Source of the DNA: Scytonema millei VB511283
Lineage (GTDB): Bacteria > Cyanobacteriota > Cyanobacteriia > Cyanobacteriales > Chroococcidiopsidaceae
Direction of reading: 5' to 3'
DNA: 64,000 bases
Assembly (NCBI RefSeq): GCF_000817735.3
Contig: NZ_JTJC03000002.1
Span: 566,242-630,241 of the forward strand
Made by a program: the position numbers and the translations under genes
The notes under the pieces: model-generated
Told to the model about the DNA's origin: nothing
The model's database searches: none
Seen by the model: the letters and a program-made list of their open reading frames with translations, nothing else
Shown here: piece after piece, positions 1 through 64,000 of the stretch
Position numbering within the stretch: position 1 is the stretch's first letter
Layout: each line of letters opens with the position of its first letter

Positions 1-380
1 ATTGGTTCTAGTGGTTCGTATTCAACGACAACTTTTTCTGCACCCAGTCTTGCAGCTTCATCGGTTTCTCCTGCTACCCAAACTACTGCTTGTCCGTAGT
101 AACTAATTTCCTCGTCGGGAAGTAGGATTTCATCGTAGACAATCGTTCCAGTATCGTTGACTCCTGGTACGTCGGCGGCGGTGATAACAGTAACAACTCC
201 ATCAATTTCATATGCGCCAGCAGGATCGATTTTGGTAATTCGCGCCTTCGCGTGGGGAGAGAGTACGGGGTAGAGGGAAAGCATCCCTGCTGGTAAGCGT
301 TGGTCATCAGTATAAATTGCTTTGCCGCTGACGTGTCCAACTGCGCTTTCGTGGCTTCTTTTTTCCCCTACTGTGTTCAT
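1..380 (-). CDS. xdhB: Xanthine dehydrogenase, molybdopterin-binding subunit (N-terminal part only)
   Basis: The first 126 residues are present and the frame runs open off the left edge. The ATG at 380 is followed by a segment with GHVSGKAIYTDD and LSPHAKARI, typical of the a/b hammerhead domain that opens the large molybdenum subunit of xanthine dehydrogenases. The enzyme family oxidises hypoxanthine and xanthine to urate. The FeS/FAD subunit lies 143 bp upstream on the same strand, so the two probably form one transcript. The molybdopterin-binding residues lie outside the window. CO or aldehyde oxidase of the same fold is an alternative, but the split with this partner favours xanthine dehydrogenase. 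The symbol follows the Rhodobacter naming. Confidence 0.85.
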   Translation of the reverse strand, partial: MNTVGEKRSHESAVGHVSGKAIYTDDQRLPAGMLSLYPVLSPHAKARITKIDPAGAYEIDGVVTVITAADVPGVNDTGTIVYDEILLPDEEISYYGQAVVWVAGETDEAARLGAEKVVVEYEPLEP

Positions 381-523
381 GCGTTTACCCCTGACGAATG
401 ATAAGATTTCGATCGCGCAAAGACGCAAAGGCGCAAAGATAAGAAGGTCAAAAGCTAAAAGTTAAAAGTCAAAATTACAACAACTGTCAACCGTCTTCAC
501 GCAGTGTAGCGTAGCGTTTACTG
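381..523. repeat. Intergenic AAAAGTC-type heptad repeats between the xanthine dehydrogenase genes
   Basis: The spacer holds degenerate copies of a GTCAAAAGTTAAAA-type heptad array and a CAACTGTCAACCGTC stretch. The same words recur in many spacers of this window. No gene or terminator is seen in it. Confidence 0.6.
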
Positions 524-1927
524 TCAACCACCCATTTCCACAAAAAATTTCTCAAACAAATTTGCAACTAGCATCTTGCGATACTCGGCGCTACCGCGTA
601 AATCGGTAAGTGGTGTAAAGGCTTGTTTCAATTCTGGTTTCGCTTGTTTTACTGTCTCAGCATTCCAAGGTTTGCCAAGTAGCATTGATTCTACTGCTAT
701 TGCCCTAGCTGGTGTTGCGGCAACTCCGCCGTATGCGAGTCTGGCGTGTTGGATTTGGTTGCGATCGCCCAAGTCGATTGTAAATGCAGCTGCGACAATA
801 CTAATATCATCCGTACCGCGTTTCCCAACTTTATAAGATTGACTCAAACGGCGCACGCCTGTTGTAGTTTTGGGAATTTGGATGGAGACAATCACTTCCC
901 CAGGCTGCAAGTCTGTTTTTCTATATCCTTTGAAAAAATCTGCGATGGGAAGAGTTCTTTCACCTCCACTCCCAGCTATACGTAATTGGGCATCTAAGGC
1001 TAGTAATACTGGAGGCAAGTCGCCAATTGGTGAAGCTGTACCGATATTACCTCCTAATGTGGCTCGGTTTCTAATTTGACGCGCCGCAAACCAGTACAGC
1101 ATCTCATCCATTGCCGGAAAGACACCGCGTAGGTTGTCTTCAATATGGCTTAGTGGTACTGCTGCCCCAATTTCTACTAATTCTGGTGTATTTGTCAGTA
1201 TTTTCAATTCTGCTACTGCTTCTAAGGAAATCAGCACCAGAAAGTCTTTGCTATGGTGGCTCATTTCCAGTCCTAAATCTGTTGCGCCTGCAACTAAGCT
1301 AGCGTCGGGGTGCTGTTGCAGTAATTCTAAAACTGTCTGTAACTGCGTCGGGCGATAAAACTTTTGGTCGGCGCAAGTGTAGCTAATTTGACTAAATTCA
1401 GTAGTTGCTTGTGCTATCTTCTGGCTGAAACAATCTCTGGGCGGCTGCATCTGCATCACTTGTTGAGCAGCACGGCGAATTGGTAAATATCCCGTACAAC
1501 GGCACAAGTTCCCCTCTATCGCTAGATCGTCAACTTGGCGATCGTAGTAGGCAGCAAACATGCTCATGATAAAGCCAGGGGTACAGTAGCCACACTGAGA
1601 ACCACCCGTCTCTACCATTGCGGCTTGGACTGGATGTAACTGTCCGTTGGCAACCCCTTCTACAGTAACAATTTCTCTTCCCGCTACCGCACCCAAGGGG
1701 ATAAGACAGCTATTGACTGCTTGATAGTGGGGTTTTCCATCCGCGCCTTCGCCTACAATGGCAATAGTACAAGCTCCACAGTCGCCATCGCCACAGCCTT
1801 CTTTCGTGCCGATGCGTCCGCTTTGCCGCAAGTACTCTAACAGCGTTATCGTCGGTGAGACATCTTTCAGGCGAACTGTTTCGCCATTGATGGTTAAAAT
1901 TAAGCGTTCTGATGATAATTGCTGCAC
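524..1927 (-). CDS. xdhA: Xanthine dehydrogenase, [2Fe-2S]/FAD subunit
   Basis: This 467-residue protein joins a plant-type ferredoxin domain to a FAD domain and passes electrons from the molybdenum subunit to FAD and NAD. Four cysteines for the first cluster are seen at about C45, C50, C53 and C74 (motif GCGDGDCGAC). The second cluster motif is QCGYCTPGF (C112, C115) with LCRCTGY (C142, C144). The FAD-binding segment starts near residue 185, with VAGATDLGLEM near 215. A CO-dehydrogenase C-terminal flavoprotein domain ends the protein. The ATG start is in frame with the ferredoxin strand RLILTINGE. The downstream partner is the molybdenum subunit. Two operator-like palindromes lie 115-166 bp upstream of the start. 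Confidence 0.93.
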   Translation of the reverse strand: MQQLSSERLILTINGETVRLKDVSPTITLLEYLRQSGRIGTKEGCGDGDCGACTIAIVGEGADGKPHYQAVNSCLIPLGAVAGREIVTVEGVANGQLHPVQAAMVETGGSQCGYCTPGFIMSMFAAYYDRQVDDLAIEGNLCRCTGYLPIRRAAQQVMQMQPPRDCFSQKIAQATTEFSQISYTCADQKFYRPTQLQTVLELLQQHPDASLVAGATDLGLEMSHHSKDFLVLISLEAVAELKILTNTPELVEIGAAVPLSHIEDNLRGVFPAMDEMLYWFAARQIRNRATLGGNIGTASPIGDLPPVLLALDAQLRIAGSGGERTLPIADFFKGYRKTDLQPGEVIVSIQIPKTTTGVRRLSQSYKVGKRGTDDISIVAAAFTIDLGDRNQIQHARLAYGGVAATPARAIAVESMLLGKPWNAETVKQAKPELKQAFTPLTDLRGSAEYRKMLVANLFEKFFVEMGG

Positions 1928-2041
1928 TTTCTAAATCCAATAGTTAAAAAGTGACTTCGCGATCGATCTTATACGAGTCAGCCACTGGGCTGCATAAAAG
2001 TGCTTGACCAATGCGATCGCGCTACCTAATTAAATTTATTT

Positions 2042-2093
2042 AAGTATACTGTATACAATAAAACCAAAAGAATAAAAGTATTCTGAAATACTT
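2042..2093. promoter_or_regulatory. Two matching operator-like palindromes between xdhA and psaI
   Basis: Site 1 (2042-2056) reads AAGTATACTGTATAC and site 2 (2076-2093) reads AAGTATTCTGAAATACTT. Both fit AAGTATWCTG followed by an ATAC half site, and their CTG centres are 34 bp apart. They lie in the divergent spacer, 115-166 bp upstream of xdhA and 160-210 bp upstream of psaI. Paired similar palindromes suggest binding of a dimeric regulator, but no regulator gene adjoins. Confidence 0.35.
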
Positions 2094-2254
2094 AAATGGG
2101 TTGATTATGGCGATCGCGACCTCTAGTACTTTGCTAAGAAGCTCTTAATCCTACTTCACTATTGTTAAAAATTTTTAGAAATCGCCGCAGCGATCCCAAT
2201 TTGCAGTAAATTCGTTTTTGGTTGTAGTCTTATATTCATAAGGAATCTAGCAAT

Positions 2255-2374
2255 ATGTTTTCAGCATCGTTTTTACCATCAATCCTAGTTCCGCTGACTG
2301 TTCTGGTCTTTCCTTCCGTAGCAATGGCTTTATTGTTTCTCTACATCGAGCGTGAAGATCCTTCAGGAATCTAG
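2255..2374 (+). CDS. psaI: Photosystem I reaction centre subunit VIII (PsaI)
   Basis: This 39-residue protein has the PsaI pattern: SFLPSILVPLTVLVFPSVAM, then LLFLYIE and an acidic tail. It forms a single transmembrane helix (about residues 8-30) of photosystem I next to PsaL and helps trimer contacts. AAGGA at 2240-2244 lies 10 nt before the ATG. psaI is often beside psaL in cyanobacteria; here it stands alone, convergent with psbJ, and a shared hairpin terminator follows. The small size hides it from usual ORF cut-offs, but the conserved motif makes the call firm. Confidence 0.9.
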   Translation: MFSASFLPSILVPLTVLVFPSVAMALLFLYIEREDPSGI

Positions 2375-2431
2375 AGAATTCGGAATGCCGAATTAACTCT
2401 GTTAACTACGCACTGTTTCTGAATCCCTAAC

Positions 2432-2470
2432 AAAAAAACCGCTTACCTAGACTAGGTAGGCGGTTTTTTT
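2432..2470. terminator. Bidirectional intrinsic terminator between psaI and psbJ
   Basis: A run of seven A, a hairpin with arms ACCGCTTACCTAG and CTAGGTAGGCGGT (one G-T pair), and a run of seven T. The A and T tracts on both sides let it work for both convergent units. Confidence 0.85.
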
Positions 2471-2622
2471 GCACAATTGTCGATAACGGTATGCGCGATC
2501 GCGAAGAACTTCAGCTAGCTAGTACAGCACTGCGAAAATAAAGCGATCGCTTAAAATCAGCCAAAAGCCTCTCAAATCAACTTTTTGACCTTTGACTTTT
2601 GAGTTTTAACTTTTGCAAGTTC

Positions 2623-2742
2623 TTACAACGAGGAACCTAAATGAGTATAAGAACCGTAAAAGAATGTTCCAACAACAACAATCACGCCCAAACCAGCAAT
2701 AGTTGCTACAACCCAAAGGGGTATTCTTCCACTTCCAGACAC
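2623..2742 (-). CDS. psbJ: Photosystem II protein J (PsbJ)
   Basis: This 39-residue membrane protein reads [16 protein letters not shown] near its start and [13 protein letters not shown] at its end, the PsbJ signature. It is a one-helix subunit beside cytochrome b559 and affects electron flow and plastoquinone exchange. The start is GTG, chosen because GGAG lies 8 nt upstream (2751-2754) and no ATG precedes the conserved N-terminus. It is the last gene of psbE-F-L-J, and the convergent psaI lies past the shared terminator. Confidence 0.93.
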
Positions 2743-2804
2743 AGCTTTTTCTCCTGCCTAAATTACACAGTTAGATAAATTAAAGACAACAGCCTTGAAT
2801 CTAG

Positions 2805-2930
2805 TTAGTTGAAGAAATAACTAGAAAACAAAATGCCCAGCACGAATATTAGCAACAAACCCAAGTATAGGGAAGTCCGGTTTAACTCTACGGGCTGGTT
2901 ATTAGGGTTTTTCGATCTTTCTAATGGCAT
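2805..2930 (-). CDS. psbL: Photosystem II protein L (PsbL)
   Basis: This 41-residue protein contains [17 protein letters not shown] and ends LFSSYFFN, both hallmarks of PsbL. It is a single-helix subunit at the monomer interface of photosystem II, needed for normal QA function. GGAG at 2937-2940 precedes the ATG; it overlaps the stop of psbF, so the two are probably translationally coupled. The MPLERSK start is slightly longer than many homologues. Confidence 0.95.
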
Positions 2931-2939
2931 AAACTTCTC

Positions 2940-3074
2940 CTAGCGCTGAATGAACTGCATAGAAGCGATCGCACCTAAGAAAAACACTGTTGGTACAGCT
3001 AAGGTGTGAACTGCTAGCCAGCGGACGGTAAAAATTGGATATTGAATTGGTTGATTGATTTGATTGGTGTTCAT
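2940..3074 (-). CDS. psbF: Cytochrome b559 subunit beta (PsbF)
   Basis: This 44-residue protein carries [20 protein letters not shown], with haem-ligand His23 inside its single helix. It pairs with PsbE to bind the b559 haem in photosystem II. Its ATG is 6 nt after the psbE stop and its stop is 9 nt before psbL, so it sits in a tight operon. Confidence 0.96.
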
Positions 3075-3080
3075 TTCAAA

Positions 3081-3329
3081 TTACTTTCCTATAAAGTCTT
3101 CGATCTGTTTTCTGCTCTCAAAGCGATCGCTCACGATTGGCAACTCTTGCCGTTCTTGAGGATAATATTCGTTTGGTCGGGGTGTCCCAAATACATCATA
3201 GGCAAGACCAGTACTAACGAATAACCAGCCAGCGATAAACAAAGCTGGAATAGTAATACTGTGAATCACCCAGTAACGCACGCTGGTAATAATATCCGAA
3301 AACGGACGCTCACCTGTCGTTCCTGACAT
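3081..3329 (-). CDS. psbE: Cytochrome b559 subunit alpha (PsbE)
   Basis: This 82-residue protein has the full family length, with [19 protein letters not shown] holding haem-ligand His23, one helix (about 20-40), and a lumenal tail with [10 protein letters not shown]. It is needed for photosystem II assembly and photoprotection. It heads psbE-F-L-J, with ycf48 and a rubredoxin gene upstream on the same strand, an arrangement conserved among cyanobacteria. Confidence 0.97.
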
Positions 3330-3466
3330 TTACCTTCCTCCATTAAGAACCATTACTTTCTTACTCATTATCATACGAAACCTTGACCAGTAGTTAGCGA
3401 TTAGTCGGGAGTAAAGAATGGGTGTGAACATTTGATAATTGGTTGACAGTAGACAGTTATCAGTAG

Positions 3467-3535
3467 CTAGTGGCTAGTGGCTAGAGTTTCTCCCTTGTCT
3501 CCCTTGTCTCCCCCCTCTCCCTTGTCTCTTTCTTC
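3467..3535. repeat. Tandem TAGTGGC and TCTCCCTTG repeats between ycf48 and psbE
   Basis: The 223-bp spacer holds GCTAGTGGCTAGTGGCTAG followed by several CTCCCTTGT units. The same units appear in many spacers of this window. They end just before the ycf48 stop. Confidence 0.7.
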
Positions 3536-3552
3536 CCGACTCCCCACATTCA

Positions 3553-4557
3553 TTAAGCCGATTGTGCCTGACCTTGATAACGCAGCAAAATTCCGCGCTG
3601 ACCGATAATAAATCCTTTTTCTGGAGAGAGAAAGACGATCTTGTAAAGATTTGAGGGGACTGATTCTACGCCTCGGTCTTTTTGCCAAGTTTTCCCGCCA
3701 TCTGGACTGTAAAGTAGATTGCCGCTACCACCAGTCACCCAAATTTCCTCAGGTGTCCGGTAAGCCAAATCTAACAATCCCCAACTAGTAGATAACTCTG
3801 GATTTTGTACTTCTTCCCATTCTTCTGTATTATCTGCCTTAGTAAATTGCACCTGACCGCCTCGTGCCAGCATCCATATGCGTCCATCTTTACCAAAACC
3901 CATATTTTGCAGGCGACGGGAACTATTCCGGTTATGACCTTGCCATGCCGTTTGACCTGGTTCCCAAGTGGAATAGAAATTCCCCTTAGCAGAAACAGCA
4001 ATGTACTTACCATCTTCAGAACGCGCCACGTTTCGCAGCACGCCTACGGCTTCCTGTACCATTGCTTTCCAGTTTTTACCACCGTCAGTAGTGCGGTAAA
4101 TTGCGCCTACATCTGTAGTCATCTCCGCTGACTGTTGCCCCAGCGCCACGATTGTATTTGGGTTGCCTGGTAGCTTTTCACTTAAGAGAATCCGCGACCA
4201 AGTTTCGCCACCATCATTTGTATGTAGCAGTAAAGATGGTTCGCCAACAATCCATCCTTCTTGACCGGAAAAACTTACGGAAGACAGAATAAAGTTTTTG
4301 TCGCCTAAATCCAAACTCTTCTGCTGCCAGGTTTTGCCACCATCTTTAGTTTCAAATAAAGCAGATTTATTCCCCACTAACCAGCCATGTTGGGTGTCTT
4401 CCGTAAAGCCAACATCTTGTAAGTTAACATCCGTTGGTAAAGTAACTACCTCCCAAGGATTGTAACTAGTAGAGGGAACGCTACTACAGCCGACGCACAG
4501 CAAGACGACTGCTACGAGGACAACAATCTTTTGCCAAAATTTTAACGGTGAAAACAT
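3553..4557 (-). CDS. ycf48: Photosystem II assembly factor Ycf48 (HCF136 family)
   Basis: This 334-residue lipoprotein has a signal peptide and lipobox (LLCVGC, Cys24), followed by repeated beta-propeller blades with the DGGKTW motif (about residues 72, 115, 154, 288). The family binds early D1 and reaction-centre intermediates on the lumenal side and helps their assembly. The neighbours support the role: rubredoxin upstream and psbEFLJ downstream, all on one strand. Length matches the family. Confidence 0.95.
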   Translation of the reverse strand: MFSPLKFWQKIVVLVAVVLLCVGCSSVPSTSYNPWEVVTLPTDVNLQDVGFTEDTQHGWLVGNKSALFETKDGGKTWQQKSLDLGDKNFILSSVSFSGQEGWIVGEPSLLLHTNDGGETWSRILLSEKLPGNPNTIVALGQQSAEMTTDVGAIYRTTDGGKNWKAMVQEAVGVLRNVARSEDGKYIAVSAKGNFYSTWEPGQTAWQGHNRNSSRRLQNMGFGKDGRIWMLARGGQVQFTKADNTEEWEEVQNPELSTSWGLLDLAYRTPEEIWVTGGSGNLLYSPDGGKTWQKDRGVESVPSNLYKIVFLSPEKGFIIGQRGILLRYQGQAQSA

Positions 4558-4707
4558 GCTGATTTTACGTGCTCTACTTAAACAAATTGAATGTATTGTA
4601 AGAATATTTCAGTATGCCGATAGGTTGAATGAAAGCCTATTTTGTTGCCGCATACAGATAGATGGTTGGGCGATCGCCCGCTGTACTAAGCTTGCTTGAC
4701 AGCAGTT

Positions 4708-5043
4708 TCACTGTAACCCATATAGGCTGAGAAAAAACAAGACGGCTAGCGCTAATGCACCGAAAATCAAAATGTTCTTCTGACCTGGAGTGAGCTGATT
4801 TACGCCAAGCCCGTAGCCGAGATTTTCCTTAAAGCCAGAGGCTTGTCCCACTGGACCAATATTGGCAAATGCGTTTTTACGCGCTCCACAAACAGGACAT
4901 CGCCAAGTAGAAGATAGTTCTGCAAATGGTATGCCAGGGGCAATATCGTGCTTATCATCGCCGCGATCGGGTTCGTACACATAGCCGCAAGCCCGACATT
5001 CATAGCGGTCTAGCGCTTGGGTATCAATAGCTGGTTCGCTCAT
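4708..5043 (-). CDS. rub: Membrane-anchored rubredoxin (RubA type)
   Basis: The protein has 111 residues from the ATG at 5043. An N-terminal rubredoxin domain shows CRACGYVYEP and CPVCGARKNAF, two CxxC pairs that hold one iron. A C-terminal hydrophobic segment (about residues 85-107) anchors it to the thylakoid membrane. In cyanobacteria and chloroplasts this form is required for photosystem assembly. It heads the ycf48-psbEFLJ group. An upstream TTG at 5073 would add ten residues (RLYFLICLT), but that N-terminus is not typical of the family. Confidence 0.93.
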   Translation of the reverse strand: MSEPAIDTQALDRYECRACGYVYEPDRGDDKHDIAPGIPFAELSSTWRCPVCGARKNAFANIGPVGQASGFKENLGYGLGVNQLTPGQKNILIFGALALAVLFFLSLYGLQ

Positions 5044-5122
5044 AGTAAGGCAAATGAGAAAGTAGAGGCGCAAAACTTAAAATCATGTTAAAAATTATGA
5101 CGCGAAATGACTTCTTCTACAA

Positions 5123-5301
5123 GGGGTGAGGAGTGAGGAGTGAGGGAAAGAGGACGATGGGGAGAAGAGAGCAGAGCTGAGGAAGCAGAGGGGCAGAGGA
5201 GTAGAGGAGAGGATCCAAAATTCAAAATTCTCCACACCCCACACCCGCATCAACACGCACCACGCACCACTCTCCTATCCCTCACTCCTCGCTCCTCACT
5301 C
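5123..5301. repeat. Purine-rich GAGTGAGGAG and GCAGAGGAG repeats upstream of ndhC
   Basis: The 400-bp divergent spacer between rub and ndhC holds GGGGTGAGGAGTGAGGAGTGAGG, an AGCAGAGG series, and the complementary TCACTCCTCGCTCCTCACTC. The opposing copies could pair as a long hairpin. No gene is seen here; the open frames in this stretch are repeat artefacts. Confidence 0.75.
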
Positions 5302-5386
5302 ATGCATAGATTTTTTCAATCAGAAGCAGAACTGAATCGAATGATGTCAAGGGTTAGGTTTTGCTAGTGCGTGAAACCCAAATATA

Positions 5387-5392
5387 TATAAT
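5387..5392 (+). promoter_or_regulatory. Possible -10 element for ndhCKJ
   Basis: TATAAT lies in an AT-rich stretch 53 bp before the ndhC start. A TTGCTA about 20 bp upstream is a weak -35 candidate with long spacing. This is placement by eye only. Confidence 0.3.
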
Positions 5393-5444
5393 ATGTAAAG
5401 ACAGATAACAAAACTATTGACTCTAGCAACGGTAATTATCCATC

Positions 5445-5807
5445 GTGTTTGTTCTTAGCGGCTACGAGTATTTACTAGGCTTCCTCTTAATCTGTAGTTT
5501 AGTTCCAGCGCTTGCCCTTTCTGCATCTAAGCTCCTTCGACCGAGCGGACGCAGCCCAGAACGCCGGACGACATACGAATCAGGCATGGAACCCATCGGC
5601 GGAGCCTGGATTCAGTTCAATATCCGCTACTATATGTTTGCGCTGGTCTTCGTGGTCTTTGATGTAGAGACAGTATTTCTCTATCCTTGGGCAGTTGCAT
5701 TCCACAGCCTCGGTCTTTTGGCTTTTATTGAAGCCCTCATTTTCATTGCAATCTTAGTTGTTGCCCTTGTATATGCATGGCGTAAAGGAGCTTTGGAATG
5801 GTCTTAA
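5445..5807 (+). CDS. ndhC: NAD(P)H-quinone oxidoreductase subunit 3 (NdhC)
   Basis: This 120-residue membrane subunit of the NDH-1 complex has three helices (about 7-27, 64-84, 90-112) and the family motif [16 protein letters not shown] in the first loop. NDH-1 moves electrons from ferredoxin to plastoquinone in respiration and cyclic flow. The start is GTG at 5445, which gives the standard N-terminus MFVLSGYEY. Its last codons overlap ndhK by 10 nt, showing translational coupling in ndhC-K-J. Confidence 0.95.
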
Positions 5808-6529
5808 ATATCGATCCAGCCGGACAAAAAGAACGTATCATTAACCCAATCGAGCGCCCCTCAGTTACTCAAGAACTATCTGAGAACGTCATTCTCACTA
5901 CAGTTGACGATCTCTATAACTGGTCTAGACTCTCTAGTTTGTGGCCCCTGTTGTTCGGTACGGCTTGTTGCTTTATCGAATTTGCGGCTTTGATTGGCTC
6001 GCGGTTTGACTTCGATCGCTTCGGACTCATCCCCCGTTCTAGCCCCCGTCAGGCTGACTTAATCATCACCGCTGGCACGATCACGATGAAGATGGCTCCA
6101 CAACTGGTGCGGCTTTACGAGCAAATGCCAAACCCCAAGTATGTAATTGCTATGGGAGCTTGTACCATCACTGGTGGAATGTTTAGCGTAGATTCGCCAA
6201 CAGCCGTGCGGGGTGTCGATAAATTGATTCCCGTCGATGTTTACTTACCTGGTTGTCCTCCCCGTCCCGAAGCCATCATCGATGCCATCATTAAGTTACG
6301 CAAGAAAATTGCGAACGAGTCGATGCAAGAGCGGACTCCGATTAAACAAACGCACCGCTATTACAGTACGACTCACAGCATGAAGGTTGTACCACCTATC
6401 AGCGATGGTAAATATCTACAGGTTGCTACACGGCAAGCGCCACCGAAGGAGCTGACAGAGGCAATTGGTATGCCCATACCACCAGCCCTACAATCAGCTG
6501 CCAAAAAAGAGGAGGTGAACCGTGGCTGA
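5798..6529 (+). CDS. ndhK: NAD(P)H-quinone oxidoreductase subunit K (NdhK)
   Basis: This 243-residue peripheral subunit holds iron-sulfur cluster N2. The ligands are visible as [15 protein letters not shown] and PGCPPRPE. It hands electrons to plastoquinone at the hinge of the complex. The C-terminal extension after residue 180 is typical of cyanobacterial forms. It overlaps ndhC by 10 nt and ndhJ by 8 nt. Confidence 0.96.
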
Positions 6530-7061
6530 AAAAGAAATCAAAGAAGAGACTAAACCCGTACCTGCTGAAGAAACAAAAATTGTCGAAGCGGGAAAGACTT
6601 CTAAGTGGCTGAAGGAAAATGGCTTCGATCATGAAGTTATGGAGCCAGACCACTTAGGAGTGGAGATTATCAAAGTCGATCGCAATTTCCTCTTGCCGAT
6701 CGCCACAGCGCTCTATGCTTACGGTTTTAACTATCTTCAGTGTCAGTGCGGCTACGATGCAGGTCCAGGGCAAGATTTAGTCAGCATGTATCATTTAATC
6801 AAACTAAGCGATAATGCTGACAGACCAGAGGAAGTGCGGATTAAAGTTTTTCTGCCTAGAGAAGACCCCCGCGTACCTTCGGTTTACTGGATTTGGAAAG
6901 CAGTAGACTGGCAAGAACGAGAATCCTACGATATGTTTGGCATTGTCTATGAAGGACATCCAAATTTGAAACGGCTGCTCATGCCTGAAGATTGGGTTGG
7001 TTTTCCCTTACGTAAAGATTACGTTTCCCCCGACTTCTACGAATTGCAGGATGCTTTTTAA
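6522..7061 (+). CDS. ndhJ: NAD(P)H-quinone oxidoreductase subunit J (NdhJ)
   Basis: This 179-residue protein is the 30-kDa-type subunit, with the family signature [20 protein letters not shown] near residue 130. It packs against NdhH and NdhK in the peripheral arm. The GTG start at 6522 lies within the end of ndhK and follows GAGGTGAA, a fair ribosome-binding site. The Lys/Glu/Pro-rich first 25 residues are a variable extension. Confidence 0.95.
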
Positions 7062-7111
7062 CAGTGACCAGTGAGCAGTGACCAGAATAAACACCGATCG
7101 CTGATTTAGTT

Positions 7112-7145
7112 TTTGTAGAGACGTTACGTGTAACGTCTCTACAAA
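7112..7145. terminator. Perfect 16-bp inverted repeat (GTAGAGACGTTAC element) after ndhJ
   Basis: Arms TTTGTAGAGACGTTAC and GTAACGTCTCTACAAA are separated by GT. The element sits between convergent ndhJ and the acetyltransferase gene and even supplies the latter's stop codon. Related copies lie near 9198, 33232, 36643, 46844 and 50052. It probably ends transcription, and it behaves like a dispersed palindromic repeat. Confidence 0.7.
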
Positions 7146-7618
7146 TTTTTGACATAAATTCGATCGCAGCGTGCTGTTTCTACCCCTGTTGCAGGTTGAT
7201 AGCCGCTGCTTTCGTATAGTTGAATGGCTTCTACAAGAACGCTAGCAGTTTCAATCCATATTTGCTGAAATCCCTTCGCTGCGATCGCTTTTTCTAATTC
7301 TTGTAATAAAAATTTCCCCAAACCCAACCTTCTCGCTGGGGGTAATAAATACATTTTTCTAATTTCTACAGCTTTCTCACCACGACGAAAGGGATAGTAG
7401 CCAGCCGTTCCCACTATTTGACTTTGGAATTCAACTACCCAAAACTCCCCACTAGTGGCTAAATAATAATTTTCGATCTCCAATACATCTCGGTCAGCAC
7501 CTACAGGTTCCCACCCTAAACCATATTCTGCCAACACAGCACCAATAACCGCCGCCGCCAAATCGCGATCGCTCGTTTGCCAGTCTCGAATCAGAAAATC
7601 TTTATAAATAGCTTGCAT
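7139..7618 (-). CDS. GNAT-family N-acetyltransferase
   Basis: The protein has 159 residues from the ATG at 7618. It shows the acetyl-CoA loop as RRLGLGKFLLQELE (about residues 95-108), preceded by VEIRKMYLLPPA and followed by LYESSGYQP, the usual GNAT layout. The substrate cannot be told. A longer frame upstream exists but is encoded by TAATGGG-type repeats, so the ATG at 7618 is preferred. The stop lies inside the palindromic element shared with ndhJ. Confidence 0.82.
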   Translation of the reverse strand: MQAIYKDFLIRDWQTSDRDLAAAVIGAVLAEYGLGWEPVGADRDVLEIENYYLATSGEFWVVEFQSQIVGTAGYYPFRRGEKAVEIRKMYLLPPARRLGLGKFLLQELEKAIAAKGFQQIWIETASVLVEAIQLYESSGYQPATGVETARCDRIYVKNL

Positions 7619-7694
7619 GAATGGTAATGGGTAATGGGTAATGGGTAATAAGCGATTTACAACTACCAATTACTAATTACCAATTACCTAAATA

Positions 7695-8300
7695 CTAACT
7701 ATGTATCCTCGGTTGAGGATGTAAAGTTGATAATAACTGACTTTCCACTACAGCTAATTCTTCTAGCCTTTGGGTGAACACAGCGCGATCGAAATAAGTA
7801 TCTGCCAAAATCCAATACGTCCCAAAATGTCTAGCCTCCGAAGCCATCAAACCGCGATAAAATTTAGCTAGCTCTGGTTCTGGGCAATGGGTGGCTAAAA
7901 GCCCTAACCGTTCGTGACTGCGAGCTTCAATCAAACCAGAGACGAGCAAAGAATCCAACATCCGTTCTGGCTCTTTGACACGGATTTGCGCTTTTAAACC
8001 CGCGCCGTAAGGAGGTGGTGCTAAAGGTGCTAGAGGAATTCCTCGTCGTTCTAACCATTGGTTCACCTGCTCGAAGTGTTCCAATTCTTCCCTCGCGATC
8101 GCCGTTAGCGATCGGACTAATTTTTGGCTCGAAGGGTAACGAAATATTAAATTTAGAGCTACCCCAGCTGCTTTGCGCTCGCATTGGGAATGATCCAATA
8201 AGATGGTATCCAAGTTAGCGATCGCTTGTCGTACCCAATCCTCAGTGGTCGGAACGACTAGAGCGTTAATTTTGGCGACTGTTAAATCGGCTACATTCAT
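7695..8300 (-). CDS. miaE: tRNA-(ms2io6A37) hydroxylase-like protein (MiaE family)
   Basis: This 201-residue protein looks like a ferritin-like diiron protein. Metal-ligand candidates are ERKAAG (about residue 41), EELEHFEQV (about 72-80), EARSHERL (about 125) and EARHFGTY (about 154). MiaE hydroxylates the isopentenyl side chain of ms2i6A at tRNA position 37 using oxygen. Length matches the family. It may act on another substrate, since the function was shown in enterobacteria. Confidence 0.85.
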   Translation of the reverse strand: MNVADLTVAKINALVVPTTEDWVRQAIANLDTILLDHSQCERKAAGVALNLIFRYPSSQKLVRSLTAIAREELEHFEQVNQWLERRGIPLAPLAPPPYGAGLKAQIRVKEPERMLDSLLVSGLIEARSHERLGLLATHCPEPELAKFYRGLMASEARHFGTYWILADTYFDRAVFTQRLEELAVVESQLLSTLHPQPRIHS

Positions 8301-8462
8301 ACTTACTCAATTTCACTAGAGCTGATTTTTTTGGCTTAAGCCATAATTAAAATGAAAGATTAATATCTTCCAAACATTCTTCACCCATTCTTTAACCAAT
8401 ATCTCCTTGAGTACAGATAGGCTGGAATCAACAAGCGGTATTATTGTTAACCCAAAACTTCT

Positions 8463-9203
8463 ATGAGCGCAGCGCACCAACGTCGCATTATTATCGGTGA
8501 TGTGCACGGTCACTATGACGGACTGATGATTTTGCTTGAGGCGATCGCCCCTGGCGCAGCCGATGAAGTTTATTTCTTGGGAGACTTAATCGATCGCGGA
8601 CCGCAAAGCGCACAAGTTGTTGATTTTGTCAAGCAAAGTCCTTACTATTGCTTGCTTGGCAATCACGAACAAATGCTGTTAGATGTGTTGACTAAACGCG
8701 CATCCAATCAAATTCGCCAAGCTTGGCTTTACAGTGGTGGATATGAGACTTTAAGCAGTTACAAAACAGCCACTATTCCTCGCGATCATATCGAATGGCT
8801 GCAAACCTTGCCTACTCATCTTGACTTAGGCGATATTTGGTTAGCTCATGCTGGACTCGATCCTAGACTTCCCTTGGCAGAGCAGTCAGTCGAGCAATTT
8901 TGTTGGGTGCGACAGGAATTCCACAGCATGAAACAGCCTTTCTTTGCAGACAAACTCATTATCGTCGGTCATACAATCACGTTTACCCTACCAGGAGTAC
9001 GCCCTGGAGAACTCGCCCAAGGACAAGGCTGGTTGGATATCGATACTGGTGCTTATCACCCCAGAAGCGGTTGGCTCACAGCAGTTGATATCAACAATCA
9101 GATTGTCTATCAAGTCGATGTTTACGATAAGCTAGTTCGGACATTGCCCCTGTCGGAAGCAGCAATCCATATCAATCCCGCTCAGGTGTTAGCAAGATTG
9201 TAG
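8463..9203 (+). CDS. Calcineurin-like metallophosphoesterase (PrpA/ApaH type)
   Basis: This 246-residue protein carries the metal-binding motifs in order: GDVHG (12-16), GDLIDRG (40-46), GNHE (66-69), and later LAHAGLD and IVGHT. These define serine/threonine-phosphatase or diadenosine-tetraphosphatase-like enzymes. The sequence does not tell a protein substrate from a nucleotide one. Its stop codon lies within a palindromic element that probably ends both this and the convergent protease gene. Confidence 0.85.
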   Translation: MSAAHQRRIIIGDVHGHYDGLMILLEAIAPGAADEVYFLGDLIDRGPQSAQVVDFVKQSPYYCLLGNHEQMLLDVLTKRASNQIRQAWLYSGGYETLSSYKTATIPRDHIEWLQTLPTHLDLGDIWLAHAGLDPRLPLAEQSVEQFCWVRQEFHSMKQPFFADKLIIVGHTITFTLPGVRPGELAQGQGWLDIDTGAYHPRSGWLTAVDINNQIVYQVDVYDKLVRTLPLSEAAIHINPAQVLARL

Positions 9204-9229
9204 AGACACTCTACCGAACGTCTCTACAA
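9198..9229. terminator. TTGTAGAGAC inverted repeat after the phosphatase gene
   Basis: Arms TTGTAGAGAC and GTCTCTACAA flank a 12-nt loop. The element is between convergent genes and contains the phosphatase stop. It belongs to the same dispersed family as the 7112 copy, with a diverged centre. Confidence 0.6.
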
Positions 9230-9236
9230 ATAAAAA

Positions 9237-10091
9237 TTAACGTAATAGCGGGCGAATTCTAGCTCTGTAAGCAGCGCTATCTAACCCATCGCCCTCATCT
9301 GCGGCTGGAGAATCGATCGCTTCTCTGAGTCTGGCAATACGGCTCTGAGTGGCTGGATGGGTACTCAAAACAGTAGGTGTGGAACCACCTTTCTTCAATA
9401 ATTTCTCCATAAAAGAAACCATTGCTTCTCGATTGTAGCCAGCTCGTCCTAACATCTCTAACCCTGTGGTGTCCGCTTCATACTCATCTTTACGACTATT
9501 AGGACGGCGCAAAGCCAGATCGACACCGATCGCCACAGCTCGGTTACGGTTTAAGCCAGCCGCAGTTGCCAATCCTCCCGCGATCGCAGTGCTACGCATT
9601 TGCTTAATCAAGTGACGATTAGTGATGTGACCGATTTCGTGACCTAGTACGCTGGCTAATTCTGCCTCGTTATTGGCAGTACGCAGCAATTCAGTGGTGA
9701 CGTAGACAAAACCCCCAGCCGTAGCAAAGGCATTGACGCTGTTATTATCTACAACTTGAAACTGATAAGGAAGATTGGGGCGATCGCTCTCGGCGGCTAC
9801 CCGTTCTCCTACCCGTTCTACATAGCGATTGACGCTTGTGTTGCGATAGAGACGAAATTCTTTCCCAACCATCTGTTGGTTGATTTGCTTGCCTAACTCG
9901 ACTTCCTCTTCCTCCGAAACATCAGACAGTTGGATGATTTGCGCTCCCTGTTGAATCAGATCGAACCAGGAAATGGCTTTTGCCAATCCAGCAGAGCCGA
10001 TCAGCAAGCCGACGACTACTGATAGTGATATAAGCGGATAAAGCCAGCGACGCTGGGTACGACGAGAGAACGAAAAGAATAGGTTGAACAT
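9237..10091 (-). CDS. M48-family metalloprotease, membrane-anchored
   Basis: The protein has 284 residues from the ATG at 10091. A basic N-terminus (SRRTQRRW) and one hydrophobic segment are followed by a zinc protease domain with HEIGHITNRH (HExxH) and the third-ligand region EYEADTTGLEML. Such proteins resemble BepA/LoiP and act in envelope protein quality control; the export side is inferred. A 37-residue upstream extension is possible in frame but lacks a signal-like pattern, so the internal ATG is preferred. Confidence 0.88.
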   Translation of the reverse strand: MFNLFFSFSRRTQRRWLYPLISLSVVVGLLIGSAGLAKAISWFDLIQQGAQIIQLSDVSEEEEVELGKQINQQMVGKEFRLYRNTSVNRYVERVGERVAAESDRPNLPYQFQVVDNNSVNAFATAGGFVYVTTELLRTANNEAELASVLGHEIGHITNRHLIKQMRSTAIAGGLATAAGLNRNRAVAIGVDLALRRPNSRKDEYEADTTGLEMLGRAGYNREAMVSFMEKLLKKGGSTPTVLSTHPATQSRIARLREAIDSPAADEGDGLDSAAYRARIRPLLR

Positions 10092-10190
10092 CGCCGGGAA
10101 TTGTTGTTTGAAAGACGGAAAAATTTTTAAACTTGCTGTAATGATAGACGGGCAAAAAAGCTTTTGGTTGCCATAAATGGAGATGAGAAA

Positions 10191-10325
10191 CAGGGGGGAC
10201 AAAGGAGACTAGGGGGACAAGGGAGACTAGGGAGACTAGGGAGACTAGGGGGAACTCGCTCTTCCCCACGACCGAAGGGAGTGGGGAATAGGGGGCGAAG
10301 GGGGACAAGGGAGACAAGGGGGAGA
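10191..10325. repeat. GGGAGACTA tandem repeats plus a ~70-bp dispersed unit
   Basis: Several GGGAGACTAGG units lead into a block (10250-10320) with CTTCCCCACGACCGAAGG and GGGGCGAAGG. A near-identical block lies at 17928-17998, so the unit is dispersed. The inner CTTCCCCAC and GTGGGGA can pair as a hairpin. The block fills the divergent spacer between the protease and DUF4330 genes. Confidence 0.75.
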
Positions 10326-10504
10326 AATATAGATTCTCTAATTCTTGTCTATTCAAATCGTAAAATATCTGTCATCGCAGTAGAATCGTGCTACCCTTTC
10401 ATTGACCAGCGATCGGCAATCAGCAATCAGTATCTCTCCCTCAGCCTCCTCAACCTCCTCAGCTCCCTCAGCTCTCTTATATTCCTTAGCCTCTTCCCCC
10501 AAGT

Positions 10505-11032
10505 ATGAAAATTTTAGATTCCCAAGGGCGTTTATTTGGTAAGGTCAGTCTCCTCGATATTGGAGCAGCCTTAGTCATCTTCTTGGTAGTAGTGGGGATC
10601 TTTTTCTTCCCTGGCACTTCTGGAGCGCAAATTGGCGTGACTACCAAACCTGTAGAAATTGACGTGATCGTGCGGGGTTTGAGCGTGCGCGATCCGCAAC
10701 AGCTATTTGAGCAGGGACTAAAGCCAGGTGGAAAAACCAATATCATTATCCGCAATCAGCCTTACGGTCAGGTAGGCGTGAAAGCTGTTAAACAACTACC
10801 GAGAACCACGCTCGTACCTCAACCTGATGGCTCGGTGAAAGTTCTGCCCGATCCACGCGAAAATCAATACATTATGGATATGGTTGTCACCCTAGAAGGC
10901 AACGCTCAAATCACTAAAAATGGTCCAGTCATTGGTAATAGCAAACTCAAAATCGGTATCCCTGCTCAGTTAGAAGGCTTTAATTACGATTTTACTGGTG
11001 GTGTCATCGCTCTGAGATTTCCAGAGAAATGA
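10505..11032 (+). CDS. DUF4330 family protein
   Basis: This 175-residue protein starts MKILDSQGRLFGKVSLLDI and has one hydrophobic helix (about 17-37). The rest looks extracytoplasmic, with beta-strand patterns such as VEIDVIVRGL. This matches DUF4330, a family common in cyanobacteria with no known function. There is no obvious partner gene nearby, and no catalytic motif is visible. Confidence 0.75.
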   Translation: MKILDSQGRLFGKVSLLDIGAALVIFLVVVGIFFFPGTSGAQIGVTTKPVEIDVIVRGLSVRDPQQLFEQGLKPGGKTNIIIRNQPYGQVGVKAVKQLPRTTLVPQPDGSVKVLPDPRENQYIMDMVVTLEGNAQITKNGPVIGNSKLKIGIPAQLEGFNYDFTGGVIALRFPEK

Positions 11033-11072
11033 TTACTGGGGAGTTAGAAAGAAGTTACGATCGCATTTGCAC

Positions 11073-12017
11073 CTAATTTGCTTGACTTGTCTCCCGACTC
11101 CCGACTCCCGACTCCCGACTCCCTTCTAGTATGGGTAAAAATTGCCGAATCAGTCCAATTGTCACGGCTGGGAGTTCTAGCTGGGGTGTCAAGCCAACTT
11201 CTGGCAAACTTTGAAAAATTTTAATTGCTTGAGAATTGATCTGAGCAAATCGCTGTCCAATTTCTGGAGAAGTGAATTCAGATTTTTGTCCCCAAATAAT
11301 AGCTGTAGGAACGGTCAGTTGGGGAATATAGAGAGACAAGTCGAAGCACAAGTCGCCACGGACAAAAGATAAGGCGGCGTACTCAGCGTTGGGTTGGGTA
11401 GCAGATTCGAGGTAAGCAGCGACTATTTCTTCATAAATACGATTGGGTTGGGCAAACTGGCGCTGTTCTAAAAAATTACGAATTCCGTTACTCGTAGCAA
11501 CGCCCGTGCTGTAAAGTAGGCGATCGAGAACGGGAACGCTGACGATTTGGGCAAAGAAACTGCGGGAATAGTTTTCGCCAAAATCAGATAGTCCGGCAGG
11601 TGTAGTTAAGATTAAAGACTGAAATAATTCTGGACGAGCGATCGCTATCCTAACGACCATCGCCGCTGTCAGGGAGGAAGCAATAACTGTGACTGCACCC
11701 TGACAAGTCTGTTCTAAAAACTCCGCGATCGTCGTGAGATAGTCTTCAACGCGATAACTCCGTGCTGGATGCTCAGAGCGTCCCCAACCAATTAAATCTG
11801 GCGCTACAATGCGGTATTCAGCCGCAAAAGCCGGATAAACCTTCGACCATTCGTAAGCTGAAGACCCGCCGCCAAAACCATGTATGAAAACGAGAGTTGG
11901 TTTGTCAGCATTATCGGCTCCATCTTTCAACCAAGGTTCCCCAGCATCGGTATAGTAAACCATTCTGCCTAGAGAGGTCATCACAGAACGCTGTTCAAAT
12001 CCAGGTGGTAAAAACAT
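11073..12017 (-). CDS. Alpha/beta-fold hydrolase
   Basis: This 314-residue protein has the oxyanion region FIHGFGGGSSAY (about 45-56), then IVAPDLIGWGRSEHP, and a nucleophile-elbow region reading VIASSLTAAMV. The usual GxSxG is thus ASSLT, a variant that may still hold a catalytic serine. The acid may be in IIWGQKSEF. The usual late histidine is not evident: the C-terminal region lacks a clear GH or DH motif. The last 15 residues (EGSRESGVGSRET) are encoded by GGGAGTC tandem repeats, so the tail is repeat-derived. Substrate unknown. Confidence 0.8.
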   Translation of the reverse strand: MFLPPGFEQRSVMTSLGRMVYYTDAGEPWLKDGADNADKPTLVFIHGFGGGSSAYEWSKVYPAFAAEYRIVAPDLIGWGRSEHPARSYRVEDYLTTIAEFLEQTCQGAVTVIASSLTAAMVVRIAIARPELFQSLILTTPAGLSDFGENYSRSFFAQIVSVPVLDRLLYSTGVATSNGIRNFLEQRQFAQPNRIYEEIVAAYLESATQPNAEYAALSFVRGDLCFDLSLYIPQLTVPTAIIWGQKSEFTSPEIGQRFAQINSQAIKIFQSLPEVGLTPQLELPAVTIGLIRQFLPILEGSRESGVGSRETSQAN

Positions 12018-12083
12018 AATTTGTCATTGGTCATTGGTCATTTGCAAGTAGCTAGCCACCAGCCACCAGTCACTGATAACTGG

Positions 12084-12596
12084 TCACTGTTTCACGGGTT
12101 CCGCTTTTTCTACCGATTTATCGGTGACTCCCAAAGTCAGTTTTAAGGGCGTGCGCGTGGGACGAGCTTTGACAACTTGACGATAGACTTGATAATTCGT
12201 AGGTAAAGTGACTTGGCGATCGCCTTGGGGATAACTGAACTGATACTCCACAGATTTGATTAACTCTGGAGGACTCGCCCCTTCGCCCGATTTCTTTCTT
12301 TGTTCTACCTCATCTACTGTAGGGCGCGGTGGTAGAGCCGCCCACCACAGTCCTCGGTCGTCGGGACCAGTGACCGCGCCGATTGGTTTAATCCCGTTAC
12401 GATTGATTAAAGATGTGGAAGCAAAGGTTTCAAATCGAGGTGATTTGTTATTAAGGTCGATGGCATACTTGACTTGCCAAGTGTAAATTGTTTTTGCAGT
12501 AGCTTCGTATTGGTCAATTGTTAGATTAGAACAACCACTTAGGGCGATCGCGATCGCACCCCCCACTACCATTAGTCGATACCAAGAATTGCTCAT
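12084..12596 (-). CDS. Predicted lipoprotein of unknown function
   Basis: This 170-residue protein has a short basic start, a hydrophobic stretch and the lipobox ALSGC (Cys22), so it is likely exported and lipid-anchored. The mature part has RGLWWAALPPRPTVDE and no known enzyme motif. I do not recognise the family. It is flanked by repeats and lies divergent from a polysaccharide deacetylase gene. Confidence 0.65.
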   Translation of the reverse strand: MSNSWYRLMVVGGAIAIALSGCSNLTIDQYEATAKTIYTWQVKYAIDLNNKSPRFETFASTSLINRNGIKPIGAVTGPDDRGLWWAALPPRPTVDEVEQRKKSGEGASPPELIKSVEYQFSYPQGDRQVTLPTNYQVYRQVVKARPTRTPLKLTLGVTDKSVEKAEPVKQ

Positions 12597-12627
12597 CAGT
12601 TATCAGTTGTCAGTTATCAGTTATCAG
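12596..12627. repeat. TATCAGT heptad repeat
   Basis: About four CAGTTAT/CAGTTGT units touch the lipoprotein start codon. The same heptad recurs in many spacers here (for example 16458, 18054, 22963, 32297, 36608, 46812, 55178, 58924). Confidence 0.75.
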
Positions 12628-12693
12628 CGAGTCGGGAAATTTTGACTTTTAACTTTCCCTACTCCCTACTCCCTACTCCCTACTCCCCAGTTA

Positions 12694-13419
12694 ATGCAGC
12701 TAGCGCCCTTCTTACCCCTAATGTATCGAATTCTCAAGCCGTCGTTTCCTAGTTGCTTGTGGTCTGGTCACGATCGCGCCCGCTCGATTGCTTTGACTTT
12801 CGATGACGGTCCCCATCCTTGCCATACAACTAAGTTGCTAGAAGTTTTAGACCGCTATGCCATCCCTGCTAGTTTTTTTTGGCTGGGTGCTTGCGTTCGA
12901 CGCTCTCCCGACCTTGCCAAAGCAATTTACCAACGAGGACATTGGATCGGTAATCACGGCTACGACCATCGCTCTTTTCCCATGCTGACACCTACCGAAT
13001 TGCAACACAGTCTGGTAGCTACCCAAGAGGCGATCGCGACTGCTTGTGACTTACCTACTGCCCGCGTGCGCGATGTCCGTCCGCCGAATGGTTTGTTTAC
13101 ACCTCAAACCTTAAATTTGTTACATCAATGGGACTACAGACCTGTAATGTGGAGCGTAGTTCCCGAAGACTGGGTTCGTCCTGGGATAGCTGTTGTCGTT
13201 CAACGGGTCATGCAGCAGGTACAAAACGGTTCGCTGATCGTACTGCACGACGGTGCTTGTGGTGGTGCAGATGTTGCCGATGTTGCTGCTCTGTTAATTC
13301 CGCAATTGTTAAGCCTGGGTTACGAATTTGTTACGATCGATACCTTGTGGCAACAATCTCTATCCCTTACGAGTCAAGGTTTTTCGTCTTCTTTAACTAG
13401 TGGCGATCGCTCTTTTTGA
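12694..13419 (+). CDS. Polysaccharide deacetylase (NodB-homology domain)
   Basis: This 241-residue protein shows the carbohydrate esterase 4 motifs: LTFDDGPHP (about 34-42, catalytic Asp and metal Asp), GNHGYDHRS (about 89-97, metal His pair), RPPNG (about 129) and LIVLHDG (about 190). These enzymes remove acetyl groups from N-acetylated sugars such as peptidoglycan or exopolysaccharide. No clear signal peptide is seen. The last residues approach a HIP1 octamer just before the stop. Confidence 0.88.
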   Translation: MQLAPFLPLMYRILKPSFPSCLWSGHDRARSIALTFDDGPHPCHTTKLLEVLDRYAIPASFFWLGACVRRSPDLAKAIYQRGHWIGNHGYDHRSFPMLTPTELQHSLVATQEAIATACDLPTARVRDVRPPNGLFTPQTLNLLHQWDYRPVMWSVVPEDWVRPGIAVVVQRVMQQVQNGSLIVLHDGACGGADVADVAALLIPQLLSLGYEFVTIDTLWQQSLSLTSQGFSSSLTSGDRSF

Positions 13420-14272
13420 CACAAATTTAGTGAATTTCTCGTGAGGGGAGCTGTCATCTGCCTTCAGTATTAATTACAATGACAGAGAAAAGTTTATTAG
13501 TTTGTCAAGAACACGTAGGTTGAAATATCCGTACAACCTCGGTTAACTTGTGATTATGATTGACGATCGAATCAGTCGCATCTCAATCGAGAATAGAACA
13601 TTTGCACTAAGTGGGAAGTTTGATGTTTCGGAAAATGCCAAAACCTATTTCCGCACCAGTGCAGAGTTACTGGTACTACTATTGTCAATCGCGCTTAGGG
13701 GACACATGAACGACTAAACAAGGCTGAATAGGTGGTCTAGACTATTTTTCCTCGCAAAACACGCAATGGCAAAAAATGCTCTACTCCTGTTGTCTTACAC
13801 TACTAAGCATTACACTTCACCATCAATTTGCACTCTGCAACCTGGGTAGATCTACGCGATTTTTCTCCAGATTGCGGAAGACAAATTTAAGATGTAATTC
13901 GTAGGTGTAAATACAAATTGGGAAACAATTGAACTTGTCTTGACCTTCTGACTTCAAAATTAGAACACTAAATCTGCCCAAATTTTGTGAAACAGGCTAC
14001 AATCGGAACGGTCTTCATTACCTAAGAGATAAATAGCTATTGGTGCATCTATCCAAGGCTATGTCTATATAGATTGAGCAGAGCTTATTTTAGACCAATC
14101 GGTTAATCTCAAAGTATGTTTTCAGGCAAGAATCCTACCACCATATCGTTCGGATCTGCCCATGAATCTTCCCGACAGAGAATCTCTTTGCAGCCAGTCG
14201 CTAGCTGATGCAATGAGAGCAATTTTTAAGTGACTAAATGTTTGTTGAATCAAGGAGCATGAGGAACGCGGC
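13420..14272. other. Long (853-bp) leader/intergenic region upstream of sigA
   Basis: No recognised gene is present. The stretch is free of the heptad repeats that fill other spacers, which suggests it is under constraint or transcribed. It may hold promoters and a long 5' leader for sigA. A 53-codon open frame at 13556-13717 is listed separately. GAGGA at 14261-14265 is the likely sigA ribosome-binding site. Confidence 0.5.
13556..13717 (+). CDS. Possible small protein of 53 residues, unrecognised
   Basis: The frame starts MIDDRISRISIENRT and ends with a hydrophobic stretch (ELLVLLLSIAL) before a short polar end. No clear ribosome-binding site precedes it and I do not recognise it. It may be chance coding in the sigA leader. 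Confidence 0.2.
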   Translation: MIDDRISRISIENRTFALSGKFDVSENAKTYFRTSAELLVLLLSIALRGHMND

Positions 14273-15451
14273 ATGAACCAGGCTAACAACGTACTACTCG
14301 AAAATATTCAACAGTCTGAACCCCAAATGGCTCGCCAGTCTGATTTCGAGCGCGATTTTGACTTTTCAATAGAAGAAGCAGAAGAGTTACAAAGCTTAGA
14401 AGTAGATGATAGTGACGGATTTTTAGAAGTTCAGCCTGACGAGGATGACGCTAAGCCTGGGAAAGGTGGAAAAACCCGTCGGCGGGCGCAAACAAAGAAA
14501 AAACAATATACCGAAGACTCGATTCGCCTTTACTTACAAGAAATCGGTAGAATTCGCCTATTACGAGCAGACGAAGAAATTGAATTAGCGCGAAAAATTG
14601 CCGATTTACTAGAGCTAGAACGAATTCGAGAAAAGCTATCCGATCGATTAGATCGCGAACCACAAGACAGTGAATGGGCGGAAGCAGTTAAGCAGAATTT
14701 ACCTGCATTTCGCTATCGTTTGCACGTCGGACGGCGGGCTAAGGACAAAATGGTACAGTCAAACCTGCGTCTAGTGGTGTCAATCGCTAAAAAATATATG
14801 AATCGCGGGCTGTCGTTCCAAGACTTGATTCAAGAAGGTTCTTTAGGTTTGATTCGGGCGGCTGAGAAGTTCGACCACGAAAAAGGCTATAAGTTTTCTA
14901 CCTACGCTACATGGTGGATTCGCCAAGCAATTACTCGCGCCATTGCCGATCAATCTCGTACCATTCGCCTGCCAGTCCACCTCTACGAAACTATTTCCCG
15001 CATTAAGAAAACAACTAAATTGCTATCGCAAGAAATGGGTCGCAAGCCTACCGAAGAGGAAATTGCTACCCGCATGGAAATGACAATCGAAAAGCTGCGA
15101 TTTATTGCTAAATCAGCTCAGCTACCAATTTCATTAGAAACGCCCATCGGTAAGGAAGAAGATTCCCGACTGGGCGATTTTATTGAGTCGGATGGAGAAA
15201 CGCCAGAAGATCAGGTTTCTAAGAATTTATTGCGCGAAGACTTAGAAAAAGTTTTGGATAGTCTCAGCCCAAGGGAAAGAGACGTGTTGCGTTTGCGCTA
15301 TGGCTTAGATGATGGTCGAATGAAAACACTAGAAGAAATCGGACAGATCTTCAACGTGACTCGTGAAAGAATTCGTCAAATCGAAGCAAAAGCCCTGCGA
15401 AAACTTCGCCATCCCAACCGTAATAGCGTGCTGAAAGAATATATTAGATGA
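14273..15451 (+). CDS. sigA: Primary (group 1) RNA polymerase sigma factor SigA
   Basis: This 392-residue sigma-70 protein has region 1.2 ([16 protein letters not shown]), region 2 with [12 protein letters not shown] and the -10 recognition helix [17 protein letters not shown], region 3 and region 4 with [28 protein letters not shown]. The acidic N-terminus (about 1-60) and Lys/Arg-rich link are typical of cyanobacterial SigA, which directs housekeeping transcription. Length and the full set of regions favour group 1 over group 2. A strong terminator follows. Confidence 0.95.
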
Positions 15452-15573
15452 AGTCGGAATTCGGAATTCGGAATTTGGAATTAAAGATTCTGAAACGTCT
15501 TTAGACTAAATTCTGATTCTGAAGAAAAAAATGAATCATCGGTGTGAAGAACATTTGGAATGGTCTTCATACT

Positions 15574-15609
15574 AAAAAGACTTGGGAACGCACATTCCCA
15601 AGTCTTTTT
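15574..15609. terminator. Bidirectional terminator between sigA and the first hli gene
   Basis: Arms AAAAAGACTTGGGAA and TTCCCAAGTCTTTTT flank a 6-nt loop. It lies between convergent genes and can serve both. Confidence 0.88.
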
Positions 15610-15635
15610 CCTGCGCTAAACCTTCCACCACAGAT

Positions 15636-15815
15636 TTACAGAATTCCCCAGAAGTGTAGGAAACCTTGACCCGAGAACAGCTCGATCGCAACAGCTGCTA
15701 AGAAACCGATCATTGCTAAGCGACCGTTCCAAATTTCGGCTTGAGGTGTGAAGCCCCAACGCCATGCGTTGCGATCGTCCATAACTGGTGTGGTGACTTT
15801 GGTTGTGTCTTGCAT
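15636..15815 (-). CDS. hli: High-light-inducible protein (one-helix Hlip), copy 1
   Basis: This 59-residue protein carries the chlorophyll-binding helix motif [16 protein letters not shown] (about 26-41), followed by a hydrophobic tail. Hlips bind chlorophyll and carotenoids and protect photosystem II assembly intermediates under strong light. TTCTGGGGAATTCTG-encoded FWGIL ends the protein. An HLR1-like site lies 52 nt upstream. A sister gene is upstream on the same strand. Confidence 0.92.
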
Positions 15816-15866
15816 GATTGATGCTCCTAAATTGATACTTCAGAATTCTGTAACTTTTTATTTAAT

Positions 15867-15884
15867 TATGTAAATTAATATAAC
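15867..15884 (-). promoter_or_regulatory. HLR1-like site (RpaB box) upstream of hli copy 1
   Basis: On the minus strand the 18 bases read GTTATATT, AA, TTTACATA. The HLR1 consensus is two (G/T)TTACA(T/A)(T/A) halves two bases apart; the second half is exact and the first has one mismatch. It lies 52 nt before the start codon. Confidence 0.55.
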
Positions 15885-16203
15885 AACTGTTTGCTGGAAA
15901 TGCAATAGTTTAAATGAAATTGATTCTCAAAAAATAGACGGACTTAGAGAAAATAAAGCCGAAGAAGCCACTGCAAACTTGCTTTTTCTGTTGTGCAGCA
16001 ATTCAGACTGAAATCAATTAGTGATAATTTATACTAATTATTTATAAGAGCTTTAATTCATGGATGTCTCAAGCGTGAAGAAAGCCCTGTTCGGATAACA
16101 TAAAGAGCGTCTAACTCACACTATGTAGATAGACAAGATGCTTATCCAACGAAAGCTAGAGTATTCGCTGAGAAGCATTCACCGCGACAAAATCAAATGT
16201 TGA

Positions 16204-16347
16204 CTAGCTTAACACTAGGAATAAAGCAATAAAAAACCCTACCATTGCCAAGCGACCATTCCAGAGTTCTGCTTGAGGGGTGAAACCCCAGCGCCAAGCA
16301 TTGCGATCGTCCATCGCTGTAGCAGCAAGTTTTGTAGTGTCTTGCAT
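16204..16347 (-). CDS. hli: High-light-inducible protein (one-helix Hlip), copy 2
   Basis: This 47-residue protein shares MQDTTK and [15 protein letters not shown] with copy 1, and has ELWNGRLAMVGFFIA as its chlorophyll-binding helix. It is shorter because it ends right after the helix (LFLVLS). GGAG at 16356-16359 gives a good ribosome-binding site. It lies 388 bp upstream of copy 1 on the same strand, so each gene probably has its own promoter. Confidence 0.92.
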   Translation of the reverse strand: MQDTTKLAATAMDDRNAWRWGFTPQAELWNGRLAMVGFFIALFLVLS

Positions 16348-16393
16348 ATTTCTATCTCCAGTTAATCCCAGTTCATTAAGAATTACAACAGAA

Positions 16394-16411
16394 TATGTAA
16401 ATTAATGTAAA
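16394..16411 (-). promoter_or_regulatory. HLR1 site (RpaB box) upstream of hli copy 2
   Basis: On the minus strand the site reads TTTACATT, AA, TTTACATA, an exact match to the HLR1 consensus of two (G/T)TTACA(T/A)(T/A) halves. It lies 47 nt before the start codon, the position expected for light-responsive control by RpaB. Confidence 0.75.
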
Positions 16412-16457
16412 AAATAAAGATTCTGCTGCGCTCTATCTTAAGGAGGAGATAGGTGGT

Positions 16458-16499
16458 TGTCAGTTATCAGTTATCAGTTATCGGTTATCAGTTATCAGT
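16458..16499. repeat. CAGTTAT heptad array
   Basis: Six tandem heptads of the type TCAGTTA with small changes, then TGACTGGTGG and CCACTAGCCA units. They fill the gap between the hli leader and the ABC ATPase stop. Confidence 0.8.
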
Positions 16500-16552
16500 G
16501 ACTGGTGGTTAGCAAAAAGTCAAGCCACTAGCCACCAGCCACTAGCCACTCA

Positions 16553-17875
16553 CTACTCTCTACCAACTGCCAAATTAGTTGCTGGATCGAAAAAGTGAAT
16601 TTTTTCTGGGTGAAGCGATAGCCACAATTGTTCGCCGATATTCGCCGTTTGGTCTGGTGGAATACGAACTTGTAAGGGAGTAGGAGTAGCATTAGCCGCA
16701 GCCGTAGTGGTGACAAAGAGATAGGTTTCGTTACCCAAGGCTTCCACTAGCTCGACTTGTACGGGAAGATTGTGAGGTGCGGCGCTACTCAAATTTAGGT
16801 GTTCTGGTCGAATGCCCAAAATTAAATCTCGTCCATCGTACTTGAGTAAAGCAGATGTCCAAACTTCGGGGAGATTGAGACGAAATAGGGGATGGACGAT
16901 CGCTGGAGTCTGAAACTGAACTGAGAGAAAATTCATCGGTGGTGAACCGATAAATTCAGCGACAAACTTAGTCGCGGGGTGATTGTACAGTTCTAGCGGA
17001 CGAGCGACTTGCTCGATTTGTCCTTGGTGCATCACAGCAATGCGATCGCCCATAGTCATTGCTTCTGTTTGATCGTGAGTGACGTAGATTGTTGTCGTTC
17101 CCAACTGGCGTTGTAGTTTGACGATTTGGGCGCGGGTTTCTGCCCGTAATTTTGCATCTAGATTGGAAAGGGGTTCGTCCATTAAAAAGACTTGAGGGTT
17201 GCGCGCGATCGCTCTACCAAGAGCTACCCTTTGCTTTTGTCCCCCCGATAGCTGTTTTGGCAAGCGCTGTAAAAACGATTCAATTTGTAACAGAGCCGCA
17301 ACACTTCTGACTCGCTGGTCGATCGCCCGTTCCCTTGCCGTCATGTAACGCAGTCCTTTCGGCAATCTTCTGGTTATCCCAATTAATAAATTTTGGATCT
17401 GAAGTGGAATTTCTGCCCCTCCAACTCCCTCAGCTCCCCCAGTTCTAGTACGCCGCAGTCCAAAAGCAATATTGTCATACACGGACATATGGGGATAAAG
17501 AGCGTAATTTTGAAATACCATCGCGATGTCTCGTGCTTTCGGCGGAAGTTGGTTGACAAGGCGATCGCCAACCCAGATGTTACCCGAACTTAACTCTTCC
17601 AACCCTGCGATCGATCGCAACAGCGTACTTTTACCGCAGCCTGAAGGTCCAACCAGCACCATAAACTCGCCATCCTCAATGGTGAGGTTAATCGAGCGTA
17701 AAACATCGACATTTTCTGTTTGCTTTGGTACTTTCTCCACCTGTGGTTTAGATGCTCCCATTGCAGGTGTAGCCTCAACCGGAGCGAGCAGATCTGCTGT
17801 CATTGGAACTACAGCGCGATCGCCAGGACGAGCGGGAAAGCTTTTGTAAACGTTTTCTAGTGTGACTGCTGCCAT
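16553..17875 (-). CDS. potA: ABC transporter ATP-binding protein, polyamine type (PotA-like)
   Basis: This 440-residue ATPase has Walker A GPSGCGKST (about 79-87), Q-loop FQNYALYPHMS, signature LSGGQKQRVALGRA, Walker B VFLMDEPLSNLDA and switch VTHDQTEA, followed by a TOBE domain (about 350-430). It is longer than usual for two reasons: about 40 extra residues between KSFPARPGDRA and VLRSINL, and about 45 between AFGLRR and QRVRSVAALL. The second insert begins TRTGGAEGVGGAE, coded by repeat-like DNA. With the two permeases and the dehydrogenase upstream on the same strand, putrescine/spermidine uptake is likely, but sugar-type ATPases look similar. Confidence 0.82.
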   Translation of the reverse strand: MAAVTLENVYKSFPARPGDRAVVPMTADLLAPVEATPAMGASKPQVEKVPKQTENVDVLRSINLTIEDGEFMVLVGPSGCGKSTLLRSIAGLEELSSGNIWVGDRLVNQLPPKARDIAMVFQNYALYPHMSVYDNIAFGLRRTRTGGAEGVGGAEIPLQIQNLLIGITRRLPKGLRYMTARERAIDQRVRSVAALLQIESFLQRLPKQLSGGQKQRVALGRAIARNPQVFLMDEPLSNLDAKLRAETRAQIVKLQRQLGTTTIYVTHDQTEAMTMGDRIAVMHQGQIEQVARPLELYNHPATKFVAEFIGSPPMNFLSVQFQTPAIVHPLFRLNLPEVWTSALLKYDGRDLILGIRPEHLNLSSAAPHNLPVQVELVEALGNETYLFVTTTAAANATPTPLQVRIPPDQTANIGEQLWLSLHPEKIHFFDPATNLAVGRE

Positions 17876-18091
17876 TAGAGGGGCGAGGAGTGAGGAGTGA
17901 GGAGTGAGGGGACAAGGGGGACAAGGGGGAACTCGCTCTTCCCCACGACCGAAGGAAGTGGGGATTAGGGGCGAAGGGAGACAAGGGAGACAAGGGAGAA
18001 GAAACTACCAATTAGCAACTCCCGACTCCCGACTCCCGACTCCCGCTCTTTGCTGACAACTGATAACTGATAACTGATAACTGATAACTGA
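17876..18091. repeat. Compound repeat block between the dehydrogenase and ATPase genes
   Basis: In order: GAGTGAGGAGTGAGGAG units, a copy of the ~70-bp unit with CTTCCCCACGACCGAAGG (17928-17998), CCCGACT heptads, then CTGATAA heptads up to the dehydrogenase stop. Four repeat families stacked in 216 bp suggest repeated slippage or insertion at the same spot. Confidence 0.8.
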
Positions 18092-19570
18092 CTAAGCATC
18101 GCCGAAGACCGTAAAATGCCAGGGTTTTTTGACTGCGCCGCTGAGGTCGAACATAACGTGTTTGGCAATTGTATACTCATCAAAAGCATAACGGGAGAGA
18201 TCTTTGCCAAAGCCGGACTCTTTAAAGCCACCGTGGGGCATTTCAGAAGCCAGGGGCAAATGGTCGTTAATCCATACCGTGCCAAATTGTAGCGCACTGG
18301 CAACGCGCCAAGCTTTAGCAGGGTCTTTCGTCCACACAGAGGCAGCCAAACCGTATTTCACGTCATTAGCAACTGCGATCGCCTCTGCTTCGGAGTCAAT
18401 TGGATTTACTACGACAACGGGACCGAAGACCTCTTCTTGCATAATCTCGCTTTGAGTGGCAGCCTGACAAAATATCGTCGGTTGATAGAAAAAGCCTTTA
18501 CCTTCAGGTATTCCGCCTAGTAAGTGTGCGGTAATTCCATCCGCCTTGGCTCTTTCTACAAATCCATGCACCCGTTGGCGTTGGTCAGATGAGATTAATG
18601 GACCCATATCTGTTGTTTCTGCTTGTGGCGTTCCCAGGCGAATCTGTTGCGACAGCTCAGTAAAAGCCGATAAGAAATCTTGATAGCAAGAGCGTTCTAC
18701 TAAAATTCGCGTGGCTGCCGTACAATCTTGTCCTGTATTAATATAAGCGCCAACGACTGCACCTCTAGCTGCTGCTTCGATATCTGCATCAGCAAACACG
18801 ACAAAGGGAGCTTTTCCGCCTAATTCTAAATGCACTCGCGTCACTTTTTGGGCTGCTAGTTCCATAATCCGCTTACCCGTGCGGGTAGAACCAGTAAACG
18901 AAACCATTCGCACGTCAGCATGATTTACCAGAGGCTCCCCTACCCCTGGACCTTTACCTGTCACGACATTAATAACGCCTGGTGGAAAGCCGACTTCTAA
19001 AGCTGTTTGAGCCAGCATTATAGTTGTTAGAGGAGTTTGGGGTGCGGGTTTAATCACAACCGTGTTACCCGCCGCAACTGCTGGGGCAATTTTCCATGCT
19101 GCCATCATGATGGGATAATTCCAGGGAGCAATAGAAGCAACTACGCCAATTGGTTCGCGACGGACAGCAGAAGTATAGCCTGGAACGAATTCCCCAGATG
19201 CAATTCCCTCTATAACTCTGGCTTGTGCGGCAAAGTAGCGAATATTGTCGATCGCAAAGGGAGTATCGCCGTTTGCTGCTAGTTTTATTGGTTTACCGAC
19301 ATTGAGGCTTTCAGTTTGTGCTAGTACTTCTGCTTTTGTTTCTAAAGCATCGGCAAGTTTGTACAGCAACGCACTCCGTTCGCCTGGAGAGAGGCTAGAC
19401 CATGCAGGAAAAGCTTGTTTTGCTGCCTCTACAGCTTTATTGACATCAGCATAATCTGCTTGCGGGACTTCCGCGATCGCGTCTTCCGTAGCAGGATCGA
19501 TGACTGTTTCCCAATTGGCACTCACAGCTGCCACTGCTTCCCCGCCGATAATCATCTTATGTTGTTCCAT
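18092..19570 (-). CDS. Aldehyde dehydrogenase, gamma-aminobutyraldehyde type
   Basis: This 492-residue NAD-dependent dehydrogenase has APWNYPIMMAAWKIAPA (cofactor site), FTGSTRTGK, the catalytic Glu in LELGGKAP and catalytic Cys in NTGQDCTAATR. The N-terminus and DCTAATR are close to aminobutyraldehyde and betaine-aldehyde dehydrogenases. Its place between PotA-like and PotC-like genes suggests it oxidises 4-aminobutanal from putrescine to GABA. The substrate is inferred from context. Confidence 0.85.
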   Translation of the reverse strand: MEQHKMIIGGEAVAAVSANWETVIDPATEDAIAEVPQADYADVNKAVEAAKQAFPAWSSLSPGERSALLYKLADALETKAEVLAQTESLNVGKPIKLAANGDTPFAIDNIRYFAAQARVIEGIASGEFVPGYTSAVRREPIGVVASIAPWNYPIMMAAWKIAPAVAAGNTVVIKPAPQTPLTTIMLAQTALEVGFPPGVINVVTGKGPGVGEPLVNHADVRMVSFTGSTRTGKRIMELAAQKVTRVHLELGGKAPFVVFADADIEAAARGAVVGAYINTGQDCTAATRILVERSCYQDFLSAFTELSQQIRLGTPQAETTDMGPLISSDQRQRVHGFVERAKADGITAHLLGGIPEGKGFFYQPTIFCQAATQSEIMQEEVFGPVVVVNPIDSEAEAIAVANDVKYGLAASVWTKDPAKAWRVASALQFGTVWINDHLPLASEMPHGGFKESGFGKDLSRYAFDEYTIAKHVMFDLSGAVKKPWHFTVFGDA

Positions 19571-19627
19571 AATCCGCTCAGTTATCAGTTATCAGTTACT
19601 TACGACTTACGATTTACGACTTACGAC

Positions 19628-20416
19628 TTACCGATCGCTCCTCGCTCCTAACCACTGACTCAACAACACCAAACCGACTGAAAATAAAAGAATTAGTGTT
19701 ACTGTAGCGTTAATTTCTGGGGTCATACCAAAACGCAGTCGCGCCCATATTTCCATTGGTAGTGTATTATCCTGCCCCGTGAGGAAGATTGTCACGACGA
19801 TCTCATCAAAACTTAGGGTAAAGGCGAGTAGGGTAGCTGAGATCAGAGCCGATCTCAATCCGGGAAACACCACTTTCCAAAATGCTTCCCAAGGGGGAGA
19901 ACCCAAGTCGGCTGCGGCTTCTTCCAGACTGCGAGGGAGGCGGGCAATTCGGGCAGCGACAGTGTTAAATACAACTGGAAAGCCAAACGTGGCATGACCG
20001 ATAATGACAGTCATTAATCCCAAGGGTAGGTCTATTGCCGAAAAGAAGCTGAGCATGGCTACCCCCGTGACAATTCCAGGTAGAACAATCGGTAAGATAA
20101 CTGCGGCGCGGAAGAAGTTTTTGCCAAAGAATTGATATCGCTGGATTGCTAAAGCTGCCAAAGTTCCTAAAGTTGCAGCAATAGTACAAGATGCGATCGC
20201 TACTTTTAAACTATTAAATAATCCTATTTGTAGCTGTTCGTCCTGCAAAGCCTTGGCGTACCAATCCAGAGTCCAACCGTGAATTGGTAGAGATAGCACT
20301 CTCCCCTGACTGAAGCTAAAAATAGCGATCGTCAAGATAGGCAAATACATGAATAAATAGACGATCGGCGTAATTGTGCCGAAAATGAATTTAGGGAGTC
20401 GTAGGGGCGGGTTCAT
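19628..20416 (-). CDS. potC: ABC transporter permease, polyamine type (PotC-like)
   Basis: This 262-residue permease has about six membrane helices and the EAA loop LEEAAADLGSPPWEAFWKVVFPGL (about 175-198) that docks the ATPase. It probably pairs with the PotB-like protein. The start codon and the first residues (MNPPLR) lie inside a ~63-bp palindromic element (20401-20463), so the N-terminus is partly element-derived; the next Met is within the first helix. Confidence 0.85.
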   Translation of the reverse strand: MNPPLRLPKFIFGTITPIVYLFMYLPILTIAIFSFSQGRVLSLPIHGWTLDWYAKALQDEQLQIGLFNSLKVAIASCTIAATLGTLAALAIQRYQFFGKNFFRAAVILPIVLPGIVTGVAMLSFFSAIDLPLGLMTVIIGHATFGFPVVFNTVAARIARLPRSLEEAAADLGSPPWEAFWKVVFPGLRSALISATLLAFTLSFDEIVVTIFLTGQDNTLPMEIWARLRFGMTPEINATVTLILLFSVGLVLLSQWLGARSDR

Positions 20417-20463
20417 ACAGAATCTCTATTTAGTACGAAGTTTTTTGGTAAACCCGCCCGTAC
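20401..20463. repeat. MITE-like palindromic element, copy 1, spanning the potC start
   Basis: Ends GTAGGGGCGGGTTCA and TGGTAAACCCGCCCGTAC form a 15-bp imperfect terminal inverted repeat round an unrelated AT-rich core. Similar elements are at 35318-35380 and 51017-51075. No transposase is inside, so any movement would need help from elsewhere. Confidence 0.65.
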
Positions 20464-20533
20464 AGGAGTCGGGAGTCAAGAGCGTTCAATTCCGAATTCC
20501 GAATTCCGAATTCCCTTCTGTCTCCTACTAATT

Positions 20534-21409
20534 TCATAAGTTTTCTAAAGCACCTTTGCGGGAGATAATGGCTATCAGTCCAAATATTAGCAACAATACT
20601 ACCATTGCCAAAGCAGAACCAAGAGGCCAATTGTCAGCGACACCAAATTGATTAGCGACAATATTCCCAATCAAAATATCTCCTGCTCCACCCACTAAGG
20701 AAGGGGTGATATAATCTCCCATTGTCAAACTGAATACTGATAGCGAACCCGCCAAAAATCCTGGTAAAACTAAAGGAAAAGTAACTCTACGAAAAGTGTA
20801 TAAAGGATGTCCTCCTAAATCTGCCGATGCTTCTAATAAGTTACTCGGCAGTCTTTCAAAGGCAGTCACTAAAGGTAAGATCGTAAATGGCAGCCATACG
20901 TAGCAGAGAGTCACAACCATCGAGAATTGATTGTAGAGAAATAGGGAAGAAGGCTGAGATAGTATACCTAGAGATATTAGCAAGCTATTTAAGACACCGT
21001 TGTAGCCTAAAATAATTCGCCACGCAAAAACGCGCACGAGATAACTAGACCACAGCGGTAAGAGAATTAAGATTGTTAGTAATCGTTTATATTTTCCTGC
21101 ATACTTAGTCAGAAAATAGGCAACTGGAAAAGCTAATAACGTATCAATTATAGTGACAGCGATCGCAATATATAAAGTACGAATAACTGTATTGCGGTAA
21201 CCAGAATTAGTAACAATTTGGATAAAATTTTCCCAGGTGAAACGAGGAATAACCTCCACATACTGGTGCTGCATGAAAGCATAACTGAGAAGTATGGCTA
21301 GGGGAATGAAATAAAACCCCAACATCCATAAGCAAGGAGGCAGAAAATTAACCCAAAAATCTGCTGGTTTAGTCACAGGTTTTGACTGGACTGTTATGGT
21401 TACGTCCAT
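20534..21409 (-). CDS. potB: ABC transporter permease, polyamine type (PotB-like)
   Basis: The protein has 291 residues from the ATG at 21409. It shows six membrane helices and the EAA loop LLEASADLGGHPLYTFRRVTFPL (about 196-218). The N-terminal cytosolic part has KPADFWVNFLPP. It probably forms the permease pair with the PotC-like protein. No substrate-binding protein (PotD) lies within the cluster. A TTG four codons upstream is a less likely start. Tandem repeats begin 2 nt before the start codon. Confidence 0.85.
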   Translation of the reverse strand: MDVTITVQSKPVTKPADFWVNFLPPCLWMLGFYFIPLAILLSYAFMQHQYVEVIPRFTWENFIQIVTNSGYRNTVIRTLYIAIAVTIIDTLLAFPVAYFLTKYAGKYKRLLTILILLPLWSSYLVRVFAWRIILGYNGVLNSLLISLGILSQPSSLFLYNQFSMVVTLCYVWLPFTILPLVTAFERLPSNLLEASADLGGHPLYTFRRVTFPLVLPGFLAGSLSVFSLTMGDYITPSLVGGAGDILIGNIVANQFGVADNWPLGSALAMVVLLLIFGLIAIISRKGALENL

Positions 21410-21410
21410 T

Positions 21411-21520
21411 GAGAAAGTCAAAAGTTAAAAGTCAAAAGTCAAAACTTGAGAAAGTCAAAAGTTAAAAGTCAAAACTTGAGAAAGTCAAAAGTTAAAAGTC
21501 AAAAGTCAAAACTGAGGAGT
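21411..21520. repeat. AAAAGTC/AAAAGTT heptad array (three 30-37 nt units)
   Basis: Three units starting GAGAAAGTCAAAAGTTAAAA follow each other, built from heptads AAAAGTC and AAAAGTT. They start directly at the potB start codon, leaving no room for a normal ribosome-binding site. Confidence 0.85.
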
Positions 21521-21570
21521 CAGAAAACAGAAGATAGGAGACAGAGGTTAACATTACCATCGATCGCTGG

Positions 21571-21804
21571 TCACTGGTTACTGGTCACTGTTGCTCCGCC
21601 ACCAACAATTGTAACGACTTCTAGGCGATCGCCTGCTTGCAATTGCGTGTTATCCCAAAACTGACGGTGCAAGATTTCGCCGTTGTATTCTACTGCAACT
21701 AAGCGCGGGTTAAAGCCGAGCTGTTCTAGCGCCTCTGGAAGTCGAGCATTGTTAGCACAATTACGAGGTTCTCCATTCACTTGTAAGCTAATTTGTTCGG
21801 TCAT
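21571..21804 (-). CDS. thiS: Sulfur-carrier protein ThiS with a C-terminal extension
   Basis: This 77-residue ubiquitin-like protein shows the ThiS pattern (ISLQVNGEPRNC, RLVAVEYNGEILHR, GDRLEVVTIVGGG). In the family the C-terminal Gly-Gly is adenylated by ThiF and carries sulfur for the thiazole of thiamine. Here GGG is followed by ATVTSNQ before the stop, and these seven codons come from GTCACTG/GTTACTG repeat DNA. The tail would have to be cut off, or the gene is inactive. thiE lies 35 bp upstream, supporting the thiamine role. Confidence 0.87.
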   Translation of the reverse strand: MTEQISLQVNGEPRNCANNARLPEALEQLGFNPRLVAVEYNGEILHRQFWDNTQLQAGDRLEVVTIVGGGATVTSNQ

Positions 21805-21839
21805 AAATCTCGATCGACTCTTATTTATAGAGTTTTTAT

Positions 21840-22868
21840 TTATGGAGTACGGTTTTGGATGCGGGCGAGTTGCGCTAAAAAATACTGCGTTACTAAAGTA
21901 GGTTGCTCGGCTTGGACGATCGCTCTTACGACTGCAACTCTCTGCGCACCTGCGTTTAGCACTTCATTCACATTGTTAACGTCTATGCCACCGATCGCAA
22001 ACCAGGGAATGGAAACATTTTTAGCCACATGGCGAATGTATTCTAATCCTACTGGGGCTTTACCTGCTTTTGTAGGCGTTTCGTAGACTGGACCCACGCC
22101 AATATAATCAGCACCTTCCTGAATTGCCCGTTGCATTTCCTCTGGATTTGTGGTAGAACGCCCGATAATTTTCTGGGGTCCGAGGAGTTGGCGGGCGATC
22201 GCAATTGGCATATCCTGTTGTCCTAGATGCACTCCATCGGCATCTACTGCCAAAGCGAGATCGATGCGATCGTTAATTAAGAAAATTGCCCCGTATTGCT
22301 GACAAAGTTGGCGTAGTTGGCGGGCAATCTCTAGGCGATCGAGATCTGCGGTATTCTTATCGCGGTACTGTACGAGGCTCAGTCCTCCTTGCAGTGCTGC
22401 TTCTACCACATGAAACAACCCTTCTGTTGGAGAAGTCACTAAATATAAGTACGATTGCGCTAGTCGTTGGTGTCTTTGATAACCCAGTAAGTGACTTTCC
22501 AGGGTATAAACTCGATAACGCATCTGTTTAAAGGCAACTCCCATTTTCGGATTGTAGAGCTTACCGTATTCTTCTACAACTCGCAGAGCTTCTTGTACTC
22601 GGCAGAAATTGGCTTGTAGTAAAGTTCCTAAGCTAGATCGTCGCTCCTCTTGGGGATGAGTCAGGTCTGTCCCAGGATCGCCAGGAGTATTTCGTGCCGC
22701 TCGTAAATCTAGAGTATGCCAGCTAGCTAGTTCTTGGCGTAACTGCTTGCATTCATCGCTGAATTGGCTGCTATTTAATCCAAATCGACACCACTCTTCT
22801 ATAATCCGCAAGCCTTCACGGGCGCGGTCTAGATTCGCATCCAAAATTCGGCAGACAGCTGGCTGCAC
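21840..22868 (-). CDS. thiE: Thiamine-phosphate synthase with N-terminal ThiED-type domain
   Basis: This 342-residue protein has an N-terminal helical domain (about 1-130, with ILDANLDRAREGLRIIEEW) found in cyanobacterial ThiE, then the TIM-barrel enzyme with QYRDKN, LINDRIDLALAVDADGVHLGQQD, IIGRST and GADYIGVGPVYETPTK. It joins the thiazole and pyrimidine parts of thiamine. The start is GTG with GGAGAGG just upstream. It probably shares a transcript with thiS. Confidence 0.93.
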   Translation of the reverse strand: MQPAVCRILDANLDRAREGLRIIEEWCRFGLNSSQFSDECKQLRQELASWHTLDLRAARNTPGDPGTDLTHPQEERRSSLGTLLQANFCRVQEALRVVEEYGKLYNPKMGVAFKQMRYRVYTLESHLLGYQRHQRLAQSYLYLVTSPTEGLFHVVEAALQGGLSLVQYRDKNTADLDRLEIARQLRQLCQQYGAIFLINDRIDLALAVDADGVHLGQQDMPIAIARQLLGPQKIIGRSTTNPEEMQRAIQEGADYIGVGPVYETPTKAGKAPVGLEYIRHVAKNVSIPWFAIGGIDVNNVNEVLNAGAQRVAVVRAIVQAEQPTLVTQYFLAQLARIQNRTP

Positions 22869-23248
22869 TTGTCCTCTCCCGTTTCGTAGCTACCTGACTG
22901 AGAACAGACCAATTGATGTTCTAATCGTAACAGTCCCTGCTCAGTTTACGATAGTCGGGAGCAGTTATCAGTTATCAGTTATCAGTGACCAGCGACCAGT
23001 TATCAGTTATCAGTGACCAGCGACCAGCGACCGGCGATCGATTAATTCTGAATTCCGCGCTTCCAAATTCCGAATTCTCTCCACTACACCCCACACCCTG
23101 ATAACTGATAACTGATTGCTCTTGACTTTTGGACACTTTAGCTATATAAGGAGGCAGAACAAGTCAAAAAAGAAAAAAGCTAAACTTTGCTGCCGTCGAA
23201 AATCTGGTAGTAGGATTCTGCGTCTGTGTGAGAAGGAGTGCCGTGAGT
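22869..23248. repeat. Divergent spacer with CAGTTAT and GACCAGC repeats
   Basis: Heptads CAGTTAT and CAGCGAC/CAGTGAC run from about 22963 to 23035, and CTGATAA heptads near 23098-23118. A TATATAAG at about 23143-23150 could be a -10 for the following gene. No thiamine riboswitch pattern is seen in this leader. Confidence 0.65.
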
Positions 23249-25126
<1,878 letters not shown>

Positions 25127-25168
25127 TCCCTCAGCTCACCTCAACGAAAATTCTCAGCAAAACACGAG

Positions 25169-25519
25169 TCAACCAGGAGGCCAACTCATTTGTCGCCCGC
25201 CGAGAATGTGAAGGTGCATGTGATCCACAGTTTGTCCGCCGTCTGCACCAGTATTAATCACGACGCGATAGCCGTTATTCAGTCCTACTTGCTGGGCGAC
25301 TCGCTTAACAGTTAGTAACAAATGACCCATGAGGGCGTGGTCGTGAGATTCGGCATCCGACAGCTTGGCTATGGGTTTTTTAGGAATCACGAGGATGTGA
25401 ACGGGGGCTTGGGGATTAATATCTGTAAATGCGATCGCCAGTTCGTCTTCATAAACGATATTGGCGGGAATTTCTTTACGAATGATTTTGCCAAAAATAG
25501 TATCTGTGATTTCACTCAT
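25169..25519 (-). CDS. HIT-family nucleotide-binding protein (HINT type)
   Basis: This 116-residue protein has the histidine triad [12 protein letters not shown] near residue 98, plus [13 protein letters not shown] at the start, as in HINT/HIT hydrolases of AMP-linked substrates. Length fits bacterial HinT. The physiological substrate is unknown. Confidence 0.9.
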
Positions 25520-25581
25520 GCCGATCGCCCTTGAACTCTGTTAGAGATTCTAAAGGGTTCTTGTCATGGAAGAAATATAAA

Positions 25582-27111
25582 ATGCTGGCACGGGTTTGGA
25601 GTGCATCAATTGTTGGCATCGATGCCGTCAAAGTAGGAGTCGAAATCGATGTCTCGGCGGGGCTACCGGGAATTGTCGTGGTAGGATTACCGGATCTGGC
25701 GGTTCAGGAGTCGAAAGAACGGGTGAAAGCAGCGCTCAAAAACGCTGGGTATGCCTTCCCGCTGAAAAGGATCGTGATTAACTTAGCGCCAGCAGATATT
25801 AGGAAGGAAGGACCCAGCTTCGATTTACCAATGAGCGTGGGCATTTTGGCGGCTTCAGAGCAGGTCAACCCGCAAATGCTAGGAGATTTCTTATTTCTGG
25901 GTGAAGTCTCGCTAGACGGGAGTTTGCGGGCTGTGGCTGGTGTTTTACCTGTGGCGGCGGCGGCGCAAAAAATGGGGATTACTGGGTTAGTCGTACCCGC
26001 AGATAATGCCCAGGAAGCAGCTTTAGTACAAGGGATATCAGTGTATGGTTTTCAATCTCTATCGGAAGTCGCAGCATTTCTCAATCAGCCAGAAAAATAT
26101 CAGCCCGTGCAGTTTGATGGTAAACGGGAAATTGTCAGAAATGTTCATTTTGGGGCAGATTTGAAGGATGTTAAAGGACAAGCTCACGCTCGTAGAGCCT
26201 TAGAAATTGCCGCAGCTGGTGGACACAACTTAATTTTTGTGGGTCCACCAGGAAGTGGAAAGACGATGTTGGCTCGTCGTCTACCGGCAATTTTGCCACC
26301 GCTCAGTTTTCATGAGGCGTTGGAAGTTACCCAAATTCATTCCGTAGCGGGGTTGTTAAAAAATAAAGGTTCGCTAGTTGCAGAACGTCCCTTCCGCAGT
26401 CCCCACCATTCCGCCTCTGGTCCTTCTTTAGTTGGTGGCGGGACTTTTCCTCGTCCTGGGGAAATTTCCTTAGCTCACCACGGAGTTCTCTTCTTGGATG
26501 AATTAACGGAATTCAAGCGGGATGTATTGGAATTTCTGCGCCAACCCTTAGAAGACGGTCACGTCACTGTATCTCGCACCCGCCAATCGGTGATGTTTCC
26601 CGCTCAGTTTACTTTAGTCGCGAGTACGAATCCTTGTCCTTGCGGTTATTTTGGCGATTCAATTCAAGCGTGTACCTGTTCCCCGCGGCAAAGAGAGCAA
26701 TACTGGGCAAAGCTTTCGGGTCCCTTGATGGATCGAATTGACTTACAAGTGGCGGTGAATCGGCTGAAACCAGAGGAAATTACCCAGCAACCCACAGGGG
26801 AAGATTCAGAAAGCGTCAGGCAAAGAGTTCAAGCAGCACGCGATCGCACCCGCGATCGGTTTGAGTCAGAATTATCAGTCAGCTGTAATGCAGCAATGCA
26901 AAGTCGCCATTTGCGGAAGTGGTGTCAGTTAGATGATGCTTCTAAAAGTTTATTAGAAGGGGCAATTCGGAAATTAGGTTTATCGGCTAGAGCCAGCGAT
27001 CGCATTCTCAAGGTAGCGCGGACAATTGCCGACTTAGGGGCAGAAAAAAACCTGCAAAGCCATCATGTTGCCGAAGCAATTCAGTACAGAACTATAGATC
27101 GGATGCAGTAA
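25582..27111 (+). CDS. comM: YifB/ComM family Mg-chelatase-like AAA ATPase
   Basis: The protein has 509 residues from the ATG at 25582 (MLARVWSASIVGIDAV). It has an N-terminal Lon-like domain (about 1-170), Walker A VGPPGSGKTM (about 220), Walker B VLFLDELTEF (about 295) and a C-terminal Mg-chelatase subdomain with four cysteines in CPCGYFGDSIQACTC. ComM is a helicase for branch migration in natural transformation. That role fits cyanobacteria that take up DNA, but is untested here. An in-frame TTG at 25531 would add 17 residues and is less likely. Confidence 0.9.
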   Translation: MLARVWSASIVGIDAVKVGVEIDVSAGLPGIVVVGLPDLAVQESKERVKAALKNAGYAFPLKRIVINLAPADIRKEGPSFDLPMSVGILAASEQVNPQMLGDFLFLGEVSLDGSLRAVAGVLPVAAAAQKMGITGLVVPADNAQEAALVQGISVYGFQSLSEVAAFLNQPEKYQPVQFDGKREIVRNVHFGADLKDVKGQAHARRALEIAAAGGHNLIFVGPPGSGKTMLARRLPAILPPLSFHEALEVTQIHSVAGLLKNKGSLVAERPFRSPHHSASGPSLVGGGTFPRPGEISLAHHGVLFLDELTEFKRDVLEFLRQPLEDGHVTVSRTRQSVMFPAQFTLVASTNPCPCGYFGDSIQACTCSPRQREQYWAKLSGPLMDRIDLQVAVNRLKPEEITQQPTGEDSESVRQRVQAARDRTRDRFESELSVSCNAAMQSRHLRKWCQLDDASKSLLEGAIRKLGLSARASDRILKVARTIADLGAEKNLQSHHVAEAIQYRTIDRMQ

Positions 27112-27171
27112 TCGCGCTAAATTACTCATTAGCCTCATACAATATAGTGCTGAGCCTCTATTTCTGTCCCC

Positions 27172-29235
27172 GTGCTAGCCCAACCGCCATTACGATTACC
27201 TCGCCGTCCGCGTCGCTTGCCAAATCAGCGCTGGCAAATCCATCCAGCACAGCCGGATTTGGTCGATCGATTGACGACAGCAAACCAGCTGTCACCCATA
27301 GTCAACCAGCTTCTAGTCAATCGCGGGATCGAGACACCAGAGCAGGCAGAAATATTTATCAATCCAGAAACCTTAGATTTGCCCTCACCCCTAGAGGCAT
27401 TTCCCGACCTGGCGATCGCCATAGAGTTATTAGAACAGGCGATCGCTGCTCAAGCGAAAATTGCCATTTGCGGCGACTACGATGCTGATGGGATGACAAG
27501 TACAGCCTTGTTGCTCCGCAGCCTGCGCTGGTTGGGAGCGCAAGTCGATTACGCCATTCCCAGCCGAATGCAGGAAGGCTATGGGATTAACAAGCGGATT
27601 GTCGAAGAATTCCACAGTGAAGGCGTGCGGCTAATTTTAACCGTAGATAATGGCATTGCCGCGATCGAACCAATCGCTAGAGCAAGAGAACTCGGTTTAA
27701 ACGTCATCGTCACCGACCATCACGATATTCCTCCCACTCTACCCCCAGCAAACGCGATCCTCAATCCCAAACTCATTCCCGAATCTTCACCTTATTGGGG
27801 TTTAGCTGGGGTTGGCGTTGCTTACGTCCTGGCTATCTGTCTGGCTCAGAAAACAGGACAACTTAAGGGTTTGGTCAAGCCTTTATTAGAACTCTTTACA
27901 CTAGGAACGATCGCCGATCTCGCACCTTTAATTGGTGTCAATCGGCGGTGGCTGAAACGCGGATTGCGACTGCTTCCCCAATCTCAGCTTGAGGGAATTC
28001 AAGCCTTGATTCAAGTTAGTGGGGTAAACGACAAAAATAAGTCGCTCAAACCAGATGATATTGGTTTTCGCCTCGGTCCCCGCATCAACGCGATCGGGCG
28101 AATTGGCGATCCGCAAATTGTTATCGATCTACTGACAACTGATGATGCTGGAATTGCCTTAGAACGGGCAATGCAATGCGAACAAATTAACGCCCGTCGC
28201 CAGCAACTTTGCGAAGAAATCGAACGGGAAGCGATCGCCTATGTCGAATCATCGCACGCCATGTCTCTACAAGAGGATCGGATTTTACTTGTGGTGCAAC
28301 CGAATTGGCATCACGGCGTAATCGGGATCGTCGCCTCTCGCCTGGTAGAACGCTACGGCGTACCCGTATTTATTGGCACGTATGAAGATGAACATCACAT
28401 TCGCGGTTCGGCACGTAGTATTCCTGAATTTAATATTTTTGATGCCTTAGAATTCTGTCGAGATTTATTAGGTAAGTTTGGCGGACATAAAGCAGCTGGA
28501 GGCTTTTCCCTCTCCTCTGAAAATTTAGAGGCATTGCGATCGCGTTTGATTCAATTTGCTAATTCTTGTTTGCAACCGGAACACTTAAAGCCACTGCTAA
28601 ATATTGATACCCAAGTCAATTTAGATCGGCTCAACTTACAACTTTATCAACAGCTAGATATCTTACATCCTTGTGGAATTGACAATCCAGAACCCGTCTT
28701 TTGGACGGCAAATGTGAAAGTCATCGACCAGCAAATTGTTGGTAAAGGTCATATTAAATTGACTGTCGCTCAAGAACAAGATTTATCTGTAGGGACGCAC
28801 AGCCGTCCGCCCCTGCAACAAATGAAGGCGATCGCATGGCGTTGGCGCGAATATTTTCCTTTGCCACCACGGATAGATATTGCCTATCGCTTGCGAGAAA
28901 ATACTTGGAATGGTAATACTAATATTGAGTTAGAATTAATTGGCGTGCGCCTACCTCATCAGCCGCAAATATTATTTCCCCTCAGACGAACTTCCACTAC
29001 AATTCCCTTTGAATACAAACAGCGGCATTATACTTGCGGTGTTTTCTCTACAGATAACTCAGTAGAATTGAGAATCAAAAATACTGAAGGAAGGGTTTTA
29101 GCTATTGAGTCGGGTAACCTTACGGGTTTGTTGGGTAATAGCCGTAAAGATGCTACCCAGGTCGATCTGTTTCAACCTCATTATTACAACCTCGTTCAAG
29201 CGGCAATTCAAGCTTTAGAGATGGTTAAAGCCTAA
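27172..29235 (+). CDS. recJ: Single-stranded-DNA-specific exonuclease RecJ
   Basis: This 687-residue nuclease has the DHH motifs CGDYDADGMTS (about 100), DNGIAA and TDHHDIPPTLP (about 182-192), the DHHA1 region with GRIGDPQ and GGHKAAGGFSL, and an extra C-terminal part. RecJ trims 5' single strands in recombination and repair. The GTG start is uncertain. Residues VGTHSRPPLQQ (about 540) are coded by a dispersed GTAGGGACGCACAGCC element, so the gene carries an in-frame repeat insert in the OB-like region. Confidence 0.92.
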   Translation: MLAQPPLRLPRRPRRLPNQRWQIHPAQPDLVDRLTTANQLSPIVNQLLVNRGIETPEQAEIFINPETLDLPSPLEAFPDLAIAIELLEQAIAAQAKIAICGDYDADGMTSTALLLRSLRWLGAQVDYAIPSRMQEGYGINKRIVEEFHSEGVRLILTVDNGIAAIEPIARARELGLNVIVTDHHDIPPTLPPANAILNPKLIPESSPYWGLAGVGVAYVLAICLAQKTGQLKGLVKPLLELFTLGTIADLAPLIGVNRRWLKRGLRLLPQSQLEGIQALIQVSGVNDKNKSLKPDDIGFRLGPRINAIGRIGDPQIVIDLLTTDDAGIALERAMQCEQINARRQQLCEEIEREAIAYVESSHAMSLQEDRILLVVQPNWHHGVIGIVASRLVERYGVPVFIGTYEDEHHIRGSARSIPEFNIFDALEFCRDLLGKFGGHKAAGGFSLSSENLEALRSRLIQFANSCLQPEHLKPLLNIDTQVNLDRLNLQLYQQLDILHPCGIDNPEPVFWTANVKVIDQQIVGKGHIKLTVAQEQDLSVGTHSRPPLQQMKAIAWRWREYFPLPPRIDIAYRLRENTWNGNTNIELELIGVRLPHQPQILFPLRRTSTTIPFEYKQRHYTCGVFSTDNSVELRIKNTEGRVLAIESGNLTGLLGNSRKDATQVDLFQPHYYNLVQAAIQALEMVKA

Positions 29236-29239
29236 TTTT

Positions 29240-29773
29240 CTATACAGATTCAGAGCGATTAATTTGGTTAAACTTTGCTCTCATAGTTTCTATTCTGCCA
29301 CGATTTACCCCTAAATCTGACTCTCCTAAACGAGAAGCAGAGCGAACGTGGATGACTTTAGCATTGTCATCCAAGAAAAATTCTACATCGTCTACAAACC
29401 CAACAACGGGAATGGTAAATTCAGTATAGAGATAATTTTCCGTTTGAGCGATCGCTTTTGTTCTTCTAAATGACTGAAGTACAGTTTTGAGGTCAGTCAT
29501 AGCCTTTTTAGTAGAGGAACTATAGGTAAGAGGCGCAATTTTATGTACGGGATCTTGACTCTGACTGCTAACACAATTAGGAGTACTGGGACAAGGTGCA
29601 AGCTCACCTGCACGAACGCCTAAATTGTCGGGACGAGTCCCAGCAAGTAACTGCGGTTCTCCTGTTAAAGCTATTTTCGTTCCTAGCAAACAAGCAAAAA
29701 CTAATAGTAAAGATATGCAGGTGAAAAGCACTCGCTTGACAATTGGATTTAATTTAGTTGCGATCGCTGACAT
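29240..29773 (-). CDS. DUF1499 family protein, membrane-anchored
   Basis: The protein has 177 residues from the ATG at 29773, nine nt after GGAG. An N-terminal hydrophobic helix (about 15-37) precedes a DUF1499 domain with APCPSTPNCVSSQ and VGFVDDVEFFLDD. No enzyme activity is known for the family. It ends 4 nt past the convergent recJ stop, so no room for a terminator exists between the two. Confidence 0.8.
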   Translation of the reverse strand: MSAIATKLNPIVKRVLFTCISLLLVFACLLGTKIALTGEPQLLAGTRPDNLGVRAGELAPCPSTPNCVSSQSQDPVHKIAPLTYSSSTKKAMTDLKTVLQSFRRTKAIAQTENYLYTEFTIPVVGFVDDVEFFLDDNAKVIHVRSASRLGESDLGVNRGRIETMRAKFNQINRSESV

Positions 29774-29942
29774 TGCTTTCACTCCAGAATCATTCTACTG
29801 ATACGTTCTATCGCTGTAAAATATGTTTGTGTTTCGTCGCAAATAGTTAGGAAAATTTTGAACGCAGATGAACGCAGATAAGAAATAATTTAGCGCTCTT
29901 CTTTGCATTTTTGCGGCTTTGCGCGAAACAAAAAGAGAATTT

Positions 29943-30212
29943 TTAAAAAGCTTGTATCCACTCTTTCACTTCATACTCCGTCCAAATTCCATTAAGCCAA
30001 TATGGATCGGACTCAATTAAATTCCTTATAGTCGTCTCATCTTCTGCTTCATAAATACCAAAAACCTTGGTCACATCTTTAGTCGGACCAATTGTGATTA
30101 AAACCCCAGATTCTTTCTGTTTTGCCAGTCCATCTAAATGTGCTTGTCGATAAGGTGCGCGCTTTTCCAACACGTCCTTGCAGTAACTTCCCCACACAAT
30201 ATATTTAGGCAT
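29943..30212 (-). CDS. YciI-like protein
   Basis: This 89-residue protein has RQAHLDGLAKQKESG and GIYEAEDETTIRNLIESDPYW, the pattern of YciI-like small proteins with a ferredoxin-like fold. Members include dehydrochlorinase-like enzymes, but most have no assigned role. Confidence 0.8.
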   Translation of the reverse strand: MPKYIVWGSYCKDVLEKRAPYRQAHLDGLAKQKESGVLITIGPTKDVTKVFGIYEAEDETTIRNLIESDPYWLNGIWTEYEVKEWIQAF

Positions 30213-30376
30213 AATCTTTTTTGCTCTTTATGTTTTTGTCGCTGAATCTTGCACTCTCTAAATATTCCTATTATCAAAGCATGTCCCCTGCTCCCTGCTC
30301 CCTTATCTCTGCTCCCTATTCAGTAAAAAATCAAACCAAACTCAAATCTACCATTTTCATGCTGTCAGTCATGAAT

Positions 30377-32281
30377 TTAAACTTGCTTGAGATAACCTTC
30401 ATACCGCTGTCTTAATTGTTCGATAGTTAAACTCTGCGTCCAATACTCTACCAAAGCATGACCGAATGCCCAAGCATTATTTTCTGGAGATGCTGAGTTT
30501 TCCAATAACAACGACCAGAGGGCGAGTAAGTCGAAGTTACGCGGATTTTTATCTGGGTTAAGCAGTGAAAATAGTTCGTATGCCATTTGTAATTTACCAA
30601 TGACAACAGGCAATTGTTCCACCGGAATTTGTGCTGCTAGCAGATTGGCTAAGGTAGGCGATCCAGTTGAGATGGTGGAGATAAACTGGAGGACGGGGCT
30701 TTTGAGTAAAGCCGTGAGTCCCTGAGTCGTTGCCATTTGGAAGGTGTAGCGATCGATGATTTTGGCGGCGGCGGTGGTGCGAGTTTCTAAGTCGCGCATG
30801 AAGCGTGCTAGCCGCAGTTGTTTAGCAGGGGCGATCGCCTGAACTAAGGCTAAGGACAGCGCATCGATCCCCCAAGCAGTTCGACCAACTTGCGGATCTG
30901 CCGTGACAATGGGTAGCACGACATCACAATAATTAGCTAGCAGTTGGGCGCGATACTGAATCGCCTCTCGTATGGAAATTTCTTTGGGGCGATCCCCCAG
31001 TTCCCAATTATAAGGCAGTTGCCACTCGCGGATCGGACGCAACCGATCGACTTGGGTGACAGCTGTAATGACGGGCAAGTCCGTGACTTCTGCCTGAATA
31101 TCTTTGAGAAAGTCTACATCCATTTGTAAAGCTGGATCGAGGGCAGGATTGACAAGTAGCAATAAATCTGAGTCGTTAGCATATTCGAGAACCTGCGCCC
31201 GTAACTCAGCGCGATTCACCTGTTCGTATCCCGGCGTATCCCACAGTGTCAGCGTTTCTCCCGTATCAGTTTGCCAGCGATAATTTTGCAAGCGATCGGT
31301 GCTAGGTAAAACATCAACGGCGGCGAGTTCTGCTCTAAATAAGGTATTAATTAAGCTGCTTTTTCCGGCTCCGGTGCGTCCTACTAACAGAATACTGACA
31401 GGTTTTTGCTCTAGAATTTCCACAGGCTGGGCTTGTGTCAAAATCTCTCGCAGAGTTTGAGTCTTTGCCTGGGGTAAAGTTTGAGTCTTGGATGATTCTA
31501 AACCAGGTAAAGTATCGCCACTGTAGAGGGCGATCGCTTGCCGACACAGGTTTCTTAACGCTGCTTCCCGTAACAATTGACTCAAATTGACCAAAAGTTG
31601 TCGATCTGCCTGGTTAGTGTAACGCTGGCTAGCTTTTTTCGCTACGGCGGCGGCTGGGTTCAACAGCCACTGTGCTAAGTTCCACGCCCGCCAGAATTTC
31701 CGCGCCGATGGCTCTAGCTTGCGGTAAACTTCATATGCCTCATATGCTTGCCCGACGGTTACTTGATTCAAAGCAGGCGATAGTTTTTGCATCCACCGAT
31801 CTAAATCGTCTACCGTCCCTCGGATCAACCCGTAAGCTTGGGGAATATAGATATTTAAAAGCGGATACTTGACTTCTGGGTGATAAATTTGGGCGATCGC
31901 GACAACTAAATCTTGACAGCGCTGCCAAAAAGTTTGCCAGTCTTCCCACACAGGGCGATCGCTTTGTGCTACAAAGAGAATTTCTTGTAGCGTGGCTTCT
32001 GCTTTCTTGCTGCTGTCTGGCGTTGAGAGTGTGGCATCTGCGGAAAATGATTCTAATTCTTTGCTAACTTCTGCGGCTACAGCCTCCACCTGCAAGACAA
32101 CAGGGCGAGTCCACCGTACTAGCAACCACCGCCAGCCGACAAATATTAGAATAAACACACCCCAGATCCAATTGATGCGCCATTCATGGATCTGCAAACC
32201 TGCTGCTACCAGGAAGAAACCAACGATAGACGCGATTGGAGTTGCTAAGACAATCCACTGCCACAGCTTTAATCGCACCAT
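30377..32281 (-). CDS. Membrane-anchored GTPase of the Era/YcjX-like group
   Basis: This 634-residue protein starts with two hydrophobic helices (about 10-28 and 35-55), then a long helical region, then a G domain from about residue 295: G1 VGRTGAGKSS, G3 WDTPGYE, and TQVDR at the G4 position instead of NKxD. A C-terminal helical region (about 470-634) may act on membranes. Cyanobacteria often have such dynamin-like or Era-like membrane GTPases; the function is unknown. Confidence 0.8.
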   Translation of the reverse strand: MVRLKLWQWIVLATPIASIVGFFLVAAGLQIHEWRINWIWGVFILIFVGWRWLLVRWTRPVVLQVEAVAAEVSKELESFSADATLSTPDSSKKAEATLQEILFVAQSDRPVWEDWQTFWQRCQDLVVAIAQIYHPEVKYPLLNIYIPQAYGLIRGTVDDLDRWMQKLSPALNQVTVGQAYEAYEVYRKLEPSARKFWRAWNLAQWLLNPAAAVAKKASQRYTNQADRQLLVNLSQLLREAALRNLCRQAIALYSGDTLPGLESSKTQTLPQAKTQTLREILTQAQPVEILEQKPVSILLVGRTGAGKSSLINTLFRAELAAVDVLPSTDRLQNYRWQTDTGETLTLWDTPGYEQVNRAELRAQVLEYANDSDLLLLVNPALDPALQMDVDFLKDIQAEVTDLPVITAVTQVDRLRPIREWQLPYNWELGDRPKEISIREAIQYRAQLLANYCDVVLPIVTADPQVGRTAWGIDALSLALVQAIAPAKQLRLARFMRDLETRTTAAAKIIDRYTFQMATTQGLTALLKSPVLQFISTISTGSPTLANLLAAQIPVEQLPVVIGKLQMAYELFSLLNPDKNPRNFDLLALWSLLLENSASPENNAWAFGHALVEYWTQSLTIEQLRQRYEGYLKQV

Positions 32282-32469
32282 TGCCCCTACCTATACAGTT
32301 ATCAGTTATCAGTTATCAGCGATCGGTGAGGCAAGAGGCAAGAGGCAAGAGGTAGAAAATGAATTTCTGGCTTCCGACTCCGACTACCGACTTCTCCTAA
32401 GAAGTTCATAGTATTTTATACTCACAGAGACATGAGGAGTTAAAATTTAAAAACTAGGAGTGCAAAGGC

Positions 32470-32524
32470 AAGAGCTGAAGCGAACAGAAATAAACAATGT
32501 TCTGTTTTCTACCACCAAGCTCTT
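32470..32524 (+). promoter_or_regulatory. Nested hairpin in the leader of the STAS gene
   Basis: Outer arms AAGAGCT (32470-32476) and AGCTCTT (32518-32524) enclose inner arms AACAGAA (32483-32489) and TTCTGTT (32500-32506). Both are perfect 7-bp stems. It lies about 100 nt before the translation start. The surrounding 345-bp spacer holds repeats at 32297-32345 and nothing else recognised. Confidence 0.4.
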
Positions 32525-32627
32525 AGCCTCAAGCCCCTAACTTCTACCACATGAGTGTAGACAACATCTCAACCAAGCATTTATACTTTAGCCTCGATTT
32601 GAAACAAGAAGTGGCGAGGAGGGAACT

Positions 32628-32996
32628 ATCGCTGAGACACTAAATCTAACTGTTAGCCTGAGAGGAACTCGTGAGGTTCGGAGTAATTATCAGTTATTCC
32701 GGTTGACGGGTTTGCTTGATGCCTTTTCAGAACCAACCTTTCGCAAGGTACTCGGCAAGTATGTTGAAGAGGGACCAAAGCACATCATATTGGATTTGTC
32801 CCAAATTGATTTTGTCGATAGTTCTGGAATTGGCGCTTTGGTGCATTTGAAGAAGCAGGCTGAAACCAACGGTGGGACTTCACAAATTGTCACCAATGCC
32901 CGCGTAACTCAAACAGTCAAGACAGTTAACCTAGAGCAATATTTGGGTTTACGACCGACTGTTGAAGCAGCTTTAGAAAATATTCAAGCATCTTGA
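32628..32996 (+). CDS. Anti-sigma-factor antagonist (STAS domain), probable ATC start
   Basis: This 122-residue STAS protein has ILDLSQIDFVDSSGIGAL with the phosphorylatable-type serine (DSSG), and VTNARVTQTVKTVNLEQYL. Such proteins are released or bound by partner-switching kinases that control sigma factors or other outputs. In frame, the first ordinary start (TTG at 32703) would cut off the first strand. Open frame extends upstream to a stop at 32589, with no ATG or GTG. A perfect AGGAGG (32617-32622) sits 5 nt before ATC at 32628, giving MAETLNLTVSLRGTREV. I infer initiation at ATC, or an ATG lost by mutation or sequencing error. Confidence 0.75.
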   Translation: MAETLNLTVSLRGTREVRSNYQLFRLTGLLDAFSEPTFRKVLGKYVEEGPKHIILDLSQIDFVDSSGIGALVHLKKQAETNGGTSQIVTNARVTQTVKTVNLEQYLGLRPTVEAALENIQAS

Positions 32997-33147
32997 GCGA
33001 TCGCGGGCATCTTAACTTTAGCTATCCGGTTTTGCGATCTGGATAGCTTAATTTTTTGATATAAAAAACTTATCATAGGTTGAACCCTCTGAATTTGGGG
33101 ATCGATCATAATAATGTAGTCACCGATCGCTGATGGCTGAGATTGGT

Positions 33148-33211
33148 TGTTGACGGTTGACAGTTGACAGTTGACAGTTGACAGTTGACAGTTGACAGTT
33201 GACAGTTGACT
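33148..33211. repeat. TTGACAG heptad array
   Basis: About nine tandem copies of GTTGACA, the cleanest heptad array in the window. Units are 7 bp with no spacers, so it is not a CRISPR array. Confidence 0.9.
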
Positions 33212-33231
33212 GGTCACTTTCCACTGATAAC

Positions 33232-33264
33232 TTTGTACAGACGTTACAGGTAACGTTTCTACAC
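33232..33264. repeat. GTAGAGACGTTAC-family palindromic element
   Basis: The sequence TGTACAGACGTTAC, AG, GTAACGTTTCTACA is a diverged copy of the palindrome at 7112. It lies in the leader of the Mini-RNase III gene. Confidence 0.6.
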
Positions 33265-33313
33265 TGATAACTGAGAACTGATAACTGACTTGTTCTGGGA
33301 GAATCCAAACCGA

Positions 33314-33826
33314 GTGGAACCGAAGGAGGACAATTTATTCGACGGCTCAGCTCGGGAAGCTCAGACAGATGTAGTCACTCAGTTGGAGTTGCTACCTAGT
33401 TGGTTGGCGATCGCTCCCGAGCAGCTACAGCAACTCTCACCTACGGCTTTAGCATATTTGGGCGACGCGGTTTACGAGCTGTATGTGAGGAGCCATTTTT
33501 TGCTACCCCACAAGCGATCGCAGGCTTACCACAATCTTGTCGTTGCTCAGGTTAGAGCTGAAGCCCAGGCTTCACACTTACGCTATCTCACTCCCTACCT
33601 CAACCAAATTGAATTAGACATCGTGCGTCGGGGACGCAATGCTACTGTAGGACGACCGCGCCGCGCCGCACCAGAAGTTTATCAACAAGCAACAAGTTTA
33701 GAAGCTCTCGTAGGCTATCTTTATCTGAGCGATCGCCAGCGCTTACATCAACTCTTGGAGCAGCTACCATTAGCGCCTAATTCAGCAACATTAAACTCCC
33801 CTAGTATAAATAAAGACGAGTACTAA
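33314..33826 (+). CDS. mrnC: Mini-ribonuclease III (MrnC)
   Basis: The protein has 170 residues if started at GTG 33314. It has a single RNase III-type domain with LSPTALAYLGDAVYELYVR, where Asp of GDAVYE is the catalytic residue, and TSLEALVGYLYL with the second acidic site. It lacks the double-strand RNA-binding domain, as expected of Mini-III, which matures 23S rRNA ends. The start is unclear: TTG at 33290 sits in repeat DNA, while GTG at 33314 has GGGAG 12 nt upstream. rlmB follows at once. Confidence 0.9.
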   Translation: MEPKEDNLFDGSAREAQTDVVTQLELLPSWLAIAPEQLQQLSPTALAYLGDAVYELYVRSHFLLPHKRSQAYHNLVVAQVRAEAQASHLRYLTPYLNQIELDIVRRGRNATVGRPRRAAPEVYQQATSLEALVGYLYLSDRQRLHQLLEQLPLAPNSATLNSPSINKDEY

Positions 33827-33851
33827 GGCTATTAAAAAATAAGAAAAATTT

Positions 33852-34886
33852 ATGACAGAGCCACCCAAATTAAAAGCCAAATCTAACCCTTCTGGAAAAC
33901 CGCAACGTGGCAAACCAGAGCGTTATACAGGCAAGCGTGCCGATTTCAAACATAATGGCACTAAACAGGATGGGGAAAAACGTCATGTGGTAGGCAAGAA
34001 AGATTTCTCTCGACCAGTCTTAGCTAGTCCTACTTACAATACAGAGCGCGACAAGACAGATCGTTTCTCGTCCCAAATTCCACCTTCCACATCAGAAGAA
34101 GAGAGCGATCTGATTTACGGTCGCCATCCCGTGCTGACAGCTTTGGAAACCCAACGACAGCTCAATCGGCTTTGGGTTACTGCTCGTCTGCGTTACGATC
34201 ATCGCTTTCATTCTCTGCTCCAACAGGCAAAGGAGAATGGTACGGTCATTGATGAGGTTGAACCAAAACGCCTAGACCAAATTACCCATCACGCCAATCA
34301 TCAAGGGATCGCCGCTCAAGTAGCTCCCTACGATTATTTGGAATTAGGAGAGCTAATTGACAAAGCTAAATCGGCTTCTCAGCAACCCGTAATTGTTGCT
34401 GCCGATGGCATTACCGATCCTCACAACTTGGGAGCAATTATCCGTACCGCTGAGGCAATTGGAGCGCAAGGCTTAGTCATCCCTCAACGCAGAGCTGCTG
34501 GGATCACGTCTACGGTGATGAAAGTCGCAGCGGGTGCTTTAGAAACATTCTCTGTCGCCAGAGTCATTAACTTCAGCCGCGCTTTAGAAGAATTAAAAGC
34601 AGCTGGTTTCTGGGTTTACGGTACGGCATTAGAAGCGGAACAATCGATACAGACAGTTAAATTTAGTGGTCCTATTGTGCTAGTAGTTGGCTCAGAAGGG
34701 GAAGGATTGAGTTTGAGCGCTCAGCGCTGCTGCGATTTGCTGGTATCGATTCCCTTGTCAGGCAACACACCGAGTTTGAACGCTTCTGTCGCAACTGGTA
34801 TGGCACTTTACGAAATTTTTCGCCAACGCTGGCAAAATGTAAACTATGTCAACATAGGTACAAAAAAAGATACATTAGAAAACTAG
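33852..34886 (+). CDS. rlmB: 23S rRNA (guanosine-2'-O-)-methyltransferase RlmB (TrmH/SpoU family)
   Basis: This 344-residue protein has a basic disordered N-terminus (1-85), a substrate-binding domain from [12 protein letters not shown], and a SPOUT knot with [24 protein letters not shown] and [22 protein letters not shown]. These match RlmB, which methylates G2251 in 23S rRNA. It lies 25 bp after mrnC, so two rRNA-related enzymes are probably expressed together. Confidence 0.93.
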
Positions 34887-34976
34887 CGGTGAGATTTTTT
34901 TACGACCTGTGACAATAGTTTACGATTTGTTTTGTTAGTCCAAATCCTTTACCACAAGCTGATAGGAAAAAAACAC

Positions 34977-35279
34977 ATGAACCCAATTTGGAATCACACT
35001 AAAGAAAATTTGATTAGCTTCTTCCATAACTTCGGTTGGGCATGGTGGGTAGAAATTGATACCCAAAATCCCCGTTGTACTTACTACTTCGGTCCTTTTC
35101 TCAGCGCTAAAGAAGCGGCAGCTGCCCAGCGTGGTTACATAGAAGATTTGGAGCATGAAGGAGCGCAAGGGATTGCAGTCGAGATCAAACGCTGTAAACC
35201 CTCTCGGTTAACGATCGCCGATGATATGGGAGAAAGATCTGAACCTCAGATCAAACCAATCTTGAGCGGTCAAATGTAA
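34977..35279 (+). CDS. DUF1816 family protein
   Basis: The protein has 100 residues from the ATG at 34977, preceded by AGGA. It shows GWAWWVEIDTQNPRCTYYFGPF and KEAAAAQRGYIEDL, the DUF1816 core. The family is restricted mainly to cyanobacteria and has no known role. It follows rlmB on the same strand by 90 bp. An upstream alternative start would add 15 residues. Confidence 0.8.
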   Translation: MNPIWNHTKENLISFFHNFGWAWWVEIDTQNPRCTYYFGPFLSAKEAAAAQRGYIEDLEHEGAQGIAVEIKRCKPSRLTIADDMGERSEPQIKPILSGQM

Positions 35280-35317
35280 TTCTGAAGTCAAAAGGCAAAA
35301 GTCAAAATCCAAAAATT

Positions 35318-35380
35318 GTCGGGGCGGGTTCACCCGAAATACTGGTCAGAATCAAAGATGATTGGTAAACCCGCCCGTAC
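35318..35380. repeat. MITE-like palindromic element, copy 2
   Basis: Ends GGGGCGGGTTCACC and TGGTAAACCCGCCCGTAC match the element at 20401-20463. The core differs, which fits an old family with conserved ends. Confidence 0.65.
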
Positions 35381-35425
35381 AGGAGTCAGGAGTTATTTTG
35401 TCTCCCCTGCTCCTCTGCTCCTGTT

Positions 35426-36493
35426 TCAAGGCTTGATTTCCAGCCTTGCTGTGGCGGTTTTGGGGTAATAGTGCGCCAGAATTTGCAGATAGTTGTAGCC
35501 TTGTGCTGCCAGTCGATAGGCTCCTGTTTGGCTCATACCTTTGCCACCATGAGCTTTTTGAACGATCTCATCTGTCGCAGCGTAAAGCGATTCGACTACG
35601 CCACCTTGATAGCTAATAATCTGTCCAGCAGTATCTTTGACGGCTTTTTGCGTAGTGTTATATTCGCTGTTCATCCCTTTGTAGACTTGCCAGCGCTGGG
35701 TATTCCCAAGATTAAACCAGGAATTTGCCGGACGTACCATGTGAACCAAAGCATAGGAGCGAGCGGCAACGGCTTGAGCTTTAAGGGCTTCAGTCGGGGC
35801 GGAAGCGTGCATTTCGCTACCGACAACGCTGGCAAGATAATGTTCTAAATCGACATAGTTAACCGCGAGTAATTTCTGTTGTCGAGCAACGAGCAGGAGT
35901 TTGCCTCTGTACCAGCGATCGCCTACGTAGATCGCACCTCCTTTTTGAGGATAAATCCAGACTGCATTGGGTAATTGGGCATTGCCAATTGTAATCCGAT
36001 CTGAGTCGCTAGGCTGTGCTGTAAAAGCCTGTCCGTTGGGCAGTTGGCGTAATACTTTGCCGTTTTTCTCTACAACTTGGGCGAGAGTTGAAGAGCCAAC
36101 GATCAGAGAATCTGCATCTTGAGCGATCGCCACGCGAATTTCTAAGTTTGGCGCAGCATATTGTGTTTTTTTGGCTACAGGCTGCCGTTTTCGTTTAATT
36201 TTTTGAGGTTGCTGTTTGCTCGTTTTATTTAGCGTTGGTGGCTGAGCTTTTGGTATCTTGCTTTGCTCCTCCCGCCTAGCTTCTGCCTCCCATTGAGCGA
36301 CACTAGAAACGTTATTCGCAACATTATTGTTAGCTGGAGTCGCAGAAGATGGATCTGTTGCCGTAGTAGAAGTCAGAGAGAAAGATTGACTGAACAAAGG
36401 TAAAAGCAGAGGTGCAGACGCGATCGGGATCAGTAACATCCCTAAATTTCCAATAACTTTGAATCCTCTATTTTGTCTGTCAAATCTACTCAT
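35426..36493 (-). CDS. SpoIID/LytB domain-containing protein
   Basis: This 355-residue protein has an N-terminal signal-like helix (about 16-38), a basic Pro-rich linker and a SpoIID domain with YLASVVGSEMHASAPTEALKAQAVAARSYA and, near the end, HGGKGMSQTGAYRLAAQGYNY. In Bacillus, SpoIID is a lytic transglycosylase of peptidoglycan; the catalytic Glu is probably that in GSEMHA. Export is likely. Confidence 0.88.
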   Translation of the reverse strand: MSRFDRQNRGFKVIGNLGMLLIPIASAPLLLPLFSQSFSLTSTTATDPSSATPANNNVANNVSSVAQWEAEARREEQSKIPKAQPPTLNKTSKQQPQKIKRKRQPVAKKTQYAAPNLEIRVAIAQDADSLIVGSSTLAQVVEKNGKVLRQLPNGQAFTAQPSDSDRITIGNAQLPNAVWIYPQKGGAIYVGDRWYRGKLLLVARQQKLLAVNYVDLEHYLASVVGSEMHASAPTEALKAQAVAARSYALVHMVRPANSWFNLGNTQRWQVYKGMNSEYNTTQKAVKDTAGQIISYQGGVVESLYAATDEIVQKAHGGKGMSQTGAYRLAAQGYNYLQILAHYYPKTATARLEIKP

Positions 36494-36601
36494 ATAGCTT
36501 TGCGTTTAGCTTTACGTTCATCAGTCGCGATCGTCAACCCGCCAAACCATCTGACGGTAGCACAGCAGAACTAAGTCATTTTAGCCGAATCAGCGATCGG
36601 T

Positions 36602-36673
36602 GACCAGTTATCAGTTATCAGTTATCAGTTATCGGTTGTCAGTGTAGAGACGTTACATGCCACGTCTGTACAA
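36602..36673. repeat. CAGTTAT heptads followed by a GTAGAGACGTTAC palindrome
   Basis: Heptads cover 36608-36640, then GTAGAGACGTTACATGCCACGTCTGTAC (36643-36670) forms a degenerate palindrome of the 7112 family. ACTTACG repeats follow to about 36730. Confidence 0.7.
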
Positions 36674-36775
36674 AGTTATCAGTGAAGAGTGAGGAGTAAC
36701 TTACGACTTACGACTTACGACTTACGACTTGTCTTCTCACCCCCTAAGCTCTAGTTTTCCTGTTACGCTAGAGCT

Positions 36776-38353
36776 ATGCTAATGACTGCCGAGCTGCTGC
36801 TACAATACCAACGTTGTAATCGTCGCCCATTTCTCGATCGCCACGGAGATTTGGCGCTTAAAGATGCTCCTAGCGAACTGTTGCTGAAGTTACAACAGGA
36901 CAAGTTCGAGCATAGACAGAGCATGATGGCAGAACGGATTTATCAGCAACCTCAGTATTCTAAAGAGGATTGGCAAGCAGGAGCAACAGCAACTTGGCAG
37001 TTAATGCAACAGGGTGTAGAGCAGATTTATCGAGGGGTTATAATTGCCCGCACTTCAGAAGATGTAACGCTGCTCAGTCGTCCCGATTTGTTAATTAAAC
37101 AACCAGGGGGATCGATTTTTGGAAATTGGATGTACATTCCAGCCCAAATTGAATTAGGCAAGCGCCCCAAACTAGAATATCAAGTTGTAGCTGCTTTTCA
37201 CGGACAGGCGTTGGGCATGGTGCAGGAGACTACACCAGATCGAGCCTGGTTGCTCTTGCGCCGCAAAGAGATGTATGAGGTAAGTTTAGCCAGAATACTG
37301 CCGCAGATGCAGCAGATTTTTACCGAGTGCGTCGAAACACTAGCAGCACCTCAAGCACCAGAAGTCTTTATTTCTCGCCAGCGATGCAGTTTATGCCGTT
37401 GGTATAGTTATTGCTCTGGCGTTGCTAGATCTGAACAACATTTATCTTTACTGCCTGGGGTGACACCCAATCGTTATAAAGAGTTACAGGCGATCGATCT
37501 TGTCACGCTAGAATCTTTGGCTCAGGCTAACTCATCTGACTTAGCAAGCTTACGAGGTTTTGACCAAAAGATCGCCCATCATTTAGTATTGCAAGCGCAG
37601 TCAGTCTTGGAAAATCGTCCGATTTCGCTTTTAAGGGAGCAGGGAGCAGGGGAAAGAGAGCTGAGGGAGCTGAGGGGGCTGAGGGAGCTGAGGGAGCAAA
37701 AAACAACTGTCAACCATCAACTGTCAACCGTCAACTGTCAACCGTCAACTACCAATTACCAGTTACCAAATCCTATTGAAATCTACTTTGATATTGAGGC
37801 ACAGCCAGATCTAAATCTCGATTACATGTTAGGAGTGTTGGTGGTCGATCGCCTGAAGCAAACGGAAACTTTTCATTCTTTACTAGCAGAAACACAGTCA
37901 GATGAAGGCACGATTTGGCAACAATTTTTAGACATTGTTGGGCGCTATCCACAAGCGCCCATTTTTCATTTTTTCTCGTATGAAGTTGATACAATTAGAC
38001 GCTTGGCTCAACTTTATCGGACACCAGCAGAACAAGTTAGAGCGATCGTCGATCGCTGTGTTGATGTTTACGAGCAGATCGCTCAAACTGTGGTGTTACC
38101 AATTGAAAGTTATGCTCTCAAAGCGATCGCTCGTTGGATTGGGTTTGAATGGCGCGATCCCCAAGCGCATGGTTCGCAGTGTATTTATTGGTACGATCGC
38201 TGGTTAGCGACAGGCGATCGCTCTTTTCTCGAAGCAATTGAACGTTATAACGAAGATGATTGTCGCGCGACTCGTCTGGTAAAAGATTGGTTAGAAACTT
38301 TCATCAAGCGGGAATTAGAAACGGATTTAGAGCGAGTTTCTTTAGTATTTTAG
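36776..38353 (+). CDS. TM0106-type RecB-like putative nuclease with RNase H-like domain
   Basis: This 525-residue protein starts with a RecB/Cas4-like part (about 1-230) that holds RPDLLI, QIELGK and a cysteine group CSLCRWYSYC. It ends in an RNase H-like exonuclease domain (about 330-510) with YFDIEAQPD, FHFFSYEVDTIRRL and YNEDDCRATRLV, all supplying acidic metal ligands. A helix-hairpin-helix-like part is between. Residues of about 287-330 (GERELRELRGLRELREQ, then HQLSTVNCQPSTTNYQLP) come from three repeat families read in frame. The function of the family is unproven. Confidence 0.85.
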   Translation: MLMTAELLLQYQRCNRRPFLDRHGDLALKDAPSELLLKLQQDKFEHRQSMMAERIYQQPQYSKEDWQAGATATWQLMQQGVEQIYRGVIIARTSEDVTLLSRPDLLIKQPGGSIFGNWMYIPAQIELGKRPKLEYQVVAAFHGQALGMVQETTPDRAWLLLRRKEMYEVSLARILPQMQQIFTECVETLAAPQAPEVFISRQRCSLCRWYSYCSGVARSEQHLSLLPGVTPNRYKELQAIDLVTLESLAQANSSDLASLRGFDQKIAHHLVLQAQSVLENRPISLLREQGAGERELRELRGLRELREQKTTVNHQLSTVNCQPSTTNYQLPNPIEIYFDIEAQPDLNLDYMLGVLVVDRLKQTETFHSLLAETQSDEGTIWQQFLDIVGRYPQAPIFHFFSYEVDTIRRLAQLYRTPAEQVRAIVDRCVDVYEQIAQTVVLPIESYALKAIARWIGFEWRDPQAHGSQCIYWYDRWLATGDRSFLEAIERYNEDDCRATRLVKDWLETFIKRELETDLERVSLVF

Positions 38354-38374
38354 CTGGCGCTTCTATGCCTGATT

Positions 38375-39418
38375 TCAAGCTGCGAAACCGTTGTCTTGTA
38401 CGTCGTTAGTTTGTTGCGGTTGCAGTTGAAATTTTTGCTGTTGTCGAGCGTGGCTTGATGTCAAGTAACGATTTAAGATGCGATCGAGGGGAACGAGAAT
38501 TTTTTCTAGCCAGTGGCTTTTGATCCCAAAGGTGAGGCGGTGGCTGAGGGGATGAACGATTGTCCATCGCCGCCGCCAACCCAATTGTTTGTATTTTTGG
38601 AGAAAGTAAGCATCTTCAGCTAAATTCCACTTGTCACACAAGCGATGCAAACTCGCTAATGTCCATGCGTCACTCCAACGCAGCATATAAAAGTGTAAGT
38701 CCGTCCATTCTAAGGGTGGTCCCGGTACGTAAGTGACAAGGCTGCTGGGTTCAAAATAGACTTTACCTCCCGCCTCTCTAACACTCATGCAAAAGTCCAG
38801 ATGTTCTTTCGTGTTCAGCATGGCTTCATCTAACAAACCAATGCGGGAAAAGATCTCTGTACGCACGAGAACGCAGTGAAATTCTGCTAATTCAGTTTCG
38901 TTACGGTGTAGGCGATCGCGGACTTCTGCGACTCGTTTTCCCTGCTTGTACATCTTTTCTCGCAACCTGCGTCTGGGAGTTACTTTATTTTTATCAACCC
39001 AAATATGAGATTCGCCACCTGCAAAGTGGACGATTTCATGTATTGGTAAATCCTGACACATCAATGGTCCCACAACTGTAGCTTGAGTTGCTTCGGCACA
39101 TTGAACTAGATTTTCTAGCCAACCAGGGGAAACAACCACATCATTGTCAGCAAATACAACATATTGAGTATCCACTTGCCGCAAGCCTATATTTCTAGCT
39201 TGATTGGGAGAAAGATAGTAATCTGTTCTGATAATTTGAAAGTTTCTAACTCGCGCTTGTTCCTCTAAATATTGGCGTACTTTTCTAGGAGATTTGCCAT
39301 CAATATAAACTAATTTAAAAGGAATTTGCGTATGTTCGTAGATACTTTCTAAAGACTCTTTAGTATAACTAAAACGTTCGCGAGGAGTTACAACAATCGT
39401 AACTTGAGGAGTTGTCAT
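38375..39418 (-). CDS. Glycosyltransferase family 2
   Basis: This 347-residue GT-A enzyme has the nucleotide-sugar start VTIVVTPRERF, the YIDGKSPRK and NQARNIGL segments, and FADNDVVVSPGW with the DxD-like metal site. The C-terminal part (about 210-330) has basic helices. It follows a GT4 gene on the same strand, so both may act on one surface polysaccharide. Donor and acceptor are unknown. Confidence 0.88.
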   Translation of the reverse strand: MTTPQVTIVVTPRERFSYTKESLESIYEHTQIPFKLVYIDGKSPRKVRQYLEEQARVRNFQIIRTDYYLSPNQARNIGLRQVDTQYVVFADNDVVVSPGWLENLVQCAEATQATVVGPLMCQDLPIHEIVHFAGGESHIWVDKNKVTPRRRLREKMYKQGKRVAEVRDRLHRNETELAEFHCVLVRTEIFSRIGLLDEAMLNTKEHLDFCMSVREAGGKVYFEPSSLVTYVPGPPLEWTDLHFYMLRWSDAWTLASLHRLCDKWNLAEDAYFLQKYKQLGWRRRWTIVHPLSHRLTFGIKSHWLEKILVPLDRILNRYLTSSHARQQQKFQLQPQQTNDVQDNGFAA

Positions 39419-39546
39419 GGTAAGTGGTAGTTAGTAATTGATAATTTTTGGTTGATGGTAGACGCGCTCCGCTACACTACGCGAAGACGGCTGATGTTTT
39501 TTGATTAACCAAGCGGCGATCGCTGTCAACTGTTAACTGTTAACTG

Positions 39547-40779
39547 TTAACGACTTACTTTCTGATAAATATCGACAAGTTCGTCGTTAAGGTTTTGCAT
39601 ATTAAAATATTTTTCGACTCGCTGGCGACCAGCTGCACCTATAATATTCCATATCTCTGGATGTGCGATTAAATATTGTAACTTTGAGGCGATCGCCTCT
39701 GTATCTCTTTCTGGGACTAAAAAGCCAGAAACACCATCTTCTACAAGTTCTGGAATTCCCCCGTGATAGGTGCTAATGACTGGTAAGCCGATCGCCATTG
39801 CTTCTTTTAAGACATTAACAGGGGCATCTTGATTACCATCGCGTGCCGTAATACTGGGAGCAATAAATATGTGAGATGCTTGCAAAACTTCAATAATTTC
39901 CTGCCGATCTTTTTTGCCTAATAAATGTACGATATTAGTTAATTCTAGTTCTTGAATCAGTTGTTCTAGTTCTGTTTGTAAAGAACCGCAGCCAACGATT
40001 TTATATTCTAGATTAGGACAAAATTTTGCTATTTTCGCTACAGCGCGAATACTGTATTCAATTCCTTTCTTTTCTACTAAACGCCCAATAGTAGCAATAC
40101 ATATTTTCTGATTAGAATGACGATCGCGGGGTGTATATTGGAAGCGAGCGCAATCAATTCCTGAGTAGTGAACGCAGATTTTTTTTTCGTCACAACCGAG
40201 TTTGAGGAGACGGCGCTTAAAAAAATCGCAATTTGGCAGAAAGAGATCGGCTTCTACAAAGGTGCGATCGTAAATGCGATCGCCATGTTCTTGAATGAAT
40301 TGGCTGATATCGTAACCGCGAAACGATACGACTAATTTGGCTTGAGGAGCATTAATTGTCCGAAACAGCATACCCCAAAAACTTAAAGTTCCAAACTGAC
40401 AGTGAACGATATCATATGCTCCTTTATCTGCGCTAGCGATCGCGGCATAAAATAATCGTAAAGAAGTCGCCGATTTGCCATACTTGAAACCATTAAGCGA
40501 TCGCAGTAGTTTAGCAGGTGCTTTTGTAAAATTTATACTCAGTAAACTAATTGCTTTGAGCGATCGCCTCAGAAAGTTTTGGGGAATCTCTGGTAAATAA
40601 TAAGTGCGTTCTAGTAAGCGGTATTTTTCTACATCAGGATGGACTTTATTCAAGTCGCCTGGAGTGCAAGTATAAATGTCTACTTGATGTCCGCGTTCTA
40701 GGAGTCCGGTAATTTGGTTAAGAATAAAGGTTTCTGAAAGTAAAGGAAAGTGATTGACAATAAATGCCACTTTTAGCAT
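39547..40779 (-). CDS. Glycosyltransferase family 4
   Basis: This 410-residue GT-B enzyme begins VAFIVNHFPLLSETFILNQI, with the donor-binding half carrying IATIGRLVEKKGIEYSI and EAMAIGLPVISTYHGGIPELVEDG (EX7E motif, about 325-335). Close relatives act in colanic-acid-like or exopolysaccharide synthesis. The partner GT2 gene lies 128 bp downstream with heptad repeats between. Confidence 0.9.
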   Translation of the reverse strand: MLKVAFIVNHFPLLSETFILNQITGLLERGHQVDIYTCTPGDLNKVHPDVEKYRLLERTYYLPEIPQNFLRRSLKAISLLSINFTKAPAKLLRSLNGFKYGKSATSLRLFYAAIASADKGAYDIVHCQFGTLSFWGMLFRTINAPQAKLVVSFRGYDISQFIQEHGDRIYDRTFVEADLFLPNCDFFKRRLLKLGCDEKKICVHYSGIDCARFQYTPRDRHSNQKICIATIGRLVEKKGIEYSIRAVAKIAKFCPNLEYKIVGCGSLQTELEQLIQELELTNIVHLLGKKDRQEIIEVLQASHIFIAPSITARDGNQDAPVNVLKEAMAIGLPVISTYHGGIPELVEDGVSGFLVPERDTEAIASKLQYLIAHPEIWNIIGAAGRQRVEKYFNMQNLNDELVDIYQKVSR

Positions 40780-41442
40780 AGAGATCGATCGGGTATCTTA
40801 AGATAGAATTTTTGGTATTGTCTATAGAAGACTGATGCTAATGAAGCAATCGAGAACTACGAGTTAGAGGGAGAATAAGCAGATTTCTTATATCTTTTAC
40901 CAAATTACAGGAGCAATTGTATAATCTCACAAGTTACCCAAAATTCCTAGAGGAAAAAATCAAAACGAATCTAATGCTAGTTAAATTTGGCAAACCTCGG
41001 TCGGTTTATTTCTACCCTTGAGAATCAGTAAGACTTGCTACAAACTTTATCTTTTTTTCTGTTTTAAAGACAAAGTAAGCGAGTGGATAGTCTTAAATAA
41101 AATATTGAATAAGATGTTAATGAGTTTTCTATGAAATTAATGTGAGAAAAATCCTAGATAATTTAGACGCAAAAAGTTATAGTTAAAAATTGATAATTAT
41201 GTATACTAGTATGCTTGACAAAACATTGCTTGAAGCTAGCCGTCACTGAACGGATCGCTAGCGATCGCCGACTGTTAAGAAATTATGTTAAAAAATAGAG
41301 TTAAGAAAGATAACAATTATTGATAAAATAATCGAGAGAGGAAATACAGTAAACTCTTTTTCGATCGCCAAAATAACAGTGATAGATAAGATATGTTTAC
41401 TGATAGTAGATTCAATCAAATTTTAGGGAGATACTGAAACTT
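40780..41442. other. AT-rich 663-bp spacer without genes
   Basis: No coding frame, tRNA or known RNA is seen. A 14-bp perfect palindrome GATCGCTAGCGATC (41253-41266), overlapping a HIP1 octamer, is the only clear structure. Unlike most spacers it lacks heptad arrays. GGGAG at 41424-41428 serves prxQ. Confidence 0.5.
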
Positions 41443-41880
41443 ATGGCTTTAGCAGTTGGTACGCAAGCACCTACATTTACAGTCAAAGATACTAATGGTA
41501 ATACAGTCTCCTTATCTGATTTTGCTGGTAAAACTGTAGTTTTGTACTTCTATCCCAAAGACGATACACCGGGCTGTACAAAACAAGCTTGTAGTTTCCG
41601 AGATGCCAAGCAAACCTACGATAACAAAGACGTTGTAATTTTAGGTGTAAGCGTTGATGACGAGCAGTCTCATCAACAGTTCACTGAGAAATACGGACTT
41701 AATTTTCCACTTTTAGCTGACACTCAGCAAACTCTAGTTAAAGCCTATGACGTTGACGGTGGCGGCTATGCCAAGCGCGTGACTTATGTAATTGATGGTA
41801 GTGGTAAGATTATCCATGTTGATAGCAGCGTTAACACGACAACTCATGCGAGTGACGTGTTAGGAGCATTGGGATTATAA
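41443..41880 (+). CDS. prxQ: Peroxiredoxin Q (atypical 2-Cys, BCP family)
   Basis: This 145-residue thioredoxin-fold protein has DTPGCTKQACSFRD, with peroxidatic Cys45 and resolving Cys50 five residues apart, as in PrxQ. It reduces peroxides with thioredoxin. GGGAG lies 14 nt before the ATG. A strong hairpin terminator follows 1 nt after the stop. Confidence 0.93.
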   Translation: MALAVGTQAPTFTVKDTNGNTVSLSDFAGKTVVLYFYPKDDTPGCTKQACSFRDAKQTYDNKDVVILGVSVDDEQSHQQFTEKYGLNFPLLADTQQTLVKAYDVDGGGYAKRVTYVIDGSGKIIHVDSSVNTTTHASDVLGALGL

Positions 41881-41881
41881 A

Positions 41882-41914
41882 AAGTAAAGGGATGGCAACG
41901 CCATCCCTTTACTT
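41882..41914. terminator. Bidirectional terminator after prxQ
   Basis: Arms AAGTAAAGGGATGGC and GCCATCCCTTTACTT are perfectly complementary (15 bp) round an AAC loop. It lies between two convergent genes. Confidence 0.88.
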
Positions 41915-41916
41915 AC

Positions 41917-42291
41917 TTATTTTGTTTGAGGTGGATTAGCAGGATTGTTATTAGGCTGCGATGGATTTTGTTGCATCCTTTGTAGCTGCTGCTGGCGAAA
42001 CTTAGCAGCTGCATCATCTAAAGATTGATTTTGCTCGGTGGCAAAATCTCCCGCAGAGCGAATATTGCCCATTTGAGCGCGGTGCATAATATCCATTAAA
42101 CCGCTCATAGCATCGCCAGTATCACCACGAGAAAAGGGATCGCGGTTTTGTTCCTGATTCAGATCCCGTAGAGGTTCGGCATCTGTGGTTGCTTGCGCCC
42201 AAGTGAGTTGCGGTAGTAATAAGGTAGCTAAGCTCATTCCTACTACTGCACCGAAAAATATTTTTGTTAGAGATGAAGCAGAGATTTTCAT
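41917..42291 (-). CDS. Small exported protein of unknown function
   Basis: The protein has 124 residues from the ATG at 42291, starting MKISASSLTKIFFG with a signal peptide ending LTWAQA. The mature part is acidic then Gln/Asn/Pro-rich, with GLMDIMHRAQMGNIRSAG and no Cys. It follows the ABC permease gene. A longer start at ATG 42339, 3 nt past the permease stop, would fit translational coupling but spoil the signal peptide. I do not recognise the family. Confidence 0.7.
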   Translation of the reverse strand: MKISASSLTKIFFGAVVGMSLATLLLPQLTWAQATTDAEPLRDLNQEQNRDPFSRGDTGDAMSGLMDIMHRAQMGNIRSAGDFATEQNQSLDDAAAKFRQQQLQRMQQNPSQPNNNPANPPQTK

Positions 42292-42342
42292 GGAGTGATG
42301 GCTCACATAACTGAAAATAGGAGAAGAGGTAGGCTTCATACC

Positions 42343-43251
42343 TTATGCCAGAGTCCGCCGCAGTAAAGGTTGAATACTCAGCACAGCTACGAAGCTAAAA
42401 CCGACCAACATCAGTATAGCTCCGCCAAATGTCACTGCACCCCAAGGCGCTTGCATGACTACATTACCTAAGTTCCAGCTATTGTGTAGATAGAGATAGC
42501 GAATCGGTTCGATCGCATAACTTAATGGGTTAATTGTTGCGACAATTTGCAACCACTTAGGCATAAAAGACAAAGGCGCGAGAGCTGTGCTAGCAAATAG
42601 CAAGGGCAGTTGAGTCACGAAAATGACGGCAATCAGTTCTATATGTCCTGGTAAGGCGAAGGCTAAACCGAGACTTACAGCTGTTACACCCAAAGCCAGC
42701 AGTAAAATAATTAAAGCGATCGCACCCAAACCAGCTAGATTGGGTAAGCCAGCGCCCAAAAAGGCAGCCGCCGCCACAATTACCGCTGCTTGCAACAAAC
42801 TCTGACTGACAATAAAAATAGTTGAAGCTAAAACAATCGAGAAGCGCGAAGCCAGAGGAGCCACCAATAAGCGGTTTAAAAAGCCGAATTCGCGATCGAA
42901 CATGACTGGTAATCCTGCATTTAGCGCCCCACCAAAAGCAGTAAAAACGATAACGCCAGCACTTAAAAATTGACCGTAATTGGTGCTATCGCCAAACATT
43001 CCTTTGGGAGCATTTTGAAACAAAGCACCAAATAGAATCAACCACATAACAGGTTGAATGATTCCAGCAATTAAAGTTGAGGGGCGGCGCTGTAACTGGA
43101 TGAACAAGCGGCGAGTGAGTGCCAAAGTTTCTTGGACTATTTCACCTAACCAGTTAGGAGTATCTTCTTTTTGAACTGCCGTCGATGCCAGTTGTTGCCA
43201 GTTAACATCAGATTTGGCATCAGATTTTGGAGGAATAAAAGTACTGCTCAT
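42343..43251 (-). CDS. ABC-2 type transporter permease
   Basis: This 302-residue protein has a cytosolic start and six membrane helices of the ABC-2 type (DrrB/NodJ-like), with VMWLILFGALF and MFDREFGFLNRLLVAPL in the first loop and PLSYAIEPIRYL near the end. It pairs with the ATPase encoded 103 bp upstream. Substrate unknown; the position beside ctaB/ctaA suggests a link to the envelope or oxidase assembly, but that is inference. Confidence 0.88.
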   Translation of the reverse strand: MSSTFIPPKSDAKSDVNWQQLASTAVQKEDTPNWLGEIVQETLALTRRLFIQLQRRPSTLIAGIIQPVMWLILFGALFQNAPKGMFGDSTNYGQFLSAGVIVFTAFGGALNAGLPVMFDREFGFLNRLLVAPLASRFSIVLASTIFIVSQSLLQAAVIVAAAAFLGAGLPNLAGLGAIALIILLLALGVTAVSLGLAFALPGHIELIAVIFVTQLPLLFASTALAPLSFMPKWLQIVATINPLSYAIEPIRYLYLHNSWNLGNVVMQAPWGAVTFGGAILMLVGFSFVAVLSIQPLLRRTLA

Positions 43252-43354
43252 ACGATTTTAGATTTTAGATTGGTAGTTGGTAGTTAGTAGTTGAGTGGTG
43301 CGTGGTGCGTGACAAAAGTTCTTTACTTACGACTTACGAATTACGACTTACGAC

Positions 43355-44374
43355 TTATCTCATATTTTGTTTTCTTTCTGCTTTGGGATCGCGGCTTCCG
43401 GCGGCAGCGAGTTCGGCATCCATCAGAGTGCGACCTGTGGCAGCGAGGTAAACATCATCTAAACTAGGGCGAGACTGGGAAATGCCAAAAATGGGCAAAC
43501 CAGCAGATTTCATCGTTGCCTCAATTTGAGTTAAAGCTTCTGCTTGGGGTGTGACAACGAGATTGAGCGAGTTACCTTGAGCGCTATTAACGATCGCTTC
43601 TTGGACGAAAGGTAGCGCCGTCAGCATTTGTTTAGCTTTTTCTGCTTCTTCTGGAGGGGAAAATTCGCGAATTCGCAGCGTGATGCGATCGCCTCCTACT
43701 TTATCTTTCAATTGGGAAGGCGTACCGGAAGCAATGACTAAACCGCGATCGATAATTGCTACGCGATCGGCTAATGCGTCAATTTCTTCTAGGTAGTGGC
43801 TGGTGATTAAGACGGTAGTTCCCAGTTCGCGCAGCTGGCGTAAAAAATCCCACACGACAAAACGGCTTTCAATATCAAGTCCAACTGTTGGTTCGTCCAA
43901 TACCAAAACATCGGGAGCGTGGAGTAAACCTGCGGCTAAGTCTAGGCGCTTGCGTAAACCGCCGGAGTACGTGCCTGTCTTTTTGTCTGCGTACTCCTGC
44001 AAGCCTAGTAAATTTAATACCGTGTCAATTCGTTGTTTAATGACAGCATTAGGTAGGTGATAGAGAGCTGCTTGTAGTTGCAATAACTCTCGTCCCGTCA
44101 GGACTTTATCGGGAGCAACTTCTTGAGCTACATATCCCAATCTTCGTCTAGCGGCTCTAGGGTTATCTACTACTGAAATTCCAGAAACTTCTACTACTCC
44201 TGCATCTGGTGTAGAGAGGGTACACAAGATGCGCAAGGTTGTAGTTTTACCTGCACCGTTGGGACCGAGTAGACCAAAAATCTCCCCAGGTTCGATCGCA
44301 AAGGAGATATCTTTGACAGCCTCAACACTGCCATAACGCTTTTGTAAATTTTGGATGAAAACAGCAGGAGCCAT
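43355..44374 (-). CDS. ABC transporter ATP-binding protein, DrrA-like
   Basis: This 339-residue ATPase has Walker A GLLGPNGAGKTTTL (about 33-46), signature YSGGLRKRLDLAAGL, Walker B VLVLDEPTVGLD and switch TSHYLEEID, plus the C-terminal regulatory part with RPSLDDVYLAATGRT typical of daunorubicin-resistance-type exporters. It acts with the ABC-2 permease downstream. It lies downstream of ctaB on the same strand. Confidence 0.9.
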   Translation of the reverse strand: MAPAVFIQNLQKRYGSVEAVKDISFAIEPGEIFGLLGPNGAGKTTTLRILCTLSTPDAGVVEVSGISVVDNPRAARRRLGYVAQEVAPDKVLTGRELLQLQAALYHLPNAVIKQRIDTVLNLLGLQEYADKKTGTYSGGLRKRLDLAAGLLHAPDVLVLDEPTVGLDIESRFVVWDFLRQLRELGTTVLITSHYLEEIDALADRVAIIDRGLVIASGTPSQLKDKVGGDRITLRIREFSPPEEAEKAKQMLTALPFVQEAIVNSAQGNSLNLVVTPQAEALTQIEATMKSAGLPIFGISQSRPSLDDVYLAATGRTLMDAELAAAGSRDPKAERKQNMR

Positions 44375-44499
44375 AGGAGCTTCTTCTCGCTAGCAGCGAT
44401 ACAAATCTAAATACTTCCTGTCTTCATCATAGAAGAGTGAGTAGTGACTAGTGACTAGTGGCTAGAAAATAGATTGACTAGCCACTAGTCAAAGCACCA

Positions 44500-45474
44500 C
44501 TATCGAGAAATGAGAATCGTGCTGATGATGGTGTTTAAGCTGGAAGCTAAAGCGTTGGTAACCTGGTGGGTGAAAGGTAAACTATCTACAACCATGCCCG
44601 CACACAATAGCATCATGTAAAGGATGGAATAGAGGAATAGCGATCGCGCTTGAGTCTTACAGGTGGGATTGTGCCATAATAGCCACGCTTTTTGCACGAA
44701 GATGCTACCAAGAATAAGGGCGATCGCGCCGTAGATCGAACCGCACGATTGTAGGGGATAAATAAGTAAGAACGTAGCGGGGATCAGAATTAGGGTGTAA
44801 AACCAAATCTGCTTTGCTGTAGCCTCGTCGCCTGCTACAACTGGTAACATCGGTACGCCTACTTTGGCATAGTCTTCGCGGATCATCAACGCTAGCGCCC
44901 AGAAATGAGGTGGTGTCCACAGAAAAACAATGGCGAAAAGCGTCCAAGCCGTCCAGCTTAAAGTGCCTGTCACCGCTGCCCAACCAACTAGGGCTGGAAT
45001 TGCCCCTGCTGCACCACCAATGACGATATTTTGGGGAGTATGACGTTTGAGAAAATGGGTATATATGGCAATGTAGAAAACGATGCCAGCCATTGCTAAC
45101 AGAGCAGCTAGCAAGTTAGCAAAGATTGCTAAGAGTGAGAAAGAAATGACTGCTAAGGCGATCGCAAACAGGAGGGCGTGGTGCGACTGCACTCGTCCTG
45201 AAGGAATTGGACGGTGGCGAGTGCGTTCCATCGCATAGTCAATATCGCGATCGTAAATGCAGTTGACGGTTTGGGCAGCAGCGGCAGCAAACGTTCCGCC
45301 TACTAGAGTGACGACGAGCAATTTTGGATCGACTCGTCCTTGAGCTGCAATCCACATACTGCCAGCAGTAGTAATCAAAAGTAGAGGTATAATCCTCGGT
45401 TTAGTTAGCTGATAGTAGCTATGAACGACTTGAAGAAAGTTTTGATGGTGTCTAGAGACATCTGCCCCGATCAT
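44500..45474 (-). CDS. ctaB: Protohaem IX farnesyltransferase (haem O synthase)
   Basis: This UbiA-family membrane protein has 324 residues from the ATG at 45474. It has the two Asp-rich motifs [19 protein letters not shown] and, later, [13 protein letters not shown], and about nine helices. It adds a farnesyl group to haem B for the terminal oxidase. GTG at 45483 is a less likely start. ctaA is upstream and the oxidase genes are divergent, so the context confirms the role. Confidence 0.93.
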
Positions 45475-45611
45475 AAAATTCACACCAAATTCCGTTTATT
45501 TTGAAACCAACACAGTATCAGAAGTCAGAAGTCAGAAGTCAAAATCAACTGCTCCCTGCTCCCTAATAACTGGTCAGGAGTCACTGATAACTAGTCACCA
45601 GTCACTAGCCA

Positions 45612-46550
45612 CTAGTCACTGACGCGACGATCGCTTCGCGAACCGCCGGAGGCATCGCGAATTGCCAGTACGGTGTAGCCAACCAAAACACCTAGTAAGG
45701 CTGCGCCAACAAACTGGTGAGATACAGTCAGTGGTTCTACTTGTAAATGCAAGCGGAAGGTAGCAACCCCTAAGAGAATTTGCAGGAAAACTAGTCCGCC
45801 AGCCATGTTTGCTAGTCGGCGCAACGCAGGATGCAAAGCCGGAGTTCGCCAAGATAGTAACACTAAAACCAAGGTGGCTAGCGTTGGGGGAACCACACCC
45901 CCAATGTGACTGTACATGACGCTACACAATTGCTGTCCGGTTAAGCACTGGTGTAGCGCCCAGCGCGAACCTACCAATGCCCCAAGCAAACTTTGCACGT
46001 AGACTAACACAGCAGCAGCCAATCCCAACCAAGCCAATTTCCCGGCGTTACCAGTTCCTTGATAAGGCGTGAGTGCCGTACCAATAACCAGTAATGCGCT
46101 AAAGAATAATAGCGCCGTCCCCAGATGCGCGGTGACAATATCGAACCGTAGTAATTCTGTAACTGTCAATCCGCCCAAGACCCCTTGAAAGACAATCAGG
46201 CTAAGGGCAAAGATCGCCGCCCAAGGTAGCCAGCGGGGGAGAAAGTTACGGTTCCACCAACTCACGACTGTTAGCGCGATCGCCCCTAGCCCGATTAAAG
46301 CCGCATCTAGGCGATGAAACCACTCTAAAAATACCTGAAAATTCATCTGTTGAGTCGGTACGAGCGTACCGTAACACAGGGGCCAATCTGGGCAAGCTAG
46401 CCCAGCATTCATGACCCGCGTAGCACTGCCGATCGCCATCAAGATCAGAGTTGCTACGCATAACTTCCACACCAACCGCCGAATTCTTTCCCGTGGCTGG
46501 GACTGCTCGATTGTGTCTGTGTTTTGTCTTTGCAGGACGAACTCAGTCAT
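45612..46550 (-). CDS. ctaA: Haem A synthase
   Basis: This 312-residue protein has eight predicted helices with the internal duplication of CtaA: haem-ligand histidines in VFLEWFHRLDA, VTAHLG, HQCLTGQ and SHQFVGAALL. The CPDWPLCYG segment carries the conserved cysteine pair of the first loop. It converts haem O to haem A. It heads ctaA-ctaB-ABC exporter, divergent from ctaCDE. Confidence 0.93.
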   Translation of the reverse strand: MTEFVLQRQNTDTIEQSQPRERIRRLVWKLCVATLILMAIGSATRVMNAGLACPDWPLCYGTLVPTQQMNFQVFLEWFHRLDAALIGLGAIALTVVSWWNRNFLPRWLPWAAIFALSLIVFQGVLGGLTVTELLRFDIVTAHLGTALLFFSALLVIGTALTPYQGTGNAGKLAWLGLAAAVLVYVQSLLGALVGSRWALHQCLTGQQLCSVMYSHIGGVVPPTLATLVLVLLSWRTPALHPALRRLANMAGGLVFLQILLGVATFRLHLQVEPLTVSHQFVGAALLGVLVGYTVLAIRDASGGSRSDRRVSD

Positions 46551-47032
46551 GGACTGTACCTTAATTGCCTGTCTTCAAAGGGTTGCCAGTATCTAACCAA
46601 GTATTTACAAATATGTAAGTGCTAGCTCACCTTCCACCCTAGCGCATCGTCGCGAGGTGATTTGGTTAGCCATATACCTAATGTGCCGGATTGCCGTAGC
46701 TTAGCCCCTAAGCTTTAGAGATTTTTAAATTGTTCTACCCCGTTACATTTGTTCATGGTTTATGGATAACCAACTCCAACTTGAGCTAGATTCGCTTAGG
46801 TGGTCGATTGAATCAGTTATCAGTTGTCAGTTATCAGTTATCAGTAGAGACGTTACATGTAACGTCTGTACAAAGTTAAGTTATCAGAGACTAATTAATT
46901 TTGACTTGTGACTTGTGACTTGTCCCCTAGCCCCTCATCTCCCTGTACCCACAGAAAAGTTCCAAAAAAATCAGAAAAAATTAACTTGGGGATCGGCAGG
47001 TTTTGGGCTGGCTGCACTACCTTGGTAAGTGA
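46551..47032. repeat. Divergent ctaA/ctaC spacer with heptads and a palindromic element
   Basis: CAGTTAT/CAGTTGT heptads at 46812-46843 are followed by GTAGAGACGTTACATGTAACGTCTGTAC (46844-46871), a copy of the 7112 palindrome, and GACTTGT units near 46901-46920. The promoters of both units must lie around this block. No gene is seen. Confidence 0.65.
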
Positions 47033-48163
47033 GTGTGGCTAATTGTTAAGAAGCTAAAAATTATCAAATCCTTAACCGTGAACATTCCTAGTTCTATTTG
47101 GACGCTATTAATTGGCATCGTCTTGACTCTGACAAGTCTGTGGTACGGTCAAAATCACGGCTTACTACCCACGGCAGCCTCAGATGAAGCCACTTTGGTT
47201 GATGGGCTGTTCGACACAATGATGACGATTGGCACGGGTCTGTTTGTGCTGGTACAAGGCATATTGATCTATGCTGCCTTTAAGTTTCGCCGTCGCCAGG
47301 GCGATAACACTGACGCGCCTCCGGTGTTCGGTAATATTCCTCTAGAAATTCTGTGGACGGCGATCCCGGCAATTATTGTCATCGGCTTATCGATCTACAG
47401 CTTTGATGTCTACAACGAAATTGGTGGTTTCGATCCCCACAGCGCTCACGAAGCCCCTATTGCTGGGCAAGCAATGAAAATGCCAGGAGCAGCGATCGCG
47501 GCAACATTGAACGATACGCCGCCTAGCACCGAACCTAACGCAAATCAAATCAAGTCGGATGAGGCAATGTCAGATCCAGCAACCGCCTCCGTCCGCAACT
47601 CCGACCAAATTCCTCAAAAACGCGATGCTCCTGGTATGGGTATAGTCTCTCCTGGCATCGGTGCAAGCCCAGGTAACGAAGGAAAAGTTCCAGGGCTTGC
47701 AGTTAACGTCACTGGCTTGCAATATGCTTGGATTTTCACCTATCCAGATACGGGCGTTGTGGCTAGCGAATTGCACGTTCCTGCTGGTAAAGAGGTGAAA
47801 CTAGACATGACAGCGAATGATGTCATCCACGCCTTCTGGGTTCCAGAATTGCGTTTAAAACAAGATGTCATTCCTGGTAGGCAAAGTGAAATTCGCTTCA
47901 CCCCAAAAATCTTAGGGGAATATAAAGTAATCTGTGCTGAACTATGCGGTCCTTATCACGGGGCGATGAACACCAAGTTTATTGTGGAAACACCAGAGAA
48001 CTTTGACAAGTGGATGCAGGAACAACAAGTCGCAACCAAGGGCAATCTAGAACAGGCGATCGCCCTCAATGCCGCAGATCGTTCCCCCGCTGAATTTCTC
48101 TCCCCATACACCGCGCAAATGGGAATTCAGCCCGAAACCCTTCATCAGCTTCACCATCAATAG
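47033..48163 (+). CDS. ctaC: Cytochrome c oxidase subunit II
   Basis: This 376-residue protein has two helices (about 20-40 and 58-80) and a CuA cupredoxin domain with HAFWVPELRLKQD and CAELCGPYHGAMNTKF, supplying the Cys, His and Met ligands. It takes electrons from cytochrome c6 or plastocyanin. A linker of about 75 residues rich in Pro, Ala and Asn (about 140-215) separates the helices from the copper domain. The GTG start at 47033 is the longest; GTG at 47078 (NIPSSIWTLL) is as likely. Confidence 0.93.
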   Translation: MWLIVKKLKIIKSLTVNIPSSIWTLLIGIVLTLTSLWYGQNHGLLPTAASDEATLVDGLFDTMMTIGTGLFVLVQGILIYAAFKFRRRQGDNTDAPPVFGNIPLEILWTAIPAIIVIGLSIYSFDVYNEIGGFDPHSAHEAPIAGQAMKMPGAAIAATLNDTPPSTEPNANQIKSDEAMSDPATASVRNSDQIPQKRDAPGMGIVSPGIGASPGNEGKVPGLAVNVTGLQYAWIFTYPDTGVVASELHVPAGKEVKLDMTANDVIHAFWVPELRLKQDVIPGRQSEIRFTPKILGEYKVICAELCGPYHGAMNTKFIVETPENFDKWMQEQQVATKGNLEQAIALNAADRSPAEFLSPYTAQMGIQPETLHQLHHQ

Positions 48164-48308
48164 AGGGGTGAGGAACGAGGAGTGAGGAGTGAGGGCTAAG
48201 TTACAAAATTGCTTTATTCTTCACTCCCTACTCCCTACTACGCGGCTCCGATGGCGAGGTTACCTCGCCCTCTGCCCGCTTCCCTACTCCCTACTCCCTT
48301 TTTTTGCT

Positions 48309-50054
48309 ATGACTCAAGCACAAATCCAACGATCGGCTAACTTATCTATCTTGGAAGCAGAACCAGGGGAAAGAAAGTGGCGCGATTACTTTACTTTTAA
48401 TACTGACCATAAAGTAATCGCCATTCAATACCTGGTGACGACGTTTATTTTCTACTGTATCGGCGGCGTAATGGCTGACATGGTGCGGACGGAACTGAAA
48501 ACGCCCGAAGTCGATTTTGTCAGCCGCGAAGTGTATAACAGCTTGTTTACACTCCACGCCACGATCATGATCTTTTTGTGGATCGTGCCAGCAGGGGCAG
48601 GTTTTGCCAACTTCCTGATTCCCTTGATGATTGGGGCGAAGGATATGGCATTTCCGCGCTTGAACGCGGTCGCATTTTGGATGATCCCACCTGGGGGAAT
48701 CTTACTCATCAGTAGTTTAGTCCTGGGCGACGCTGCTGACGCTGGCTGGACTTCTTATCCTCCCCTTAGTTTAGTCACGGGACAATTAGGCGAGGGGATT
48801 TGGATTATCAGCGTCTTGCTGTTAGGAACTTCTTCAATTTTGGGGGCAATTAATTTCCTCGTCACTTTGTTGAAGATGCGGACACCAGGTATGAGTACGA
48901 CGCAAATGCCCCTATTCTGTTGGGCAATGCTGGCGACTTCTGCCTTGACGCTCGTTTCTACACCAGTGTTAGCAGGTGCTTTGATTCTGCTATCTTTCGA
49001 CTTATTTGCTGGCACGGCATTTTTTAACCCCACAGGAGGCGGCGATCCGGTAGTTTACCAACATATGTTTTGGTTCTACTCGCACCCTGCGGTGTACATT
49101 ATGATTTTGCCCTTCTTTGGGATCATTTCTGAGGTGATTCCCGTTCACTCCCGCAAGCCAATTTTCGGTTATAAAGCGATCGCCTATTCGAGTTTGGCAA
49201 TTAGCTTTTTGGGATTGATCGTCTGGGCGCACCACATGTTTACCAGCGGTATTCCTGGTTGGTTGCGGATGTTCTTCATGATCACGACTATGATCATCGC
49301 CGTACCTACGGGGATCAAAGTTTTCAGTTGGTTGGGGACGATGTGGGGTGGTAAAATTCGCCTCAACAGTGCGATGCTGTTCGCGATCGGCTTTGTCAGC
49401 CTGTTCGTCATCGGCGGGATCAGCGGTGTCATGCTAGCTGCCGTACCGTTTGACATCCACGTTCACGATACCTATTTTGTCGTCGCCCACCTCCACTACG
49501 TTCTATTTGGTGGCTCGGTATTTGGGATCTATGCTGGAATTTACCACTGGTATCCCAAAATGACGGGACGGATGATGAATGAATTCTGGGGTAAGGTTCA
49601 TTTCGCTTTGATGTACGTCGGGATGAACTTGTGTTTCTTACCGATGCACAAACTCGGACTGATGGGCATGAACCGCCGGATTGCCGAGTATGATGCCAAG
49701 TTTGCCACGCTGAACTTTGTCTGTACGATGGGGGCTTACTTGCTAGCTATCTCCACCGTACCGTTTATCATCAATGCAATTTGGAGTTGGATGTACGGTC
49801 CCAAAGCTGGTAACAATCCTTGGGAAGCACTAACCTTAGAATGGATGACAAGCTCGCCACCGGCGATCGAAAATTTTGCTGGATTCCCCGTATTGGCAAC
49901 TGGTCCTTACGACTACGGTATGGACAGACCTAAATCTGAGGTCGATGTCCCCTTGGCTGATGAAAGAGAACCAGCTTTAGCTGCTGGACCCAAATCGGCT
50001 TTACGTGCCGATCCCGATCCAAATGTCGCTGCCAATCCTGAAGACCGTAAGTAG
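48309..50054 (+). CDS. ctaD: Cytochrome c oxidase subunit I
   Basis: The protein has 581 residues from the ATG at 48309. It has twelve helices, haem and CuB ligands in TLHATIMIFLW, MFWFYSHPAVYI and HHMFTSGI, and HVHDTYFVVAHLHYVLFGG, which carries the haem a and a3 histidines. It reduces oxygen and pumps protons. The C-terminal tail has MDRPKSEVDVP. An in-frame upstream stretch from 48189 is coded by CTCCCTA repeats and is excluded. GATTACTTTACTTTTAATACTGACCATAAAG encodes the usual DYFTFNTDHK start. Confidence 0.96.
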   Translation: MTQAQIQRSANLSILEAEPGERKWRDYFTFNTDHKVIAIQYLVTTFIFYCIGGVMADMVRTELKTPEVDFVSREVYNSLFTLHATIMIFLWIVPAGAGFANFLIPLMIGAKDMAFPRLNAVAFWMIPPGGILLISSLVLGDAADAGWTSYPPLSLVTGQLGEGIWIISVLLLGTSSILGAINFLVTLLKMRTPGMSTTQMPLFCWAMLATSALTLVSTPVLAGALILLSFDLFAGTAFFNPTGGGDPVVYQHMFWFYSHPAVYIMILPFFGIISEVIPVHSRKPIFGYKAIAYSSLAISFLGLIVWAHHMFTSGIPGWLRMFFMITTMIIAVPTGIKVFSWLGTMWGGKIRLNSAMLFAIGFVSLFVIGGISGVMLAAVPFDIHVHDTYFVVAHLHYVLFGGSVFGIYAGIYHWYPKMTGRMMNEFWGKVHFALMYVGMNLCFLPMHKLGLMGMNRRIAEYDAKFATLNFVCTMGAYLLAISTVPFIINAIWSWMYGPKAGNNPWEALTLEWMTSSPPAIENFAGFPVLATGPYDYGMDRPKSEVDVPLADEREPALAAGPKSALRADPDPNVAANPEDRK

Positions 50055-50226
50055 AGATGTTATATGTGTAGAGGGGTTACATATAACGTCTCTACCCTAC
50101 TCCCTACTTCCCACTCACCCTGCGTGCGACTTCATTAATAGCCCCCTTTTGAAGGGGTTGGGGGATCGGAGAACTACGCCAATTCACGAAAAGATCCCCC
50201 CTAGCCCCCCTTGAAAAGGGGGGAAC
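50052..50226. repeat. Palindromic element plus C-rich CCCCCTAGCCCCCC element
   Basis: GTAGAGATGTTATATG with ATATAACGTCTCTAC (50052-50096) is a longer-loop version of the 7112 family. From 50139 to 50226, GCCCCCTTTTGAAGGGG and GATCCCCCCTAGCCCCCC with AAAAGGGGGG form two hairpins round a common core. Related C-rich elements are at 56792 and 61499. They lie in the ctaD-ctaE gap without ending the operon by any known rule. Confidence 0.7.
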
Positions 50227-50269
50227 AATAGAAAGTTGCACCGAAGCGTTACTCCCTATTCCCTAAATT

Positions 50270-50890
50270 ATGCAAAGTCCAACTATAGACCCAGCAAAAA
50301 CGGAACTTAATTACCACCACAAAGCAGAAGCCGCCCATCATGAAGAACATCCTGATTTTCGGATGTTTGGCTTAGTCATGTTCTTAATCGCAGAGGGCAT
50401 GATTTTTCTTGGTATGTTTGGCGCGTATTTGGCTTACCGTTCCACTTTACCCAGTTGGCCCCCTGAAGGAACGCCAGAATTAGAACTTCTACTACCAGGA
50501 GTCAACACTATTATCCTGATTTCTAGTAGTTTCGTGATGCACAACGCCGATACCGCGATTAAGAAGAATGATGTCACGGGTATGCGTACCTGGATGGCAA
50601 TTACAGCGGCGATGGGTATTATTTTCCTGTCAGGGCAGATCTACGAATACAGTCATTTAGAATTCGGGCTAAAGACGAATTTATTTGCCAGTGCATTTTA
50701 CGTTCTGACTGGTTTTCACGGACTTCACGTTACTGTTGGGGTATTGGCAATCTTAGCGGTTTTGTGGCGATCGCGCCGCGCCAATCACTACAGTCAAGAG
50801 CATCACTTTGGTGTAGAAGCCGCCGAACTTTATTGGCACTTTGTCGATGTTGTTTGGATTGTTCTATTTGGTTTGTTATATCTGCTTTAA
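50270..50890 (+). CDS. ctaE: Cytochrome c oxidase subunit III
   Basis: This 206-residue protein has five helices with HPDFRMFGLVMFLIAEGMIFLG and FHGLHVTVGVLAILA, then ELYWHFVDVVWIVLFGLLYL, as in five-helix subunit III of cyanobacteria. It stabilises the oxidase. It ends the ctaC-D-E operon and a terminator follows. Confidence 0.95.
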   Translation: MQSPTIDPAKTELNYHHKAEAAHHEEHPDFRMFGLVMFLIAEGMIFLGMFGAYLAYRSTLPSWPPEGTPELELLLPGVNTIILISSSFVMHNADTAIKKNDVTGMRTWMAITAAMGIIFLSGQIYEYSHLEFGLKTNLFASAFYVLTGFHGLHVTVGVLAILAVLWRSRRANHYSQEHHFGVEAAELYWHFVDVVWIVLFGLLYLL

Positions 50891-50984
50891 CAGTTATCAG
50901 TTATCAGCATCAGTCATTTAGTGTCGTCTGCTGTTAACTGATTTAAACTGAAGATATCTTAATTTTGCACTTGGTTGAAATTAG

Positions 50985-51004
50985 CCCCTATATAGGGGTT
51001 TTTT
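50985..51004 (+). terminator. Terminator after ctaCDE
   Basis: CCCCTATATAGGGG is a perfect hairpin followed by six T. It lies 95 bp after the ctaE stop. Confidence 0.8.
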
Positions 51005-51016
51005 CTTGTCTTTGTG

Positions 51017-51075
51017 AGAGCGGGTTTATTGAAAAATTCTGTTACAAGCGGGGCTTTTTGGTGAACCCGCCCCTA
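51017..51075. repeat. MITE-like palindromic element, copy 3
   Basis: Ends GAGAGCGGGTTTA and TGGTGAACCCGCCCCTAC match the elements at 20401 and 35318. Its core is different and AT-rich. Confidence 0.6.
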
Positions 51076-51114
51076 CGTTTGACGGATAATTTCTGATTCA
51101 TGCAATCGATGTAT

Positions 51115-52596
51115 TCACCACACCTCACACCCGATCCTAACTAGAAAGTTTTGCAGCCAATTTCTCCGTCTTAATGGAGTAGAAAGATACTCGCTGGCAG
51201 TTTGAGCTAAAATTTCTCCCCAACTGGGATAGACGGAAACGAGAGCGGCAATTGCGTCAATTTTCAGTTTTTGGGCGATCGCTAAAGCAATAAGATTAAT
51301 TAACTCCCCTGCTTGAGAGCCAATAATTGCCCCACCTAAAATCGTGCCATTACGCCGCACGACTAATTGACAAATCCCCGTCATTTCATCCCGAATTTGG
51401 GCTATTGCTAAAGTCTTAAAATAACGTTGTAATACGAAGACATCATTGTCATATTTTTGTCTAGCTTGAGCTACTGTAAAACCCACTCTTGCTAAGGGCG
51501 GATCGGTACAAACTAACCAAGGAATATTACGATAATCAACTTGATAGTGAAAAGAAAATAAAGCATTTTGTAAAGCGTTGTGCAGGGCAATTTTAGCTTC
51601 GTAATTGGCAATATGAGCGAATTGATAACCGCCGATCGCATCCCCACAAGCATAAATGTGTGAATTTGTCGTTTGCAATTTTTGATTCAAACGCAGGCGA
51701 TCGCGTTGTGTTTTCACCCCCACTGCTGCTAGATTGAGCTGTTCGAGTTCTGGCTGTTGTCCGGCACAAAGTACAATTTCATCAAATTCCATAGCTTCGC
51801 GATCGGCTTGAATCCATTTTTTGCCCTCAATGCCCTTGACTTGAGTAACGGTAGTATTAGTGAGAACGCGCACTCCCTCAGCTTCGAGAATAGCTTGCAA
51901 TAACTGAGCAATTTCTAGATCTTCTCTAGGTAAGATGTGAAGACGCTGGACAATTAAAGTGACATCTAAACCCAATCTTGCTAATGTTTGTGCCAACTGA
52001 CATCCATTTGGATCGCCACCGAGTATTGCCCAACGTTTCGGTGGGTTCGGAGAAGTCAACGACGAGAAAACCTCGGTAGCGGTTAAGTATCCTGTAGCGG
52101 CTAGCCCTTCGATCGCGGGAACTATTGGACGTGGGTTAGTGGCGATCAGATATTTCCGTGCTGCCAAGCAACGATTATTAACTACAAAACCCAGATTTGG
52201 CTGAGCGACAAACTTACCCTGCCCGAGAATAAAATCAACTCCTAAAGCAGCTAAAACAGCAGGTGAGTTCTCCTCTGCTAAATTTGACTGGACATTTTGC
52301 GCCCAGTGCATGATCCGGTTCCACTGGATAGAAAGTTGACAGTCATCGATCGCATTCCCATGACTCGAACGCAAGCCAAAATTTCCCATCTTTTCCCATT
52401 GTCGAGCTAATTGCCCGATGTAAGAAAGAGAGTCGGGAGTCGGAAGTTGGGAGTCGTAGGGGCGCACGGCTGTGCGCCCGTACAATGGCAAATTCGTTTC
52501 TACTAGGGCTACAGTAGCATTCTGTTTTGCCGCGATCGCGGCAGCGTAGCGTCCGGCTGGGCTGCCGCCAATAATAACTATGTCGTAATCTGCCAT
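51115..52596 (-). CDS. FAD-dependent pyridine nucleotide oxidoreductase, redox disulfide missing
   Basis: This 493-residue protein has an FAD start (IVIIGGSPAGRYAA), an NAD-site-like WAILGGDPNGCQLAQ, the FAD C-site THIYACGDAIGG (seen as SHIYACGDAIGG), and a dimer domain ending VYPSWGEIL. The layout follows dihydrolipoyl dehydrogenase and mercuric reductase, but the CxxxxC disulfide expected near residue 45 is absent. The segment there, LPLYGRTAVRPYDSQLPTPDS, is coded by GGGAGTC and GTAGGGGCGCACGGC repeats. The final His-Glu pair is also missing. The function is therefore unlikely to be classic disulfide reduction. Confidence 0.8.
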   Translation of the reverse strand: MADYDIVIIGGSPAGRYAAAIAAKQNATVALVETNLPLYGRTAVRPYDSQLPTPDSLSYIGQLARQWEKMGNFGLRSSHGNAIDDCQLSIQWNRIMHWAQNVQSNLAEENSPAVLAALGVDFILGQGKFVAQPNLGFVVNNRCLAARKYLIATNPRPIVPAIEGLAATGYLTATEVFSSLTSPNPPKRWAILGGDPNGCQLAQTLARLGLDVTLIVQRLHILPREDLEIAQLLQAILEAEGVRVLTNTTVTQVKGIEGKKWIQADREAMEFDEIVLCAGQQPELEQLNLAAVGVKTQRDRLRLNQKLQTTNSHIYACGDAIGGYQFAHIANYEAKIALHNALQNALFSFHYQVDYRNIPWLVCTDPPLARVGFTVAQARQKYDNDVFVLQRYFKTLAIAQIRDEMTGICQLVVRRNGTILGGAIIGSQAGELINLIALAIAQKLKIDAIAALVSVYPSWGEILAQTASEYLSTPLRRRNWLQNFLVRIGCEVW

Positions 52597-53789
52597 AGTG
52601 CTTCAATGAGGCGCTCGTTTTCAGTTGTAGAGCGCACGGCAACCCGAAAATAGCGATCGCCTAGTTCGGGAAAACTAAGACAATCTCGGATTAAAATTCG
52701 CTCGTGTTTTAATAGCTGCTGTTGGAGTTTTGAACTCGGTCGCTCAGACTCTACCAATAAAAAGTTAGCAGCACCAGGCAGAGGTTGCAATCCTGGAATC
52801 TGAGATAGCTCCTGCTCTAATCGCGCTCGTGTAGGTGGTAGCCATGCCCAAGTTTGTTGCTGAAATTGGCTATCTTTAAGTACCGCGATCGCCGCAGCAA
52901 CAGCAAGAGTATTAACTGCCCAAGGATCGCGTCGCGCCAGCCAGCGATTGAGACGTTCGGGATGGGCGATCGCGTATCCCAATCGCAGCCCTGGCAGGCT
53001 GTAAAATTTAGTCAGCGATCGCAAAATGACTAAATTGGGATATTTCTGCACCAATGGGATCAGACTTTGTTCTGCTGCTGGTGGTAGAAAATCCATAAAA
53101 GCTTCATCCACCACTACCAAAGCAAATTGCTCCAGATAGGGCAGAATTTCTTCTTTGTGCCACATCTGCCCTGTTGGGTTGTGGGGATTGTTCAGGAGTA
53201 AACCAGAATTTGAAGGAGTGAGGAGCGAGGAGTGAGGAGTGAGGGGTGAGTGGTGTGGGAAGTGTGGGAGGACACTCGAAGAATTTTCTCCCTCAGCTCC
53301 CTCAGCTCCCTCAGATCCCCCAGCTCTCTTCTCCCCCTTGTCTCCCTTGTCTTTCTCTGCTCCCTGCTCCCTACTCCCTGCTCCCTGCTCCCTGCTCCCT
53401 GCTCCCTCTAATTCCAACGGACACTCGATCGCCTTTGCACCAAACGCTTTCAGCGCCCGCCAGTAGTCGCCAAAAGCTGGAGTCACGAGATAAGTTGCAG
53501 CTAATTCAGATAAATCCCAACCCGCCCACGTAAGTAAATCTGCCGAGCCATTCCCCGGCAGAATCCATTCTGGTGGTAACTGATGCACCTGCGCTAGAGC
53601 TGTTCTCAGTTCGCTGTAATTGGGATCGGGATAGGAACTGAGTTGGCTGATGGCAGAATGAATCGCAGCGATCGCGCTTTGGGGTGGTCCCAAAGGGTTG
53701 ATACTAGCCGAAAAATCGAGAATCGCATCGGATTCACAACCCGCGATCGCTGCTGCCCAAGCTAAATTTCCTCCATGTACAGGTTGCAT
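52578..53789 (-). CDS. cobD: PLP-dependent threonine-phosphate decarboxylase-like (CobD/CobC) with repeat insert
   Basis: The protein has 403 residues from the ATG at 53789. It starts HGGNLAWAAAIAG, then LDFSASINPLGPP, GNGSADLL, NPHNPTG, VVDEAFMDF and the PLP lysine in SLTKFYSLPGLRLG, as in CobD, which makes aminopropanol phosphate for the cobamide loop. Between PLELEG and NSGLLLNNPHNPTG about 70 residues (such as GAGSREQGAGSREQGAEKD) come from four repeat families read in frame. The insert falls in a loop before the Asn-Pro motif. The stop overlaps the flavoprotein gene by 19 bp. A histidinol-phosphate-type activity is an alternative. Confidence 0.85.
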   Translation of the reverse strand: MQPVHGGNLAWAAAIAGCESDAILDFSASINPLGPPQSAIAAIHSAISQLSSYPDPNYSELRTALAQVHQLPPEWILPGNGSADLLTWAGWDLSELAATYLVTPAFGDYWRALKAFGAKAIECPLELEGAGSREQGAGSREQGAEKDKGDKGEKRAGGSEGAEGAEGENSSSVLPHFPHHSPLTPHSSLLTPSNSGLLLNNPHNPTGQMWHKEEILPYLEQFALVVVDEAFMDFLPPAAEQSLIPLVQKYPNLVILRSLTKFYSLPGLRLGYAIAHPERLNRWLARRDPWAVNTLAVAAAIAVLKDSQFQQQTWAWLPPTRARLEQELSQIPGLQPLPGAANFLLVESERPSSKLQQQLLKHERILIRDCLSFPELGDRYFRVAVRSTTENERLIEALWQITT

Positions 53790-53820
53790 CCAGTTCGGGT
53801 TTCCTGCAAGAACTTTATTC

Positions 53821-54105
53821 TCAGTCTTCGGGAGGAGCGACTTTTTCTTTAAATAGCTTCCCTGCTGAGAAAGCCGGAACCTTAGTTGCCGGAATTTCCA
53901 TTTTATCGCCAGTTTTCGGGTTGCGACCTTCGCGAGCTTTGCGCTCCCGCGACTCAAAAGAGCCAAAGCCTACTAGCGTCACTTTATCTCCTGTGGAGAC
54001 TGCATCGATAATGGTTTCCAAAGCAGCAGTCAGAACGGCATCTGCTTGCTTTTTCGTCACGCTTGCCTTTTCAGCAATTGAATCGACTAATTCACCCTTG
54101 TTCAT
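53821..54105 (-). CDS. hup: DNA-binding protein HU
   Basis: This 94-residue protein shows the HU signature GFGSFESRERKAREGRNPKTG (about 47-67) and a conserved helical start (MNKGELVDSIAEKASVTKKQADAVL). HU bends and packs DNA and helps replication and regulation. GGAG lies 6-10 nt upstream. A 305-bp leader without genes precedes it. Confidence 0.95.
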   Translation of the reverse strand: MNKGELVDSIAEKASVTKKQADAVLTAALETIIDAVSTGDKVTLVGFGSFESRERKAREGRNPKTGDKMEIPATKVPAFSAGKLFKEKVAPPED

Positions 54106-54410
54106 TTCATTCTCCTGTGAGTTAACAAACTACCTCAAAACAAGTGGTTCTGAACTCTCGCAACCTGAGCTTCAGCTTTTGTCTGTGGCTAGTTTGCCCA
54201 CTAAAATCGCTGAAACTCTCATTGGTTGGATATTTCATTGACCTATTCTAAGGTCTGCTTGCCAAATATAGATCGTTAAAACCTTTAAGTTATATGGATT
54301 TCAGGATTTTTTAGACAATTGCTCGATTTTTTCTGCACAATTTTTGATGAAATTTCGCTAATTGATTTTTTGACGCAAACAGAAAAAACTTATCCGATAT
54401 AATTTCTAGG
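54106..54410. other. hup leader, no gene seen
   Basis: The 305 bp hold no frame of note and no repeats. A long 5' leader with its own promoter is likely for hup. Confidence 0.4.
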
Positions 54411-55019
54411 CTATTTTTGATTGTTTTGAGAATTAGTTTGCGGTTCTGGTGATTTTTTTGGCGGTGCTGAAGCCTGTTTCCACTCCGCTAGGGTTCTGTT
54501 GACAGCATTTTCAAAATTAGTAGAGACCAATAGTACGCTACTTTGAGCGGGTTGTGGAGTCGGTGGATCGGCTTGAGCGTACAAAAAACTACGGTTAAAA
54601 TCTGGCTGACCCAAGACCAATCGATGAGTTTTCCCATCCTGTAACTTAACTTCTACCGTCGCTTGAGGTTGCTGCAAGCCATAGTCAGAAAGCTGTGCAG
54701 CGGGTACGGTCAAAACGCGATCGCTCTTGCTATTAACCAACAAATCTAACAAATAGGCGATCGCCCCCTCACTGGCAGGAGCTTTATCGGGAACCTGCAT
54801 TTGCCACCCTGTCTTACTATCCTTAGCGCGATCGAACTGTAAAGTTTGGTTGCGAGTCTTAACATTTAGAGACTGAATTTGGTCTTCTTTAAACGTAAAT
54901 ATTTGTTGCTGCTTTTCTCGTGCTTTCTGGCGTTGAGGCGTGCCTTGAATTTCATAAAAGTACACAAATCCCCCCATTCCCAGCGCGAGGAGGAGCAAAA
55001 TTAATGTCGTGCGTTTCAT
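54411..55019 (-). CDS. DUF4340 family protein
   Basis: This 202-residue protein has one N-terminal helix (about 5-21), then FTFKEDQIQSLNVK, GWQMQVPDKAPASEGAIAYLLDLL and LVLGQPDFNRSFLYAQ, the DUF4340 pattern, and a Lys/Gln/Pro-rich end. In other bacteria it is encoded next to GldG-like genes, as here. Location on the outer face of the membrane is inferred. Confidence 0.82.
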   Translation of the reverse strand: MKRTTLILLLLALGMGGFVYFYEIQGTPQRQKAREKQQQIFTFKEDQIQSLNVKTRNQTLQFDRAKDSKTGWQMQVPDKAPASEGAIAYLLDLLVNSKSDRVLTVPAAQLSDYGLQQPQATVEVKLQDGKTHRLVLGQPDFNRSFLYAQADPPTPQPAQSSVLLVSTNFENAVNRTLAEWKQASAPPKKSPEPQTNSQNNQK

Positions 55020-55020
55020 A

Positions 55021-55206
55021 TGAGGAGTGAGGAGTGAGGAGTGAGGAGTGAGGAGTGAGGGAAGAAAAATTTGGAGGACAAGGAAGCAGAGGAGCTTCAG
55101 GTGCAGAGGGGAAAATCAATTCAGTATCCAAAATCCCACACCCCACACCCCACACCCCACACCCCATTCTTCACTGATAACTGATAACTGACAACTGATA
55201 ACTGAT
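55021..55206. repeat. GAGTGAG, CCCCACA and CTGATAA repeats between the gldG-like and DUF4340 genes
   Basis: Five GAGGAGTGAG-type units, CACACCC units and CTGATAACTG heptads fill the spacer. No gene is seen. Confidence 0.8.
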
Positions 55207-56763
55207 TTATCTCCGCAGCCACCACAGCAATACAGCGCAGGCAAAACCAATGACTGGCAGAATGACTAAAGAGATCCAACCTAGAAGATTAATTTGTAGG
55301 GGTGTGAGATTCAGACGGCGCTGTTTTTGTTCCTTGGGGCGCACGGATAGAGTTTGTTTGTTATCTTGACTGCTCAACCAGCTAATGGAATTTAAGAACA
55401 CGTCTCCATTCAATTGCTGCTCGAATAATCCATCGATCGCAAATTGAGCGTTACCAATGACTACCATCCTGGCTTGAGTTGTCTTGGGAGCAGCATTAGC
55501 TACTGGCTCGGCTGAGACGATGCGATTGAGGGCGTAACCTATAGTTAAAGGACCTTTGCGATCGCTTGCCGGATCGAAGCGCAATGGTTGGCTTTGTATG
55601 TCGCTTTCCGCCCAACTTTCAGCACTCGTTTGTAGAATTGGCGTTGCTTCCACTCCTGTGACTGGTTTGCTGTCAATTGCTCTCGCACCACCAAAAATCG
55701 ATAGATTATTGCCAAAATCTTGCGTAATTGGATGTTGTCCGTAATTATCAACCACAGCAAAAGCAGGACCAAAACCGATTGCTTGTCCAGCAGGATCGAT
55801 AATCACTCGGTTATCTAGGGTAAGCCCCCAATTTTGCAGCAGACTATCTAAATTGGGGTTTGTCTGAGGGTCGAGGAGTAGCATCAAACTTCCACCCCGA
55901 TCTAAATACGCGCTTAAGGCTTTAACTTCCTGGGGAAATAACCCTCGTTTGGGACTGGCGACGATAACCACAGTCGCATCTTGAGGAATTTTCGCTTGCT
56001 GGACTAAATTCAGCGGTTCGGCAGCAAAGTTTCTATCTTTAAGTGTATTCAGGGCTGAGGATAGCTTACTCTGTTCCCCAATCCCAACTTCGCCGTGACC
56101 TTGAAGGAAATAGACTTTTCCAGCGCGATCGCTTGTCACTTGCTGAATTTTAGTTGTCAGTTGCACTTCTGACAATCGCCCTTGTCCGACCGATTGTATG
56201 AACTGTCGCCGATTGCCTGCTTCTATGTAAACATCACCAAACGATTTCACACCGAACTTTTGAGCTAACCCTGGTCGTGTTTGTGGATCGACATACTCAA
56301 AACTAAACTGCGACCCTTGACGGCGATAATTTTCTAATAATGCTCGATCTTGGGGGTTTTGGTTGCGATCGAATACCCACACCTTGACGGGTTGAGATAA
56401 ATTTTGGACAATTTCACGCGACTGAGGGGCTAAGGTATACAGCCCTGTTTCGGTGAAATCGATCCGCGTTTGGTAGCGAGTGGCTAAGAAATTAATGAGT
56501 CCGAGAATGACCAAAACTGCTAAAGTTGCAGCGATCGCATTTGTTCCCGCCTGAGTCGAACGTCGCTTCCACCACTTAGTTTTATAAGCTTGCCATACCA
56601 GACCTAAAACGCTTAAAACAGCGCCAGCAGCAATTAATCCCAAAGGGACAATTCCCCAACTACCTGCTACGGTTCCCGCTGTTAAGCCCATCAGAATCAG
56701 GAAGGGACCGAGCAAAAATAGGTATTGCCAATAAGTTTTTTTCTTTTTAGCGACAGTTTTCAT
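55207..56763 (-). CDS. gldG: GldG-family ABC system auxiliary protein
   Basis: This 518-residue protein has helices near the start (about 12-60 and 80-100) and at the end (about 490-515). A large middle domain carries VYFLQGHGEVGI, VVIVASPKRGLFPQEVKAL and GGSLMLLLDPQTN, the GldG/IFT52-like pattern. In gliding Bacteroidetes GldA-F-G form an ABC complex; the role in cyanobacteria is not settled. Here the ATPase and permease genes are upstream, and a DUF4340 gene is downstream. Confidence 0.85.
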   Translation of the reverse strand: MKTVAKKKKTYWQYLFLLGPFLILMGLTAGTVAGSWGIVPLGLIAAGAVLSVLGLVWQAYKTKWWKRRSTQAGTNAIAATLAVLVILGLINFLATRYQTRIDFTETGLYTLAPQSREIVQNLSQPVKVWVFDRNQNPQDRALLENYRRQGSQFSFEYVDPQTRPGLAQKFGVKSFGDVYIEAGNRRQFIQSVGQGRLSEVQLTTKIQQVTSDRAGKVYFLQGHGEVGIGEQSKLSSALNTLKDRNFAAEPLNLVQQAKIPQDATVVIVASPKRGLFPQEVKALSAYLDRGGSLMLLLDPQTNPNLDSLLQNWGLTLDNRVIIDPAGQAIGFGPAFAVVDNYGQHPITQDFGNNLSIFGGARAIDSKPVTGVEATPILQTSAESWAESDIQSQPLRFDPASDRKGPLTIGYALNRIVSAEPVANAAPKTTQARMVVIGNAQFAIDGLFEQQLNGDVFLNSISWLSSQDNKQTLSVRPKEQKQRRLNLTPLQINLLGWISLVILPVIGFACAVLLWWLRR

Positions 56764-56791
56764 AATAGTTTTCTATTTGACTACGGCAGAG

Positions 56792-56829
56792 GAGATCCCC
56801 CCAACCTCCCCTTAAAAAGGGGGGCTAGA
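56792..56829. repeat. C-rich GATCCCCCC element
   Basis: GATCCCCCCAACCTCCCC, TTAAA and AAGGGGGGCTAG pair as a hairpin. It is a member of the family seen at 50139 and 61499. It reaches into the end of the ankyrin-like frame and supplies its last residues. Confidence 0.75.
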
Positions 56830-57042
56830 GGCGATAATTAAACTTTTTTTGGCTGCATCAAGTAATAGCTGATAAACTCTTTGTCCCTCTGGTTTCTTTC
56901 TCGTTTTTGCGCGATGAAGGGCTGTGATTTGCATCCAACCAGGAATAGTTGGATTAGCACCTGCATTAATTAGCAACTTGGCGACTTCAAAGTCACAATT
57001 TCCTGCGATCGCACCATCAAGATCTTTGAAATCGTAAAGCAT
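56812..57042 (-). pseudogene. Ankyrin-repeat remnant overlapping the permease gene end
   Basis: The 76-residue frame has one clear ankyrin unit (DFEVAKLLINAGANPTIPGWMQITALHRAK) and a partial helix. It has no room for a proper N-terminus: its ATG lies 26 bp inside the permease gene. Its last residues (SSPPF) come from a C-rich element. It looks like the C-terminal piece of an ankyrin gene left when the 5' part was lost. A short active protein is possible but less likely. Confidence 0.55.
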
Positions 57043-57835
57043 CGATCGCCTGTGCGGTGAGAAAAATCCCTAATAGAATGTAACTGAGAAAAACAACTAA
57101 ACTACTAGAATCAAAAATCCCTTGTATCCAATTGGTATAGTGTTTGAGTAACGAAAGATGACTTAAAATTGCACCCACTGGCGTACCGCTAAGATTTTGG
57201 GCGATCGCATCGATAACCCAAAGAAACAAAATTAAAGCAAATGTAATAATCGCCGCCAGAATTGTGCTATCGGTGAGAGAAGAAATGAACATTCCTAGAG
57301 ATAAGATTCCTGCCGCTAATAGGATGAGTCCCAAATGTCCCATCAAGGGAACGACTGGAAATATGGCAGGGTTCGCAGTACTTAAAGCAAATGCTTCATA
57401 AGCAAAAATTGGCAATATCAATGTTAGAAAAAATGTAACAACTCCTAATAGTTTCCCTACAGCAACCGCCCAGTTTGTCACGGGAGAAGTCGCGAGTAAT
57501 TCTAACGTGCCGCGCTTGCGTTCTTCGGCATACAAACCCATTGATAATATAGGCAAGATAAATAAAGCCAAAGAACCCATGATTCCCAAGAAAGCTTGTT
57601 GAAACTCGTAAGCCACATCAATCGGTGAGGCAGGAACTCCAGGTTGCTGCCCTTGCAGTAAATCTCTTTGAGCAACTTGCTGAATAATTCCTTGTGGACC
57701 CAATAGAATCAAGGCAAAGAAAAACCCAGATAATAACCAAAATATACCCGCGATCGCATAAGCCAAAGGCGAGACAAAATAACTTTGTAACTCCCTTCGA
57801 TAAATCGCGATGATGTTAGCAAAAATTAAACGCAT
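57017..57835 (-). CDS. gldF: ABC transporter permease, GldF-like
   Basis: This 272-residue protein has six helices. It starts with AIYRRELQSYFVSPLAYAIAG and carries YAEERKRGTLELLATSPVTNWAVAVGKLLG in the first cytosolic loop, as in GldF and NosY-type ABC-2 permeases. It works with the ATPase upstream and the GldG-like protein. Its 3' end overlaps the ankyrin remnant by 26 bp. Confidence 0.87.
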   Translation of the reverse strand: MRLIFANIIAIYRRELQSYFVSPLAYAIAGIFWLLSGFFFALILLGPQGIIQQVAQRDLLQGQQPGVPASPIDVAYEFQQAFLGIMGSLALFILPILSMGLYAEERKRGTLELLATSPVTNWAVAVGKLLGVVTFFLTLILPIFAYEAFALSTANPAIFPVVPLMGHLGLILLAAGILSLGMFISSLTDSTILAAIITFALILFLWVIDAIAQNLSGTPVGAILSHLSLLKHYTNWIQGIFDSSSLVVFLSYILLGIFLTAQAIDALRFQRS

Positions 57836-57838
57836 AAT

Positions 57839-57948
57839 GAGGAGCGAGGAGTGAGGAGCGAGGGGACAAGGGAGACAAGGGAGACAAGGAAGCAGAGGAG
57901 CTTCAGGAGCAGAGGAGATAAAACAACTAACTGGTCATTGATAACTGG
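57839..57948. repeat. GAGGAGCGAG, GGGAGACAA and CTGGTCA repeats
   Basis: The spacer between the Gld-type permease and ATPase genes is wholly repeat DNA, and the CTGGTCACTG units continue into the C-terminal codons of the ATPase gene. Confidence 0.8.
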
Positions 57949-58923
57949 TTACTGCTCACTGGTCACTGATAACTGGTCACTGGTCACTGTCTCTTCCATA
58001 GTTAGTTCTAAGAACACATCTTCTAATGATGCTCGCGTTCTTCGCATTTCGTAAATTTTCAGGCCCATTCCGACCAAAACGGCAACAATATCTGGTCCTG
58101 GCTCCGTAGTAGGTTGGGAAATGACTCGCAGCACGTAGCGATTGGCTTCTGTGGTAGATATTGATTCTACCGATCGCACGCTGGGCAGCATTTTTATCAA
58201 TTGTTGCGCCGCCGCGCTATCCCCTTCAGTCTCAATTTCGTAACCTGCACCACCAGTCAGGTTTGCCTCTAAACTGTCGGGAGTTCCGGTAGCAATGATT
58301 TGTCCGCGATTGATAATGGCGACGCGGTTACAGGTCATGCTGACTTCTGGCAGAATGTGGGTAGAAAGTACGATTGTATGGCTATCAGCAAGACTTTTAA
58401 TTAAATTACGGACATCAATAATTTGGCGGGGATCGAGTCCTACCGTAGGTTCGTCGAGAATAATCACTGGGGGATCGTGAACGATCGCCTGAGCGATCCC
58501 CACCCGTTGACGAAACCCTTTGGAAAGTTTGCGAATCAAAACGCGCCGTTTTTCTTGTAGGTTACACCGTTCGATAGCTGCTTTGACCCGCCGATGGCGA
58601 TCGCCTGCGGCTACTCCCTTCAGTCTTGCTACAAAATATAGAAACCCTTCCACCGTCATATCGAGATATAGAGGTGGTGTTTCTGGTAAATAACCAATCC
58701 GCTGACGCACGGCTAAGGACTGTTCGTGGACATCATAGCCTGCGATGCGTGCCGTACCGCTACTCGCAGGTAGATAGCCCGCTAAGATCCGCATAGTTGT
58801 GGTCTTTCCAGCGCCATTGGGTCCAAGGAAACCCAAAATTTCTCCCGCTTCCACGCTGAAAGTCACATCCTGAATCCCAGACGTAGAACCGTAAATTTTA
58901 CTCAAATGTTCGACTTCAATCAT
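57949..58923 (-). CDS. gldA: ABC transporter ATP-binding protein, GldA-like
   Basis: This 324-residue ATPase has Walker A GFLGPNGAGKTTTMR, signature LSKGFRQRVGIAQA, Walker B VIILDEPTVGLDP and switch STHILPEV, as in GldA and NatA-type proteins. The C-terminal residues (SDQLSVTSEQ) come from CAGTGACCAGTTATCAG repeats, another repeat-coded tail. It heads the Gld-type gene group. Confidence 0.9.
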   Translation of the reverse strand: MIEVEHLSKIYGSTSGIQDVTFSVEAGEILGFLGPNGAGKTTTMRILAGYLPASSGTARIAGYDVHEQSLAVRQRIGYLPETPPLYLDMTVEGFLYFVARLKGVAAGDRHRRVKAAIERCNLQEKRRVLIRKLSKGFRQRVGIAQAIVHDPPVIILDEPTVGLDPRQIIDVRNLIKSLADSHTIVLSTHILPEVSMTCNRVAIINRGQIIATGTPDSLEANLTGGAGYEIETEGDSAAAQQLIKMLPSVRSVESISTTEANRYVLRVISQPTTEPGPDIVAVLVGMGLKIYEMRRTRASLEDVFLELTMEETVTSDQLSVTSEQ

Positions 58924-58982
58924 GAATCAGTTATCAGTTATCAGTTATCAGTGGAGAGTGACTAGTGGCTGGTGGCTAGTGA

Positions 58983-60155
58983 CTAGAATGAATCCCCTGC
59001 TCCCCTGCTTCCTTGTCCCCTCTGCTCCCTGCTCGTGCGCTCCCTGCTCCCTAGTAAATACCCTTCCATCAAGCAATCAGAACCTACGGTACGCCACTGG
59101 ACTCGTTCGAGAGTTATGGCTTGTGTCATTTGGGTGAAGCCTAAGTCGCCTACTGGGGTGGGAGCTGTGCTGCCGCCGATGATTTTGGGGGCAATAAAGG
59201 CGAAAATTTTCTGAATTGTACCTTGGGCGATCGCTTCTGCTGCTAAAGTTCCGCCGCATTCCCACAGAACGGAAAGACAGCCGCGCTGGTAGAGATGAGC
59301 CATTGCTGCGGTGGGGGTGAGGGAATCGAGTTCTAAAATTTCTACACCGCGATCGCGTAAGATTTTCTGCATGTCAGGGTTTGCTCCCGTTTGCGTCATC
59401 ACTAATGTCGGTACTGTTTCGGTTTGCCACAAATGAGCCGTTGTTGGTAAATCTAACGTCCGGCTCATGACTACCCGTAAAGGATTAGGAGCATCAATTT
59501 GGCGGATTGTCAAGCGAGGATTGTCAATCCTCACGGTGTTTCCGCCCACAATGATGGCATCGCACGCAATTCGTAGCTGCTGTACCTCTTCTCGCGCTGC
59601 TGGATTAGTGATCCAGGCACTATGACCGCTAGTGGTGGCAATTTTGCCATCGAGGGTCATGGCATATTTAAAGATGCCGAAGGGTCGCTGGTAGATCATG
59701 CGATGAATAAACCCTTCATTGAGTTGCCGACAGTCGGCTTCTTCGACTCCAACTACAACTTCAATTCCCGCACTGCGTAGCCGCGCAACTCCCCTCCCTG
59801 CAACTAAAGGGTTCGGATCGACCATTCCCACTACAACTTTTGCTACCCCAGCCGCGATTAAAGCTTCCGTACAAGGTGGGGTACGTCCGTAGTGGTTGCA
59901 GGGTTCGAGGCTGACGTAAACGGTAGCTCCCAAGGCGCGATCGCCTGCTGCTTTTAAGGCAAAAACTTCTGCATGGGGTTGCCCCGCCCCAGGATGAAAG
60001 CCCTCGCCGACGATTTTTCCATCCTGCACCACAACAGCCCCAACCAGAGGATTGGGAGCAGTGCGTCCCAAAGCACGACGGGCAAGGGTAAGACACCGTT
60101 GCATCATTTCTCGGTCGAAAGCAGTACCTACCCTTGGCTCTATTTTGGAATCCAT
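58983..60155 (-). CDS. ribD: Riboflavin biosynthesis deaminase/reductase RibD
   Basis: The protein has 390 residues from the ATG at 60155. The deaminase domain (1-145) has PHAEVFAL and EPCNHYGRTPPCTEAL for zinc. The reductase domain (about 150-365) has FGIFKYAMTLDGKIAT and DCLMEGYLLG. It does two early steps of riboflavin synthesis from GTP. The last 17 residues (ERTSREQRGQGSRGAGD) are coded by GGGAGCAGG repeats, so the C-terminus is repeat-derived. Confidence 0.95.
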   Translation of the reverse strand: MDSKIEPRVGTAFDREMMQRCLTLARRALGRTAPNPLVGAVVVQDGKIVGEGFHPGAGQPHAEVFALKAAGDRALGATVYVSLEPCNHYGRTPPCTEALIAAGVAKVVVGMVDPNPLVAGRGVARLRSAGIEVVVGVEEADCRQLNEGFIHRMIYQRPFGIFKYAMTLDGKIATTSGHSAWITNPAAREEVQQLRIACDAIIVGGNTVRIDNPRLTIRQIDAPNPLRVVMSRTLDLPTTAHLWQTETVPTLVMTQTGANPDMQKILRDRGVEILELDSLTPTAAMAHLYQRGCLSVLWECGGTLAAEAIAQGTIQKIFAFIAPKIIGGSTAPTPVGDLGFTQMTQAITLERVQWRTVGSDCLMEGYLLGSRERTSREQRGQGSRGAGDSF

Positions 60156-60390
60156 TGCCAATGCCGCTTGTACTCCAAAGATTAGCTGAGATTCTGCGCT
60201 ATATTATAGGCTTGGTGAGACTTTTGACCAAGCAAGAAGTCAGGAGTCAGGAGCCAGGAGTCAGAATAACTAAATAAAAACTGAAATCTCGCGCCTTCAG
60301 AGTTACAAGGAAAAAGCCAAGTCTACTGACTCCTAACTCCTTCGATCGATTTTGACTTTTAACTTTTGACTTTTGACTTTTGATTTTGCC

Positions 60391-61434
60391 ATGACATACT
60401 TTCGCCACAACATCGAGCAAATGTCAGGCTACGTACCTGGAGAACAGATCGTTGGCGCGAATATTATCAAGATTAACTCGAATGAGAATCCTTACCCGCC
60501 CTCACCTTTGGTATTGGAAGCATTACGTAACTTAGATGGAGAATTATTACGGCGCTATCCAGAACCAATGGCTGGACGTTTTCGCACTGCTGTTAGTGCT
60601 GCTTTAGATCTCCCTTCCGACTGGATTATTGTCGGTAACGGTAGTGACGAACTGCTTGGTGTGATTACCCGCGCTTGTACCTCACCGCAACGGCAAATTG
60701 TTTGTCCGATGCCGACCTATGTTTTATATCGTACCTTGGCACAGATTCAGGATGCTGAATTTGTCGAAATTCCCTATGACAACAATTACAATCTGCCGCT
60801 AGAAGAACTCATCGCGGCAAATGGAGCTGTGACATTTATTGCTTCACCCCACAGTCCATCTGGTACAGTCGTGTCACTGGATATACTCGACAAGTTGGCA
60901 GCACAACTACACGGTGTTTTAGTCATTGACGAGGCTTATGTTGACTTTGCCACAGAAAATGCTTTGGAACTGGCTAAAAAACACGATAATGTCATCATTT
61001 TAAGAACGCTTTCTAAGGGCTATTCTTTAGCAGGAATTAGACTGGGCTTTGCTGTAGCTAATCCTACTTTAATTGCCGGATTAATGAAGGTGAAAGATAG
61101 TTACAACGTTGATGCGATCGCCTGTATTGTAGGGGTAGCTGCACTTCAAGACCAAGCACACAAAAATGCTAATGCCGAGAAAATTAAAACGTCGCGGGTA
61201 AAGTTAGCTAGTGAATTGCAAAAACTCAACTTCGATCTTTATCCATCGCAAGCCAACTTTCTTTTAGCGCGATCGCCTCATGGCAATGCCGAATATCTTT
61301 ACCACAGTTTGAAAACACGAGGTATATTAGTCCGATATTTTCCCCAGCCGCGCCTAGAAGACAAACTTCGCATTACTGTTGGTACAGACGAGCAAAACGC
61401 TCAACTTGTCAAGGCTCTGGCTGAGATTTTGTGA
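60391..61434 (+). CDS. hisC: Histidinol-phosphate aminotransferase HisC
   Basis: The protein has 347 residues from the ATG at 60391. It shows NSNENPYPPSPLV, GNGSDELLGVI, the SPHSPSG turn, VIDEAYVDFA, and the PLP lysine in RTLSKGYSLAGIRLGFAV. It converts imidazole-acetol phosphate and glutamate to histidinol phosphate. An in-frame TTG 18 nt upstream lies in TTTTGAC repeats and is unlikely. Confidence 0.92.
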   Translation: MTYFRHNIEQMSGYVPGEQIVGANIIKINSNENPYPPSPLVLEALRNLDGELLRRYPEPMAGRFRTAVSAALDLPSDWIIVGNGSDELLGVITRACTSPQRQIVCPMPTYVLYRTLAQIQDAEFVEIPYDNNYNLPLEELIAANGAVTFIASPHSPSGTVVSLDILDKLAAQLHGVLVIDEAYVDFATENALELAKKHDNVIILRTLSKGYSLAGIRLGFAVANPTLIAGLMKVKDSYNVDAIACIVGVAALQDQAHKNANAEKIKTSRVKLASELQKLNFDLYPSQANFLLARSPHGNAEYLYHSLKTRGILVRYFPQPRLEDKLRITVGTDEQNAQLVKALAEIL

Positions 61435-61498
61435 AGAATGTAGGAGCAGGTTTTAACTAAAAATTGTCATACCAATTCTATTTGTTTGTGCATAGACT

Positions 61499-61542
61499 CG
61501 ATCCCCCCTAGCCCCCCTTATGAAGGGGGGTTGGCGGGATCT
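61499..61542. repeat. C-rich GATCCCCCCTAGCCCCCC element, copy 3
   Basis: GATCCCCCCTAGCCCCCC, TTATG and AAGGGGGGTTGGCGGGATC form an almost perfect hairpin with GATC ends. It lies between convergent hisC and mreD and may act as a terminator for both. Confidence 0.75.
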
Positions 61543-61594
61543 TCTGCGGCGTAGTCACAAAGAACTGGTATCAGTAAAATCTGTTCTCAAATCC

Positions 61595-62188
61595 TCATCG
61601 CGTGCCTAAAAATCTCGTTGTTGTCCACCAATGATTTAAGGGATAGTAAATAACTGGAGCCCAAAGGCTACTGATTACGGCTGAAATTAACGCAATTTGT
61701 TGGTGATGTTGCCACACCTCAGCTAATTTCTCTAATGGCAAACCAAATGTATATGTTGTTGCCTCACCCAGAAAACCAAATTGTAGAGTGGCGATCGTTT
61801 CTACCATAATCGTCATGGCAAAGACAATCAGAGCCACAGAAATAAAATCTTCCTGAAGATAGCGCTGCTTTTGCAACCGTGCCGTCAGAATTCCCACCAT
61901 CATTAAACCAAAAACGTGAGTGGGATTATGGGCAGTCATGCCATCTTGAATCAGTCCTAAAGTAATACCTGCGATCGCTCCTTGTAAAACCGAGCGTTTA
62001 ATACTCCAAGTAACTACCCAGATCAGCAGCCAGTTAGGAGCAATACCAAGTAAAACTGTTCCTGGCAAGCGCATCGGTAGTAAGAGCAGACACAAACTCG
62101 CCGAGCCAACAATCGCTACCCCATTAACAAACTGTCGCCAACCAGGAGACTTTTGCCACAGATATCGCAAAGATTTAAGTCCCTGCAT
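61595..62188 (-). CDS. mreD: Rod shape-determining protein MreD
   Basis: This 197-residue membrane protein has about five helices and the pattern NGVAIVGSASLCLLLLP followed by GLIQDGMTAHNPTHVFGLMMV. MreD links MreC and the cell-wall elongation enzymes. It is the third gene of mreB-C-D. Confidence 0.85.
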   Translation of the reverse strand: MQGLKSLRYLWQKSPGWRQFVNGVAIVGSASLCLLLLPMRLPGTVLLGIAPNWLLIWVVTWSIKRSVLQGAIAGITLGLIQDGMTAHNPTHVFGLMMVGILTARLQKQRYLQEDFISVALIVFAMTIMVETIATLQFGFLGEATTYTFGLPLEKLAEVWQHHQQIALISAVISSLWAPVIYYPLNHWWTTTRFLGTR

Positions 62189-62333
62189 AAAAAGAAGAGG
62201 AGATTTTTTAAAATTTCAATTTTCAGAGCCTCGATCTTAAAGCAGCAAACGAAAATCGTAATTCAGACTTTGTAAATCGTAATTTTTATGTTTAGATCGA
62301 GCAGGACGCACGACTAGCCATGCGCCCTACTTG

Positions 62334-63083
62334 CTAATGACTTTTAGAATAAACAACTACCCACTCTAGATGGGGAATGGGAGCGGAAAAGGAGACAATA
62401 GCTTCGGGAGCGGGGCTTTTATTCAAGTCGATGGATTCAATCTTGCCTACGGGTAGTCCGGCGGGATAAATTTGGCTGTAGGTAGAAGTGACGATCGCAT
62501 CGCCGCGTTTCACGTCAGGCACTTTATCAAAAAACTGCATCACGGCTTGACTTTCTGATAACCCGCGTAAAAATCCCGTATGACGGCTGCGACTGACTGT
62601 CACCCCTAGCTGACTAGTGCGATCGCTAATTAACAGTACGCGGCTGGTACTGGGAGTGACGCTACTAATCTTACCCACCAATCCCCCAGGAGCAGTGACA
62701 ATATCTCCGACTTTAATTCCCGTACTCGTACCGCGTCCCAAAGTTATTTGTTGCCACCATTGATCGGCACTACGTCCGATGACTGGAGCGACAATAGCTT
62801 GTTCTAAACTATTAGCAGACTCATAACTAAGTAGTTTTTTCAACTGCTGGTTTTGGCTTTTGAGTTCTGCTAACTGAGCTTGCAGCTCTTGATTTTGAGC
62901 ATCACTTAAACGCTCTGCTTGCACGGAAACCGAGCGATGAAATGGGTGAGTGATGAGCTGATAAATTTCAAAAATCAGTGCTGCTTGGGTCTGCCTGACA
63001 GTCCAAGCAGTACCAAGGGCAACAACGCATAGTAAGATCGGTAGGGCGCGTTTCTCCCACCACTGACGACGTTCGATATACAT
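62334..63083 (-). CDS. mreC: Rod shape-determining protein MreC
   Basis: This 249-residue protein has an N-terminal helix (about 14-35), a coiled coil (about 58-88, LSDAQNQELQAQLAELKSQ) and beta domains with APVIGRSADQWWQQITLGRG and GLVGKISSVTPSTSRVLLISD. MreC shapes the elongation complex in the periplasm. It lies between mreB and mreD. Confidence 0.93.
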   Translation of the reverse strand: MYIERRQWWEKRALPILLCVVALGTAWTVRQTQAALIFEIYQLITHPFHRSVSVQAERLSDAQNQELQAQLAELKSQNQQLKKLLSYESANSLEQAIVAPVIGRSADQWWQQITLGRGTSTGIKVGDIVTAPGGLVGKISSVTPSTSRVLLISDRTSQLGVTVSRSRHTGFLRGLSESQAVMQFFDKVPDVKRGDAIVTSTYSQIYPAGLPVGKIESIDLNKSPAPEAIVSFSAPIPHLEWVVVYSKSH

Positions 63084-63206
63084 AGGTTTTAGTAGTTAGC
63101 AGTCAACTCGATGGGCTGACTTAATAGGCTTTTAGGTTTAGATAACAGAGAGATATGCAATTTCGTTGACGGTTGACAGTTAACCGTTAACCGTCAACTG
63201 TTAACG

Positions 63207-64000
63207 CTAGCCGCGCCGAGAGCGATCGCTAAAGACTCGCTCCATTTGCTTAAATTTTTCCAATGCCAATCCCGTTCCTAAGACAACGCAGTGCATTGGC
63301 TCGGCTGCTACGTGGGTGACGATACCAGTCTCATGACTAATTAGCGTATCTAGTCCTTTTAACTTCGCGCCTCCACCCGCAAGCATAATACCTCGATCTA
63401 CAATGTCGGCTGCAAGTTCTGGTGGTGTCCGTTCCAGCGTCCGCTTGAGTGCTTCCACAATCACAGACAGCGGTTCTGACATACTTTCGCGAATTTCTGG
63501 TTCTTTAATTGTGACGCTGCGCGGCAAACCAGAAAGCAGATGCAATCCCCTGACTTCCATCATATTATCTTCGTCATCGCGGGAGGGATAGGCAGAGCCA
63601 ATCCGCAGCTTAATTTCTTCCGCCGTGCGTTCGCCGATGACTAGGTTGTAAATTTTCCGCATATACTGCATGATGGCTTCATTCAGCTCATCCCCTGCAA
63701 TCCGTACCGATTCGCTCAGTACCGTACCGTAAAGGCTGAGAACGGCGATTTCTGTTGTTCCACCCCCAACATCTACGATCATGCTGCCGATAGGTTCGGC
63801 AACAGGCAAACCCGCGCCGATTGCTGCTGCTAGTGGTTCATCAATCAAATAAACTTCTCTCGCACCTGCTTGAGATGCTGCATCCATTAATGCTCTGCGT
63901 TCTACCCCCGTAACTCCGCTGGGAATACCAATCACGACGCGGGGAGAGACAACCCTGCCTTCATGAACTTTTTGCATGAAATGCTTCAGCATCATTTCAG
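63207..64000 (-). CDS. mreB: Rod shape-determining protein MreB (N-terminus outside window)
   Basis: About 264 residues are present; roughly the first 80 are beyond the right edge. The actin-like motifs VVIGIPSGVTGVERRAL, YLIDEPLAAAIGAGLP, VDVGGGTTEIAVLS, ERTAEEIK and GIMLAGGGAKLKGLDTLI are clear. MreB forms filaments that guide lateral cell-wall synthesis. Methionines at the right edge are internal, not starts. Confidence 0.96.
   Translation of the reverse strand, partial: EMMLKHFMQKVHEGRVVSPRVVIGIPSGVTGVERRALMDAASQAGAREVYLIDEPLAAAIGAGLPVAEPIGSMIVDVGGGTTEIAVLSLYGTVLSESVRIAGDELNEAIMQYMRKIYNLVIGERTAEEIKLRIGSAYPSRDDEDNMMEVRGLHLLSGLPRSVTIKEPEIRESMSEPLSVIVEALKRTLERTPPELAADIVDRGIMLAGGGAKLKGLDTLISHETGIVTHVAAEPMHCVVLGTGLALEKFKQMERVFSDRSRRG

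What the first reader, a model, noticed from the sequence alone, without database searches (positions are those of the whole stretch)
21571..21600. ThiS carries a repeat-coded tail after its essential Gly-Gly
In ThiS proteins the C-terminal Gly-Gly must be free to be adenylated and to carry sulfur. Here GGG is followed by ATVTSNQ and then a stop. The DNA for these seven codons (CACTGGTTACTGGTCACTG on the plus strand) is one of the GTCACTG-type heptad repeats common in this window. Either a protease trims the tail, or the protein has lost function and another ThiS serves.
Basis: partly seen in the sequence, partly recalled or inferred. Interest (0 to 1): 0.62.

Follow-up and report, generated by a model that had tools for sequence, protein, structure and literature searches.

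The report
Thiamine sulfur carrier with repeat-coded cap
A small protein that must end in a bare glycine pair to carry sulfur for making vitamin B1 carries seven extra residues read from repetitive DNA here, and a number of other cyanobacteria carry different extra tails in the same place, which suggests that these bacteria cut the tail off, perhaps with a ubiquitin-type protease.

Summary
The window's ThiS (21571-21804, minus strand) ends VTIVGGG-ATVTSNQ-stop, and a heptad array codes the tail. It is the only ThiS found in a 99.95% complete genome. One species of the genus has the same tail (ATVTSDQ); another stops straight after GGG. Tails of 1 to 77 residues follow the glycines in 27 cyanobacterial genomes read here. 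The ThiS body is under purifying selection in this genus, so 'lost function, spare ThiS' is not supported. All 27 genomes encode a Prok-JAB (JAMM) peptidase with its HxH-x7-SxxD motif, split over two frames in one; in 16 of 27 it lies just upstream of an E1-rhodanese. No tail was found in 56 JAB-lacking genomes, but by genus the association is not significant. Best reading: stop loss ran thiS into a repeat, and JAB trims the cap. Trimming is inferred. JAMM-trimmed capped carriers are known in natural-product pathways (PMC6006322); a capped thiamine ThiS with junk-DNA caps looks like a new variant.

The parts
21571..21804 (-). thiS, 77 aa, sulfur carrier protein for thiazole synthesis, with a 7-residue cap
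   Evidence: TIGR01683 7.3e-22 over residues 7-70; only ThiS found in the genome
21595..21603 (-). codons of the C-terminal Gly-Gly-Gly of the ThiS domain (residues 68-70)
   Evidence: GGG invariant in the 27 ThiS that I chose for alignment
21574..21594 (-). cap ATVTSNQ after the glycines; last block of the model (residues 71-77) has mean pLDDT 54, while 61 of 77 residues have 90 or more
   Evidence: structure prediction
21571..21573 (-). in-frame TGA, inside a CAGTGAC heptad
   Evidence: tail read in the three frames
21567..21590 (.). heptad array (CAGTGAC/CAGTAAC on the minus strand) that codes most of the cap and its stop
   Evidence: Tandem Repeats Finder; 9 pattern matches in the window against 0 in 100 shuffles
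21414..21511 (.). second heptad array (AAAGTCA/AAAGTTA) downstream of thiS
21840..22868 (-). thiE-type ORF of 342 aa directly upstream of thiS (label recalled from sequence; not run against a library)

Best explanation
In this cyanobacterium ThiS is made as a capped precursor. A stop straight after Gly-Gly-Gly was lost by a small insertion or substitution. The reading frame then runs into a neighbouring heptad array whose TGA stops it seven codons later; here the array stops the other two frames after 2 and 4 codons, so such accidents give short caps. The cap is harmless because a Prok-JAB (JAMM) metallopeptidase, encoded beside the only E1-rhodanese found in the genome, cleaves after the last glycine. 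The E1 can then adenylate and sulfurate ThiS, which passes sulfur to ThiG. Shown: the capped frame, its repeat coding, that no other ThiS is found, conservation of the body in this genus, recurrence of different caps in 27 cyanobacterial genomes, and a JAB with the zinc-site motif in all 27. Inferred: the direction of the stop change (loss here, or regain in the uncapped sister), that ThiS is cleaved, that JAB is the enzyme, and that the capped form cannot be adenylated before cleavage.
For: One ThiS only in a 99.95% complete genome; one E1 match only; ThiG present. Prok-JAB 8.3e-26 with HxH-x7-SxxD; the E1-rhodanese match starts 184 bases after the JAB match on the same strand. Same cap in G009, uncapped sister G008. 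Purifying selection on the body, dN/dS 0.078, 0.139 and 0.042. JAB present in 27 of 27 capped genomes (26 at E 1e-13 or better in one frame, 1 split over two frames), motif in 27 of 27, E1 just downstream in 16 of 27. Caps in 0 of 56 JAB-lacking genomes read; capped share of JAB-bearing genomes 8 of 68 (order sample, fully read) or at least 18 of 173 (union of draws); one-sided Fisher p 0.0067 and 0.0051. Cap predicted flexible. Precedents read as passages: capped carriers typically need a protease such as QbsD (PMC6006322); MoaX must be cut after its Gly-Gly (PMC4326299).
Against: No cleavage data. The JAB association weakens when relatedness is allowed for: by genus it is 5 of 43 against 0 of 12 (p 0.28) or 0 of 26 (p 0.086); within the order sample alone, 8 of 68 against 0 of 17 gives p 0.15. 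JAB is common anyway: 142 of 186 genomes of the class in the phylum draw. MoaD also carries tails in 2 of 79 genomes, so trimming, if it occurs, is not ThiS-specific. One capped genome (G406) has its JAB split over two frames. The E1 was not found within the stretch fetched around JAB in 11 of 27 capped genomes. JAB and thiS lie on different contigs in the own genome. PMC1779556 states a complete absence of JAB from the thiamine pathway (passage).
Confidence: 0.6

Rival explanations
1. The cap is trimmed, but by another enzyme (a general carboxypeptidase or a tail-specific protease), and JAB serves another substrate such as the third carrier beside threonine synthase.
For: Caps have no common sequence by eye, as expected for unspecific removal; the JAB association is not significant by genus; the protease that cuts MoaX was not identified in PMC4326299 (passages).
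Confidence: 0.22
2. The capped ThiS is non-functional or weak, and the cell obtains thiamine or thiazole by uptake or by another sulfur route.
For: Gly-Gly must be free for activation (established chemistry; stated for MoaD in PMC4326299, passages). Two MAGs of the order sample have broken ThiS frames (G409, G420).
Against: Purifying selection on the body between the two capped species of this genus and their uncapped sister; ThiG present; caps are shared by several species of one genus in g1, g17, g37, g40 and g172, so capped genes have lasted.
Confidence: 0.1
3. The cap is a real regulatory device: capped ThiS is a reserve that becomes active only when JAB processes it.
For: Caps persist in whole groups, for example four g37 species with caps NHQ, SEN, SDS and SGS.
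Against: Cap sequences and lengths vary, and uncapped species occur in the same genera g1, g2 and g5.
Confidence: 0.05
4. Sequencing or assembly error hides an earlier stop.
For: Repeats are error-prone.
Against: The genome G009 has the same cap with one substitution and one more heptad, and 25 further genomes have other caps.
Confidence: 0.03

Closest known systems
Capped sulfur carriers trimmed by JAMM proteases (QbsD; PtmS2 with PtmS1), PMC6006322 (passages)
   Same: Carrier with residues after Gly-Gly; a JAMM protease is encoded in the genome
MoaX, fused MoaD-MoaE of Mycobacterium, PMC4326299 (passages)
   Same: Internal Gly-Gly freed by cleavage, needed for activity
   Different: The downstream part is an enzyme subunit; protease unidentified there; the cofactor is Moco
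Cyanobacterial JAB + E1-rhodanese gene pair, row 4b of the table in PMC1779556 (passages)
   Same: The same kind of gene pair, listed there as an uncharacterised operon
   Different: That paper suggests that JAB might release fused ThiS/MoaD in general but says JAB is absent from thiamine pathways; the passages I read report no ThiS caps
TAACTGA heptad repeats, PMC4679880 (passages)
   Same: Heptads that stop all three frames in one orientation and overlap gene ends
   Different: Another unit (here CAGTGAC/CAGTAAC); no link to carrier proteins
Ubiquitin precursors with C-terminal extensions (recalled)
   Same: Residues after Gly-Gly removed by a peptidase before E1 activation
   Different: Eukaryotic signalling system

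Membership tests
ThiS (TIGR01683 / PF02597) | Full-length match to the ThiS model over the curated cut-off | tested here: met
   77.5 bits against 37.45, positions 1-64 of 64
ThiS (TIGR01683 / PF02597) | Free C-terminal Gly-Gly in the encoded protein | tested here: not met
   Seven residues follow; the mature form cannot be read from DNA
ThiS (TIGR01683 / PF02597) | ThiG in the genome | tested here: met
   PF05690 7.5e-111
Capped sulfur carrier with JAMM processing (QbsD / PtmS1 type) | Residues after Gly-Gly of the carrier | tested here: met
Capped sulfur carrier with JAMM processing (QbsD / PtmS1 type) | JAMM protease with intact motif in the genome | tested here: met
   PF14464 8.3e-26; HSHPNHPAIPSEFD
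Capped sulfur carrier with JAMM processing (QbsD / PtmS1 type) | Protease gene next to the carrier gene | tested here: not met
   JAB is on contig C10, thiS on C2; JAB lies next to the E1 instead
Capped sulfur carrier with JAMM processing (QbsD / PtmS1 type) | Cleavage after the last glycine | not testable with these tools
   needs mass spectrometry or an enzyme assay
Prok-JAB / JAMM peptidase | HxH-x7-SxxD part of the zinc site | tested here: met
   own genome and 26 of 26 other capped genomes
Prok-JAB / JAMM peptidase | Upstream glutamate | tested here: inconclusive
   a loose pattern for it was found in 24 of 27 capped genomes, not in L338, L339 and L353; no structure was modelled
Cyanobacterial heptad (STRR-like) repeats | Short arrays of period 7 scattered through the DNA | tested here: met
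   25 exact runs against 0 in 50 shuffles; many arrays. The name STRR is recalled

The most novel reading that the evidence does not exclude
Cyanobacteria as a group mature ThiS (and perhaps MoaD) by a JAB peptidase that works with a shared E1, as ubiquitin precursors are matured. This frees the C-terminus from selection, so that junk DNA, repeats and even a further 77-residue segment have repeatedly been fused onto an essential carrier. It would put JAB into thiamine synthesis, from which a 2006 survey excluded it.
Probability: 0.45. Interest if true: 0.66.

Novelty: new variant of a known kind. Interest (0 to 1): 0.52.

Why it matters
If true, it gives a function to an uncharacterised cyanobacterial gene pair (JAB + E1-rhodanese), shows a ubiquitin-like precursor-processing step inside vitamin B1 synthesis, and explains how stop-codon loss at an apparently untouchable C-terminus can be neutral. 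It also shows repeats that stop every frame acting as a safety net at a gene end. The main claim can be tested with two purified proteins and one mass spectrum.

Tried and rejected
Second ThiS in the genome: none found. Sequencing error: unlikely (G009). A tolerance special to ThiS: caps in 8 of 85 ThiS against 2 of 79 MoaD are not significantly different (two-sided p 0.10). A phylogeny of the three species of the genus, to tell gain from loss of the cap: pairwise identities over the aligned pieces (about 88-93%) do not settle it. A known domain in the 77-residue cap of L086: no Pfam match better than E 0.025, below its cut-off. A plasmid copy of ThiS: one distant match only. Papers on a capped thiamine ThiS or on ThiS trimming in cyanobacteria: none seen in the listings. 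These searches are weak: they cover open-licence PMC papers only, and in all but, which used the phrase 'sulfur carrier protein ThiS', the term ThiS cannot be told from the word 'this' or was not used. The structure prediction shows only that the cap is flexible; no complex was modelled and no fold search was run.

The stop-trap is not general: 14 of 19 heptad units tested stop every frame on at least one strand, 5 on neither; and in uncapped G008, DNA beyond its stop would run 10 to 19 codons to the next stop.

Rows dropped: seven of 20 matches were not ThiS (L105, L107, L120-L124). From the 90-genome order sample I dropped G409 and G420 (ThiS frame broken; both have JAB matches) and G416, G439, G444 (no ThiS match) before counting. 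For JAB-lacking I counted genomes with no match, or only matches of about 1e-8 or weaker. In solved structures, two of six matched chains (2k5p, 2lek) run 8 residues beyond the part aligned to the query; I did not check whether these are tags.

Full report
Observation. The ORF at 21571-21804 on the minus strand encodes 77 residues that end VTIVGGG-ATVTSNQ, followed by TGA. The NCBIfam ThiS model covers residues 7-70 and ends at the last glycine. Of six solved chains that match, four (2cu3, 1f0z, 1tyg_B, 5ztb) end at the residue aligned with Gly70; 2k5p and 2lek run 8 residues past the aligned part, not checked for tags. The cap codons lie in a period-7 array at 21567-21590. The window holds 25 exact period-7 runs of at least 21 bases, against none in 50 mononucleotide shuffles, and 9 matches of the double heptad against none in 100 shuffles.

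Only ThiS. The window lies in a genome of 5.97 Mb in 17 contigs, 99.95% complete. A PF02597 search finds three proteins: this ThiS, a MoaD-like protein that ends VSGG (TIGR01682 58.0 bits, below its cut-off of 66.15) and a MoaD-family protein beside threonine synthase that ends VAGG (TIGR01687 51.3 bits, over its cut-off of 49.5). A ThiS query finds one match. ThiG is present. There is one E1 match (PF00899) in the genome, in a protein that also has a rhodanese-like C-terminus (rhodanese label recalled from sequence).

Relatives. In the family, 18 of 19 genomes have ThiS; four carry residues after GGG: the window, G009 (ATVTSDQ), G015 and G001. G008, of the same genus, stops with TGA straight after GGG and runs into heptad-like repeats at once. 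The body is under purifying selection (dN/dS 0.078, 0.139, 0.042 between these three species). Among 80 named loci, six have caps: L028 (5), L062 (3), L072 (2), L086 (77), L089 (2) and L092 (17). This is a lower bound: G342 and G071, in the same draw, have caps that begin with T and were missed. In a sample of 90 genomes of the order, 87 have a ThiS match, 85 ends were readable and 8 are capped. In total 27 genomes with caps were read: 21 unnamed, counting the window's own, and 6 named.

How the cap arose (inferred). In the window the three frames after GGG meet a stop after 7, 2 and 4 codons. Heptads shift the frame by one each time, so a unit with a stop triplet on a strand stops every frame of that strand after at most six codons; this held for 14 of 19 units tested on at least one strand, and 5 have no stop on either. 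In G008 the next stops would come only after 10 to 19 codons. PMC4679880 (passages) reports that forward TAACTGA heptads stop all three frames and notes that they overlap gene ends. By eye, repeat arrays also supply or adjoin the new stop in G015, L028, L112, L072 and L089; other caps are not from heptads.

Candidate trimmer. The genome encodes a Prok-JAB of 159 residues with HSHPNHPAIPSEFD, and the E1 match starts 184 bases after the JAB match on the same strand. Matches among solved chains include a Mov34/MPN/PAD-1 family protein (2kcq) and JAMM1 (5lda, 5ld9); the NCBIfam desampylase model matches below its cut-off (67.6 against 130 bits). All 27 capped genomes have a JAB match with the HxH-x7-SxxD motif; in 26 it lies in one frame, and in G406 it is split over two frames of a metagenome assembly. 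The E1 lies just downstream in 16 of the 27 and was not seen in the stretch fetched (about 3.6 kb) in 11; it lies downstream in 4 of 4 further JAB loci, which were the best-scoring ones and have no known cap.

Test of association. Of JAB-lacking genomes, 17 in the order sample and 39 others were read, and all 56 end at the glycines (a fortieth genome searched has no ThiS match). Against 8 of 68 JAB-bearing genomes in the order sample this gives one-sided p 0.0067; against at least 18 of 173 in the union of draws, p 0.0051. The order sample alone (0 of 17) gives p 0.15; with 14 further genomes of the order (0 of 31), p 0.043. By genus it is 5 of 43 against 0 of 12 (p 0.28) or 0 of 26 (p 0.086), two genera of the order sample being mixed. 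In the phylum draw 142 of 186 genomes of the class have a JAB. The association fits the model but is not proof, because species are related and JAB is common.

Control. MoaD ends were read in 79 genomes of the order sample; two carry extra residues (G425, one; G432, seventeen), and both genomes have JAB. MoaD is therefore not strictly free of caps, which would fit a peptidase that serves several carriers but is against anything special to ThiS.

Known work, all seen as passages only. PMC6006322 says that carriers with capped C-termini typically require a protease, as exemplified by QbsD. PMC4326299 shows that MoaX must be cut after Gly82. PMC1779556 suggested that JAB might free ThiS/MoaD fused to other proteins, listed the cyanobacterial JAB + E1-rhodanese pair as an uncharacterised operon, and stated a complete absence of JAB from the thiamine and molybdenum/tungsten cofactor pathways. 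PMC3227635 describes Mec+ cutting the CysO-cysteine adduct. I saw no report of capped thiamine ThiS in the searches listed under Tried and rejected, whose limits are given there.

Verdict. A real and recurrent feature: the thiamine carrier is encoded as a capped precursor in two of three species of this genus read here and in 25 other cyanobacterial genomes. Most likely the cap is a neutral by-product of stop loss, here next to repeats, made harmless by JAB trimming. Confidence 0.6 for JAB trimming; about 0.85 that the cap is removed by some enzyme.

Noticed in passing
L086 2495-2935 (Aphanothece hegewaldii CCALA 016): ThiS continues past GGG into 77 residues without a Pfam match over cut-off; looks like a fusion to a further small ORF.
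   Followed up: partly
L269 (G432) and L249 (G425): MoaD proteins with 17 and 1 residues after Gly-Gly.
   Followed up: partly
G246:C238:159593-159775: A second, stop-ridden thiS-like stretch directly beside the intact thiS, perhaps a tandem relic.
   Followed up: no
L353 (G406): JAB gene split over two frames in a genome with a 17-residue ThiS cap; could be an assembly error or decay.
   Followed up: partly
L109 (G279): ThiS cap of 35 residues coded by a G-rich tandem repeat, rich in Gly, Glu and Arg.
   Followed up: no
L003 1498-1860: Third carrier (MoaD family, ends VAGG) beside threonine synthase; its role and its relation to JAB are open.
   Followed up: no
window, 25 exact runs: Dense period-7 arrays of many different units across the window.
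   Followed up: partly
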